From NCBI GenBank assembly GCA_947623455.1, contig OX392534.1:32238926-32302925 (forward strand): 64,000 nucleotides of DNA, written 5' to 3'. Made by a program: the position numbers and the translations under genes. The stretch is from Mimachlamys varia (taxonomy: Eukaryota > Mollusca > Bivalvia > Pectinida > Pectinidae). Shown here one piece after another: positions 1 to 64,000 of this stretch (the stretch's first letter is position 1; each line of letters starts with the position of its first letter). Below the pieces are notes generated by a model, which worked only from the letters and a program-made list of their open reading frames with translations, did no database searches and was not told where the DNA came from.

Positions 1-204
1 CAAGTATGATGAAACTCATACAAATGCTATTGTTATTTGGATGTCAAATGCAGTAAAATTGAATTGAACATAAAATTATTAACAGTGCGTTTGGCCAAGT
101 GTGACTGGTTTGGCCTGTGTTAACATATGTACGTCGCTGATTATCACAAGTGGATGATCTCCAGCGTTTATTTAAATAATAAATGTATCATACATATCTG
201 GTTA

Positions 205-556
205 AAATTGAATTGACCACACTCACATTGCCAAAGTTAAATTGAAAATGCGTACATAATTACAGTTGAATTGACCACGCGTCCATGGTCATAGATGAAT
301 TGACAACGCGAACAGAGTTAGAACTGACAACGCGCAAATGTTTACAGTAGAATCGACCCCGCGTTCATATGGTCATAGTAAATTGACCACGCGTATATGG
401 TACAGGTAAATCAGTGACCGCGCGCACATGTTGAACAGTTGAATTGACAAAGCGCACATGGTCACAGTTTAGTTGACAACGCGCACATGGTCACAGTTTA
501 GTTGACAACGCGCACATGGTCACAGTTGAGTTGACAACGCGCATATGGTCATAATT
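205..556. repeat. Degenerate tandem repeat, ~31-bp unit
   Basis: About eleven diverged units of the form TTGACAACGCGCACATGGTCACAG (split by small indels). The last three or four (about 455-555) are nearly identical. The CGCG core is unusual in this AT-rich DNA. No function evident. Confidence 0.75.
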
Positions 557-1744
557 GAAAACATCGATGTTAATATTGATGCATAATTCCCACAATTTGC
601 AATTACTGCATGAAGATATATTTCCTTTCCATTTGGTTTATTTTCTTCCCAAAATTTGACGAAAAGGTCTCAACCAAATAACGGAGGAAAATAACTTGAA
701 CGGTATAAGAGGATGTCGGTTAAATCGGGGACGTATATCTGCATGAAGTGTTTAATTGGTATCCCTTTTTAGCATTGACGTGATCCCAATCTGTGAGATA
801 ATATTATGCTTATCATGGCAAATCAGAGTGAGATATGATTCTCACCACATAAACGAAGATAACGTCACAGAAAATAAATCAAGTCATTGGAGTCACTTAA
901 ATCCGATTGGTCTTTTAGGAACCTTCCTATCTTGCCCGAGTTTGCTCTGGCCCTGACATATATATATCTGGTTTTGGTTCACACCAGACATAGTATCTGT
1001 CAAAATGTGTAAGTCTGGTGTTAGGGCCAGAGGAAACTCGGGCTACTCCCTATAATTTCCCAATTACTTCATTCCTTGTTCAATAAAAATGTTCTTAAAA
1101 AGTTTCAAGTACTAATTTTAAGCTTTATATGGAACTGCAAGGTTGATGTATATATATATTCAATGGAATACCCTAATGTGTGATTTTGGTGAGAGGGTAT
1201 GCAGGTATAAAGAAGTGTTTAGATCAAAACAACCATAAGGGTCGGGAAAAGGTTAATATTGAGCATTAACATGGACCAGGGGCGATAGTTACAAGATAAA
1301 ACTTTCAGAAATATTGTGAAGAAATCCTGTAAATTTTGAGAACTCTATATGATCCCCCCACCCTTGGAAAGTTTCTCTCTCCGCCTCTTTATAATGAAAT
1401 CAGAATAAAAAGAAAAACCTCTTCTTCAAAATCATGTGTAACAATGGTGATTTTCTATGTTAACGACTTACAGTAGATGAATATGGCAGTCAACGTCATT
1501 TGGTAGTTTTATTTAGAACAAGTGCTAATTGTAACATAACAGATGTCCCCAAACCCCCGCATTACGGCTCACAGTGCTGAAATACATTATATTGAAAATA
1601 GATAAAATTCTGCTACTTTCCTTGAATCAGAGACGCATAAAGATCTTTTGAGTAAAATGGAGCAATATATAGAGGATATTCAATAGTTTGGCGCTTGAGT
1701 ATGGCAGGTTTTTTTCCCATGTTTTCACGGGTGCGTAGCATGAG
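557..1744. other. AT-rich intergenic DNA, nothing recognised
   Basis: No open frame with family resemblance, no RNA gene and no clear repeat. An inverted pair of short sequences around the CGGGTTTCCTC/GAGGAAACTCGG-like words (near 930-1045) is the only structure noticed. Confidence 0.4.
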
Positions 1745-1905
1745 ACTCACTCGAGAAAATATGGGTGGTCGGGTTGTGCAGTGGAGAGCTCACTTTCCTT
1801 TCACCAAGGCGGCCATGTTCCATTGGGGGTTCTCTGGGTACTCCGGTTTCCTCCCACAATAAGAACCCTCGCGCGCTAACACCCGGGTCAACAAGAGTGA
1901 TTTTA
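1745..1905 (+). mobile_element. Degenerate tRNA-derived SINE
   Basis: Contains a tRNA-like A-box region (TGTGCAGTGGAGAGC, about 1777-1791), a weak B-box region, and the GGGTACTCCGGTTTCCTCCC block (about 1837-1856), which I recall as a common SINE body in bivalve and other mollusc genomes. Fragmentary, with no clear tail or target duplication. Confidence 0.5.
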
Positions 1906-2306
1906 ATAAGTTGGATAACTTGTTTCATAATTATTGTAAAATAAATAAAATTAATATTTCAAAATATGGGGGGAAATCTACCGTACTCGTGAAATCAATC
2001 AATCAAGCTTTATTTCCCCCATACGGAGATAGTTTTACATGAAAATAGATGAAATTATTCAAATTCAATGATTCAAGGATTCAAGAATAATATTTGATAT
2101 CAAACGGCAAACCATTGAATATTCTTTTTATTACATTTCGAATGAGGCCTTATAAAACGCCATTATTCATTTTTTTATCTTTACCGGCCTACTGGGGATA
2201 AAAACTAGGCTAATACGTCGAAATCACAACCGATCGTGTCAGCAACAGGGAAGATGTTCCGGTAAAATCATACATATGCCATATATATACGTCCCTGCTG
2301 CAATAT

Positions 2307-3263
2307 ATAAATAGAATCTTACACTCGTATCAATGTAATATGGAATTTATTAAACGAGTAAGATAATTTAATATGTCACGAGCCGTTAGGCTAGTGACCA
2401 CGGACTTAGTCCATGGAGTGACATATTAAATTATCTAACGAGTTTAGTAAATTCCATATAACATTGATACGAGTGTAAGATTCTATTTATCACATAACTT
2501 ATATTTATGAGAAAATACACAAAAACTCTCAAATTAATTCTCTTTAAGAAAGGCAAATTTCTATTTTAACGGTACGATTTTCACTTCGAGACAATCATAT
2601 GACGCCACATCGTCGGATACCCACGGTTGATCTCGCTTCGCTAACTCACTCATCACCGGGGTGATGAGTGAGTTAGCGAAGCGAGATCAACCGTGGGTAT
2701 CCGACGAAGATGACGCCATAAAGACGCCATTTGTTTATGCCGTCACAATAGTGTTAATTACTAAAGCATTGAACTGCTTTCAGTTGGCATTAATAGGCTA
2801 CATGAACGCCAACTGGACAAAGGCAACTTCAATGAAGCGCGCTAGTGCTTCATGTTGGATTTGATTTTGTCCATTTGGAATTCATTTTGCCTATAAATGC
2901 CTACTAAAAGCAGTTCAATACTTATATTTACCATTTTAGAATCTGTTCAGCTCAGAAAAAAATCAATACCTCTTTGTTTTCTCAGCATTTAGCTCAAATA
3001 ATATATATATCGTATATGCTTGTTCATTGAAAAGAACAGCCATCGCCCGGGGACGGTTTAATGGTATCCAGTGTAACAAACCAATTATGACGTCATAATA
3101 ATGATGACGTCAACAATCGGCCAATGGCATTCATGATATTATGAATGCCAACTGAATCTGATAGAGTCTTATAGTGACATTTCCATACAATGGTAAATAT
3201 AGGTGTGTAAAACCATTTTTATGACATGGCCGTATGACATGACTGAACGGGTAAGTTATGTGA
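2307..3263. mobile_element. Palindromic non-autonomous DNA element, long form
   Basis: A ~184-bp imperfect palindrome (2307-2490) abuts a segment bounded by the inverted words TCACATAACTTA (2490) and AAGTTATGTGA (ending 3263). A 98-bp near-perfect palindrome lies inside (2610-2707). The same terminal words and palindrome recur at 29446-29766, proving a dispersed family. No transposase frame. Confidence 0.65.
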
Positions 3264-3429
3264 TAAATAATATTTTCACTGCAAAGTCTTGTATTTTCGC
3301 TGCTCATCACTGCAATGTAATTATAAGTATTTCACAGGCAAAAAAATGTAATAAAATATCAAGAAGGAAAAGGGAACTTGGCTCTGATATATTTTATGTC
3401 CCTGGGTAACGTATTAGCCCACCTATTAG

Positions 3430-3660
3430 ACGTATTCGTTATGGCGGCGTGAATCATTCGTGTTATTTGAGCCATGCGCTCATCGGTTGGAGGCTATCAT
3501 CCGGGCATGCAAGCATCTTCAACATGGCAGCCGTCTGCAGGTTCGAGAATGATTTGCAAATATGAAAATACGGTTTGCCAAAACGAGATAGAATAAAATA
3601 TATCAATAGAAATGGAGTTGGAGAAGACGGCAAGTCTAAATATTTTCAGCTGATACAGTG
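3430..3660 (+). promoter_or_regulatory. Candidate HUWE1 promoter / non-coding first exon
   Basis: The ATG exon begins at a splice acceptor, so a non-coding exon must lie upstream. This stretch is the best candidate I see. It is richer in CpG than its surroundings, contains a YY1-like ATGGCGGC motif at 3439-3446 and a second ATGGCAGCC near 3523, and ends at a possible donor (CAGTG/GTAAAT near 3660). No TATA box is evident at a fixed distance. The call is inferential; another upstream exon is possible. Confidence 0.3.
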
Positions 3661-6600
3661 GTAAATGTTTTTGAATTTGTATAATTTGTGAATGCTATGT
3701 TTTTCCGCCATTTTATCATTGGGCTGGTTACAATTTTGCTGACCTGACCGTTTCCATTCGGTATATTTGTGAATCGAACATTATATTGATGTACTTTAAA
3801 TATTTAAATGAAAGTAAAATAAAATGTTGACACGATTTGATACCAAGCTTGACGTGGTGTTCAAGATATCCCTTTCAAAACCTGCATACATTATCGATAA
3901 GTAACAACATCTATCGACCACCCGCCACCACGTGCATATCCTTTCTCCGTCGGGTTGTTCACATTTTAAGACTTTAAACAAATACGATCAGTTTAAAAGT
4001 CATTGTTGAACGAAATAGATATAAAATGCAACTTATTTCAAAGCACATAGTCGTTGCAACACAGTGGCATGTCACTTTGTATGCCACAAAATATACAAGT
4101 ATTTATGCCTATGTGTTACTCTGGTCCACTCAATAACACATAAGACTGGTAAAGTCGAATGTTGACCACTGTGTTATGCATATCCAAACTAAAGTAACAG
4201 CTGATGACTTCTAAATAGCATTAGCTTGATTTGATTGTCTCCACAGAAAGTTCTAGAAGCCTCGATTAAAAGATGGGGAAACCTTTCTCCAAAGAGTATA
4301 TTATTTCTTCCTTGTTTGTCATTGTGGTCGTTGGCTGACCTGTGAATCTCATGATGACATCATGTCTTTTGCCAGACCAATTGATAATTTGGAACTCAAT
4401 ATTAAGACACACTTCCCTGGTGCGGACAGTTACTTTGCTTAACATAGGAAGATGACTGGGGGTGGGGTTCCAGACCAACCTACTGCGAAGTAAAAAGGGG
4501 AATTAATATATGATTATACAGATGTAACTTCCAACCACTCGTACATCATACTGGAGACATAATTATGTATGAATTTTAATAAGATTGTGTCAACCAGAGA
4601 AAATTTCATATCAGAGTTACATTTCTACCTGTAAATTGTTTGTCTGTAATAAAAAATATTTGAAGGAGTCACCAAGGTCACTTTATTTTATTTATGAAAT
4701 TTCGAAATTGATATTTTCTTCTTCCTTATAATAATTAGTTTGTTTGATGTTCAAATTTCGCATTTGTTGACCCTAAGGACATCCTGTGTTGATGGGTTGT
4801 TGAGTATACTAATTAGTTTACTTATCCTTGTGTACCAAGTCTGATGAATTATAGTTTTTTGTTTAAAGAAATATGCATATGGGAAATAAAAATAAATGTT
4901 TCTGCATTGTATTACTTGATGCTACTGCTATTTACAGGTATTTGAGGGATTCTGCCATTGGTATACAATGTTATAAACGCATATTTGCTCCTCCCCGGCC
5001 CTTTCACACAAAGTGGGAAAGATATATCTGTTGAAGTATTTCAAGGCCTGATCACCATGATTCGTCTGTCCTCATACACAGATTGTTTTCCAGGGCTTCA
5101 GGTAGCACCTTGGTTTAACTAGCCATGTTGCTAGTGACCTCAAATTTCTACTCGCCATATTTTATCCCCTAAAATTGGTCTTTAACCAATGAACCATACA
5201 TTTTTTTGTAAAATGAATCAAATGATTATAAGTTAAAATGAATAACAGAAATCTAAATTTCAATACTAAGTTTGAGATTAAAAAAAACAAAGAGTATCTT
5301 TCAGGAATAGTTTTTATTGACCATCCTTGAAATGATATTCAAGTATTGTGAAGTTTGTTATTTTTACCATGGCCTTACTCCCAAATACAGGATCACAATT
5401 ATTCCTCCTATTCTCAAACAGATGTTTCACTTTCAATCTTTCCAGAAACAGCCAGTTTTATCAATCCTAGAGATCAGACTTCACTTAAAAAATTTGTTGA
5501 AATTGTCGTGACATATTCACGAGAATTTGTTAAGTATGAATATGTCTAAAATGGTCAGGTATCATTGATCTCTATGAGGAGACAGTTTGAGAAGAAAACA
5601 GAGCATTACAGCTAAACAATGATAAATAAAACATCTGTTGTTTACTGAAGTATCTAGTTTGAGCTGGTCTAATACGGGTCATGTTTGACATGAGGTTGGG
5701 TCACTAAAACGTTTGATTGATAAATGACTTTTCCTAAGCTCCAACACTACACTGTTGTGTAATAAGGTTATACTAATTATCAAAACCAGATTCCGGGCTA
5801 TATCAGGATTTTTTCCACTAGCCAAATGGCGATACCTGGTATTTTTTAACACTCATTTACTAATGAGCTAAAATTCTGGGGGAAACTGGTTACCTTTTGA
5901 TTTGTATCCAGATATAAATAAAAAACTGACCAATCACATTGACAACTTAAAGACTGATCGAGAATGGAACCTGTTTACCAAGATTATCACCAAAGACCTA
6001 CTTTGAGATTGAAGTCAGCCCATTGTACTATTTTGCCTCATTATTCACTTTTATCTTCATTTAAAACATAACCTGGTCTCTGGATCGGTGATATAAAGGA
6101 TCCCATAACAGTTTCAAGACTTGTCAGAAAAAAATGTCAATATCAAGAGCTAGCATTACCAAATGAACTACAGATGAAAACATTCTGTCTTTACCTCAAA
6201 TTGTTGGCAAAATGATAAACAATCGCCCTCAGGTAGTGTGGTTAGGGTTCTTGTGCCAGCACCTGGTTGATAAGATCCATTATTTTATCTGAGTTTAACC
6301 AATGAAGTCCAATTATAGTGACAATAGACTCGGACATCTTTTAATACTTTTAAATCATTTAATACTTGCATAGACAGGGTTATTGATTGACAGAATCAGT
6401 GTGACAGTGTTGACTGCATTATCTACTTTCAGAAAATTTAAGAGAAACAGAATGCTGAATGATAATATTAGTGCAAACCATATCATAGAGGTTATATAAT
6501 TACATGCTTGTGGGAAAAAAAATAATGTTTACATTGAAATTATAATCCATATAACAATTATTTCAGAAATAGCACATAATGAATATTTTCGAAAAGAACC

Positions 6601-6679
6601 TGTCAGAGTTTCATGATGACTTCTAATCTACAATTAAGTTGTAATGTTATAGAATAAAATTATGATTTTTTGCTTTCAG
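3661..6679. other. Long AT-rich stretch before the ATG exon, probable first intron
   Basis: About 3 kb with no convincing coding exon, snoRNA or repeat that I recognise. If the non-coding exon proposed at 3430-3660 is right, this is HUWE1 intron 1 of the full transcript, ending in a good polypyrimidine tract and AG at 6678-6679. Confidence 0.4.
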
Positions 6680-9600
6680 TAAAATTTCATACTGAATCAT
6701 CAAGATGAAGATAGACAGAAATAAGTTGAAAAAGTCTACTACAGAGGTGGTAAGTAAAGAAACTTCAATTTATTGAGCGCATTGAGTCTCCAATTTTTAG
6801 CTATAGAAAACTTTTAAAGAGAATTAAGACTCGACCAATTTCTTGTAGGATAAAATCACAACCATTAATTTTGATACATTAATTTTACATTATTGAATTT
6901 TGGTTAGTTTTCCTGCCATCTTGGAAATAATGTAATGTTAGCACTGTGTATCTCCGGTGGTGTACTGTTGTGACATCTCCGGTCGTTAATCAGTGCCATA
7001 TCAATGTAGTGATTAGCATCGTTGGATGTTGGTCTGTTGTGACCAGCACTCTTGGTATCGTAGCTACAACACAAAAAAAAATATAAACAAAGTATAAAAA
7101 TTTCAAGTATAATATGTAAAGAAAACAGTCATTGGCAACATTTCATGAATAAGGGACTTTGAAAAGGAGAGTAAGGTAAATTACTTACTTGATTATTTTT
7201 TTTTTTTTTCAGCCTGCAGATTGTCGAGCCCTCATTGAAAAGCTGAAAATCGCTACAGAGGAAACTCTGCTTGAGGAACTAAGGGCAGTGAAAGCCTGGT
7301 CTTATGGAAAGGTAGGTTGTACAAGCATTTTGAAAATTGAAAAAAGGCACAAGGGTTACATCATTTGTTGTAAAAACGACCAACTTATTTTCTGCTACAA
7401 TAGTAAATGTACTGTCTGAAATCATCTATATGACTTATTTCATAGATTTGTTCGGCAAATGCTTTAGCAAACATATTCAAGGTGGTATTTTTGCTTATTG
7501 AAAATTTCAAAGTAAACTGATTAAGGTAAAGTTTTTTTACCAAATTTTGTTATTTACTTCTGAGAAGTGTTTTAACCCTGAAAGTTTTAATTATCTGGTC
7601 AAATATGTGAAAGAAAATGTTGACGATATTTGTGATGCATTTTGAAGTGATTAAAAAAAGACTTGTAAGTAACATTTGTCTTGATGTATTTGTGTAGTGC
7701 GAGTTATACCACTGGTCAGATGTCCTGGACAAGTTTGATGAAGTCCTGGAAAAGGCGTGCAAGAAGGAAGGGGAGAAGAAATGGATGCTGTCCTGTGACA
7801 GAACTGGCAAGGAGCAGGTTTGGACATTTATAACAGATTTGCTGTGTTAAAGAATAAAGATAATTGTTTCAGTTTAAACTAAATTTTGGCACTTAACTTA
7901 CAAGGTGCAGTGTATCTTCATTGGTATCTTGTGACAACTTCAATTGTAAAACATTGTTTTGACAAAGTTGGATATGTGCGATAAACGATAGATTGTTTGC
8001 TATTTCCTGTATATGTTGTCATTCATCTTTTGAAATACCTGTATGTTTTCTTTGATACAGCTTAAAGACCTACTGTTGGTGATACTACACTTTACATCGC
8101 TGCTGATTGAGCACAGCTTTTCGCGTCACCTCTACAACTCTATGGAACACTTGACCAGCCTGTTGTCCTCGTCTGATATGACAGTTGTCCTGGCAGTATT
8201 GAATCTCCTATATGTTTTCAGGTAAGAAGATTATTGATGAAAAAAATCTTAAAAGTTCTTCAGTAATGTCACTGTACCAGTGTTAGATTTATACATCTTG
8301 TTCAGTTAGTACCTTTGTACTTGAGTTGTGATTATGTGGGAATCATGACGTTTCAACCAATTAGACATTAGTTCCTGTTGCTATTATGCACCATAGTGTG
8401 GTGTCAGCAACAAACACTTCTAAATCTTTATTGATTTCATAAAAAGAAAATAATAAAAAATCTGTTGATTCTTGCTACTTATTAATCTCAGTCTGGTGGT
8501 GATTTGGTGAACTGTCTTTGTTCTCCTGTCATTTCACCAGCACACAGAGATAAAAGACCCATCCTTAACCCCTTGTTTGCTGATGCTGAATTCTAGGTCT
8601 TTGGCAGAATCATCACTGTTAAAACCATTTTGTCAACAACTTGTTGATTGCACTGTGTATCTCCGGTGGTGTACTGTTGTGACATCCCCGGTCGTTAATC
8701 AGTGCCATATCAATGTAGTGATTAGCATCGTTGGATGTTGGTCTTTTGTGACCTGCACTCTTGGTATCGTAGCTACAACACAACTTTTGTAACTTGTAAT
8801 ACCAAACTGATGAATTTCGTAAGTTCTTAAACATGTTATTGTCAGTATTGAATCCTCTATATTTTCTGAAAAATACAGTAAATGTACTTGGTACAATTGA
8901 TATGAAGGTTTGTAATGAAATACTAATGTATTTAAAGTTGTACTTTACTTATTAGCAGTTGACCTTCGTGGTTTGATGAAAATGACTGCGGAAATTGCAA
9001 ACTACATCTCATTACAAACTAGCTGAGATGTTTGATTATTTAATTTGTGAAAAAAACAAATATACACAATTTTTTTCATTTTTCATGGCATTGTATTTTC
9101 TTGTGTATAACCTGTATTTTTTTGTCTGCAGCAAAAGGTCAAACCATATAACTCGATTGAGCAGTGATAAGAAGCAAGGTCTGATCGTCAGACTGACTCA
9201 TTTAGCCGAGGTGAGTTAGGACTAATAAATGTGTTATTATATTGATAGAAACTTATGAACAAAAATATTTTGTCAAAATAACTGGACAAATTATACTTGA
9301 ACTGTCTCTTAAAAGGTTCCTGTGTTTAAAGACACCACTTCTCCTAAGATTTAACTAAAGTGAGTAAATATGTGTTTTTAATTTTTTTTTTTTTTAGATA
9401 TGACTCTTGATTCAAGCTACTATAGACATATGCATTTTATCTTTAATCATATCATTTAGCTTATGTCTTACCTGTATTTTCTTTTAGAGCTGGGGTGGTA
9501 AAGACAATGGTTTCGGCCTTTCCGAGTGCTGCAGCAACGACCCTATCTATGTAAGTGTTTGAACATACTATTAACATCTCCCTGTCAATTTGATTTTTCT

Positions 9601-12600
9601 AAATCACCAAAATTGTAATTTAATTCTTTTATTTTGCTTTTTCATGTGATGCAAGAAATTCTTTTGATGAGCAGGGCTTTTTTTAAGTAAATTGGGAAAA
9701 GGCCACCGAGGCCGAGTGAAATTAGGAAAAATCATAAAAACAGTTCCTTGAATAAAAATCATCTATTCATATATATGATATTAAACTGCAAAATATATAT
9801 TGTTTTGTCTGCATTGTTTGCAATGCACACATTTTTTTATTACATGTTCGCATAACTTTCAGAACTTACAGAAGTTTTGAGGAAATTATAGCCTGAAATT
9901 TAGCCTAGTTAACTGATTGGGAAAATAAATCTGAAATTGGGAAAATTGAAGTCCAAATCTCATTGGGAATGGGGCCTTATATCGGCCCCTGAGAGACCCC
10001 AGAAAAAGCCCTGTGAGGATAACGCAGGGTTATGGCTTTAGTCGCCTTAATATCAGTGATGTTAAATAGTAATGAGAAGGATAAAAGCGATAGAATATCT
10101 TGGTAAGAGAGGCTTTTTTGTTGATTTCAGAACTTTCCAGCCAGTGCAACAACTTTACACTTTGAATTTTATGTGGACAACAAAGAGGACAAGGGCAGGA
10201 AGGTTTGTACTACTTTTTATCCCCCGCTTTCACTTAAATGGGGGATATCAATTTGCGTTTGTCTGTCACACTTCGTTTTTGTTCAATAATGGCAACAAAT
10301 ATTATCCGATTTTCTTGAAACTTGGTTACAAGGTAAATTGCCTAAAGGCTCTGCCAAGTTTGATTGCTACTTTTGGTGGATGTTATTTGGCAGAGTTATA
10401 GCCCTTTGTTTAAAAGAAAAATGTCATTTTCTTTCGTTTCCGTGCAATAAAGTTAACAAATATTATTCAATTTCCTTGAAACTTGGTAACAAGTTTAAAT
10501 GTCTAAAAGGGCTTGAAACAAGTTCAATTGCCACTTTGGGTGCACTATATTTGTGGCCCATCGATTAACATTTCTGTGCAATTATGGCAACAAATATTAT
10601 CCAGTTTCTGTGTACAAAGCTTTAGTTTTTGTTCAGTTTCCAAGCAAATTACAAAAGATTTTCCCCTACAATATGATTACCCCAATTACAAAAGGGGGAA
10701 AAGCGGGGATATTAATTCTACGAATTAGCATAAAAGAATTGGGTCTTTGTTAAAATGATTTCTTGCTACATATATTTACTACATTTTCCATCTGCATTGG
10801 AAAGAGGGAGGTTGGTGGCTAATTTTTTAATTGTTTGAGTTGACTCCCCCTTGATAGTTTTGTTTGCTTTCAGGGAGTTGCTAATGTCATTACATCTATA
10901 CACATGGAAAACTTGGACAAGTCTTTGAAAATGCCCTCTGAAATTATGGAAGAAATTCTTGAGAATTTCAAGGTTCCAGAAGAAAAACAGGTCAGTATTT
11001 TTAAAGATAAGTTAAACTTGTTATTTGTTCATGATTATATTCATTTCTGATAAGTGAAGTATTTATGTTTGGGTATTTTTCAGTCATGTAATTTTGCTAA
11101 TTATGTTTTGCTGTAGATGTTGCTGTATACTCACATACGTTTGGCGAACCTGTTTTCGAAGTATGAGGCTAGACTTCAATGTGTGCAGGCTAGACTGCAG
11201 GCAATGGCTATTCTAGGTGAGACGATACAACAATTTATAATAATCCATTTTAACAAACCTACTATCATAAGTAAGTTCATTAACATATATAAAAATGAAA
11301 TTCATTAACCCTCATGAAAATGAAAAAAAAAAAGGGTAAAATTGCATTCAAAATTATGTTTCATATTGATTTGAATTGCTTCATTGCTATTGAAGAGTAA
11401 ACCGTTTGCCTGGTTTTATATAAAATTGGACATGCCTTTGTGTTTGCAGTCTATTCCAATGCCATTCAAGACAACATGAATGCCCTGCTGTACCCAGGTC
11501 TGATAGAGGAACTAGTGGATATTATAGAACTAAAAGATGAACATCTGGTGGTATGTTATTTGTGGACTTTACATGTCTTATCATTATGGAGTACCCTTAA
11601 AGTACATATGTAGAGCTTGAAAAAGATTTTAGTCTGATTGGATATGAAGCTTTTACTCTTGGACAGCATCAAAAGTAAATGTTGTCAGTAAAAAAAAAAA
11701 GTTTTTGTTAGCAAAAACAAGGAATAAATAATAAAAGTGCTATGAATTTAGTACCAACTACTACACTCAAAGACTCTTGATGGAACTCCTGGAATTGCTG
11801 AAAAAACTTGCATATACATCTCGGAACCAACTATTTTTAGCAGTACAGTTGAAAATGACCTGCAAAATTATATATTGTGGATTGAGCTCTAAATAATTCT
11901 AGTCTTATTTCCAAAAAAGTTTGTCTTCTTTAAATAAAAAAAATGATGTAAGAAGTAAGAATTATAATAATTTATGTTACCAGGAAATTAAAGCAGCTTC
12001 CCTGAGAACGCTTACATCCATAATTCACCTGGAGAGAAATCCAAAGTAAGTATTTGTGGCTTGACTGACTTGAATATGGCTGTCAACTGATATTTCTGTT
12101 TTAGATTGTTTGAGTTTATAAACAAAAGAAATTAAGAAAACTCTTTATTGAAAGATTGATGTCAAAAGTAATAATGAATGCAAAGGCTTGTTTTAGTAGA
12201 TCATATTTAACGCTACCTTCTTTTTCAGACTGAACAACATTATAGATGCTACTGGTGCATCTTCATACCATGGTTTTCTACCAGTGCTTGTACGCTCCTG
12301 TATACAACACATGACAGGTAAACTAAAAGTCATTTTATAATACTTATAAAATACACCAGTATTTTGGCATCAACTATTGTATGTCATTATTTGGAAATGC
12401 TGGAAGAGGGTTGGTATCTTAACATGATACATGTAGCATTTAAATGGTATAAATATAGTGACTGAAAAAATGGTCTGGTGTCAGACAATACATACAGAAA
12501 ATCGTCTGATGAACTTCTTGTGTAGAAGAGGATGTGTCATCAGAGAAAACATCATAGTGAAACATGTCAAACAGTAACAACCTTGATCCAAGCTTGTGTC

Positions 12601-14125
12601 CGTATAAAAGAGAAATCCACTGTCTTGTAATTTTTGGATTTAAGGGACATCTGGAGTTCAGTACATTTAACTGATTAAGAATGTATCTAGTAATGTTGTG
12701 ACATGCATCATTCATACACTTTCATTTTCTTTGCAGACACCCAGTTAAAACCGTTTCCACAGCCCTATGCCACGGCCCTGTTCTCATTTCTATATCACCT
12801 GGCCAGTTATGAAAATGGTAAGCTACCATTTCAGCTTGATATACATTATGAATTATTGAAATAATAATTCTTTAAATAAAATTGACAGTGATGTTGGTCG
12901 AATTGGAGCATTTTCCTTGGATGTTAAAATTTTAAAAACATTTTAAAATAATAGGAGAATTTTGATTTTCTCTGTGTTGTAAAATTAATTTGATCTCAAG
13001 TGTGATCAAAGAAAAGTAATGCATACAGTTAACCTACCAGTAGTGAAATCAAAAAATGGATATACAGGTAAGTGTGAAGTTCCTTAAGCTATTTTGAAAC
13101 ATGGTCTACAGGTAAAATACTGCAGAAACTAAGTTGCACAGTAAGGCGAAATGTGTATAAACATATAAAAGATAGATGTATGTAAGTATAACTTGATAAG
13201 TGAAATGTAATGTAAACTAAGTGAAGTGTAATGTAAACTAAGTGAAGTGTAATGTAAACTAGAATTTGTGGTATTTGCAGGTGTGGAGGCCCTAGTGTCA
13301 TGTGGGATGATGGAGTGTCTGCTGAAAGTTATCAGCTGGTATGGCAACGGTCAGGATCACATCACGGTCAGTCTACTGTCAATAACATTACATTTACTTT
13401 CTACTTCTACATACTGTTGTAATTTAATCAAAACAACTGTTTGGAATGCTCTTATATTTTGGGTCCCTATTATTTGACAATTTTCTTGTAAGGTTTTTCA
13501 TCCTAACTTCCTCATGACATTCAAAATGTATATGATAGAAATGGTCATCCCATTTGTTTAAGTCTTATGATTCTAATTGTATCCCCTGTTCATCCCATGT
13601 TTCGTCCTAAAACAAGGTCAATGTGACTTTTTTTGACATTTGAACTTAACCCCAAGTACTAATATAATGGTTTCCATAGCAAGGGCATCAGAGTTTGTAA
13701 ACAGTATATAGTTTCATCACCTGAAGGCAGTTTGTCTCAAATTAAGGTCACTGTGACTTCAAATTGACCTTCTCCTTTTACACAACATGCTTTTTTTCCC
13801 CAAAAATATTCCTTCTTTCATTTGACTGCAATTTTGTCTTTGACATTGAATCAGAGTACTAAACACAGTGTTAAAACAGGTTTTCCGCAGCATATCTCAG
13901 CTTCCTTTTCATTAATTAGCTTCAAGCTGTTTAGATCTGTGGGAAGCAGGGATAGCAGTGCTGTTGTTTTCTGAAATCTTAATTTCTGCCACTGACAGTA
14001 TGATTTTCTGAATGTTGTAGCAATTTGTAACTAGAGCTGTGCGTGTAGTAGACTTAATTACCAACCTGGACATGGCCGCCTTCCAAACACAGGGCGGTTT
14101 ATCAACCTTCCTCAACAGACTAGAG
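6680..14125 (+). CDS. HUWE1: HUWE1 exons 1-15: N-terminal armadillo/DUF908 region
   Basis: Exons: 6680-6749 (coding from 6705), 7213-7311, 7698-7817, 8061-8221, 9132-9210, 9488-9550, 10131-10202, 10874-10990, 11117-11216, 11450-11550, 11984-12045, 12229-12317, 12737-12817, 13281-13366, 14021-14125. They encode about residues 1-460. Recognisable conserved blocks are [12 protein letters not shown] (exon 2), CELYHW (exon 3), [12 protein letters not shown] (exon 4), [14 protein letters not shown] (exon 5), [15 protein letters not shown] (exon 6) and [15 protein letters not shown] (exon 14). This is the DUF908 scaffold, which in solved HUWE1 structures forms part of the helical-repeat ring that holds substrates. 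Introns are 126 to about 910 bp. Introns 1 and 4 each hold an H/ACA RNA; introns 6 and 7 hold transposon remnants; I saw nothing distinctive in introns 2, 3, 5, 8-12. Confidence 0.93.
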
Positions 14126-17100
14126 GTAAGCACAGATTTTATTTAGTTTTTTATTGTGATGAACACTGTACACTGCATCAGGGCAAAATTCAGATCCTGA
14201 TACAGATTAAGTTGAGAGCTTAAATGTAAAATGGGAAATGGAAAGTAAAATGGCAAATATGACATTTATAGTTCAGGATATAAGATCTATTTATCTTTTA
14301 ATTTTTTGTAATCATTTCCTCAAAGAAATTTAATCTGAAGGCAGATTCTTGAAGCACTTAATGAACAAGGGTTTTTATCGTATTATTTCAGCACGAGGTG
14401 GAGATTTGTAGGAAGGAAAACCCATTTCAGATCCGAATTAAACGTGACTCTATGAGTGAGAGTCAGGACTCGCCCCTTGCTATGGAAATGGACTTGCATG
14501 GTGAGGAGGGCAAAGAGGGGACCATTGATGAGGAGTCTGGGGTCCATGATGAAACAAGGGTCAACGAAGGTGCATCTACCTCCACTGGCATGGCGTACAC
14601 AGTTTCTGCTCCACCAAAGAATGGTAGGTCGCCTGGAAATTTTCCAATTAACTTGGGTCTAAAGAATGGCATAAGGTTAAGAAATGTTTGACATATGAAC
14701 CATTTTCATTGTTGCCAGATAGCTGATTCTGTATATTGTTTGATTACCTAGGAGTCCAGTGTTTCCCTCAAAGAGCTGCCCTGCTGAAGTCCATGTTGAA
14801 TTTCCTAAAGAAAGCTATCCCAGATTCGTCATTCTCTGAAAGTATTAGACATTGTAAGTAGAAATATTGTGCCAAATTAAACTGACTGATAAAATCAATT
14901 CTGGTCTGTTACACTTTTATTACAAAATGCTAGTGAATCAAAACAGGTGGGAAAAAAACTGATTTTCAAATGACAAATTTATTCTGAATGGCATTGTATT
15001 GACATGATAACAAGTCATCTCCAGTGAGTGAAAGTTTCCAAACAAAGAAACTTTTGTAGCAAATTTTAAGCTTTTTGTTGAGATGTTTTGTTTGTCTGAG
15101 GCATGATGATGTATCCATCTTTCTGACTATCTGAATTGTTGCTTTGACAGTAATGGAAGGATCTCTGCCCAAGTCTCTCCAGCACATTATCAGCAATGCT
15201 GAGTATTATGGGCCCTCCTTGTTCCTTCTAGGTAAGTCTATAATAACATTAGGGGTGTGCTGTTTTCATTATATAGACATCAATTTTATGTTAGTGCTAC
15301 AGAATTATTTTGGTACTGTAAAACCATTAAATTTTGTTGAACATTTAATTTCATTCATTTCGTGGGGAGATGAGGAACAATGAAATTAAAACACAAACAA
15401 AATTTGAACTCTCAACAATCTTTATTTAAGCTATTGTATACAACAACACCCCCCCCCCCCCAACGAAAATGTTTCTAGTCTCCAAGCAACTAAATTTTAC
15501 CCCATCGAAATTCAATGTTTTTACAGTATTTTAATTTACAGTTATTTAGGTCACGCATGTGTTCTAATATGATTGTATTGTAGTGATGCCTTGTATACAG
15601 TATACAATTTGGTATACATTTGACATTCATGAATTTAGTATCCTTTTTGGAATTGAGATTTCCAATTAAATCAGGAAAACATAAATCCTCAGTGTAGAAG
15701 GAGATCTTGTATAAAAAAATAAAAGTTGCAGCCTCATGTGATATATTCTAAACTTTGTTTTACCTCACAGCCACAGATGTTGTGACAGTGTATGTGTTCC
15801 AGGAGCCATCCCTCCTGTCCTCGCTTCAGGACAGTGGACTAACTGATGTAGTGCTCCATGCTCTACTAATCAAGGATGTAAGTAGACTTTTAATGTCATC
15901 AAAAAAATGGAGAATAGTCCACAAGCATGAGTGAAAAGCAACTTAATGAATGAAAAATGACCAGGATTTGCGTTGATCCTTCCCGATATCTTTTTCAACC
16001 ATAGAAACTGAAAAGGACCCCACTTATTTTCAGGATTCCCATTTGAACTATGCAGAAGGACCCCATTTATTTAGGAAAGGACCCCATTTATAAAATACCC
16101 AGCAAAAACCCGAATGACTAAAGCATCTCAAAGTCATGATAAGAACCAGATATTCATGTTAAACATTCTGAAAATTCCTTTACATAAATTTGTGTATCAT
16201 TGACAGGTACCAGCCACTCGAGAGGTGTTGGCTTCTCTACCCAATGTGTTCAGTGCCCTGTGTTTAAACACGCGTGGCCTAGAGGCGTTTGTCAACTGTA
16301 AGCCATTTGACAGGTTGTTTAAGGTGCTACTGTCACCAGATTACCTCCCCGCCATGAGAAGGAGACGAAGCTCTGACCCCTTTGGTGAGTATCACTCGAA
16401 CTGTCAATCTTAAAGTGGGGATAGAAGTAATTCATCATTTTATAAAGTCTCTGAGAAAGTGATAAAGCAAATATCTTGATACCTATTTTCCCTGGTTGAC
16501 AGGTGACACAGCTAGCAATCTTGGAAACGCCATGGACGAGTTGATGAGACATCAGCCTTCGTTGAGGACTGATGCCACCAAAGCCATCATTAAGGTAGGA
16601 CTGATGATTCCTTGTGGTTAACCTCAGATTATAGAATGCATGTTGCTGATTAATTAAGATGACTTATTCATGCAGATCAAATAAGTAGGTCTGATTTAAT
16701 AGATAAAATGTAGTTAAGAAATAGGATGCTGGCCAGGAACAAAGCTGATGAAGAACAAATTTAAAGTGGTTCAGCTAATAATAATTGAAAATTTTGCTTT
16801 TGGAAGTACTGAATAAGCACTGTGTATCTCCGGTGGTGTACTGTTGTGACATCCCCGGTCGTTAATCAGTGCCACATCAATGTAGTGATTAGCATCATTG
16901 GACGTTGTTCTGTTGTGATCAGCAGTCTTGGTAACGTAGCTACAACAGTGGTATTAAGTTTTGTAATGATGCAAGTACTTTAAACTACTAGCAATGGCCT
17001 TGGAGATAACAATACAATGTTTATCATTGTGAATCAGTAATGGAACAAAATATGTTGTGATAAAAGCAAAATTGTACAAGTAAACATTGATTGCGTTGAC

Positions 17101-20100
17101 AGTTACTAGAAGAAATCTGTGCTATGGGAATGGACCCGAAGTGTGTTTGCCAGAAGTCTCAGCCTAAGAGTGAGCCAAACATTGTCTCGATTCGCTCCCC
17201 TCAGCCCCCAGATAATGGATCTTCTGATGAAGAGGATGAGGAAGAGGAACTGGCTAACACCCAGGACTCGGCTACTACTGCTAACAAACCTGCCACGCCC
17301 GATGAGACTCCCGCTGACACCAGCAGTCAGTGAGTGATTGTAGTTATGACTTGCAATGCAGCAATATTTCAGTTTTATAAATGTTGGTTAATCTTTACAT
17401 TGTTGGAATAGAGTAGTAAAAAGTTCACAAAAGTCTACATTGGGGACAATATCCAAGTATTATGACATTAGTCACCTCTCGTGGCCTGCCATTTTGTCAA
17501 ATCAGAAAAAACATTTGTGGGGTCAGGTCTGACAGTTTTGTTATAATATATTTTGTATTATTGAACTTTGGTTTTCATTCTTGGGTAAAAAAAAACCAAT
17601 GTTAGCACTGTGTATCTCCGGTGGTGTACTGTTGTGACATCTCTGGTCGTTAATCAGTGCCATATCAATGTAGTGATTAGCATCGTTGGATGTTGGTCTG
17701 TTGTGACTTGCACTCTTGGTATCGTAGCTACAACAAAATCCTTCTGTTAAGTTACTTTTTACTAATAGCAAGGTATAATGCGCTAAGTATACACAATCTT
17801 TCGTTGAAATAAAATTAAACTTATATTTATAAAGGTCAACAACACCTGCTTCCCAAGAAAAGCAAGCCATACCTTTGATGGACTATGTGCTGAATGTGGT
17901 AAGTGTTTCTCTTTTCTGTAGGTGTTTGAACTATTATACAGTTATTTTCTATGTAACAGAAATCTTAATTACAAATGTTATACATATCTTGTGTATTTGA
18001 TATCTGAGAAGAATTTCCTGTCAGTGATGTTTTATGTTTGTCCTTCAGATGAAGTTTGTGGAGGCTATCCTAAGCAACAACTCGACAGACGATCATTGCC
18101 GCGAGTTTGTCACACAGAAAGGACTGCAGCCTCTCATGTCAATACTGGGGCTGCCTAATCTTCCAATAGACTTCCCCACCTCCCCTGCTTGTCAAGCTGT
18201 CTCCATTGTGTGCAAATCTATTCTAGTGAGTACATTTGGAGTAACAAGATTCTGACTTAAACTTGCTAATGAATTTGAAATTGTGGTGAAAAACGAAGGT
18301 AGAGAAAAGGAGTTAAGCATTAATTTGAAATGGTTTTATAATTTTTTCTCCAGTGATTATAATTGAAATACTCTTATTAAGTTTTAAAACGATAAGTTTA
18401 AATGTTAATAGAACTTCATTTGATTTGTCCATGGTGTATGAGGGGTAACACTTCACATTACTTTTATACAGAATTTGTCCCGGGAACCCCAAGTGCTGAA
18501 GCAGGGCCTACTAAAGCTGGACGAAGTGTTACAAAGTCTGGAGACACTGCACCAGCCTCTCGAGGCTCCTGGAGGATCTGTCCTCCTGCGTGAACTTGCA
18601 AATGTAGCCCACATACCAGACGCTGCCCAGTTACCCCAGAGCACGCCTCTTCTACATGCCCTTTCCTCCTGCCATGCTTACATCCTCATGTTTGTACATG
18701 TCTGCCGGATGGGACAGGTAAATTCATTTCTTTTCTGCCTTTTGCATATTTACTGTACTGTTAAGAAATTTTCTTTGCCTTGAATTAAAAAGTATGTTGA
18801 TTTCAATAGTACAACAGTTGAAAAGACTTTTTGTTTTGATAAAGAAATCATGGCAGGTATATTTTAAGGGGCTGTATTGGCACTCTGAAACGATCATTGA
18901 GAAACACCACTTTTCTCGGTGAAAAAAATGAGTGCAAAATGAAGAAAACTTGTCTAGATATCAAGGTGACAGTTTTCTAGTTGTCATCTTTCTAGATTAT
19001 TTTGACACGAGAATTGAAGTTCCTGTGAATTTCACACTGCTTTGATATGAATGTCCTAAGCATTTGAGACAGATGTATGCAGTTACTGAAAATAATCACT
19101 TTCAATTTCTCCTGGAAAATAAGTCATTTCTAGTAAAGTATCAATTCATTAACATATGCTTATTTTAATAAGCTATTAAAGTTGTATCTAATAGACAGGA
19201 TTGCCATTTTCATATGTATGTTTACTATGCAGACGGATATTCGCACCATCTCTGTGAACCACTGGGGGTCAGATCTAGGCCTGAAGGTATTAGAGGGCCT
19301 GAGTAAGCTGTACACCTCGCTGGTGTGGGAGAGCACTGTGCTCCTGGCCCTGTGTAGCGACGATGTGCTGCCTGCCAGCTGTGAGTTTGGTAAGGCAGAT
19401 ATGGAGAAACTGCTTCCCAAGGACTTCAAAGCTGAAAAAGACACGAAAGAGGAGAGTGCCACTCTCACTCACAGTACGGGTGAACTGGGTAGTAATGGGG
19501 TTAGTGCTGCCATGGAATCTCTGTCAACGTCGGAGAGCACAGAAACGCCAATGGATGTAAGCGACGTACAATCACAGTCCACGTCTTCAGATAAAGAGAG
19601 TAAACGCCCAAAAATGTCTCCTGCACTGCAGGCCCAAGTGAAACAGTTGAAACCCCTACTCTCTGTGTCCTCGCGTTTGTGTCGTGCACTTGCTGAACTA
19701 TTTGGTTTGTTGGTGAAACTTTGTGTTGGCAGTCCTGTGCGACAGAGACGGAGTCACCAGATTCCTCCTCCGCCCACTACACCTTCTCCTGCTGCCCAGG
19801 CAGTGGCCCGAGCACTCACCAGACTGCTGACCAATGGTCTTCAGTGGACCCCACCAGAATATTCACCAGTACCCAAACTCAGGTATTCACCAGTACCCAA
19901 ACTCAGGTATTCACCAGTACCCAAACTCGGGTATTAATAGAAATCCACCAGAATATTTACCAGTACCCAAACTCAGGTATTCACCAGTACCCAAACTCAG
20001 GTATTAAAAAAAATCCAGCAGACTAGTCACCAGTACCCAAACAACCCCGCCAGAATATTTACCAGTACCCAAACTCAGGTATTAGTAGAAATCCACCAGA

Positions 20101-23100
20101 ATATTCACCAGTGCCCAAACTCAGGTATTCACCAGTGCCCAAACTCAGGTATTAATAGAAATCCACCAGAATATTTACCAGTACCCAAACTCAGGTATTA
20201 ATAGAAATCCAACAGACTAGTCACCAGTACCCAAACAACCCCACCAGAATATTCACCAGTACCCAAACTCAGGTATTAATAAAAATCCACCAGACTATTC
20301 ACCAGTACCCACACTCGGGTATTAATAGAAATCCACCAGAATATTTACCAGTACCCAAACTCAGGTATTAATAGAAATCCACCAGAATATTTACTAGTAC
20401 CCAAACTCAGATATTAAAAGAACTCCACCAGAATCATCCTGTTACCAATACTGTAACTTTGGATACAACCAACACTGAATACTTCTTTGGGTTTAACTTT
20501 TGTGTTAAGAAACCACCTTAATACTCCTGAAACCAAATTTCACAACCTACCTGAACACTTTCTGTACCAAAACTTCAGTTAAAAATAATACTCCCATCAC
20601 CCCAACTTGGCAAAAATGTTCCAAGCATACCCTCCAGTTCTTAAACATGAATTGGACACTTCCCAGATACATTTCTTGGTCACGCCCTGTTTAAGATTTA
20701 CTGCCACAATTAATTTTCAATTAAGGTTCAAAAGCAGAAAGATTTAGCTTCATCATTAAAAATCATATTTTGTTTCCTCAGGCAAAATAACTGATTACTG
20801 CAAAGATAATTAAACTTGCGAGAGAGACCAGCCCTATATTAGGAATTCTCAACTGTACTTATTTTCATGTGAACTGAATAAGACCTTTTCAATAACAGAT
20901 CTATCTTTAAAGTGCAGAAGACTAAGTGATGCTTGTTGTTATTTCAGATTAACATTTCTTGTGTGTTCTGTTGGCTTCACATCGCCAATGTTGTTTGATG
21001 AAAAGAAACAACCATACCACCTGATGCTACAGAAGTTTGTCTCTTCGGGAGGACAGAATGCACTGTTTGAGTGAGTATCAATTACTTCTGGGTTCACCAA
21101 GTTGTAGCATGAATGTGTTCTTGAGTCATTGTAAAGAAAGGCTTATGGATTAACTTGACAAAATAAATGTTAAAGTCTTATCAGAATTTTCAGATTATGT
21201 TGACTTTTTGTGGAAAAATTGAGGTTTACACAGATGTTCACTTAAATTTGTAACATTTGTGAATTTGTTCCTCACATAGAATCTATAAGTACTAATAGCT
21301 TTGCTTTAAAAAAGCACATTTCTCATTCGCAAATTCTAGCAACATGTTTGATATTAAACAGCTTTCTTATAAATTTGAAAACTATCGTATCATTGCCTGC
21401 TTACAGAGCCTTCTCTTGGGCATTATCCATTGATGGGAAAGTCCAGATGTCTGATGGTCTAGAGTTTCCTGAACTACCAGGTAAAGTATGGCAACACAGA
21501 TGAGTGTTGGATAAAGTGAAACTATGGACAACTAACCATTTGGATTCCTTAAATTAATATTGGAATTGAATATATAAGGCTCATCATTTTACAAGGGTTA
21601 TGATAAATGATAATGAAAATGAAGACTACTTTAAAAAATGAGAAATAAAAGAGGTATTTAAGCTTGAATATATTTTACAGTTGCTATTTATGTTTGACTA
21701 CTGTCTTTTGTTCAGATGGTACTGGGGAGTTCATTGATGCTTGGCTGATGTTGGTGGAGAAAATGGTGAATCCTAAGACAGTTCTGGAGTCAACACATAC
21801 TCTACCAGAGAAGTCTAGTCAGGCAGGCTTTGTTCCCTTCAGTCCAGTCCAGTACCTCATCAGCACACAAAAGGTATATATCTTTCTCTTAGATATGGTT
21901 AAATGTGTTTTTTGATTGTCATTGCAGAACTTTTGGTGATTGGAGGACATACTAGTAGATCGTTATATGCTTGTTGTCTGTTGTAGTCTGCTTTCAATGC
22001 AGTGATGCACCTATGGAACAAGAAACCCTTGAAGCTGTATGGAGGCCGCATGTCGGAATCAATCCTGGCTATCTTGTGTCATATCATCAAAGGGGAGGCC
22101 ATAATAAAGGTGTGTTCAATGTAGAACCATTGGGCAGGGTTACATAGCTCATCTGTTTTCTTTTGCTTTTTTTTTTGTAATTATAATCTTGAAAATCTTT
22201 AATATTTGTTATAAATGGCATATTTGCTATAAAATGCTTTCAAATCTATAAAGTTCACTCTGGATGTATTTACTGGTGCCTGTGACATATGAATGACTCT
22301 AGACTTTCAATCTTTGTTATAAACACGTTTTACTGCTTAAAAATGAATTATGTCCGAGCACTTCTCTTGATAGTAAAAATTTTGCTTGTTATGATAAGGT
22401 GTGATTTTGAATAACTTTTGGGGGTGTTATTAAAGCTAATACGTTTTACATTGATGTTATCGCAGGATTACTTGGGTAAGGAGAAGGAGGAGACACCTAG
22501 CACGTCGGGAAATAGCATAAGTATCCTGGCACCGGCTGCAGCCGCTGCTACTGCTGCTCCAACGCCTGCTTCTGTACCGCGACCCAGCATCCCCGAGATC
22601 AATCAGTCACACTTACAGCAGGTCAGTTACTCACAGAGATCAATCAGTCACACTTACAGCAGGTCAGTTACTCACAGAGATCAATCAGTCACACTTACAG
22701 CAGGTCAGTTACTCACAGAGATCAATCGGTCTCACTTACAGCAGGTCAGTTACTCACAGAGATCAATCGGTCACATTTACAGCAGGTCAGTTACTCACAG
22801 AGATCAATCGGTCACACTTATAGCAGGTCAGTTACTCACAGAGATCAATCAGTCACACTTACAGCAGGTCAGCTACTCACAGAGATCAATCAGTCACACT
22901 TACAGCAGGTCAGTTACTCAACAAATCACATTTATGATGCATTTAAATCCAAATGCTATCTGGGATGTTGACATTTTACTGTGGAAACAAAAATTCAAGA
23001 ATCATGCCTTATTGGAACAATCACAGGATGATAGAGAAATGTTGCTGAGGTGTGATTTATATACATATCTTCGCTGTGATGATGTATTGAAGTCAAGTAA

Positions 23101-26100
23101 ATATCAGAATATCATTGGTGATATATTGATTGGTCAGGTGAAAGTCATGGCATATAGTCAAAAACGTTCAAATCAATTTTACAATTAAATTTTGGATCAA
23201 CTTCAGATGGTTTTACTGATTTGTACAATATTTGTTGGTGTGTTAAAAGTTGATGGACATGGGTTTCTCAAGGGAGCATGCCACACAGGCCCTCAATCAC
23301 ACCACCAGTATGGAGCAGGCCACGGAGTACATACTGACACACCCACTGGTCCCACCCCCCAGGACTCCGGCAAATGTAAGCAATGTAAGAAACTTATTAA
23401 AATAGATTTCTATTGCCAGTTCAGATCATTTAACATATTAATTAGCCATACTTTCTTTTATTATAGCTGGACAAGATTATTTCTATTTTTGCATGATCTC
23501 TTACAATCTTGTGGAGTTATAAACATTCACAAATTTCTTCTACATACACTGGACTTGATGTAATATTGTAAATAATATCCCATATCATTGTTAACAATAT
23601 CCCCCTTTCATTTAATTTGCTCTTCTGATATGAAGAGATATTTTGGTGTGATTAACCAGAATGTAACGTTTTTGTAGGTTAACATGAATTCAACTTTCCA
23701 GTGATGAATATATCATAGACAAGCATATGTCATAATATCCTTGATGATATATTGATAGTGACTGAGGAAAGCTAAAGTTCTTGCAACAACAGAATTCAGG
23801 TTTGATTGGGAAAGGGAGTAAAAATAAGTGTTTTGCTGGAAAAATTTGTGTGGTACAATCTTTGAGCTGATGTATATGTGGAAGGACAAGTAAAGCTAAG
23901 AGTAATTATATAGCAATTAACACTGAATAGCACATCTGTAAAAGGGTGGTTAAAAAGGAGGGAAAAGTGTTTTCAAATAATGTTATTGAAAATTGTGGAA
24001 CTGGGGTCTAAAATAGGTTAAATATGTAAAGAACAAACCCAATTTACTTGTGTCCTTTTCACCTTTTTATGTAAGCTATTTGATATGCTATCAGCCTCCT
24101 TTCCTTCCATACTGTATAGACACTGTCTTTGTGTCGGGGGATCCATATGCTTTGCAGTGGTAGACTTCTCGATGATGAATATATCATAGACAAGCATATG
24201 TCATAATATTCTTGATGATATATTGATAGCGACTGAGGAAAGCCAAAAGCCTTGTAAAAGCATGATCAATGAAAATGTAAATCATCAATGATAAATGAAT
24301 GTTTGTTGGGGAATGGGAGTGAAAGAGGTACAGCACAATGTTATTACAATGGAAACCGATATGTGGAAATGCCTTCTGTCTGTTCTATAGGGTGAAGAAC
24401 TTTGATTTCATTTAATGCTGTGAAGTCTTGTTACAAAATTATAGTTTAAAAACTCATATAGCAACTCTTGCAATTTGTGAAACCAAGGTAGCTTTTAATA
24501 CCATTTGATACTAAAGAAGTGTTATTACACTATTGCCACCTCCAGTGCATCTGTGTCCTTTTCACCTGAGTTGATGTAAGTTTGTCTGGTTTCTCTCCTC
24601 TCCCTCATTATTGGCCATGAATTTCACTTTATATTTACAAGATTGCTGATCAATTTGATAAAATTGTATTTGTGGAAAGGCATCTGTAGGCTTTGCAGTG
24701 CTAGACTTTCCAGTGATGAATATATCATAGACAAGCATATGTCATAATATCCTTGATGATATATTGATAGCGACTGAGGAAAGTTTGGTTGACTAGTAAG
24801 ACAAGTATATATTGTGTTAGTCAAAATTGAAAGGAAATCCTTATCTGATCAAGTATATGTTTGCAATCTTGTGGCTGCTAGCCCTTACAGCATCATGTTC
24901 TATAATTGAGAATGTCAAAAATGACAACCGTAGGAGAACATTTTCAAACTCTTCATGTTTAATTGGTAAATGTGTTTTGTTTTGTTGAAATTAACGTGTT
25001 GAATTATTAGTAGGTAGTGATCTTTGCTTTGTATTTTTGGTACAATTTGTACTCTACAGGTAAGACTAATTATGTTGAACAGTATGCATATAAACTCAAG
25101 GTTCATGAGTCTATCATTTCCTTTGTAGCCTCTTGGCATGGTACTAGAGATGTCTGAGGAGGATCAAATGATGCGAGCCATAGCAATGTCTTTAGGAGAC
25201 AATATCCTTATGTCTACTGACGAGGTAGGTGTTCTGGGTAGAAAATACCGCTACATCCATGTCTTTAGGAGACAAAATCCTTATGTCTACTGGCCCCGGT
25301 TTCATCAACATTCCTTAACTTAAGGAAATTCTTTAACTTAAAAATCTAAAAAAAAATTAAAAATAAAGGAAAGCATTACAAAATTTAAGGGGAAAATCCT
25401 TAGCTAAGGAACTTTCCTTAAATTCTGTAATGCTTTCCTATGGAGATTTTTAAGTTAAGGAATTTCCTGAAGTTAAGGAACGTTGATGAAACCAGGGCCA
25501 GAAGAGGTAGGTATTCTAGTGAAAAATAACCCTAATCAAATGTGTTAAGGTGACAATGTCCTTATGTCTACTGACAAGGTTGGTATTTAAGGCAGAAAAT
25601 AGCCCTCTTTCCATGTCTTTAGGCAAAAATATCCTTGTCTACTGACGAGGGAGGTATTTAAGACAGAATATTGCCCTATTACTATGTCCTTAAGCAACAA
25701 TATCTTATCTACTGACCAGTTGGTTTTTCCAGTCAGATAATATCCTGACCATGTTCCTAAACAGCAATATCATATCAATAGCTTTCATCCTAAACAATGT
25801 GAAATGAGAATATGGAAAGCTATTCTCAACTCATGGAGCTGTATTTAGTGTCCAAGTGAGCTGTTATAGAGGTATTCTAACATGTGTCTTGTGTTGATAA
25901 AAAGTTGCGTTTTAACAAACATATTGTGTTACAGAGTGCACCGAGTAGTTCTTCCTCCAAACAGGAGGCGCCCAAGCCTGAGGAGACAGAAATTGATGAA
26001 AAACAAGAGAAGGAGGAACCACTTGATCGGACGACAATTGACCAGTTCACTGATACTGTCATGCCTGGTAAGTTGATAAACCTGATCTAGCTTCGGTCGA

Positions 26101-29100
26101 GGAAGGTATGGAATCTCTTATCTGAAGGTTCTAGTTGGTTTGTATGAAAACGTTTGTTTTTAAGCAATATTGGTCTGTTCTGAATAGAAATGAAAAAAGA
26201 TTGTTTTTAAGCAATATTGGTCTGTTCTGAATAGAAATGAAAAAAGATTGTTTTTAAGCAATATTGCTCTGTTCTGAATAGAAATGGCAAAGTCTTTTCT
26301 GGTGACAGTCTCTGATATTACCCTTCCAATGATGAATATATCATAGACAAGCATATGTCATAATATCCTTGATGATATATTGATAGCGACTGAGGAAGTG
26401 TTTGGACTTTTGTTAAATTTTTAAATCTAGAAAGGAAGCTATCAAAATGCTTTGTTAGATATTTGTAAGAATTTTGCAAAATCCAGCATATGGAAATAAT
26501 GAAAAGGTATTTTGCAAAAACAAATATATTATATAGAAAGAGCTGGCCAAACAGGACTAGAAAACAATACAGGGAGGTAGTAAGTTTATATACAGTATAC
26601 TGTCCAAAAAGCAGGTTCATTTCAGACCATTATTTTACTAAACTTGATAAACTTGGTACAAGTTAGGTTTTGTTTATAAAATGAGCTGCATGAATATATC
26701 AGTTCATAGTGTCAGTGAATGTGAGCTTTACAACAACTGAGTATTAAGGCCCTAGTTTAGCTGAGAACTGACAACAAATCATTGATCAAGGGGAAATCTT
26801 CCCTGCTTCAGGATGAGAGAAACACAACTATTAAAAAAAGTGATTGGTATATTGTGTCAAATATTTAGTCTTATCAGTAAGATATGGAAGCTTTCCAGTG
26901 ATGAATATATCATAGACAAGCATATGTCATAATATCCTTGATGATATATTGATAGCGACTGAGGAAAGTAACGTCTTATTCTTAGTTCAGAACTTTTAAG
27001 ATATTATAGTACAGCTTTTTCTTTAGCAAACAACAGTATGAAGTCCTTTTCTCAAATCCTTATTCAGACATTTCTGTTAGGTTGCCTTTATTTTTATTAT
27101 GGGTAAGTCTGTAAGACCAGCTTGAATTTAACTAAATTTTAATTTCAGAAGAAAGTTATATCGAATTTCAGAAGAACTACTGTTTTGCTTTAGCCATACA
27201 AGTTAATGTTTCATGATATAAAATAGTTACTGTACATCCAAAATACCCTTTCCAATGATGAGTATATCATAGACAAGCATATGTCATAATATCCTTGATG
27301 ATATATTGATAGCAACTGAGGAAAGTTTTGTCCCATTCTTAGTTAAGATTTTAGAATTTTATAGTACAGATTGTTCTGTCCCAAACAACATTATGAGTAA
27401 ATTCTTTAAAATCCTAATACCTGGCACATACCTCTGTTAAAATTAAGGTTACCCTTGCTTTCATTATGGGTAATTCTGTAAAACCAGCTGGAATGAAAAT
27501 GAATTTGAATTTCAGAAGCACTTCTGATGCGATTTTTCTTTTGTTTTAGCCATACAAATTAATATTATGAAATAGTTACACCAAAAATAACCTTTACCAT
27601 GATGAATATATCATAGACAAGCATATGTCATAATATCCTTGATGATATATTGATAGCGACTGAGGAAAGTTTTGTCCCATTCTTAGTTGAGATTTTAGCA
27701 TATTATATATTACAGATTTCCCTGTCCCAAACAACAGTATGAGTGAATTCTCTAAAATCCTAATACATGTACAGACATTTCTGTTAAAACTCAGGTTACC
27801 TTTACTTTCATTACAGGTAATTCTGTAAGACCGGCTGGAATGAAAGTAAATTTGAATTTCAGAACTTCTGGAATGTTATTATTACTGTTTTGCTTTAGCC
27901 ATACAAGTGTATGTTTAATATTATGAATTAGTTACACATTCAATAACCTTTCCCATGATGAATATATCATAGACAAGCATATGTCATAATATCCTTGATG
28001 ATATATTGATAGCGACTGAGGAAAGTTTTGTCTCATTCTTAGTTCAGGACTTAGGATATTATAATAAATTTTCCTTTGCCAATCGACAGTATGAAATCAT
28101 AATAAATTTTCCTTTGCCAATCGACAGTATGAAATCATTCTCTCAGTTATATACAGACATTTCTATTAAGAACCAGGTTGCTTTTACTTCCATTACAGGT
28201 AATTCTGCAAGACCAGCTAGAATGAAAGTAAATTTAAATTTCAGAAGAACATCTTTTATGTGATTACGGTTTTGCTTAAGTGATACAAGTTTGTTTGATA
28301 ATATGAAAAAGTTACTTTACACCCAAAATACCCTTTCCCATGATGAATATATCATAGACAAGCATATGTCATAATATCCTTGATGATATATTGATAGTGA
28401 CTGAGGAAAGTTTTGTCCCATTCTTAGTTAAGATTTTAGGATATTATAATACAGATTGTTCTGTCCCAAACAACATTATGAGTAAATTCTTCAAAATCCT
28501 AATACCTGGTACATACCTCTGTTAAAATTAAGGTTACCCTTTCTTTCATTACAGGTACTTCTGTAAAACCAGCTGGAAAGAAAATTAATTTGAATTTCAG
28601 AAGCACTTCTGATGCAATTTCTCTTTTGTTTTAGCCATACAAATTAATATTATGAAATAGTTACGCCAAAAATAACCTTTCCCATGATGAGTGTATCATA
28701 GACAAGCATATGTCATAATATCCTTGATGATATATTGATAGCAACTGAGGAAAGTTTGTCCCATTCTTAGTTAAGATTTTAGGATATTATGTATTACAGA
28801 TTTCCCTGTCGCAAACAACATGATGAGTTAATTCTCTAAACTTCTGATACGGACATTTCTGTTAAGAATTTGGTTGACTTTATTTTCATCACAAGTAATT
28901 GTGTTAGACCAGCTGAAACGGAAAAAAAATGAATTTCAGAACTTATTGGATGTTATTACTGTTTTGCTTTAGCCATACAAGTGTATGTTTAATATTATGA
29001 ATTAGTTACACCATCAATAACCTTTCCAGTGATGAGTATATCATAGACAAGCATATGTCATAATATTCTTGATGATATATTGATAGCAACTGAGGAAAGT

Positions 29101-32100
29101 TTGTCTCATTCTTAGTTAAGATTTTAGGATATTATGTATTACAGATTTCCCTGTACCAAGCAACATTGAGTTAATTCTCTAAAATTCTTATACAGACATT
29201 TCTGTTAAGAATTTTGTTGACTATATTTTCATTCCAAGTAATTCTGTAAGATCAGCTGAAATGAAAAATAAATGAATTTCGGAAGAACTTCTTTCTTTTT
29301 TGGTTTTAGCCTTACAAATTTATGTTTGGCATTTTATACTAAAAATACCCTTTCCAATGATGAGTATCATAGACAAGCATATGTCATAATATCTTTGATG
29401 ATATATTGATAGCAACTGAGGAAAGTAACATCTTATTCTTAGCTATCACATAACTGACCCGTTCAGTCATGTCATACGGCCATGTCATAAAAATGGTATT
29501 ACACACGTGTAATTACACTATTGTGACGTCATAAACAAATGATGTCTTTGTGACGTCATATACTTGTCTCGGTAGTGAAAATTGTACTGTCACAGAAGAA
29601 TTTTGCCTTTCCTATAGAGAAATAATTTGAGAGGTTTTGTGTATTTTCTCATAAATATAAGTTATGTGATATACAGAATCTTACACTTGTGTCAATGTAA
29701 TATGGAATTTATTAAACTCGTTAAATAAATTCCATATTGCATCAACACTTGTGTAAGATCCTCTATCTAGGACTTGAGGATATTATATTATACCGTAGAC
29801 TTTTCTGTCCCAAATAACAATATAAACTATTTTCTCAAATCCTTATTGTGAAAACTGACATTTCTGTTCAGTCAGGTAGCCTACTTTTCCTGTAAATCTG
29901 TAAATCTTTGTAAGACAAATAAGAATGAATTTAGGTTAGGTTTTTAGAATGGATATTTTATTTGAAATCTGTTTAACAGTTATTTCTGATTTCACCATAT
30001 AAATATGTGATATGGAATAATTACACTGATAATAAGAATCTTTCCAGTGATGAGTATATCATAGACAAGCATATGTCATAATATCCTTGATGATTTATTG
30101 ATAGCAACTGAGGGAAGATGACGTAACACACACTTGTGCACCTTTTAAATTTGGAAAAAAAAAAGATAAATGTAGAAGGAAATTAGGCAAAATAAGATAT
30201 AGAAAAACATTTCCGTCTTCCCCGTCAGATTATGTATTGTAAGTTAAGGATGGGATTTTGTAAAATACAGGTTATGGGTTTCTGTGTATTGTAAACATTC
30301 ATAGTCTGGCTTGAGGTGTAAACATGGAGATAGATTGGGTTTAGTTATAAGTTTATGAAATTATATGTTTCAGGTTGTCTGACATTACTTGACACTCTCC
30401 CGGAGACCGTGTATCGTGTTTGCGACCTCCTAATTGTTGTCACACAGAGGAACGGATTGGAATGGCAGAAACGTGTTCTATCCTCGCTAGTTGAGGAGGT
30501 GAGCCAAAAGCCTACACATCTTAGACAGTCATCTGTCAATATCTCGGTGATATTTATAGCAGTCTAGGGAAGTTTATCAACTGCATTGATTTTGTTTAGA
30601 AATTTTGAGACAATATGCAGCCTTATTAACATCATTTTAAGAAAGTGCTATGTATGATAACTTTAATCTTCACAAATGTAGGAAAAAATCCACAACTTTT
30701 ACTTTTGGCCTAATGTTCAGATGATATTTGCATTTGACAGTATTTAGCAAACACAGTGAGTCAGGTGTATTGTTATAAATCAATTAATGATAATATTGAG
30801 TTTGGCTATTTTATCGCTAGTTGCTAGATCTGTTGGAGGTTTTCTGGTGTAGCCTACTTACAAGTGTTGTTTGTATTACAGGTGCAGTCCCTTGGCCAGA
30901 AGTTACTGTCAGTGGGCCATGTCTGTCCCGCAGACGAGCCCCAGACAGGCTCTAATGACAAGAAGGCATTCCATCCCGACTCCTGCAAATTTGCCACTCG
31001 ACTTCACCTGTTTAGCCTGCTGTTTGAGGTATGAAGCTTGAGGTCATCACTGTGTTTTCTGTTACGTGCTTAGTTTTTTCCACTTTACTCATGGTCTTAA
31101 CTTTGGAGAATAAGGCATGTGAACATTTTGAAGTATAAATATCTTGTTACTTGGCTGTTGTAGGAGGCGAGGATGCCTTGTGCGGAGACAGTGGAGAAGG
31201 TCTACCTCACCGACCTCCTGGTACAGGTGCTCAGTAGTGGGCAGGAGTTCCTCACTGCTAACCGGGATTACGTCTCACCGAAGTAAGGCTCGGTCTCACA
31301 ATCATATGTGTCGGTCTGAAAGCCATCTACTCAAAACCAGCAGGGAATGATTCATCTATCTACCTTAGTGTTATGTGCTATTTCTTCCCTTAAGCAGTAT
31401 ATTTAATGTGGTGGAATTCACTTTCCAGTGATGAGTATATCATAGACAAGCATATGTCATAATATCCTTGATGATATATTGATAGTGACTGAGGAAAGTT
31501 TTGTTGCTTGCAAAAAAGACTGTTAGCAGGGTTTGTACTGGGTATTTTATAAATGGGATCCTTTCCTAAATAAATGGGTCCTTCTGCATAGTTTAAATGG
31601 GAATCCTGAAAATTAGTGTGGTCCTTTTCAGTTTCTTTGCTTGAGAAAGATATAAGGGTGGCTTCAACACAAACATTGGGGTAGTAAGTAATCCTTTCAA
31701 ACAATACAAGAACTCTCAGCAATCCACCCTCCTAACTCAAACCCCATCTGGTTTTTGTCCCACCCAAAGAATGTCCCACCCAAAGAAAGTCCCAATATCA
31801 GGTTCTTTGTCTTACAAAAGGAAGTAATGCTTCACACTCAAACCCCACAGGTACTCTGTTGCTTAAGTTCCTCTCTCTACTAAAACCCTATAGAGACTTT
31901 TTCTCACTCTCCCCATTGCAAAACCTTGTAGGAATTCTTTCCAATGCAAGTCACTGTCCGGTGTAGACAGAAACTAGTCAGCCAATGAAAATGTCTCGGT
32001 TTAGACAGGGCCTAGTCAACAAAACTAACACTAAGCAATTTCCACATCCAAAACTAGAAGGGAATGCTTCTTATTTATTAAAAAACCTTGTGTTAGATCC

Positions 32101-35100
32101 CCTTTCTTTCCTGTGATGAGTATATCATAGACAAGCATATGTCATAATATCCTTGATGATATATTGATAGTGACTGAGGAAAGATTTTAATCATTCTTTG
32201 TCAAGAATTTTGTATGGGATTATCTGCTCTTTCTCCACTCTTGATATACAGGGGATGGGTTACACTCACCTTCGCTCTCTACACCCCTGGAATAAGTCAC
32301 AGAGAACAGTTCCGTACAAAAAATCAAGAAATTGTAAACCTGCAAAATATTACAACTATACAGTAGAGTGTAATTTGATAACACCTGGTGGATACATTTG
32401 TGGTTTTGGTTGTGGCTGTTGACGTACAACTATTAATACTTCAAATGTGAATGTCTGCTGTTTGTAAATATAGGACATCTACAAATGTTTGTAACACTAT
32501 ATGATCTAAACTGCTTCAAATAAATCTATTGTCATTGGTTTTACTAAAAACCAATGACAATAGATTTATCTTACATCCAACTTGAGGGAACTTTTGATGT
32601 CACAATTATAGAAAAAGGTTTTGAATAGAATAATAAAGAATTGATTTTCTAAGGTATTGACTATTGTGTCTTAGGTTGACTGTATATTTCAGAATCTTTC
32701 CTGTGATGAGTATATCATAGACAAGCATATGTCATAATATCCTTGATGATATATTGATAGCAACTGAGGAAAGTTTGTTCAACATTTTATTCAAAAGTTG
32801 AAAGTGAGGAACAAAATCTTTTAAACAGGCACACTTAATGCTTGGAGGATACATTTCATTTACACATATAATCAGTCAAAACATAATGATCTATTCCAAA
32901 TGTTTTATGTGAATAGCAAACAATATCTGTCAAAATCAGACATTTTCTACCTGGTATCATTTATGTGAAGAATTACTTCATTATTTTTAGCAAATTCACA
33001 ACTCATCTGCCCTGTATTCTTCCATTCATTTCAAGGTTCTAAAATTTAGTTTTTTATTTTCTTCTTGTTAATATTTCTGAAGTATTTCCACCCAGGATTA
33101 ATGTTTATCATTACAATTACTAAATATAATGAAACTGGATTATGAAAAAAAAGTACTCAGTCTGGCAAATGAAACTTTGGAACTTAAAAGACCAATTAAT
33201 TATTGGATTGTTGCCTTTATGTTTTAGATGGCTAGCACCACTGCTACTGTTGCTGGATCTGTATGAAAAAGTATCTGTGATATCTAGACGTAAGGTGGAT
33301 GCTGAGAAACTATTGGTAAGACTCCATTGCTGTTTTAATATCAAGGCTAACGGTGGCTCTGCTCTTTCGTGCACAACAGCAATTTCCATTATACATGACT
33401 GTATAAATCTATTGTCAATCAAATTCAGTTGATAGAATTTTTACAATGTTTGTAGCACAATTTGATAGAAATTTTGTTTTAAATTACAATGAATTCAAAT
33501 ATAACTCCTCTAAGCAATAATGTGGTGAATTTTACTTTCCAGTGATGAATATATCATAGACAAGCATATGTCATAATACCCTTGATGATATATTGATAGC
33601 GACTGAGGAAAGCAGATATAATTACGATCACTTTTTGAATATGTGACATCACAGTTTTGTGTCTTTGAACTATAGTTTTACCAGGGTATTTCATGACTAG
33701 AAAACAAGGTTGCATGTCTTTGAAAAATAACCACTTACCATATCAGATTTATTCTCTCTTTAAGAGTTATCAAAAACTTACAATGTCTATAAAAAGATCA
33801 ATGTATTCTGATTTGGTTTTAACAGGCGGCCAGTCATACGTGGAAGTGGTTTGATGACAGTACAGGGCGCTGGTGTAAATACAGTCTGGGCAACAACAAA
33901 ACAATCGACGATGCTTACCAGTCAGGAGAGTCCAGCATCAGGTACCTCTCATTTTTATGTCGGCCTACGTCAGTGTGTAAAACATCTTCACTTTCGGCAT
34001 GTATCCATCTGTTCATGATTTGGTTTCACTTCAGTAACTTGACAAATTAACTAATTTGTAGTTGATACAATGTTGCTGAACTAAAGACGTAATGTGGTTT
34101 GTAGGTTCCAGGCTGGCAGACGGAGGTACACGGTCCACTTTAACACAATGATGCAGGTATGGTCATAGCCCTTTTTAAAAAAATTGATTCCTAGATTATT
34201 AGTGATTCAATGCAGTCAGCTGTCATTTGGTGATATTGTATATGTTGGATTACTTCATGTTGTTAAACATTGGAATATAACAAAGGTTTAATGCGATTTT
34301 GATCACAATCTAACCAAATGGTTAATATCACATTTATTTGGAAATTAGTTGTATAGATGATCTGGTTCCTTGCATAGAAGAAATAATAAACAAAATAATA
34401 CATTACAGGTTAACGAGGAGACAGGTAACAGGCGCCCTATCATGCTGACTTTGCCTACAGTGGAGGAGAAACAGCAGGCAGAACAGGGTGATAAGAAGGT
34501 CTCCAACAAGGAGGGTGAAGCTTCCCAGCCAAGTCCTGTGTCTGGTAGACTTAATTACTCTTTTGTTTGATATGCACAATAACAACAGGTGTACAAATAT
34601 ACTTGATCATCATGGTTGGTTAATGCAAACTGTTTTATTTTGTTTTAACGTAAAAAAAACCCCATGTGAATTCAAGCCACAGATTGATTGTTTAGATAAA
34701 GATAAAGGGTTCATGGTGTAGTTGTTATTGACATTCACAGAAATCTCTGCAATTAATTGCCTGACACAGATTTGTAATATTCATTCTATTTTTATTCAGA
34801 GAGTAAAATGGAAACCGAACCTGTTGAGAGAAAGATTACGAGAGAAACAAAGATCGTGAATGGCTTAAACTCTGATCAGATCACCAGTGTTATAAGGTGA
34901 GGGTCCAGCAATATAAAGAAAAAACATTGAATGTAATCCTGAAATTTTATCTCCCCCTGTGAAATAATTTCTGAAGACAAATCACTTTCTCCTTATAAAA
35001 GCAATTTAATATTTAAGCTTGGAAAATATAAAAAAATATCCCAAATAAAATCTGTTTTCTGACACCCTAGCAAATCTTGGTTAGCACAAGGTATAGGAGT

Positions 35101-38100
35101 AAAACTTGGTTCATTTTGTAATTGTATCCTTTGTCAGGTCTGTGGTGGCCCTACTGAACATTCCAGTGGAAGCTGAGAGTCTCCATGCAGCCTTGCGCCT
35201 CATCCTGCGGCTGACCCGAGAACACAAATTTGCTGTGTTGTTTGCAGAACTTGGCGGCCCAAAAGTGTTACTGAACCTTACACAGGCTTCAGCTTTCCAG
35301 GGCTTTGTTTCCCTAGCCACTCTCATCTTTAGACATATCCTGGAGGAACCCGCATCTCTGAAGTACTGCATGGAAAAGGTATTACAATCCCTCCATAAAA
35401 TATATTTTGTAGTTTGATTCAAAAATAAAACGGTGATTTTCAAAATGAAAGGGGTAAATTTTGAATATGTTCATATTCTTGTGTATGTTATATGTATGTA
35501 TGTATTTACAGTAATACTTTGTTATACTGCCAACAAATAAAAAAATTGGCATTAAGGAGGAGTTGGTCAATATATTATTGTTAAAAAAACCTACAAAAGA
35601 GACCATGATCTAATTCAACTGTAAAATATTTTTGTACCAGCATTTAAAAAAAAGATTTCTTGCATCTCAGAATGATCAAAACTATTTCACTTTAACTCCA
35701 GGAATAATTGAATCCTTATGTGTTTGTTTAACAGGCGATCAAGAAGGCGACTTCGGGGTCGGGCTCTAGTCTAAGTGGAGTCCAACAGGGCAGTATGGGA
35801 TCCAAGGAATTACACTATGTGTTACGAGTTCTTGGACCTGCTGCTTGTCGTAACCCTGGCATGTTCACAGAAGTGGCTCGAAATACACTGAGAATAGCCC
35901 TCCCTCGGCCCTCCAAACGTGGTAAACTAACTTCTCATATATTGTGTTACATTGAATAACAAAACGATGAAAATAAACCCGAGTTGATTTTGATTAAAAG
36001 TTAATTGATCAAAATGGTTTTGATGGCAGGTAAGACCCCACTTATGTTAGGACATGCAGGGTCTTACCTGACACACAATATCATAATAGACAATTTTTTT
36101 TTATTGCTTAGTTAAAGAACGAAAAATTGGTTCACCAGGGAAATATTAACTGATGTATATTAATGACCAATATCATAAAAGTGGGTTCGACTGTAAGGTA
36201 TGACCATAAAGCTTGAGATTATGTCCTGAAAGACAGTGATATAGCTTTTAGTGACCATATACAAGTATAACTCAATTTTATCGTTTATACAGATGAAGAT
36301 GAGAGTCGATTTTATGGTCCAAATGCACCACAGATCCTGAAGAGCATATCAACGAAGCAAGTTATCTCTCATACTGTGGAATCTCCAATCAAGGAGGTGC
36401 TATATGACCTTCTCAACTGCCTTATAGTCAAATGTAATTACAAAGAGCCAGGTAAATTTACGTTAATTTTCTGTAAGCATGCTAAAATCCCTTTTCAGAA
36501 TTCATATTGTTAAGTGCTATTTTGTATTGTTCGAGGTGTCAAAAATTATTCATATTGTCAAAAATTTTGATTATCAGTAAGACATGTTTTAAGCTAATAT
36601 TCTCCCCAAAACTAAATCCTCTTAAAGATGGAAGTGAAATCAACAATACTTTGGCCTGATTTGTTCAATAAAAGCATTGATTGAACTGATGGGAAAAAAA
36701 TAATAAAAACATATGGAAAAAAAAAACAGATTTGAAAAAGATATGTAAATGATTTAGGAGCAGCGACAAATGAAACTGGTAAGGACAAAGATAAACTGAT
36801 CTGCTTTTGTCATTTATAGCACCAACTGCCACCAGTGTAGGCATGGAGGTGAAGGCTGCTCAGCCACTCTCGGAGGCCATCGCTGAGATGTCACGTGAGC
36901 TCCAGGAGAGACAGGCCAACATGGTGCGCCAGAACAGTTCGGCTGAACTCCAACAAGAAGAAGAGTCCTCTGTACGTGCTTTATACAATAACATGAAAAA
37001 ATGTAAACCCCTAGAATGATTGCTGACTTCATTTGTATCAAATTGAAAAATAGTAGGAAGTATGAAGCAATGACACACAGTAGTGCTCATTACCATATAT
37101 GTATTGAAATTGACATTCACACTGCAAAAAAATATACACTGTATTATTTGAAGCATCAAATATCTTTAATTTCAACATGCAAATATTTCTATGTTTAACT
37201 TCTTGCATCCTATATAGCTTTATGTGTCAATTTTGATGTAGAAAAATCAAAAGGAAATATTGAAATACTGAAAAAACAGCATTAAACATCACCTACACTG
37301 AAATTTGGAGACAGGTATTTAGAAGAGGGGTCAGAAGTTATTAAGTCCATGTTTCATTAATGAAGATGTTAAAAAATGTGCTTCCGTTTTGTTTTTCAGA
37401 GTCAAACAGATCTAACAGCAGAACAGGGAGGAAACAAAGACCAGACGAAGGAAAAAGATGCCAAGACAGCAGAGGATAGCCGCAAGCAAAGTCTTCTGAT
37501 GCCGAAGTCACTTATCCTGCGGCTGCTGTCTGAGATGGTCAAGTCCTATGGCAGTTGTACACAACTCATCACACAACATGTGTATACTGGTGGCCAGTCG
37601 GAACTTGTGCCCGAGGTAAGTTGTGATAAAAATCTGTGCGAGGCATGCAGACCTGGCTAGGATACCCCATAGCAGCCTCGACCTCTCAAGTCCCTACATG
37701 GCCAACACTATCAATTGGACTGTTTGCGAGTTTAAAACCATACCTGAGATAGCTTTTATATACTACATTGTAGTTAGCATGTTCGGTAAATAAGCTTTTG
37801 AATATTCCGTTCTTGTGTCCAGATGATGTGACTGATTTGTGAAGCTACACTTAATGTTTTGTATAACTATAGGATGTGATTGTGTCTTGTGTTACAGGAG
37901 TGTAGTGTGCTGGCATTTGTACTGGACCACTTATTGCCCCAGTGCCAGGTGTACGGAGACCGAGACTGCCCGGCACTGTCACGTGTTTTCGTGGCTAGCA
38001 TTGCGTCTTGTAACAACCGACCAGATGCCCAGATGGCACTTGTAGCAGAAATAAAAAATGCTCTGCAGCGATCCCTGTGCCATCCTGAAAGCTCAGAGAA

Positions 38101-41100
38101 ACATGTGCGTATACAGTCCCTGACAAATCTCATCAGCATTATAATAGAGTCTTGTCCCAGTCCTGGACAGGTGCCCAACGAGGTGTTCAAGGGACAGCAG
38201 ACGCTGATGAACAACATTGTGAAGAGTTTACTAAAGAAAGGTGTTGTGACAGACCTGGCTAGGATACCCCATAGCCTTGACCTCTCAAGTCCCTACATGG
38301 CCAACACTATCAACTCCGCCCTCAAGCCCCTCGAAACACTCTCTCGCAGTGTCAACCAGCCCGTACAAGGTGTTACTGCAAAAGGAAAGGGCAAGCTAGA
38401 CTTGGGTGAACATGCTCCTGGACAAGAGGCGACAACCGAGAACACTACCACAGGTAAAACACTGAGTTGTTACGGATCATTGAGAGACATAGGGTTGTCT
38501 GCTGGAGAGAGATGGGGAATATTTGAGTAGCTTTGTATTAATAATTTCCCATATCTTAATATATCTCTCATGTTATACCTTGCTGTATTTACTGTATAGA
38601 TATGTTTAACACTACAGCGGCTGAAGGAGTTACAGGAAATATTTACTGTATAGATATGTTTAACACTACAGCAGCTGAAGGAGTTACAGGAAATATTTAC
38701 TGTATAGATATGTTTAACACTACAGCGGCTGAAGGAGTTACAGGAAATATTTACTGTATAGATATGTTTAACACTACAGCAGCTGAAGGAGTTACAGGAA
38801 ATATTTACTGTATAGATATGTTTAACACTACAGCAGCTGAAGGAGTTACAGGAAATATTTACTGTATAAATATGTTTAACACTACAGCGGCTGAAGGAGG
38901 TACAGGAAACGCCGGACAGGAGAGGGACGTGACTATCGAGGATATCACAGGCAGGGTTGACCAGCATGGGGACCTAGAGGAAGCAGAGCCCCTGGAGGCT
39001 GAGGAGCCTGAACATGATCTGGACAACACTCATGTATGTACAATTATGACTCACTGTTGAGGTGTTGCTCATGTTCTAAATGAATTGGTGTTAAATATGT
39101 TTCTTCACAAATGCAGGTCAGGTATTGAAATAGGGCTCGGTAGACTACTTTGAATATCCCAGATAAAACATAGTTCAGTCTGAAGCTAGGAGTAAAGCAG
39201 TCACTTTTTCCTTGCTGCTTCTGAATCTTTTAAATTGGATATTAGCTCATAAATAATTCAAATGGCTGTGTTACTAAAGTCATACATAAGTAATACTTGA
39301 CATGAAGCATGTTAGTATGAATGAACTTGAATAACTTATATGGTCACATAAATTTTATAGATGAAAATGTTTCAACAAAGATACACAAGGTGTTAAATGA
39401 TAATTTTTAGCTCGAGTTGTAACATAGTTTAATTAAGTTTGTAAACCTCGATCCACTTTGAAGGTTAAGATGTGTTTGTTTGTATGATTGAATTTAATTG
39501 TTGTGGCATACAAACCATTGAAACTGTTAGAAGGTGTTGCAAGTAATTGAATGGTCTCTTGTAATTAATTGGAAAGGTCATTTGAAGTCTTATCTGCAGA
39601 ATTCAGTATAAAAGATAAAATTGTATGTTTGATCTGCAGCCTGGCTCCCAGCTACAGGACGTCATTGATGAACTACTGAACAGGGATTCTAATCTAGACA
39701 CAGAGAGGGAAGTGCTTGCTGATATCGTGATGGAAACAGGTAATTCAACAACAATGGAAAAGAGGAACAACATGTATACCTATCAAGAAAACCTTTGTAG
39801 ATAACTAAAGATTTTTTGGGTAACGAGAGGGAGGGGGTGCTTAAAAATAAAGAATATGCAAATACATTGTAGTTGTTTCATACCTACTCTTCAACTTCAG
39901 ATATCGCCAAGTTTTTGTAACAAAGATGAGCCTAGTAGTTGCAATGAAGATTGAGAGACCAGACGATACCTATATTAAATTCAGATTTAGTAATAAAATA
40001 TTGTGACATCGACTAGAAAACAGAAGTTATTCATTCTGGTCATACATTACCAATGTAATTTTGAAATTGTCAGTGTTATTTGTACTAATGACATAATGAC
40101 TGGTTTAATTTAGAAGACATAAGCCAGGCGTCGGAGCAGGATGATCATGGCGATGATGGAGATGATGGAGATGATGAACTGATAGATGTTGAGGAGATGG
40201 ATCACCATGACTCTCACATTGTCAGCCAGGAGATCTCCATAGAGGATGAGGAAGGAGATGACAATACTCACGGTAAGGCGCTTACCCATTCATTACACAC
40301 TGAAATATCACTTACTAAGGGTTTAAGTATTCAGAAAATATCCTTTCTGGACTCTACATATTAATATTGAAAAAGTTTCACTGTTTTTAGGCAAAATATT
40401 GAGTTACATGCATTTGAAAAATTTCAGACAGATACCACTAGTTTTCACTTGTTTTTCTTCCATAATCATGTTACTAATTACTATCCATATAGACTATTTG
40501 AAAAAACTTAAATGGCTATGTTTATCAAGTACTGAAATATATATAATGATCTTCTTCACAGAATAAAGATAAAGATAGTCGGAGATAAATTCCTTGTTAC
40601 TAAATTTCCCATGGATATCTAGTTTTTCACCAACAGTATTTTGTTGTTATTATATGTTGCCTGTTTCTCCTGTCCAGGATTTTAGATTTTAGCAAATTCT
40701 CATATGAATATTTGTGGTTTCAGTTGATGTCCATGATGACGACTCTGCAGAGAGTGGATCAGATGCAGATGAAGATGACAACGATGATGGTGATAATGAC
40801 GACGACCAGGACGATGATGACGATGATGATGAGGAAGATGAAGAGGTGTGAATTAATAATAAAAAATGAAAGAGTGTAGATTGTACTTAGCAGACTTGTT
40901 TAACAGTAGATAAAGAATATGATTGTATACAAAGTCTACCATGAAAACATGGATTAATGTCACACATACTTGAAACTTATTTTAAATAATAACAGGTCCG
41001 AGGCTTGTTGAACAATTTTCCCATAATGAAACTTGTGTACAGAAGTAATGTTTGAATATTTTATGTTTGGAGAACTACCACAGGAACATAAGTGAATATG

Positions 41101-44100
41101 AATTGTATTAGGGGTTGTCAAATTCATGAGGTAAGAAAGAGACTTGGTTTTGAGATAAATTAATCAGCATAATTCTAGGTTGCAGAATCTTTGGAAGGTT
41201 TCTGTAAACTTTTTCATCGTCATGTTATATTTGCTGTTGAGAATATGTAAACTTAATATAATTTATTATGTAGTGTTAAGATTTTATATATGAAAACACT
41301 GAGAATGATTTTGTATACTTGACTCAGGGATCTGATATGGAGGCTGAGGATGAGGATGATTATAATGACCTTGAGATAGACACGCCATCTGGCCACCAGT
41401 TCCATGACGAAAACAATGTGTTTAATATGGAGGATATGATGTTCCCACTAGGTAACTCATGGCGAGGAACTTTCATTGTCTGTAGAAGAAGGCTGTTAGT
41501 GTTAGAATCTAAAAAAAAAATGCAAGAAGTTTAGAATGTTAAAACTTCAATCACAGCAACATTCAGTGCTGTCACAGTCGAATAATTCTTTGTCATAAGG
41601 ACAATGATGTCTATTAGGTGTATAGCTGATACTTAATGGCTTGTTAACAATTTGTATTATTTTCCCTGAATAATCTTGCTAATCAGAAGTTTTGCATAAC
41701 TTGTAGAATAAATTTGACAACTTTTGATTTAGCGAAAGAAGGGCAAGTCTGTCGCACAATGGAAGTGATATTATGTAGCAACTTGATATATTTTGTGTTG
41801 TTTTGATTACATTTATGAGAATTAGTACAGAAAAAATGATATATTCATTGTGTAGAAGAAAATATGAAAACAAATCAAACCTGAAATAAGCAGCTGACTA
41901 TCATTGAAGTAACATGAAATTTAAATTGAAGTACCTACATTTTTTATTTTTGGTCATGGTGATAGGGGGTGTTAACTTTTGATAAGGGAATTGACAATAT
42001 TTGTTTTTTGGAGGATTTTACTTAGAAAATACTATAATACTTAAGTAGGAAAGTGGCAGTTTTGAAGATTTTCAAGTTACAATTTTAAATAGGCAAGTGA
42101 CAATCACTGAAGTTGTTTTGATGTGTCAGATATCAGAATGTATAATTTGCAAGCAACTATCCTTGGCAAATGTGCATAACATGTTGGCAATTTACAGTCA
42201 GAGGTGTGAGGACTCAATGACCTAATTGCTGGTTGTTAGGATGCATTGATCTAGTTTATAGTTTGTAGGAAACTTCACATGCGTGTTGACTTGGACTGCC
42301 TGTATGTGGTAAGTCTGCCAGCCCGAGTGCTGTGATGTGTTATGTATCTACTCTTAACTTGTAGGAAACCAGCATGTGATATTCAATCCCTTGGACAACA
42401 ACCATCAGCTGCACAGTTATAACGGCTTACAATGCCCCATCTCCATACACGACAATGATAATGGGAATGAGCTGGCAGGTAAACTTTCTTTCTTTACTGT
42501 AATGTGCTTTCATTTCGCGCTGAACAAGAAGCATTTCTGTGATCCCTGACATACCAATACGACAATAGAAGATGTTGGACAGCACAGCCACACATTCTTT
42601 GTCCACAGTGCTGTTTGTGTTGTGTTGTCTGACATTTAAGGATAAGTATACTGTATTATATACAGAAAAATCTTTAATGTTGTACATCTTTTGGATATTT
42701 TGAAAGGGAATGAATTGCGAATAATCTAAAACTTCCATATCGTTTGGTGTTGTGAAATTGTGAATGTGCGAATTAAAAGCATTTTACAGTATTGAGAGTG
42801 GAGTAGTCCTCTAGTTGAGTCGAACTGATATTGACTTGGTGTCTGTTGATTTCAGTGCCAACCGTTGTGCCTCCTGCACCCAGTAATGTGATGGCTACCC
42901 ATCCTCTGTTGACTCGCCAGCCAGACACACATGGTGTGGTGGCGCGTATACACCGCGGGGGACGCCAGAGAGGTACCTGTCGCTATAATCCCTCCACACA
43001 GACCCTCCATGTCAACTTCCCAAGGCCCCCCAACCCACCGGTCATCTTACAAAGGTAGGTAGTGCCCATGTAGTCATCTCTTAAGTTTGGCTGACCCTTA
43101 ATGTTAAACTTGTTTCTTCATCGCCCTGATGATCATGGTGTACTACCAACTTATTAGAGATGGAAGATAGAAAAAGGTAGGAACACGGGTCTCATGAGAC
43201 TTTCATTAATATTGTAAAAGGAGTTTTCCTTGATTGTTAATTACAACTTTCTTGTAATGTTTTAAGGACTGTGACATTGCTACTACAACCATCTTATGAT
43301 ATCATGGAAAGTATGATGGTGCTATGACTATAATAGACTGTAATGCTTGTTTTGTCAGACTGCTTGGTCCTACTACGGCGGCCGATGTCCTTCAACTGAC
43401 AAGTACCCTGACATCAGTAGCTGGGCCGACCCCAACACGTGTCGTGTTGCCAAATGACGACCTGCGCATCATGTCCCGCCCTGATGAAGACCTGTTTGAG
43501 GAGCTCTTCCAGGTAAGATGTGAAAGGTTAAGTGGCATGCACAGTTATTGATATTTGGAGTTCTCGGACATAATTGTATCTGAGGATGCAGCAGTATGTC
43601 TTGGGAAACTATTTATTAGGTGTCTATTTATTTCAAACACTCTTTCCTCTACATCAATTTCTATTTTGTGGTTCATATGAAAAGCGTTGTTATAAATTAT
43701 TCAACACTGACAGCAATGTTTCCAGAAAGTTTTGGAAATCATAATGGACCAAAAATATTATTTCCCATTATATCATACAATATACCTATAATTGTTAATT
43801 ATTGTATTAAATATAGATAAGAATAGAACCAGTTCTGTGAATTACAAGGTTAATTAAAAGTTAATGTGATATGGTAGGTGTTATTGACCATTATAAAATA
43901 TAGGTTATGTTGTGTATGAGTTACTGACTTAAAACCAAAAAATATTGAATGATAGGATTGCAACTTTAGAACAAAAAGGTGAAGTATTCATAGATGGTGT
44001 GAACACATCAGAAGCAGTAGAGTTCATTGTGATAACTTCCTGCTGTTTAAGATGCTAAACATCTAACCTTGATAGCTGTTGATCACAATTTCAGAGATCA

Positions 44101-47100
44101 GAAACCGTTGTGTTTACTTTTGATAGGAGCCGTACCCTGACAGCAGTGCAGCTGGTACCGGTGTACTCACCTACATTCCTTCCACACTGACCAGATGGAC
44201 AGAGGAGGCCAAAGTGTTAGATGGCGACAGTATTAACGACTGTATGACAGGTATGTATGCTATAGTTTCAATGTGAACATAAATTGTCAGTGAAGACAAG
44301 CGTAAGAAGTTGTATAAAAACATAGATTTTACTTTGATAAATTGTTGAATGCCTTGAACGTTGTTGATGTCATTGTCTGCCACATTTGTCGGAACAGTTT
44401 TGAAGCCAGAAATCATGGAGGTTCTAGAACAGCACCGTGACGAGGAGCTGTCGGAGCGACGGGAGAAACGAAAGAAGGCTGCAGAGGAAGAGGCAGCAGC
44501 CAAGAAGGAGAAAGAGCAAAACAGCAAAGAGGCGTCTGTAGACTGGGTAGCTCCACAGCAGATGGAGGTAGGTGGTTACATCAGGCTAGAGGGAACCAAT
44601 CAATAACTAATGGAAGAAATGTGTAAATATCAACCTGATTGGAAATAGAATATATCAGTAACAAAAAGGATTGCACTTTCTTATTTAAGTCACCAAATGA
44701 AAGTAAGAGATTATTCCTGCTTAGTATACTTCTGAGTTAATGAAAATAACAAGGTTTGGAATTGTTTGGATTATTAGGTGTCTCTAGATGGGATGACGCC
44801 TTCCAGTTCGTCTGGTGGTGTGAGCAGCAGCACTACTCCAGCGGCACCTCAGACCTCCACAGGTCTGTTGACAACAGTCCTGGCCGACACCAACCAGGAA
44901 GCCAATGGTCGACAAATCAGTATGTACAACTTCTGTGTAGACTGTGTCACACATGTTACGTGGTATTCTGTACTAAAAAAACAAATCAGTGTTGTAATAA
45001 TAATAATAAACTTCCTTTATTGAGGATAAAAGACCTGTTTAGCAAAGCTAATCTTCCACAGGGTCCTCTTGTTAGTAAAAGGATTAGTTAATAACAATTA
45101 TCATTACAGTTAAGATAGGCAAAACATTTGTTTGGCATGCTAAACTACTATAATTAAATTAAATACATCATTTAAAGGATCATTTTCACATTATCATTTA
45201 AAGTATTACAGAGATAAAGATAAAATATGGTACTCATTATTATTAATACAGCATATGTATACAATTAAGTGTATACTATAATAGGTTAGGATATTACAAG
45301 CATCTCAACTTTGTAGCAAGTTTCATTTAAAAAAAAGGAATGTTATGGTGGATTTCCAAGAAAATCGAGTGCTTTGATTTTTCAGACAAAATATTATAAT
45401 TTATTTATCATTGCATTTCACCTTTCTACAGGTGCATCGGAGGCTGCTGCAGCAGCAGAACTGATAGCAACAGAGATGGTAGAAGGTATTCTGTCAACAG
45501 CCACCCCTTCAGAGCCAGGATCTCGACCATCTGATGGCCTGCTGTCCACAGCCTCGCCCTCCGTGATCTCAACTTTGACCCCAGCTAATCCGCTTCCCCT
45601 CACCACCCCTGGGGCTCCATTGGCAGAAAGGCCAAGGTAACTTTATTATAGATTTGATAGATTTGCTGATAAAAGTAGCTATAACAATTTTTCAGATCAG
45701 TTTTGATAATTGACAAACTCCAAATTTAAACAGTTCCATATATTTGGATGTCCTTGGTACTGAATTTGGCAGAATTTTAACTTTCTTCAGTTTACAAAGT
45801 TAAAAGAATCTTGGGTCTTTAAAAACAGATATAAAGATACCCCCTGGGGCTCCATTGGCAGAAAGGCCAAGGTAACTTTATTATAGATTTACTGACAAAA
45901 GTAGCTATAACAATTTTTCAGATCAGTTTTGATAATTGACAAACTCCAAATTTAAACAGTTCCATATATTTTGATGTCCTTGGTACTGAATTTAGCAGAA
46001 TTTTAACTTTCTTCAGTTTACAAAGTTAAAAGAATCTTAGGTCTTTTAAAAAAGATGTAAAGATAGCGCGACTTGAAAATCTATGATTCTCTGATCAAAT
46101 ATAAGAATTCATGGAGACATTTTACATAAATATTTGTACTTCAAAACACATTTGGTCCTAACTTCAAAATGAAGCAAACACTTTATAGAAATAAAGCAAT
46201 GTTGAACCAAAAAGTGATGGATTACTTAGCTTATCTGGCACAAAGTTCATAACTAGAAGGCCCGGAGTACTGATACTTTGCCCATAGGTAATTTCATCAA
46301 ATAAATGACCTTGACATTTGTAGAACCGAGTTTAGACAACTTTATTCATATTAACCAAAAGGCACAGAGTAATGATACATGTGGCTAGTAGGTACTTCAG
46401 TCAGATTGCTTTACAGTTTCCTCAAATAAGTGATTTAAACGTACTTTCACAGTCACAGGGGTCAGATGTTTTTATGTATTTAGACAACCTCTTTTGCAAT
46501 ACCAAGAGACCCTCTGTGATCATATTTGATCAGTAGCTTGTTTAGATGAGTATAATAAAATTTAATTTAGTCTGTAACATTATTAAGCCAAGGAGACTTA
46601 ATATATGGAAATGTTTGCAAAACACTTTCATTGAGAATATTTTCCGTGATTGCACAAATATCCAATTGAATGGTACAGGCCTGCTGGTGCAAAAGGCTTT
46701 GAATAAACATGTCCATATATAAAATATCTTTTCATAAACAGAGCAAGAGCTCCTAATGATGGCCGACTGAACCTAGCCTCCCTGCTACTGAGTGATCAAG
46801 ATCCTTCTCCTGCTTCCCAGCGGACTGGTGTATCGACGTTTGGGGGACTAGGGGAGATAACTGCACCACTTGTTGGTAGCCAGCCTGTGTCTGTTGTGCC
46901 TGCTGCCCCAACCGAGGGAAGCATCACTCCTGAGGAGGTGTCGGGTATCAGCAGCTCAGGGGCAGTCACTGTCCAGTCATCAGGTCAGTTCATCTCAAAG
47001 TGTGTCACTGTTCTATAGTTGATATTCAGATTGTACTTCCACTGTAACTATAAGCAGAGAATACCAAAGCCAGTCTATTGAAATAGTGAAACCTTTGCTG

Positions 47101-48738
47101 TTAGGTGGAAGTAGGGTTATGGTCCTTTAAGATATAATTCTTGGGAATCATTCTTTTATTCAGTTTTCGGATTGAATTTGAAAACAAACTACAGGTATGA
47201 GTTGATATTGCAAGGCACAGATAGAGAAAGAGACTGATCTCTACAAAATTTGGCATGTGCAGGTCAAGGGGACCAGTCATACTGGGTCAAAACTAAGTGT
47301 TGGTCTATCACTAGTGTGGTAACAAGGTTGATGTGCAGAAATATAGAAGGAATTAAAACTAAGGCAGAACATTTAGTGCTTGGTTTAGAACAATTCCAGT
47401 CTATGTACTGTGGTTTATTTGTGCCATGTGGGATAAACAAAGGTAGCACTGGGGTCTTTAACATAGTAACTTGAGACTCCTGAGATGAAAGTAGACTAGA
47501 GGGCTACAACTATTACAACATAGGTCCAAGTGCACTTAATGATGATACACTGGAGTCTGAATTGTTTATGACTGAACAAACTCAATCACTCTTAATTTTT
47601 TTCTCTGAAAGTGCCTTGGATGATATTGTTTTGAGATATGATGACTGCAGCCGATATAGTTTTTGAGAAGTTTGCTTTGTATTATGAATGTCCTATGAAC
47701 TTTAGGTTACTGTTGGTTCTTCGGAGGCTGAGAGCAGGACCTAGGTTTATGGTTCCTTGCTTGGAACTTTGTGAATTAGGCACACCAATCCAAGTTGTAA
47801 CTCGTGACACAGAAATGTCACTATCTAGGACAATATTGGACGATCCGATAACTAACTTCACATTTTCATCTTCAAGTGTTTATTGCATTACTATTGCTTG
47901 GTTTGAGTTTTAAAAAACTTTTTATGGTAAGACATTGTACATAATTTGAAACATGTTATGAATATTTCATTTAACTGCAAAGTTTACTATGGACTTGGTA
48001 TAACCTCTAACCTTCTGTCTACGTTAAGAGAGGGTTTGGAAACTCAAAAGCTACATTATAATGGGTACTATATTTGTACAACTCGCCAGTCATATAAACC
48101 TTGTTCCATAAGTCTTGACAGAATATTTTGTAATGCACTCATTAAACATTAAATAAAGTTCACTTGTACAGTAGCTTTGGTGAGATGGTCTGACATGAAC
48201 AACCAATGATGTCGTTGAATTGCACTAAATGATGATGAACCGAGTCTGAATTGTTTATGACTGAACAATCTTAATCACTCTAATTTTTTTCTCTGAAAGT
48301 GCATTTTCAATTAAAAAATATATACATAACGCCTTTAACTATTCAGATTGTTGTTGGTATGATTTGACCTTTAGTTTTATGATCCATGTCAGTGCCTGAA
48401 GTGTGATCGCTTCTCTTGTGTTAACAGCGAGTTCAGAAGAGTTGGCTGGATCAGGCCCAGAGACATTGCCCACCACATCATCTCCAATCATCAGTCATGA
48501 GACAGCACAGTCCATTGACTCTGGGCTTCGCAGTTTCCTCATGGGTGGTGCTTCAATGTAAGTTTTACATTTTACTAGTGGATTCATAGAATTATCGAGA
48601 TAGTTGTCAAAAATTCACAATGTTACGAGTACCAGTAGTGTTGTTTTAAGTATAAGTTCATGGGATAATTATGTCCCCCAAACGAAGTGGGGGGACATAT
48701 TGTTTTTGCTCGGTTTCTTATTATTATTATTATTATTC

Positions 48739-48771
<33 letters not shown>

Positions 48772-51700
48772 TTGTTTCTTCCACTTTCTTCCGCCGCGGA
48801 GGTTTCCGACCGTTTTCTCAAAAACTACTGGACGGATCTTCACGAAACTTCACACACATACTCATTAGGGGCGGGGTGTGTGAAAACGGGTTGTTTTTTC
48901 GCGACCGGAAGTCCAAGATGGCCGCCAGAGCTAATTTCCGGTTTTCAAAATTCAGTCTCCGATTTCAGTAAAAATTGGTACATGGGTGTTTTAAGGGATG
49001 CTGAATAACATGGTAACATTTTCGTAAAGTTTGGTTGCCACCGAAACGAAAATGGAGGCCTCTGATTGGTCGAAATTTATATATTGTCCGATTTCAATGA
49101 AATTTAATATATATGTGTAGTATTACACCAACAACATTGTCGTCACATCCGTTTCATGATTCGTCAACATGGCCGCTATTTCCTGGCTTCTGATTGGTCG
49201 AAATTTATATATTGTCCGATTTCAATGAAATTTAATATATTTGTGTAGTATTACACCAACAACATTGTCGTAACCTCCGTTTCGTGATTCGTCAACATGG
49301 CCGCTATTTCCTGGCTTCTGATTGGTCGAAATTTATATATTGTCCGATTTCAATGAAATTTTATATATAACTGTAGTAGGACACCACGGACATTGTCGTA
49401 ACCTCCGTTTCGTGATTCGTCAACATGGCCGCTATTTCCTGGCTTCTGATTGGTCGAAATTTATATATTGTCCGATTTCAATGAAATTTTATATATAACT
49501 GTAGTAGGACACCACGGACATTGTCGTAACCTCCGTTTCGTGATTCGTCAACATGGCCGCTATTTCCTGGCTTCTGATTGGTCGAAATTTATATATTGTC
49601 CGATTTCAATGAAATTTTATATATAACTGTAGTAGGACACCACGGACATTGTCGTAACCTCCGTTTCCTAATTCGTCAACATGACCGCTGATATATGGGG
49701 TGTCAGCTATATTTCCATTGTGAGTTCATTGGGCTCATCAGTTCCGACCAAAGGGGTAGTTTGGGGGACATCTGTAATGGTACCCCATTACAATAAGCAC
49801 TTGTTTAAATGGAAATATATGCTACAGAATATTATGGCTTTAATCATGCTTGTTGAAGATTTCATCAACATGTACATTGTGTCATTCCTTGATTCAAACA
49901 GATTTTGGCTAACATTTAGCGATTCAGTGTACAGAAATCTCTTAGCTATGAAAAATGATGAGTGTGTTTATTGATATATCAAAAATGATAATTGGGCTGT
50001 CACACTAAGTAGCAAAGTTATGGCCTCACCACCCCATAACTTTCCATAGTGGCGGACGACGAAACCTCTTGAGGTCATCAGATCAGTTCAAAGTCGAATT
50101 TCACATATCTTAACTGTTAATTATTTTCTTATTTCATTACAACAAGGTGTCAACTGACCAAAACATCAAGGTCAACAGGTCAAAGATCAAGTTTTACAAT
50201 TTCCTAGATATTAGGGTCAAATAACATAACTGGAACCTCCTGACATGTCAGTGTTTTGCTTAAACAATATATACAACTAATTTACAAGTGATTTATAATT
50301 ATGAGCTGATGTGGCCTTAGTATGTTTAGAACGTCATATCTACCTAGTCGTATATCTCTTGAATTTGCCAATTCTTCGTTAGCATTTCCCCTTATTTAAA
50401 CTATGATAACTTTGGTACCCAAATATATTCTTTACATATAACTTTGGGTAAGTTGCAACTGTGGGGCCCTTTGAGATGCTTTCCATCTAGTTTTATATGT
50501 ATTCAAAACTTATATATGACATTAAGGTTTATAAACTTTTCAGGTCATCAGTGTTAGAGAGTGCCACTGGGATGTCAGATGTCCCTACTTCCACCTCCGG
50601 GCCCCTGGACCCTAACGCCCCACTCCTGCCTAGCAGTATTCTCAGCTCCCTGGACCCTGGGTCCATTCCCCTGCCCCCTCTGACCACGGAGGGTGCTATA
50701 GGTGGTGCAGACATCAGGAGTGCTCTACCCTCTACCTGGACGATCCCCACCACTACCACTGTCACCATGCCCACGATAGGCTCGACTGGGTCTATGGAAG
50801 GACCATCATCCTCACGCAGTGCATCAGGTACATGCTGTTAATGTCTGTTATAGATACAGTATTACCATGTAGACTTTTGTAATCAATAAATTCTGCCATC
50901 CTATGTTTTACCACTGGCTCAGCTGGTTATGCCTCACTAAGATATCAAAAGTACTGTCATACTATGAATAATTCATGGTTAACTAGAATCCAAGGCAAAA
51001 ATTGTATAAATTATATGAGCATTGTGAAAGTGGGACCATAAATTCAGTTTTAGGTAATTTTAGCCAGCACATGTCAGCTAACACTTTTATTGATTTGATT
51101 AGAATGGACAGGAAGAAAACACGCATTACATGGTTCACAGACTATTTTTAAGTTAAAATTCAAATTTCAACAGAATCTGTCATGATTTAGATTATCGATT
51201 TAAAATGATAAAAGAGATGATTATCATAAATATGTTATGCAGTATGCAAAGAAATATAAACAGACTCTTTCCACTCTAGATCATTTTGACATTTCAGTGT
51301 ATTGGGGATGGTTATGGAATAAAATTTGTAATACAGTGGATTGTGCTATATAAAAAAAAACCCCATGAAATATGATAATTAAAAACATTTGTTTAGATCA
51401 TCATTTGATATTTATACTCTTGATAATGTGCAAACTAAATGGACTTTTTATATCAAAAACAATACTTACCACATCCAATTATTATTATGCAAATGAGTTC
51501 TACAACTACCAGTTCTTTAACTCCCAAAACGAAAGTGAAAACGCCCCGTGCGAATACGAAACTAACATGTGTCCATACCGGACGTAGTATAGAATGCGCA
51601 CGCACCTCGAGCTTCCTCTTTCTTCAACTCTCCGAAGAAGCACATGGCCTAGCGTTTGCTCTTAACTTTCGAGATTGTTTTGGAGTGCGGGTTTCCCCTG

Positions 51701-54700
51701 TCTCATTTATATATCTATTTTGCCTTTTTTCACTGTATTTTATTGTCGGAAACGTGTTCAAACGCCGGTACCATAACCACGTGTTTTGGTTACCGGTCGT
51801 TTCCGTGTCTGTACACGTGTACTTTCGTTTTCGTTTTTCGGTGTTTTTTGTGAATTACGTTTGTTTTATTTACGAAATAAAGGTAAAATATTCTTTTTAT
51901 TATTATTTTTGACATCATGAAGGACTTGTCCAGGATGGATAAACGGGGTAAGAGGAAGGACAAAGCTAAGTCCTCTTCCGTAGACCCCATGGACAGTCCC
52001 TCGGCAGGGTCCTCGTTGGCAGAGGCCCTGCCTCCTTCTAAACCTAGCCAGCCTAAGGCTGGCTCAAGTTTAGAGGGTACAGGTGTTTCTTACCCTGTTG
52101 ACACGGGGGTTGACCCCCCTTCCACAGATGTTGGTTCATCTATGGAGGGGTTGGGTTGTCCTCCTATTTCTCACCGTGGGGTTAGGGATATGTATGAGGA
52201 TCCTTTGGGACCTGATAACTTGAATTATCTGGGCCCTTCAGGTTGTAGCACTGCTACCTCTCATATCTCTTCTCGGCCCCTTCCCCTTCCCGGTGAGGTA
52301 TCCGGTTTTGACCCCTTTGGGGTTAATACTGTGCCAGCCCACACCGTACGGAACCCGTGGGCCGCGCCTATGGGTAATGGAGAAGGTGGCAAGTCTGGCG
52401 AGAGTCAGGCGACACCCCATGGTATTGGGTATGGCTCCTTTGGACCCCATACTGGTACTAGGCATCAAGGCATTGGTGCTTTCCAACAGCACACCAGTCA
52501 TATGTCTGGCCCTCGGCCATTCATCTCTGGTTTTGCCCCGGGGGGGAATGGCGGTTCACCCTTTCCTTATGGTCAGGGTTTCCCACCCCATGTTTCAACT
52601 GGCCAGTTTGGCCAGTATTGGGGTCATTCCTTTCCCTCTGGCCCCATGGCCCCATTTCCTCAGGGTTTTGGGTACAACCCTGGCTATCCTCCGGGCTTTC
52701 ACCAGGGTTGGGGTCCGGTCTCATCTCAGCAGGTGGGAGGTACGCTGAATGTTCCGCCCCCGTCCACCTCTGGGGTTAAGGAGAGTAGTGTTTTTAAAAG
52801 GCCTATGAGGTCTTTTAGGACATCTCGCTCCAAGACCAATATCCCTGCTTCTAGAAGAACCTTGGAGCCTCATCTTGGCCCATCAGAGCCTAAGAGAGCT
52901 CGTAAAAGGACCTTCTCGGAGAGTCTCCACCCAGTTATTTATCCCTTGGCAGTGGACACTGATGTGTCTACTTCCAGGGGAGATATGGGAGTGGAGATAG
53001 GGGACAGGGACGATGACGTCCTCAGTCTGTCACCTGGGAGTATTCTGACTGAGGCTCGGTCAGAACCTCCCTCCCCTCATCGTGTCTCGGAATCTTCGGA
53101 ATCTGATGATGATGGGGAGGTTTCAGCTGTGAATGAGGTAGAGGTTGAGGGTGAGGCTGAAGCTCACCATGCTCTATCTGGTATGCGGGCGCTTCGGGCT
53201 GACGTTGCCAGAATCCTCGGGGAGGAGGTTTGCCCTCCTCCTGCGGCGTCTGCCATTCCTGAGGCTACTACGCTGCTGAGTCAGCTAGTGCCGCCTAAGG
53301 TTTCGGCTCGTTCCGACAAGTCTTTGCCTGAGGGTTCTGTTGTTTCCTCGGCTTTGGCTGTCGCCCATGCTAGGATGGTAGAGAAGGCAGGGTCTTCTTC
53401 TCGTGCATCCGGTGCATCTGGCCTGCAGTTGAGTTTGGCAGATTTGTCTGAAGTCAGAACATCAGATTATGCCATTCACAACGCCAAGCTTGGAAGTCTA
53501 CCAGCTAAGCTGGAAACTCATGAGCTTCGGCAATGGCCAGGAGCGGCGACCGACCAAGTGGTGTTTCCTGCTAAGGAACACCACAAACTGGAGAAGATTC
53601 TTAGACTCTCTCTCCAGGTCCTCTCCTACTTTGATTTTCTTACAGTCACTCTCTTTCGGCTGTCAGAGGTGCCTGTGGGAGAGTCTGAAGTTGATGAGAG
53701 AGATAGACGGTCTGTGCAGGATAGGGTAACCTCATCATTGCACAATTGTCTTAAGGCCTCTGCGGCTTTACAGTGCACACTGTTAGCCAATTTGGTGCTT
53801 GCCAGGCGTGCTTCTGTACTCAGAGGCAAGCCCATTGAAGAGCCTTACCTGTCAAGGCTTTTGTCCTCTCCCTTTGAGGGCCCTTGGCTCTTTGGGGGTA
53901 CTCTTCCTTCTATTCAGAAGGAAGTTAAGGAGGACCCGGTAGCTTCGGCACTTTTAGTGTCTAAAGTGTCAGCTGCTGGTAAAGCTGGAACCTCTCAGGG
54001 TTCGGGCCAGGCCAAGAAGAAGGCTAAGTCGAGGCCACGCCAGACTCAGTCTGCAGCCAAGGCTAAGTCTCCCTTTAAGGCCAAAGCCAAAGGTAAAGGC
54101 AAGCAGGGCACCAAACCCTCTGGGGGTAAGAAGCAGCGTTCCTGACTTCTTCCCTCCTTCCGCAACTCTGTCATGTCAGGCCGGCCGGGTAGATCAAGGG
54201 TCTCGCTCTACCGGTCCTATAAGGGACATCGACAACCCCTTGGAGCTTTGGGAAGGTCTTCCCCTTCCACAGCCAAGCCTCCCAGTAGGAGGACGGTTGT
54301 CTGCGTTCCTTCCACAATGGAAGGAGATTACGCGAGACAGTTGGGCGTTGTCGGTAGTTGCGGAAGGATTGAGCATCCCGTTGTCACGGGAACCTCCGCT
54401 TACGCCAGAGCCGATCTTTTTCCCTCCTCCGGGGGATCCAGTGAAGGCCCTGGCTGTAAGGCAGGAGATTGCTACCCTGGTAGAGAAGAGGGCAGTTGAG
54501 GAGATTCCACGGTACCGTTGCACTCCCGGCTTCTATTCCAGAATTTTCCTGGTGAAGAAGAAGTCGGGAGCTTGGCGGCCGATTATAGACCTGAGTGCCT
54601 TCAATCGGTTCGTGGATTCTCCCCACTTTCAGATGGAAACCCCGAGAGGAATTATTGCCTCAGTCAGGGAAGGAATGTGGGCTACTTCAATAGACTTGAA

Positions 54701-57700
54701 GGATGCCTACTTTCATATTCCAATCAGGAAGTCGGACAGGAAGTACCTTCGCTTCTCTTACGAGGGCAAGGTTTTCCAGTTCAAGGCTATGCCTTTTGGC
54801 CTTACCACTGCCCCCATGGTTTTTACGAAACTGCTTCAGGTAGTGGTAGGCTTCCTGCACCAGCAGAGTATCAATATCCATATTTACTTCGACGACTCCC
54901 TCATGCTTCATTCGAGGAAGGAGTCCCTGGTGCAGGATACTCGACTAGTTCTGAGTCTCTTCCTCAAGGTCGGGTTCATCCCCTCCCAAGAGAAATCGGA
55001 ACTGTCTCCCTCTCAGGACTTTGTGTTCCTAGGCTACAGGTTCAACGCAGCCAGGGGCCTCGTCCTTCCAACTCAGGAGAAGTTCATCAAGGCCAGGGGT
55101 CTGGTGCTGCAGTTTGTCCAGAGTTCTGCGGTTCAGGTTCGCTGGTACCTCAGTCTGTTGGGGTTTCTGAACTCGTTAGCAGACGTAGTTCCTTTGGGCA
55201 GACTGCACATCAGACCTCTGCAGATGTTTCTCCTCAGCCAATGGGTTCCTGCATCACGAGATTGGGAGATCTCAATCCCTCTCAATCAATCGGTGAAAGA
55301 TTTTGCCCTGTGGTGGACAGTTCGGAACAATGTCCTGAAAGGGGTGTCCTTAAACAGGCATTCGCCAACCATGACCCTGTATACCGATGCGTCCAAGACA
55401 GGTTGGGGAGCCTACCTGAACGGGCAGGCTCGCTCAGGTGTGTGGACAGGGGATCATCTTTCCGAGCACATAAATGTGCTGGAGATGAGGGCGGTATTGT
55501 TGGCCATCCAGAACCTGAGGTTGTTTCTGGAAGATCAGGTGATCTGTGTGGCAACAGACAACTCAACCGTTGTAGCTTATCTGCAGAAACAGGGGGGCAC
55601 CAGGTCTCACGTCCTGTGTGCCCTTGCCATTCGCATTCTGCTTCTTTGCCAGGAAATGAGCTTAACCATTCAGGTCAAGCACCTTCCAGGCAGGCTCAAT
55701 GTACTCGCAGACACCCTGTCGAGGCGTCTCCGGCCGGTGCTGACCGAGTGGCAACTCGACCCGTCCATATTCAGAGCAATATGTCAGGTCTGGGACAGGC
55801 CTCTTATAGACCTATTCGCCACAGCATTGAACCATCAGCTACCAACGTTTGTGTCTCCCGTACCAGATCCAGCAGCATGGGCAGTAGATGCTCTGTCTCT
55901 GGACTGGAAGGGGTTCCATGCTTACGCCTTTCCCCCATTCAACTTGGTGGCCAAGGTCCTCCAGAAGTACGAGGAGCAACCTTGCTCCTTAATTCTGGTG
56001 GCTCCCTTGTGGCCGAGACAACCATGGTTTCCTCAGATGTTGTCGTTTCTGGTGGAAGAACCTCTGGTTCTTCCACCCAGGTGGAACCTGTTGCGGCAGC
56101 CGAGGTCCAGAATCATGCACTCCCGGCCGGCTATACTCCACCTTCACGCGTGGAGGCTATCTCCGGTGGTCTCGCGCAGGAGGGTTTTTCTGGACCGGTG
56201 TCAGACTGTTTCGCTAGATCCATCAGGTCTTCTTCCGCAGCAGTCTACCAGTCTAGATGGAGCATCTTCTGCGATTGGTGTGGTCAGCAAGTTGATCCGC
56301 TCAAGGCCTCTGTTCCCCTAATCGCAGATTTTCTACTGCATTTGTTTCGCAGCAAGAAATTGGCTCCTGGTACCATTGCCGGCTATCGTTCGGCTATTGC
56401 TGGTATTTTGTCATTTGCAGGGCGACCAGAGGTAGGTTCTTCTCCCTCCTTGTCAGCCCTCATCAGAGGTTTTACCATTGAGAGACCTAGAATAAGGCAG
56501 CTAACTCCTCAATGGGACTTAGCCTTGGTTCTGCAGTCTCTTTTAGGTGCTCCTTATGAGCCCCTGAGTCAAGCCTCCTTGAAATTTTTGACTTTAAGAC
56601 CGTGTTTCTTGTCACCCTTGCATCAGGGAGAAGGCGTAGTGAGGTTCATGCCTTGTCTGGGCATTCCTCCTGTTTACGTTTTGGTAGGAATTATTCCTCT
56701 GTAACTATCAGGACAGAACCTTCCTTCCTTGCGAAGAATCAGGTTCCTGGTTTTTCTCCAGAACCTATTCGCATTCCTTCTCTCTCTGACATAGTTGGTA
56801 AGGACGAGCGTGATCGGCTTCTCTGTCCTGTCAGAGCCCTCCGGTATTACTTGGACAAGACAGGGGGGGATCGAGAGTCACATTCTAGGCTCTTTTTGCC
56901 TATCAAAGGTGGTCAGTCTAGTATCTCGGCTCAATCCATTTCTCGATGGATTTGTCAAGTGATTAGATTGGCTTATGAGTCTTCTTCTGAGGATGTCAGA
57001 AGACTTTTCAAGGTCAGGGCCCATGAGGTTAGAGCATTGGCCGCTTCTTGGGCCCTTCTCAACGGCTCTCCGTTTTCTGAGGTGATGTCCTCAGCCTTTT
57101 GGCGAGGACACACTACATTCACAGAGTTTTATCTGAGATCTCTGTCATCTTTCTCAGACAAGCTCTACTCTTTGGGTCCGGTGGTTGTTGCCCAGTCAGT
57201 GGCTCATCCACCTACCTCAGAGTCAATTTAAGTGCCCCCCACTTTTTTATGTTTTTAAATTATGCATTCGCATGGCAATGGAAGACCTATTCTTGAATTG
57301 GTCTTTCCATTTTTTAATTTGGGGTTCTCCATGTAGGAGTTTGGTTTAGGTACCTTGACTGTGACCAGGTTACCGCCCTCCTGGATTTGCCATGGTCCTT
57401 CCGGTTTGGAGGATCCACTAGGTAAGACGAATTCGCATAATAATTGGATGTGGTAAGTATTGTTTTTGATATAAAATTGAGGTTTTTTATTGTAAAACCC
57501 ATTTTTATGAGAAAACTACTTACCACATCCAATGTGAGCCCACCCTCCTCCCTGGCTCCTCTGGCTCCTTTAGGCCTGTTGCTTTTGGTTGCTTCGTTCG
57601 TTTTCGTATAGAGGAAGCTCGAGGTGCGTGCGCATTCTATACTACGTCCGGTATGGACACATGTTAGTTTCGTATTCGCACGGGGCGTTTTCACTTTCGT

Positions 57701-60700
57701 TTTGGGAGTTAAAGAACTGGTAGTTGTAGAACTCATTTGCATAATAATAATTGGATGTGGTAAGTAGTTTTCTCATAAAAATGGGTTTTACAATAAAAAA
57801 CCTCAAGTTTGTGCATATTTAAATTGAATACTAAGTCTTCTGTTCCAGGAACATTGCAGTGGTAACAAAATATTGTCATTTTGAGCATACTTGCAAACAT
57901 AAATGAGTCATTTTATTGATTGTTATGTATGAGTACTCAGCCTTTTATTTTGTCAACTATATACTTCCATGCATATAACATTGTTTCTCTAAAGTGAGTT
58001 TTCTGTTTTTCAGACCCCTCTGTCCCTGAAGGTGTTGATCCATCATTCTTAGCTGCCCTCCCTGACAATATACGTCAAGAAGTGATCGCGGAACAGCTTC
58101 GACTTCAGCGGATCCAGCAAAGTGCCCGAGAACAGGCCCAGAGTGCTCACAGCAGCGGCACAATGGAGGTCAACCCCGAGTTTCTGGCTGCACTACCCCC
58201 AAACATACAGGAAGAGGTAATCACTTTGGTCTTATAGTGGAAGTGCTACTGCATTGTCGTTTTAAATCTTAATTGGCAAAACTAAGCTTTGAAGAAGTTG
58301 CATTGAATGACCTTTGACCTTACTTGTAGGTACTGGCCCAACAAAGGACAGAACAGGCACGTCTGCAGGCCCAGAGCACTCCAGCTCAGCCTGGTACAGA
58401 TACGCCGGTGGACCCTGCTAGTTTCCTAGCTACGCTTCCCTCGTCTCTACGACAACAGGTCCTGGCTGATATGGATGACAGCATGGTTGCAGTCCTACCG
58501 CCTGACCTAGCTGCCGAGGCACAGTCACTTCGTAGGGAATTGGAGGATAGACATCGGCGACTGATGCAAGATCGCCTATTTGCACAGGCTGGAGCAGGTT
58601 CTCTATCTGCCATCCTACGACACACTGGTACACTTAACTAATCTTGAATGTGACTGGTGGAACATTGTTTTGTAAAATAACATATCAGAATGTTTCTGAC
58701 ATGAACTAGTTGCTATATCCTTCCATAGCATTTTGATGGAAGAATATAGCAATAAGCAGCAAGTAAATGTAATTTAAAAGAGTTCATAATCCATCCACAC
58801 CAGTGTGTCTTATAGAATTATTTTGATGTTTTAAGTACAGGTTTAAACATTTGCAACTTATAATCACAAATACTACCACAGCAAATGATAATGATTAAAC
58901 TAAGTTTGAAAATACCAGCAGGCCACAAAAAAATGGAGTGGTGAAAAAATGCTATTATACACTAAGAAAATAAAATTTGTCTTTGATATATCTTACTATA
59001 TTGTTTTTCTTTGTGCAGGGTTTGCTGGTCATATATCTTACTGTATTGTTTTTCGTTGTGCAGGGTTTGCTGGTCGGTTGGGTGCGGGGAGGTACGCCTT
59101 GCGTGCTGTGCCACGTGGAAGCAACCAGTGGGCTTGGGGTTCAAATCGTATGGACAACCATTCTTCCGGTAGTGGAGCGAATGCCATCAAATTCAGGGGA
59201 CGACATCTGTTGGATCATGAAGCACTCACTTGTTTGATCGTTTTGTTGTTTGTGGATGAACCAAAGATAAACACTAGCAGGCTACATCGTGTTCTGCGCA
59301 ATCTGTGCTACCACAGTCCCACTAGGATATGGGTGATTCGTGCCCTTCTCTCCATTCTTCAGAAGACTGGTGATGGCCTTGGGGAAGAGGGAAAATGTGC
59401 TGCTGGAGACAAAGGGAAAAAGAAGTCTGCAAATTCTTCCCCCGATGTCTCTTGGAAGTATGACACTAAGAGCCAGGGATCATGGCTCTCAATTAGTCTA
59501 GAGGCTGCCCTAGGGTGTCGTGCAAACGTCTTCCAGATTCAGAAAGTAGGCAAAAAACATGTACCTGGGGGTTCGTGTCCTGGCACTGTGACAGTCCATC
59601 CCCAGGCTGCTCCTGTTGTGTGTAGACATGTTCTTGATACATTGATCGCCCTAGCCAAAGTGTTCCCTAGTCAATTTCTACCCACTTGTAAAGCCAAAGA
59701 AGTGGGCAAATGTGAGGAGGCAGAGTTGGAGGAGCGGCAAGAGAGCGGCACTGATACAGCTCAGAGCAGTCCAAAACAATCAACATCGGGCGCCGAATCT
59801 CCAAAGTCAGAAACAGACTTTTGGGACCATCTAATAAAATTAGACAATGTGAATATGAATCGTAAGGGTAAAGGTGTTCAACGGACTCATAATGCTAGCA
59901 ATACAGAAGGTGAAGCTAATTTCTACAACTTTGAATCCTCGCCACTCGGCCAGCTGATGCTAATGTTATCTCACCCAGTGGTGAAACGAAGCCAGCTGCT
60001 CACCGATCGCCTACTGAGATTGCTGGGCCTTGTGTCTATGAGCCTGCCTGATGCCACACGAGGTAACCGCGCCACCTCACAGGCACCCACCAGCACTATG
60101 CCTAGTCTACTGTCCAGTATGGTAACACCTTCTGTTGTCACCCCAACAACTGCCACTTCAACGTCAATGTCGACGGCAACGTCAGCTTTGACAACACCAG
60201 CTGTGACTGAGGTGGTTACACCCAGCTCCACACCTAGCACCACCCCCCTTGAAGTCAAAGTGTCGGCCAAATCTGAAGGTGAGTATATTATAAAACATGT
60301 TTAACTTGGTAGGATGTAGAGTCTCCATACCAAGGTTCAAATGATTTTGATGTTCTAACATTCCTTTTTGATCTCCCTCAGTAGAGTGGGGATCAAACAT
60401 TTGTTTTCTTTATAGCCTCTACAGGGACAACAAGCAGCCAGAACATGGGGGTTATAAGTTAGCCCATAGGCACAGTTCTAATAAAAAAGGGTGTTCTTGA
60501 GACGAAATAAATAGGTAAATTTGTGTGGAGATTGACTTACATTAAGTTTTAAGGTTCCTATACAGTATTAGTTTATGATGGACAATGTGTATGGTTGTTG
60601 TTATAGATACAAAGAAAGTGGAGGAGGAGAAAGAGGAAGCACCTGTTATACTGGAGGATCAGCTCAAGCTTGCTGTCAGGGTATGTAGTGGGTGGTAGTT

Positions 60701-63700
60701 TTATGTCTATAGTCGGGAATGTTTTATGATTTACTCCTATATGTACAGTAAACTACCATCAACTTTGATAAATGCTATATTGATTTAAATTTATATAAAT
60801 ATGAATTATATTATTTAGCACTGTGTATCTCCGGTGGTGTACTGTTGTGACATCTCCGGTCGTTAATCAGTGCCATATCAATGTAGTGATTAGCATCGTT
60901 GGATGTTGGTCTGTTGTGACCTGCACTCTTGGTATCGTAGCTACAACAATATGCTTCTGGGAGTTTGGTTTTATATTTAAAGTTGGCCATCCCATAAATT
61001 GTGGTGGTCACATAAGGATGTTTTAATGAAAGATGGTAGAAAAAAATTAAATGTCTTGAATAAATATGTATAGATATTAGAGCAAAGCTGATGATTTTGT
61101 ACCAACAGGTGCTTACATCCAAGTCGTGTTCTGAGGAGGGACTAGAAGATGCAACCAACTTGCTGCTTCGTATGTCTTGGGCCAACAATGCCACACGAAA
61201 TGCTGTCCTACGGCTTCTACTTGAGGGCACACAGGAATTGGGACAGACCGTCTGTAGTCACATCAGGTACACAATTGTGATGTCTAGACGGAACTCAGAA
61301 ATATTAATGCTGAGAATGTTGATTCAAGTGTGCAGGTTGAGGCTAGATGAAGCGGATGACCTATTCTAGTCAAGTACCATTTCTCATTTTGCTCATGCAT
61401 CTTCATCAAATCAGAATGCTTATTGGTAATAAATTATGGTTACAAGGGGGAGGGGGGAGATAAGAACAGAGGACAGCTTCTGTAGTTTGTTGGAGGGAAA
61501 GAATTTCTGTGATTGCTTACGTGACAAAAGACGTGATTCTATATTGTATCAAACTGTTAAAAACATTAAAATGCAAAATTCTCAGTGATAATACTAGTAT
61601 CTAATCATTACTGAAAAAAAATTGCCCTCACATCTATTGTTGTAATCTGTTAACTTGTATATACAGTATTGGCTTAAATTGTGAAAAGTTATTTTATGTC
61701 AATGTTAGACCATTGGCTACATTGAATTATCAATTCTACAGGAGTCTTCTACAAGAGCTGAAGAAACACAGTGGGAAGCCTAAGGATGAGGATGAAGAGA
61801 TGAAGGATGCTGAAGGGACCTCGGCTCCCACAGGCAAAGGCATTCTCCAAGACAGGTAAAATCTCTTAAAGGCCCAATATACGTAACTTTCGGCAAAACT
61901 TGAATAGAAAATCAAGCCTAATAACTGATTATATTTATAGATTTAGTTAAGATTAACTGATATCAGCAATATTCAAGATGAATTCTTTCGCGGTTATCGG
62001 TACAGCAGCATTTGAAACACGCTATTTGTAAACACGCGTTCATTTCAAACCGTTTTCTACCTTCAGTTTGTTATTGAAGTGGGCCCCACCTGAATTATTT
62101 TCAATTCTTTGGATTTTTTTGTCAAGAGTTTCTTGTTAGTTACCGCTCAGGTTTACTTTGTTTTATGCTTATTTTTGCATGGTTATCAAATGGATTTTTT
62201 TTCAGAATTTTTCAGAATCACGAAAATATCCCCTGTAAAACCATATGAATTAAAGGCCCAATGCCTTTAATTCATATGGTTTTACAGAGGATTAAGATTT
62301 TTAATTATGTTTTCATTTTCTGTTTTATTATCATTGACAACTTATCAATTGGTGATTTTTTTTTTCCATTACAAAATAATATATCATCAATCACTTAAGG
62401 GCTGTTAATAAGTATTCCTCCAGGAACGGAGGGGAAAGTTTTGCTTTGTGTCTATCTCTTCATTCTTCCCCCATCTTGTCCGTGCTCTATATCATACACT
62501 CTTTGTCACTGGAATTTCATACTTGAGGGAAAGGGTCCACCATGGGGAGGCAGTGTGTCATGTTTCAAACATTTAGACCTTTGTCCTACATAAAATTAAA
62601 AAATTGTCCTGATTCCTAATTATAATAAATACACTACTTGTCACTGGAATTTAATACTTGGAGTATGGGTTCACTTTGGTGAGCAATCAAGTAAGGGAGT
62701 GCAGTAGAATACATGATATCACCAGATACCATTTGATAGTAAAATGGCACCACTTATCAGTTAACATCTACCAAACAGATTTTGCAGTGGTAGCATTAAC
62801 ACTACAAAATTAGTTCCTACATAAATTTATCATCCTGGCATATGATTCAGATTTGGGAGGGGCTTTGAACTTTACTGGTCACAATAGCTTTGATTAGAAC
62901 GGGATTTGGCTGTAGAATTACTTGCTTGTATCTAATTCAAGTATTGAAAATCAGCAAGTTTGACATTTTTCTTTTTTTTTTAGGTTTACACTGGGTACCA
63001 GCATAGTGGTGGCAGCCCCTAAGAAGGTGAAGGGTGGCCGTGAATTACAGCTGCCATCCATGTCCCTTCTGACGAACAAGACATCCAGCCAGCAGTTCCT
63101 ACTTCGTATCCTGAAGGTCATCATCCAGCTCCGAGATGCTGCCAGAACCATGGTCAAACGGGGCCGCAGACAAACGAGTATGGTCAAGTTCTTGTCAATC
63201 TTTAATGTACAGGATATTACATGCCATTTTCATTTCTCTCTACTTCCAAGAACAGTCTCCATGAGCATTCACTCTGTCGAATAATTGTAGTCCTTGTCCT
63301 ATAAAAAACACTGCCTTCCTCTTCACGCAGGAAGGTTTGAAAATAATAACTTACTGTTGCTGATCAAATTCTATACTCAAAGAGAGCCCCTTACTATTTG
63401 AAAACTTTCATGAAATGACAAACTGAGAAGAACTCGAATAATCCTGAATATTGTTTTGTTCAGGTGGCCATTGAGGCCCTCAGGCTTCTTATTTCTAATT
63501 TTGACAACTTATCCTTTCAGCTTCACGGGATTTAGGTAATATCGCAGAAGCTATGGCAGCCCTGGAGGCTGAGGCAGAGGCTATCATAGAAATGGTTGGA
63601 CGACGTGCACAACAGAACCACCAGATCCGGGAGTTACAACAGCGTGCCACTCCAGCGGCACAGGTTGAACCCACAGAGGCCACTCCCACTTCTACAGCCA

Positions 63701-63823
63701 CTGGGGAGACAGGCGGAGCAAATGGAGGTGAGGTAGCCCCCACTGGAGGCAGTGATCAGCCCACACCGACAGAGTCTGCACGTGAATCAGGTGCAGAGAC
63801 TCCTATGGACGTTGATCAGCCAG
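6705..63823 (+). CDS. HUWE1: HUWE1 HECT-type E3 ubiquitin ligase, 71 exons, 3' end beyond window
   Basis: HUWE1 is a giant cytosolic/nuclear E3 that ubiquitinates p53, Mcl-1, Myc, histones and unassembled ribosomal proteins (family knowledge). I joined 71 GT-AG exons, all phase-consistent, giving about 3,963 codons against 4,374 residues in the human protein as I recall it. Domain order seen: armadillo-like N-terminus with DUF908 and DUF913, UBA (about residues 1391-1432), UIM (1433-1464), WWE (1669-1750), acidic tract (2388-2522), UBM repeats (3111-3277). The HECT domain and its catalytic cysteine are not in the window, so the CDS is partial at 3'. The start at 6705 is chosen because the protein opens [10 protein letters not shown], as in animal orthologues, 25 nt after a splice acceptor (6678-6679). 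At least one upstream non-coding exon is therefore required. Exon coordinates are in the block entries. Gene identity is near certain; individual splice edges are by eye. Confidence 0.95.
6941..7074 (+). ncRNA. H/ACA snoRNA, copy 1 of 5, dual 18S guide
   Basis: Intron 1 of the coding gene. The 134-nt unit folds as hairpin-H-hairpin-ACA. Hairpin 1: lower stem GCACTG/CAGTGC, pocket arms TGTATCT and TCGTTAAT, upper stem CCGG-T-GGTGT/ACATC-T-CCGG. Box H ATATCA lies 15 nt after the upper stem. Hairpin 2: lower stem TGTAG/CTACA, upper stem around GGTC-TGTTGT-GACC, then ACA and three bases. Pocket 1 pairs with 18S ACGA-UC-AGATAC, and pocket 2 (GCATCGTT and TGGT) with ACCA-UA-AACGATGC, two uridines 25 nt apart in the conserved GACGATCAGATACC...CCATAAACGATGCC region. 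H/ACA RNPs (dyskerin) convert such uridines to pseudouridine. Hairpin-2 upper stem is best paired in this copy. I do not know the snoRNA's vertebrate name. Confidence 0.8.
8650..8783 (+). ncRNA. H/ACA snoRNA, copy 2
   Basis: Intron 4. Both lower stems, both pocket sequences, box H ATATCA and the ACA are unchanged relative to copy 1. Differences: C for T in the upper stem mismatch of hairpin 1, and GACCTGC in the hairpin-2 upper stem. It ends about 350 bp before the next exon. Confidence 0.78.
9672..10013. mobile_element. Short TIR element in intron 6
   Basis: Bounded by CAGGGCTTTTTTT at the left and AAAAAGCCCTG at the right, in inverted orientation; 342 bp, AT-rich, no coding capacity. Confidence 0.55.
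10219..10710. mobile_element. Short TIR element in intron 7
   Basis: Ends ATCCCCCGCTTT and AAAGCGGGGAT are inverted. Inside are two to three diverged repeats of a ~110-bp segment (CAACAAATATTATCC...CTTGAAACTTGG). Non-autonomous. Confidence 0.6.
13202..13261. repeat. Short tandem repeat, ~21-bp unit
   Basis: Three near-identical copies of GTAATGTAAACTAAGTGAA just before the exon 14 acceptor (13279-13280). Confidence 0.75.
14392..19882 (+). CDS. HUWE1: HUWE1 exons 16-26: DUF913 region
   Basis: Exons: 14392-14623, 14752-14853, 15151-15231, 15771-15877, 16207-16384, 16503-16594, 17103-17329, 17835-17898, 18049-18225, 18472-18717, 19233-19882; about residues 461-1178. Conserved landmarks are HEVEICRKE (exon 16), [14 protein letters not shown] (exon 18), [16 protein letters not shown] (exon 19), [18 protein letters not shown] (exon 20), [18 protein letters not shown] (exons 23-24) and [13 protein letters not shown] (exon 26). 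DUF913 continues the helical-repeat scaffold. Exon 22 ends in an acidic, low-complexity stretch. Exon 26 ends at a splice donor that lies inside a minisatellite (19851-20417), so its exact 3' edge is ambiguous by multiples of about 24 bp. Introns 21 and 22 each carry one H/ACA RNA; intron 18 has a C homopolymer near 15450. Confidence 0.93.
15956..16112 (+). repeat. Dispersed repeat, forward copy
   Basis: The stretch with GGACCCC...ATTTATAAAATACCCAG in intron 19 is matched in reverse complement at 31517-31660. The two copies show it is a dispersed element, probably a transposon fragment. Confidence 0.6.
16817..16950 (+). ncRNA. H/ACA snoRNA, copy 3 (most diverged)
   Basis: Intron 21. Hairpin 1 and its pocket are unchanged, and box H reads ACATCA, still fitting ANANNA. 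Hairpin 2 has several substitutions, including one in the left pocket arm (GCATCATT) that breaks a pair with the second 18S site. This copy probably keeps only the first guide activity, if any. Confidence 0.7.
17605..17738 (+). ncRNA. H/ACA snoRNA, copy 4
   Basis: Intron 22. Box H, ACA and both pockets are intact. The hairpin-1 upper stem has CTGG instead of CCGG, which still pairs through a G-U wobble, a change that preserves structure. It ends about 97 bp before the exon 23 acceptor. Some upstream flank resembles that of copy 1. Confidence 0.78.
19851..20417 (+). repeat. Minisatellite carrying the exon 26 splice donor
   Basis: Units of 24 bp (ATTCACCAGTACCCAAACTC plus AGGT) and a longer ~48-bp form with AATAGAAATCCACCAGA. 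About ten exact CAGGTATT donor words plus a few variants occur; the first (19881) is taken as the true donor. The 24-bp unit keeps frame and would add YSPVPKLR repeats. Confidence 0.85.
20418..20947. other. Remainder of intron 26, nothing recognised
   Basis: AT-rich intron after the minisatellite, ending in the exon 27 acceptor TATTTCAG. No coding segment or RNA seen. Confidence 0.5.
20948..22621 (+). CDS. HUWE1: HUWE1 exons 27-31: linker between DUF913 and UBA
   Basis: Exons: 20948-21070, 21407-21480, 21716-21873, 21987-22109, 22466-22621; about residues 1179-1390. Conserved blocks are [14 protein letters not shown] (exon 27), [20 protein letters not shown] (exon 29) and [23 protein letters not shown] (exon 30), matching human HUWE1 just before its UBA domain. 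Exon 31 has an alanine/proline-rich centre and ends ...HLQQ at the first of eight tandem copies of the same donor. The downstream repeats (22622-22921) stay open in one frame for a while but end without joining the UBA exon in phase, so I treat them as intron. Confidence 0.92.
22597..22921 (+). repeat. Minisatellite carrying the exon 31 splice donor
   Basis: Eight tandem 41-bp units, each with TTACAGCAG/GTCAGT. The donor is used at 22621/22622 by homology. Each unit also contains an acceptor-like TTACTCACAG. Because 41 is not a multiple of three, alternative use of later donors would shift frame. Confidence 0.87.
23250..26067 (+). CDS. HUWE1: HUWE1 exons 32-34: UBA and UIM ubiquitin-binding domains
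   Basis: Exons: 23250-23375, 25129-25224, 25935-26067; about residues 1391-1508. Exon 32 is essentially one whole UBA domain ([15 protein letters not shown]...[10 protein letters not shown]), with the MGF loop that contacts ubiquitin. Exon 33 holds a ubiquitin-interacting motif ([15 protein letters not shown]) with the expected central Ala and Ser. Exon 34 is a charged linker ending in [10 protein letters not shown], equivalent to the human segment after the UIM. The donor of exon 33 is followed by several decaying copies of its own 3' half (see 25225-25760). Intron 32 holds U27-like snoRNA copies 1-3, and intron 34 (26068-30373) holds copies 4-13. Confidence 0.93.
23694..23771 (+). ncRNA. 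SNORD27-like: Box C/D snoRNA, U27/SNORD27-like, copy 1 of 17
   Basis: Intron 32. A 78-nt unit has all box C/D landmarks: terminal stem CTTTCC/GGAAAG, box C TGATGA, an internal C' TTGATGA and box D CTGA. Before a degenerate D' (CATA), the guide AGACAAGCATATG is complementary over 13 nt to the conserved 5' end of 18S rRNA (CATATGCTTGTCT). The fifth base upstream of D' faces the adenosine that is 2'-O-methylated as A27 in human 18S, the target of SNORD27 (yeast snR74). Box C/D guides in animal introns are released by splicing and exonuclease trimming, then act with fibrillarin in the nucleolus. The D-box guide of this copy ends GATAGTGA. Family assignment is strong; expression is inferred. Confidence 0.85.
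24165..24242 (+). ncRNA. SNORD27-like: U27-like box C/D snoRNA, copy 2
   Basis: Intron 32. Boxes C, D', C' and D and the 18S guide are intact, but the 5' stem strand reads CTTCTC and pairs imperfectly with GGAAAG, so this copy may be processed poorly. One change (ATATTCTT) lies between D' and C'. D-guide ending GCGA. Confidence 0.72.
24706..24783 (+). ncRNA. SNORD27-like: U27-like box C/D snoRNA, copy 3
   Basis: Intron 32. Perfect CTTTCC/GGAAAG terminal stem, box C TGATGA, guide and box D intact; D-guide ending GCGA. It shares about 20 bp of upstream flank with copy 2, so the two come from a local duplication of roughly 540 bp. Confidence 0.84.
25225..25760 (+). repeat. Decaying tandem copies of the 3' half of exon 33 with its donor
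   Basis: At least four diverged copies of GTCTTTAGGAGACAATATCC...TCTACTGACGAG plus GTAGGT follow the exon, at roughly 25258-25290, 25540-25590, 25610-25660 and 25682-25730. They are interrupted by a palindromic element at 25291-25500. Donor GT is retained in some and lost in others. Confidence 0.75.
25291..25500. mobile_element. MITE-like foldback element in intron 33
   Basis: 210 bp with long inverted ends (TGGCCCCGGTTTCATCAAC and its complement ending at 25500) and further internal complementarity (TTCCTTAACTTAAGGAA). It inserted into one of the duplicated exon 33 fragments. Confidence 0.75.
26155..26285. repeat. Tandem repeat, ~52-bp unit, 2.5 copies
   Basis: Consecutive copies of TTTTTAAGCAATATTGGTCT...GAATAGAAATGAAAAAAGATTG at the start of intron 34. 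Confidence 0.85.
26322..26398 (+). ncRNA. SNORD27-like: U27-like box C/D snoRNA, copy 4
   Basis: Intron 34, 5' part. All boxes and the guide are intact, but the 3' stem strand is shortened (GGAAG then TG) and the 5' strand reads CCTTCC, so the terminal stem is weaker. D-guide ending GCGA. Confidence 0.75.
26891..26968 (+). ncRNA. SNORD27-like: U27-like box C/D snoRNA, copy 5
   Basis: Intron 34, first member of the regular 330-385-bp array. Perfect terminal stem, consensus boxes, intact guide, D-guide ending GCGA. One of the copies closest to the consensus of the set. Confidence 0.85.
27248..27325 (+). ncRNA. SNORD27-like: U27-like box C/D snoRNA, copy 6
   Basis: Intron 34 array. Stem intact (CTTTCC/GGAAAG); carries the GAGTATATC variant after box C and a D-guide ending GCAA. 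Guide and boxes unchanged. Confidence 0.83.
27592..27669 (+). ncRNA. SNORD27-like: U27-like box C/D snoRNA, copy 7
   Basis: Intron 34 array. 5' stem strand is CTTTACC, giving one mismatch against GGAAAG. Boxes and guide intact; D-guide ending GCGA. Confidence 0.8.
27948..28025 (+). ncRNA. SNORD27-like: U27-like box C/D snoRNA, copy 8
   Basis: Intron 34 array. Stem intact, CA instead of AG between stem and box C, guide and boxes intact, D-guide ending GCGA. A short 43-bp tandem duplication lies just downstream (about 28045-28132). Confidence 0.83.
28333..28410 (+). ncRNA. SNORD27-like: U27-like box C/D snoRNA, copy 9
   Basis: Intron 34 array. Stem, boxes and guide intact; D-guide ending GTGA, as in copies 1, 14 and 15. 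Confidence 0.83.
28677..28754 (+). ncRNA. SNORD27-like: U27-like box C/D snoRNA, copy 10
   Basis: Intron 34 array. One extra change after box C (GAGTGTATC). Stem, boxes and guide intact; D-guide ending GCAA. Confidence 0.82.
29022..29099 (+). ncRNA. SNORD27-like: U27-like box C/D snoRNA, copy 11
   Basis: Intron 34 array. Perfect stem; ATATTCTT between D' and C' as in copy 2; D-guide ending GCAA; 18S guide unchanged. Confidence 0.82.
29350..29425 (+). ncRNA. SNORD27-like: U27-like box C/D snoRNA, copy 12
   Basis: Intron 34 array. 76 nt because two bases are missing between box C and the guide; also ATATCTTT before C'. Stem, boxes and guide remain intact; D-guide ending GCAA. Confidence 0.78.
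29446..29766. mobile_element. Palindromic non-autonomous DNA element, short form
   Basis: Reverse-orientation, internally deleted relative of the element at 2307-3263. It has the same TCACATAACT/AGTTATGTGA ends and adjoining palindrome (29673-29766, TTACACTTGTGTCAATG... and its complement). It lies between snoRNA copies 12 and 13. Confidence 0.7.
30040..30117 (+). ncRNA. SNORD27-like: U27-like box C/D snoRNA, copy 13
   Basis: Intron 34, last copy of the array, 690 bp after copy 12 because a transposon-like element is inserted between them. One change in the C'-D segment (GATTTATTG), and the 3' stem strand is GGGAAG, so pairing is weakened. D-guide ending GCAA. Confidence 0.76.
30374..33315 (+). 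CDS. HUWE1: HUWE1 exons 35-38: segment between UIM and WWE
   Basis: Exons: 30374-30498, 30882-31028, 31164-31282, 33228-33315; about residues 1509-1668. Conserved landmarks are [11 protein letters not shown] (exon 35), LFSLLFEEARMPCA (exons 36-37) and [16 protein letters not shown] (exons 37-38), the last being the helix preceding WWE in human HUWE1. Intron 37 is about 1.95 kb and carries U27-like copies 14-16, a dispersed repeat at 31517-31660 and a perfect palindrome at 32520-32569. Confidence 0.92.
31421..31498 (+). ncRNA. SNORD27-like: U27-like box C/D snoRNA, copy 14
   Basis: Intron 37, about 140 bp after the donor. Perfect stem, boxes and guide; D-guide ending GTGA. Confidence 0.84.
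31517..31660 (-). repeat. Dispersed repeat, reverse copy
   Basis: Reverse-complement relative of the segment in intron 19, located in intron 37 just after U27-like copy 14. Confidence 0.6.
32106..32183 (+). ncRNA. SNORD27-like: U27-like box C/D snoRNA, copy 15
   Basis: Intron 37. Stem intact with TG before box C (shared with copy 16, suggesting a common ancestor). Guide intact; D-guide ending GTGA. Confidence 0.83.
32520..32569. repeat. Near-perfect 50-bp palindrome
   Basis: Arms ATAAATCTATTGTCATTGG and complement around a centre of about three bases, in intron 37. It would form a stable hairpin. Confidence 0.85.
32696..32773 (+). ncRNA. SNORD27-like: U27-like box C/D snoRNA, copy 16
   Basis: Intron 37. 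Same TG linker as copy 15; stem, boxes and guide intact; D-guide ending GCAA. Spacing from copy 15 is 590 bp. Confidence 0.83.
33535..33612 (+). ncRNA. SNORD27-like: U27-like box C/D snoRNA, copy 17
   Basis: Intron 38, the only copy alone in its intron, ending about 210 bp before the WWE exon acceptor. Perfect stem, boxes and guide; one change between D' and C' (ATACCCTTG); D-guide ending GCGA. Confidence 0.85.
33826..34544 (+). CDS. HUWE1: HUWE1 exons 39-41: WWE domain
   Basis: Exons: 33826-33941, 34105-34156, 34409-34544; about residues 1669-1769. The WWE domain is clear: [16 protein letters not shown] supplies the tryptophans, followed by [22 protein letters not shown] and [14 protein letters not shown] domains bind poly(ADP-ribose) or related ligands in E3 ligases (family knowledge). 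The domain is split over three exons, and the remainder of exon 41 is a lysine/glutamate-rich linker. Intron 38, just upstream, carries the last U27-like snoRNA copy. Confidence 0.95.
34800..39739 (+). CDS. HUWE1: HUWE1 exons 42-50: central helical-repeat region
   Basis: Exons: 34800-34896, 35138-35378, 35735-35921, 36293-36451, 36820-36971, 37400-37615, 37898-38453, 38888-39033, 39640-39739; about residues 1770-2387. Conserved blocks are [21 protein letters not shown] (exon 43), [16 protein letters not shown] (exon 44), [15 protein letters not shown] (exon 48) and [19 protein letters not shown] (exon 48). Exon 46 aligns with the segment that in human HUWE1 carries the Mcl-1-binding BH3 motif, but the Gly-Asp core is not visible here. 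Exon 49's acceptor is the last of six tandem copies. Intron 47 contains a stray partial copy of exon 48 (37648-37714). Introns 43, 45 and 49 exceed 300 bp and show nothing I recognise. Confidence 0.92.
36027..36070. repeat. 12-bp-arm hairpin containing a consensus splice donor
   Basis: CAGGTAAGACCC (36027-36038) is inverted at 36059-36070 in intron 44. The left arm is a near-consensus 5' splice site, which the hairpin would mask. Confidence 0.7.
37648..37714 (+). pseudogene. Partial copy of exon 48 in intron 47
   Basis: About 67 bp (ACCTGGCTAGGATACCCCAT ... GGCCAACACTATCAA) nearly identical to 38250-38313 within exon 48, with a small insertion that breaks the frame. No splice acceptor is attached. 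It lies just after the exon 47 donor. Confidence 0.85.
38597..38910 (+). repeat. Minisatellite carrying the exon 49 splice acceptor
   Basis: Six 54-bp units, each with TTTAACACTACAG followed by CGGCTGAAGGAG or CAGCTGAAGGAG. AG dinucleotides end at 38617, 38671, 38725, 38779, 38833 and 38887; the last fits homology. The unit is 18 codons, and the frame is open through all copies, so use of upstream acceptors would add 18-residue repeats in frame. Confidence 0.87.
40114..41451 (+). CDS. HUWE1: HUWE1 exons 51-53: acidic tract
   Basis: Exons: 40114-40272, 40724-40845, 41328-41451; about residues 2388-2522. Mostly Asp/Glu with runs such as [19 protein letters not shown], followed by [17 protein letters not shown]. 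Human HUWE1 has a comparable Asp/Glu-rich tract at the same relative position. Such tracts are disordered and have been linked to histone or basic-protein binding. Repeated GAT/GAC codons make this stretch prone to length change. Confidence 0.9.
42365..44567 (+). CDS. HUWE1: HUWE1 exons 54-58: region after the acidic tract
   Basis: Exons: 42365-42478, 42856-43054, 43359-43512, 44127-44250, 44398-44567; about residues 2523-2776. Landmarks are ATHPLLTRQ and [22 protein letters not shown] (exons 55-56), [18 protein letters not shown] (exon 57), and a charged coiled-coil-like stretch with [19 protein letters not shown] (exon 58). These match human HUWE1 between the acidic tract and the UBM repeats. 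Intron 53 (41452-42364) is 0.9 kb, AT-rich, with nothing recognised; intron 56 (43513-44126) likewise. Confidence 0.92.
44778..50827 (+). CDS. HUWE1: HUWE1 exons 59-63: low-complexity Ser/Thr/Pro-rich linker
   Basis: Exons: 44778-44919, 45432-45636, 46742-46983, 48428-48557, 50544-50827; about residues 2777-3110. The protein here is rich in Ser, Thr, Pro, Ala and Gly and poorly conserved, so exon calls rest on splice sites and phase (all five join in frame). It corresponds to the disordered segment before the UBM repeats in human HUWE1. A short additional exon could have been missed. Exon 60's 3' end is tandemly duplicated in its intron. Intron 61 carries two C/D-type RNAs, and intron 62 holds a TIR element. 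Confidence 0.8.
45606..46070 (+). repeat. 235-bp tandem duplication of exon 60 end, donor and intron start
   Basis: Unit 1 starts at 45606 and unit 2 at 45841. Both contain CCCCTGGGGCTCCATTGGC, the exon end and donor CCAAG/GTAACT, and about 200 bp of intron. Divergence is only a few percent, so the event is fairly recent. Confidence 0.9.
46071..46741. other. Remainder of intron 60
   Basis: AT-rich sequence. A stretch near 46240-46510 (CAAAGTTCATAACTAGAAGGCC...) has the feel of a dispersed repeat fragment, but no second copy is in the window. Confidence 0.35.
47532..47614 (+). ncRNA. Putative second-type box C/D snoRNA, copy A
   Basis: Intron 61. Terminal stem GCACTT/AAGTGC, extended outward by CCAAG/CTTGG across one bulge, encloses box C ATGATGA (47539-47545) and box D CTGA (47605-47608). 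An internal CTGA at 47557-47560 is a plausible D'. The D-box guide region contains TTAATTTTTTTCT and would match vertebrate/fungal 18S around AAAAAATTAGAGTG with one bulged base. Structural evidence is good; target and expression are uncertain. Confidence 0.55.
48222..48302 (+). ncRNA. Putative second-type box C/D snoRNA, copy B
   Basis: Intron 61, about 690 bp after copy A. Box C ATGATGA, internal CTGA and box D CTGA are conserved. The inner stem GCACT/AGTGC is kept, while the outer stem differs in sequence yet still pairs (TTGAA/TTCAA against CCAAG/CTTGG in copy A). The D guide CACTCTAATTTTTT is complementary over 14 nt to 18S AAAAAATTAGAGTG as I recall it from vertebrates and yeast; mollusc 18S may differ there. 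Confidence 0.57.
48672..49770. mobile_element. TIR element TGTCCCCCAAAC, ~1.1 kb, intron 62
   Basis: Perfect 12-bp inverted ends TGTCCCCCAAAC (48672) and GTTTGGGGGACA (ending 49770). The left part has a TTATTA microsatellite (48719-48772) and a GC-rich CCGCCGCGGAGG block. The centre is a tandem array of ~131-bp units. No transposase; non-autonomous. Confidence 0.75.
49055..49680. repeat. Tandem array, ~131-bp unit, about five copies
   Basis: Units of CTGATTGGTCGAAATTTATA...ATGGCCGCTATTTCCTGGCT inside the TIR element. The last three are almost identical. Each has a CCAAT-type word (ATTGG) and ATGGCCGC. Confidence 0.85.
49771..50543. other. Remainder of intron 62, nothing recognised
   Basis: AT-rich intron between the TIR element and exon 63; no RNA gene or coding segment noticed. 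Confidence 0.4.
51465..51618 (+). repeat. DIRS left inverted terminal repeat
   Basis: 154 bp, beginning CTTACCACATCCAATTATTA and ending GCTTCCTC. Exact reverse complement of 57611-57764. The element extends about 19 bp further left to 51446, judged by complementarity to the internal region. Confidence 0.93.
51917..54145 (+). CDS. DIRS ORF1, gag-like protein (742 aa)
   Basis: Starts [17 protein letters not shown]-terminal half is rich in Pro, Gly, Ser and Phe (low complexity, about residues 20-290), the middle is acidic, and about residues 520-660 look folded ([31 protein letters not shown]). The C-terminal 60 residues are Lys-rich ([10 protein letters not shown] to the end), likely nucleic-acid binding. 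No CCHC knuckle seen. Position immediately before RT in a DIRS element supports the gag role. The ORF is intact. Confidence 0.8.
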   Translation: MKDLSRMDKRGKRKDKAKSSSVDPMDSPSAGSSLAEALPPSKPSQPKAGSSLEGTGVSYPVDTGVDPPSTDVGSSMEGLGCPPISHRGVRDMYEDPLGPDNLNYLGPSGCSTATSHISSRPLPLPGEVSGFDPFGVNTVPAHTVRNPWAAPMGNGEGGKSGESQATPHGIGYGSFGPHTGTRHQGIGAFQQHTSHMSGPRPFISGFAPGGNGGSPFPYGQGFPPHVSTGQFGQYWGHSFPSGPMAPFPQGFGYNPGYPPGFHQGWGPVSSQQVGGTLNVPPPSTSGVKESSVFKRPMRSFRTSRSKTNIPASRRTLEPHLGPSEPKRARKRTFSESLHPVIYPLAVDTDVSTSRGDMGVEIGDRDDDVLSLSPGSILTEARSEPPSPHRVSESSESDDDGEVSAVNEVEVEGEAEAHHALSGMRALRADVARILGEEVCPPPAASAIPEATTLLSQLVPPKVSARSDKSLPEGSVVSSALAVAHARMVEKAGSSSRASGASGLQLSLADLSEVRTSDYAIHNAKLGSLPAKLETHELRQWPGAATDQVVFPAKEHHKLEKILRLSLQVLSYFDFLTVTLFRLSEVPVGESEVDERDRRSVQDRVTSSLHNCLKASAALQCTLLANLVLARRASVLRGKPIEEPYLSRLLSSPFEGPWLFGGTLPSIQKEVKEDPVASALLVSKVSAAGKAGTSQGSGQAKKKAKSRPRQTQSAAKAKSPFKAKAKGKGKQGTKPSGGKKQRS
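54240..56321 (+). CDS. DIRS ORF2, reverse transcriptase-RNase H (693 aa)
   Basis: RT motifs in order: [20 protein letters not shown] (about residue 101), [26 protein letters not shown] and the catalytic IYFDDSLML (about residue 215). RNase H motifs follow: [14 protein letters not shown] (about 379), the conserved Glu in [20 protein letters not shown] and ADTLSR. After RNase H comes the DIRS-typical block with LIDLFAT and AYAFPPFNL. The first ATG is used for lack of better evidence; translation could begin slightly upstream. The ORF is uninterrupted. Confidence 0.9.
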   Translation: MELWEGLPLPQPSLPVGGRLSAFLPQWKEITRDSWALSVVAEGLSIPLSREPPLTPEPIFFPPPGDPVKALAVRQEIATLVEKRAVEEIPRYRCTPGFYSRIFLVKKKSGAWRPIIDLSAFNRFVDSPHFQMETPRGIIASVREGMWATSIDLKDAYFHIPIRKSDRKYLRFSYEGKVFQFKAMPFGLTTAPMVFTKLLQVVVGFLHQQSINIHIYFDDSLMLHSRKESLVQDTRLVLSLFLKVGFIPSQEKSELSPSQDFVFLGYRFNAARGLVLPTQEKFIKARGLVLQFVQSSAVQVRWYLSLLGFLNSLADVVPLGRLHIRPLQMFLLSQWVPASRDWEISIPLNQSVKDFALWWTVRNNVLKGVSLNRHSPTMTLYTDASKTGWGAYLNGQARSGVWTGDHLSEHINVLEMRAVLLAIQNLRLFLEDQVICVATDNSTVVAYLQKQGGTRSHVLCALAIRILLLCQEMSLTIQVKHLPGRLNVLADTLSRRLRPVLTEWQLDPSIFRAICQVWDRPLIDLFATALNHQLPTFVSPVPDPAAWAVDALSLDWKGFHAYAFPPFNLVAKVLQKYEEQPCSLILVAPLWPRQPWFPQMLSFLVEEPLVLPPRWNLLRQPRSRIMHSRPAILHLHAWRLSPVVSRRRVFLDRCQTVSLDPSGLLPQQSTSLDGASSAIGVVSKLIRSRPLFP
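56120..57231 (+). pseudogene. DIRS tyrosine recombinase, split by one frame change
   Basis: The N-terminal SAM-like part ([43 protein letters not shown]) reads in one frame, overlapping the end of the RT ORF as in other DIRS elements. Between about 56583 and 56600 homology moves to another frame, which continues [17 protein letters not shown]. The catalytic set is visible: Arg in [12 protein letters not shown], His-X-X-Arg in [13 protein letters not shown], and Tyr in [11 protein letters not shown] single-base indel, or less likely programmed frameshifting, explains the break; the copy is probably not autonomous. Confidence 0.75.
57435..57533. repeat. DIRS internal complementary region (ICR)
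   Basis: Left half (57435-57475) is complementary to the outer left end of the element, and right half (57476-57533) to the outer right end, meeting at ATATAAAATTGAGG. In DIRS1 this region templates joining of the two ends in the circular intermediate. One 3-bp difference (TAA repeat number) separates ICR and left ITR. Confidence 0.88.
57611..57764 (-). repeat. DIRS right inverted terminal repeat
   Basis: Exact 154-bp inverse of the left ITR. The element continues about 42 bp beyond (to 57806), again matched by the internal complementary region. Confidence 0.93.
58014..58627 (+). CDS. HUWE1: HUWE1 exons 64-65: ubiquitin-binding (UBM) repeats
   Basis: Exons: 58014-58216 and 58330-58627; about residues 3111-3277. 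Four copies of the UBM-type pattern are visible: [51 protein letters not shown] and [17 protein letters not shown]. The Leu-Pro pair is the signature that packs on ubiquitin in UBM motifs, found in HUWE1 and in Y-family polymerases. These are among the best conserved exons in the window. They follow directly after the intron carrying the DIRS retrotransposon, and still appear intact. Confidence 0.95.
58986..59075 (+). repeat. 45-bp tandem duplication of the exon 66 acceptor
   Basis: Two copies of ATATATCTTACT..TTGTGCAGGGTTTGCTGGTC. AG ends at 59018 and 59063. The upstream site would add 15 in-frame codons with no stop. Homology favours the downstream one. Confidence 0.85.
59064..63823 (+). 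CDS. HUWE1: HUWE1 exons 66-71: pre-HECT region, CDS continues past window
   Basis: Exons: 59064-60278, 60607-60680, 61109-61266, 61742-61855, 62984-63177, 63521-63823; about residues 3278-3963. Landmarks are [20 protein letters not shown] and [16 protein letters not shown] (exon 66, 1,215 bp, the longest exon), [17 protein letters not shown] (exon 68), [13 protein letters not shown] (exon 70) and TPMDVDQPG (exon 71). In human HUWE1 the HECT domain begins shortly after this point. Exon 66 has a duplicated acceptor 45 bp upstream that would add 15 residues in frame. The window ends inside intron 71. Confidence 0.92.
60818..60951 (+). ncRNA. H/ACA snoRNA, copy 5
   Basis: Intron 67, about 43 kb from copy 4 yet almost identical. 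Stems, pockets, box H and ACA are intact. It ends about 157 bp before exon 68. Confidence 0.78.
61856..62983. other. Intron 69 with a transposon-like foldback
   Basis: Holds a 55-bp near-perfect hairpin at 62233-62287 (arms of 25 bp, CTGTAAAACCATATGAATTA...). The word AAGGCCCAAT recurs near 61870 and 62253, suggesting the stretch 61870-62290 is a small foldback element. Nothing else recognised. Confidence 0.5.
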
Positions 63824-64000
63824 GTAAGACATGGCTATTGGAAACTCGTGACATACACCTATTAACTCCTTGCCTACTGAAATGCCGAATCATCTTTGTT
63901 TTAGTTATTGCTTTGCCAGTTTATGTTTCTGTTGTAATAGGCTTGTGCACAAGGTATCTCCTTAAACCCTCAGGTTATAATTTGAAGGTCATCTGTCAAA

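What the first reader, a model, noticed from the sequence alone, without database searches (positions are those of the whole stretch)
23694..33612. Seventeen-copy expansion of a U27/SNORD27-like snoRNA inside HUWE1 introns
A ~78-bp repeat recurs 17 times in introns 32, 34, 37 and 38, always in the sense strand. Seen: boxes C and D, C', a terminal stem in nearly all copies, and an unchanged 13-nt guide complementary to the 18S 5' end. Known: SNORD27 (human, hosted in SNHG1) and yeast snR74 methylate this adenosine. To my knowledge neither a HUWE1 host nor this copy number has been described. A repeat caller would probably label it an anonymous interspersed repeat.
Basis: partly seen in the sequence, partly recalled or inferred. 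Interest (0 to 1): 0.92.

Follow-up and report, generated by a model that had tools for sequence, protein, structure and literature searches.

The report
Seventeen-copy ribosome-guide snoRNA array in HUWE1
A scallop gene, HUWE1, carries seventeen near-identical copies of one small guide RNA for chemically marking ribosomal RNA inside four of its introns, ten of them in a single intron; the genome searches that were answered found no copy anywhere else.

Summary
All 17 copies hit SNORD27 (Rfam RF00086, 36.6-43.7 bits, below Rfam's cut-off of 52), all on the plus strand. Boxes C, D, C', a D'-like box and the guide GACAAGCATATG are identical in 17 of 17. The host is HUWE1: flanking exons match human HUWE1 collinearly, E 4.8e-85. 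Four introns hold 3, 10, 3 and 1 copies. Assembly size, chromosome and mitochondrial lengths match the scallop Mimachlamys varia. Whole-genome searches (975 Mb) with a box C+guide pattern and a 78-mer each returned only these 17, so this is not a transposon. In the tandem part the core differs by 4% between copies, its flanks by 24-30%, as expected under selection. I conclude these are C/D guides for 2'-O-methylation of 18S A27, multiplied inside one protein-coding gene. Expression, methylation and this species' own 18S were not tested; a diverged guide gene elsewhere is not excluded. Multi-copy snoRNA arrays are known, mainly imprinted orphan families of mammals; a large array of a conserved rRNA guide, ten copies in one intron of a protein-coding gene, looks new in the papers searched.

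The parts
23694..23771 (+). copy 1, SNORD27-type C/D snoRNA (intron 23376-25128)
   Evidence: RF00086 41.5 bits; 6/6 stem pairs
24165..24242 (+). copy 2 (same intron)
   Evidence: RF00086 38.3 bits; 5/6 stem pairs
24706..24783 (+). copy 3 (same intron)
   Evidence: RF00086 41.2 bits; upstream flank shared with copy 2
26322..26399 (+). copy 4 (intron 26068-30373)
   Evidence: RF00086 43.7 bits; 5/6 stem pairs, one UA-to-CG change on both sides
26891..26968 (+). copy 5 (same intron; edge of the tandem array)
   Evidence: RF00086 41.2 bits; downstream flank homologous to copies 6-11
27248..27325 (+). copy 6 (same intron, tandem array)
   Evidence: RF00086 41.6 bits
27592..27669 (+). copy 7 (same intron, tandem array)
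   Evidence: RF00086 37.6 bits; 5/6 stem pairs
27948..28025 (+). copy 8 (same intron, tandem array)
   Evidence: RF00086 43.1 bits
28333..28410 (+). copy 9 (same intron, tandem array)
   Evidence: RF00086 43.3 bits
28677..28754 (+). copy 10 (same intron, tandem array)
   Evidence: RF00086 39.3 bits
29022..29099 (+). copy 11 (same intron, tandem array)
   Evidence: RF00086 39.9 bits
29350..29425 (+). copy 12 (same intron, tandem array; 2-nt deletion after box C)
   Evidence: RF00086 38.8 bits
30040..30117 (+). copy 13 (same intron; upstream flank related to array copies 7 and 10)
   Evidence: RF00086 36.6 bits; a U-G pair keeps the stem
31421..31498 (+). copy 14 (intron 31283-33227)
   Evidence: RF00086 39.1 bits
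32106..32183 (+). copy 15 (same intron)
   Evidence: RF00086 37.7 bits
32696..32773 (+). copy 16 (same intron)
   Evidence: RF00086 37.7 bits
33535..33612 (+). copy 17 (intron 33316-33825)
   Evidence: RF00086 39.6 bits
23250..34156 (+). HUWE1 exons (UBA to WWE coding region) flanking the four introns: 23250-23375, 25129-25224, 25935-26067, 30374-30498, 30882-31028, 31164-31282, 33228-33315, 33826-33941, 34105-34156
   Evidence: splice sites and one open reading frame (first exon end moved by one base by hand); human HUWE1 residues 1325-1667, E 4.8e-85

Best explanation
The 17 elements are real box C/D snoRNA genes of the U27/SNORD27/snR74 type, made from spliced introns of HUWE1 pre-mRNA. Shown here: C, D, C' and guide are unchanged in every copy, the terminal stem is largely kept, the strand is the host's sense strand, and two whole-genome searches find no copy elsewhere. 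Inferred: each unit binds the C/D core proteins, is trimmed to about 74-78 nt and guides 2'-O-methylation of the 18S adenosine equivalent to human A27, five bases upstream of the D'-like box. Inferred: the copies arose by repeated duplication inside the gene (a tandem array of units of about 330-385 bp plus dispersed, probably older copies) and are kept because many units per transcript raise the yield of a housekeeping snoRNA that appears to have no other exact gene and sits in a host unlike the usual ribosomal-protein or SNHG hosts.
For: RF00086 hits in 17 of 17 copies, 0 on the minus strand. Boxes and guide 17 of 17, stem complete in 14 of 17. Core diversity 0.044 against 0.24 (upstream) and 0.30 (downstream) in array units 6-12; of all 78-column windows only those starting at columns 210 and 211 (the core is 211-288) are that low. 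Copies 1-4 and 13-17 share a 95% core while their flanks are at the shuffled level, 73% and 72% against a null mean of 72%. HUWE1 host. Whole-genome pattern 17 forward, 0 reverse, 0 and 0 in the reversed-pattern control; whole-genome 78-mer 17 candidates, 17 scored, all here. U27 and snR74 are listed as guides of SSU Am27/Am28 in human, Arabidopsis and yeast (PMC3511168, passage).
Against: All 17 scores lie below the RF00086 gathering score of 52. D' is CATA, not CUGA. The species' 18S was not obtained; complementarity rests on the recalled, near-universal 18S 5' end. No expression data. Several snoRNAs per intron break the usual one-per-intron rule of animals (PMC11028025, passages), so not every copy need mature. 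An internal 10-bp helix that overlaps C' is predicted (5 of 17 copies folded; counted on 17) and might compete with the C'/D' motif. Covariation of the two stems is not significant (43 of 500 shuffles reach it). Gene conversion is not excluded.
Confidence: 0.77

Rival explanations
1. Only a few copies are made into snoRNA; the rest are silent copies kept alike by gene conversion, so the number 17 has no function.
For: Conversion is discussed for mammalian snoRNA arrays (PMC11028025, section 7). Copies outside the array have largely unrelated flanks, so any conversion tract there would have to end at the core. A possible decayed 18th copy at 23058-23153 (30.4 bits with R1) hints that copies can die.
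Against: In the tandem part the flanks are homologous (82-85%), yet diversity jumps at the ends of the terminal stem; conversion tracts would not be expected to respect those ends. 17 of 17 copies keep every box and the guide.
Confidence: 0.25
2. The ten-copy intron works through long products: exonucleases stop at the outermost snoRNPs and leave a snoRNA-capped sno-lncRNA up to about 3.8 kb long carrying up to ten snoRNPs, instead of, or beside, free snoRNAs.
For: Introns with two C/D snoRNAs are known to give sno-lncRNAs (PMC11028025, passages). Ten copies lie in one intron, and no second conserved block that could be an endonuclease site appears between array copies 6-12.
Against: No RNA data. 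Unchanged guide and boxes fit the ordinary guide role. The copy-to-copy spacers are poorly conserved, so a product whose spacer matters is unlikely.
Confidence: 0.15
3. A mobile element (MITE or snoRNA-derived SINE) that happened to insert many times into this gene.
For: Multi-copy, AT-rich, self-complementary core; mobile snoRNAs are known (platypus, over 40,000 copies of one family, PMC3511168 passage). Short exact flank repeats exist in 6 of 17 copies (6-8 nt; in copies 6, 8, 10 and 11 a shared TAGTT-type repeat 12-18 nt off the core).
Against: Of 17 whole-genome matches 0 lie outside HUWE1; 17 of 17 in sense; longest A-run within 40 nt downstream is 6 (copy 14), at most 4 elsewhere, and 11 of 17 copies have no flank repeat of 6 nt or more.
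Confidence: 0.02
4. The snoRNAs act in cis or in trans on splicing (for HUWE1 or other pre-mRNAs) rather than on rRNA.
For: Human SNORD27 also affects E2F7 alternative splicing in a complex without fibrillarin (PMC7200641, passages).
Against: No target was looked for in HUWE1; the strictly kept part includes the rRNA guide.
Confidence: 0.06

Closest known systems
SNORD27 / U27 (human, host SNHG1; table in PMC10050728, passage) and yeast snR74, Arabidopsis AtU27 (PMC3511168, passage)
   Same: Same box layout, the 12-nt guide GACAAGCAUAUG of the RF00086 consensus, same length class; intronic host in human.
   Different: Protein-coding host HUWE1 instead of the lncRNA SNHG1; 17 copies; D' is CATA instead of CUGA; scores below Rfam's cut-off.
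SNORD113/114 and SNORD115/116 tandem arrays and rat Bsr (PMC11028025, section 7)
   Same: Many C/D copies in tandem inside one transcription unit.
   Different: Those are described as eutherian, in repeated introns of lncRNA genes at imprinted loci, with orphan targets; this one is in a mollusc, in a protein-coding gene, up to ten per intron, with a deeply conserved rRNA guide.
cis-duplicated snoRNA paralogs in vertebrate host genes, e.g. gas5-like in chicken (PMC2653536, passages)
   Same: Duplication within one host gene, guide kept by selection.
   Different: In chicken 28 duplicated C/D snoRNAs account for 67 paralogs in all; here one family alone has 17 copies in one gene.

Membership tests
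box C/D snoRNA | Box C (RUGAUGA) and box D (CUGA) near the ends with a terminal stem | tested here: met
   TGATGA 17 of 17, CTGA 17 of 17, stem 6/6 in 14 and 5/6 in 3 of 17; A or G before TGATGA in 17 of 17 (read from the listing)
box C/D snoRNA | Bound by SNU13/NOP56/NOP58/fibrillarin and expressed as about 75-nt RNA | not testable with these tools
   no RNA data available
SNORD27 (Rfam RF00086) | Covariance-model score at or above the gathering score (52 bits) | tested here: not met
   36.6-43.7 bits in 17 of 17, full-length hits, E 0.0002-0.011; hence filed as SNORD27-type by guide, not as a formal Rfam member
SNORD27 / snR74 by function | Guide GACAAGCAUAUG in the D' position | tested here: met
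   17 of 17; in the same model positions as the RF00086 consensus in the 4 alignments shown
SNORD27 / snR74 by function | Species' own 18S carries the complement and A27 is methylated | not tested
   RF01960 search of the own genome did not complete; methylation not testable here
mobile element (MITE/SINE) | Copies dispersed in the genome, both orientations | tested here: not met
   17 of 17 in HUWE1, all plus
imprinted-type tandem snoRNA array (SNORD113-116) | Orphan guide, lncRNA host | tested here: not met
   rRNA guide unchanged; host encodes HUWE1; imprinting not testable

The most novel reading that the evidence does not exclude
In this scallop the whole supply of the eukaryote-wide 18S A27 guide has moved into one E3-ligase gene and been multiplied there to offset a weak host, and its ten-copy intron matures by a route that breaks the one-snoRNA-per-intron rule: either cuts between neighbours, or a snoRNA-capped RNA bearing up to ten snoRNPs. 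This would tie A27 methylation dosage to HUWE1 transcription.
Probability: 0.25. Interest if true: 0.82.

Novelty: new variant of a known kind. Interest (0 to 1): 0.62.

Why it matters
It appears, in the papers searched, to be the first large local array of a conserved rRNA-modification guide in a mollusc and in a protein-coding host; a 2024 review (PMC11028025, section 7) says understudied genomes might harbour new snoRNA tandem repeats. It offers a natural test of how several snoRNAs are released from one intron, of whether host-gene strength sets snoRNA copy number, and of how snoRNAs multiply within a gene without leaving it.

Tried and rejected
Mobile element: rejected by whole-genome counts. 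Retroposition of single copies: no poly-A tail (longest downstream A-run 6) and only short flank repeats in 6 of 17 copies. Further copies nearby: none in 60 kb of flanks by guide string, strict C/D scan or model R1 at E up to 1. Second guide upstream of box D: looked at by eye only; two bases (YR) near box D vary between copies, so I claim none. Internal 10-bp helix: 99.4% of cells paired but no both-sides change in that helix, and 1 of the 5 copies folded (copy 13) is no more stable than shuffles (z -0.86; the other four -2.4 to -2.7), so left as an observation. Tree of the copies: 0 of 14 inner branches well supported, not used. Other flank pairs over the 99.9% null score outside the array (upstream 3-17, 4-16, 14-15; downstream 1-2) are mostly out of register and were not used; within copies 6-12, 21 of 21 upstream and 15 of 21 downstream pairs pass it. 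Species: a 334-aa HUWE1 piece searched in the protein database gave 48 hits, the top one a bird and most unnamed; settled by assembly statistics instead. 18S: the conserved 18S string is in 0 of 28 loci, five rRNA strings are in 0 of 20 small-contig starts, one of which reads no bases at all, Rfam at gathering score finds no nuclear rRNA in the 10 of those 20 that I gave it, and 0 viral contigs hold the 18S string; none of this bears on the species' 18S, since no rDNA contig was found. The search for a printed bivalve 18S primer listed 10 of 911 papers, 0 of them with the string. The RF00086 search of the genome listed only 2 of the 17 copies at E up to 0.001, with 65 of 357,724 candidates scored, and 0 of 14 control genomes; supersede it. 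The wider pattern (one guide base fewer, spacer 4-30) and the genome-wide count of the second C/D element did not complete, so a diverged A27 guide elsewhere is not excluded. The genome tool also warns that its counts are lower bounds and that withheld stretches read N.
Full report
What is there. A 78-nt element (76 nt in copy 12) occurs 17 times between 23694 and 33612, always on the plus strand. Every copy is a full-length hit of RF00086 (SNORD27), 36.6-43.7 bits, E 0.0002-0.011 for the 64-kb window against 4227 families; none reaches the gathering score of 52. Box C TGATGA, guide GACAAGCATATG, the D'-like TCATAATA, C' TGATGAT and box D CTGA are identical in 17 of 17; the terminal stem CTTTCC/GGAAAG has all six pairs in 14 and five in copies 2, 4 and 7. 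One stem pair shows a change on both sides (copy 4) and one a U-G pair (copy 13), but covariation as a whole is not significant, 43 of 500 shuffles reaching it. A strict C/D scan that knows nothing of SNORD27 returned 17 plus-strand and 0 minus-strand hits in 64 kb, 15 of them these copies, and 0 in 60 kb of flanking chromosome.

Host and species. Nine exons with consensus splice sites flank and interrupt the region and give one reading frame (the end of the first exon was moved by one base by hand) that matches human HUWE1 residues 1325-1667 collinearly (E 4.8e-85), from the UBA to the WWE domain. The snoRNAs lie in four of its introns: 3, 10, 3 and 1 copies. The last copy of each intron ends 345, 256, 454 and 213 nt before the next exon (from the coordinates). 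The genome has 975,302,275 bases in 71 contigs, the window's contig C8 is 51,607,064 bases, and contig C71 is 21,780 bases and mitochondrial by its small-subunit rRNA match and reading frames. The Mimachlamys varia assembly report gives 975.4 Mb, chromosome 8 of 51.61 Mb and a mitochondrial genome of 21.78 kb, from 44-fold HiFi reads (PMC11252643, search listing and passages). The scaffold count differs (82 reported, 71 contigs held). I take the species as M. varia, a scallop.

Not a dispersed repeat. The pattern TGATGAN{6,20}GACAAGCATATG over the whole genome gives 17 forward, 0 reverse, and 0 and 0 for the reversed-pattern control; all 17 are these copies. A DNA search with copy 5 (78 nt) gives 17 candidates, 17 scored, all here, 92-100% identical. 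This removes the MITE reading and suggests that the genome has no other gene with this exact guide beside an exact box C. A diverged guide gene is not excluded: the wider pattern did not complete, and the tool warns of withheld stretches and lower-bound counts.

Selection on the copies. Copies 5-13 belong to a tandem array with start-to-start spacing of 326-385 bp, 692 bp at its interrupted end: the flanks of 6-12 are 82-85% alike, the downstream flank of copy 5 matches copies 6-11, and the upstream flank of copy 13 matches copies 7 and 10. In units 6-12 mean pairwise difference is 0.044 in the core and 0.24 and 0.30 in the upstream and downstream flanks; gaps touch 2 of 78 core columns and 177 of 436 flank columns; no window away from the core is as conserved. 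Copies 1-4 and 13-17 keep 95% core identity while their flanks are at the level of shuffled sequence (73% and 72% against 72%); copies 2 and 3 still share some upstream flank. The sharp edges at the terminal stem, in units whose flanks are homologous, argue for selection on the RNA more than for conversion tracts, though conversion is not excluded. No poly-A tail and only short flank repeats in 6 of 17 copies were seen, so duplication within the gene is the likelier origin.

How it most likely works. Shown: sequence, strand, host, single location in the answered searches, constraint. Inferred from established knowledge of C/D snoRNAs: release from debranched introns, binding of core proteins, pairing of AGACAAGCAUAUG with CAUAUGCUUGUCU near the 18S 5' end (that 18S sequence is recalled; the search for the species' own copy did not complete), methylation of the residue five bases upstream of the D' position, equivalent to human A27 (listed for human, Arabidopsis and yeast in PMC3511168, passage). 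Inferred: the copy number offsets a host that is not one of the strong ribosomal-protein or SNHG hosts; human SNORD27 sits in SNHG1 (table in PMC10050728, passage). HUWE1's expression in the scallop was not measured.

What is unusual. A review states that animal snoRNAs predominantly follow one snoRNA per intron, that two in one intron can give sno-lncRNAs, and that large tandem arrays are known as SNORD113-116 and rat Bsr, the former orphan families in repeated lncRNA introns at imprinted loci, adding that understudied genomes might hold others (PMC11028025, passages and section 7). Chicken shows cis-duplication on a smaller scale (PMC2653536, passages). Here the guide is a deeply conserved housekeeping one, the host codes for protein, and one intron holds ten copies. 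No paper holds both SNORD27 and HUWE1. Searches on SNORD27/U27 copies (20 of 29 papers listed), snoRNA hosts with oyster (8 of 8), multi-copy snoRNA hosts (20 of 47, 6 of 6), snoRNAs in bivalves (15 of 49), SNORD27 with SNHG1 (10 of 80) and several snoRNAs per intron (12 of 27) listed nothing like it. Those listings were read as titles and abstract starts, apart from the papers named here, and cover open-licence PMC papers only.

Limits. No RNA evidence; no species 18S; no other bivalve genome; no count of other snoRNA families in this genome, so high copy number may not be special to this one.

Noticed in passing
47531-47615 and 48221-48304: Two copies (90% alike) of a second, unrelated C/D-snoRNA-like element on the plus strand: RTGATGA...CTGA, stem GCACTT/AAGTGC, internal CTGA and TGACTGA. 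No Rfam hit at E up to 1; the only strict C/D scan hits in the window outside the SNORD27 array. HUWE1 may host further snoRNAs; the genome-wide count did not complete.
   Followed up: partly
23058-23153: Weak 18th match to the array model (30.4 bits, R1; minus-strand self-matches reach 24.2), without the 18S guide and, by eye, with a damaged box D, just upstream of the UBA exon: possibly a decayed copy or chance.
   Followed up: partly
snoRNA core, alignment columns 25-34 with 62-71 of A1: Internal 10-bp helix AAUAUAUCAU/AUGAUAUAUU overlapping box C's last base and C', kept in 99.4% of cells, with A-to-G changes giving G-U pairs; it is not in the RF00086 structure line shown.
   Followed up: partly
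about 29446-29770: By eye, an insertion with a long inverted repeat (weak mir-556 match on both strands at 29670-29767) that interrupts the tandem array between copies 12 and 13; looks like a MITE.
   Followed up: no
22508-22999; 49057-49696; 25318-25500; 62222-62296: Minisatellite of 41-bp units, tandem repeat of 128-bp units, and two palindromic, MITE-like stretches seen by eye and as weak microRNA-type matches.
   Followed up: no
L004:2925-2968 (+): Hammerhead type I ribozyme-like match, 32.4 bits against a cut-off of 34, in the upstream flank.
   Followed up: no
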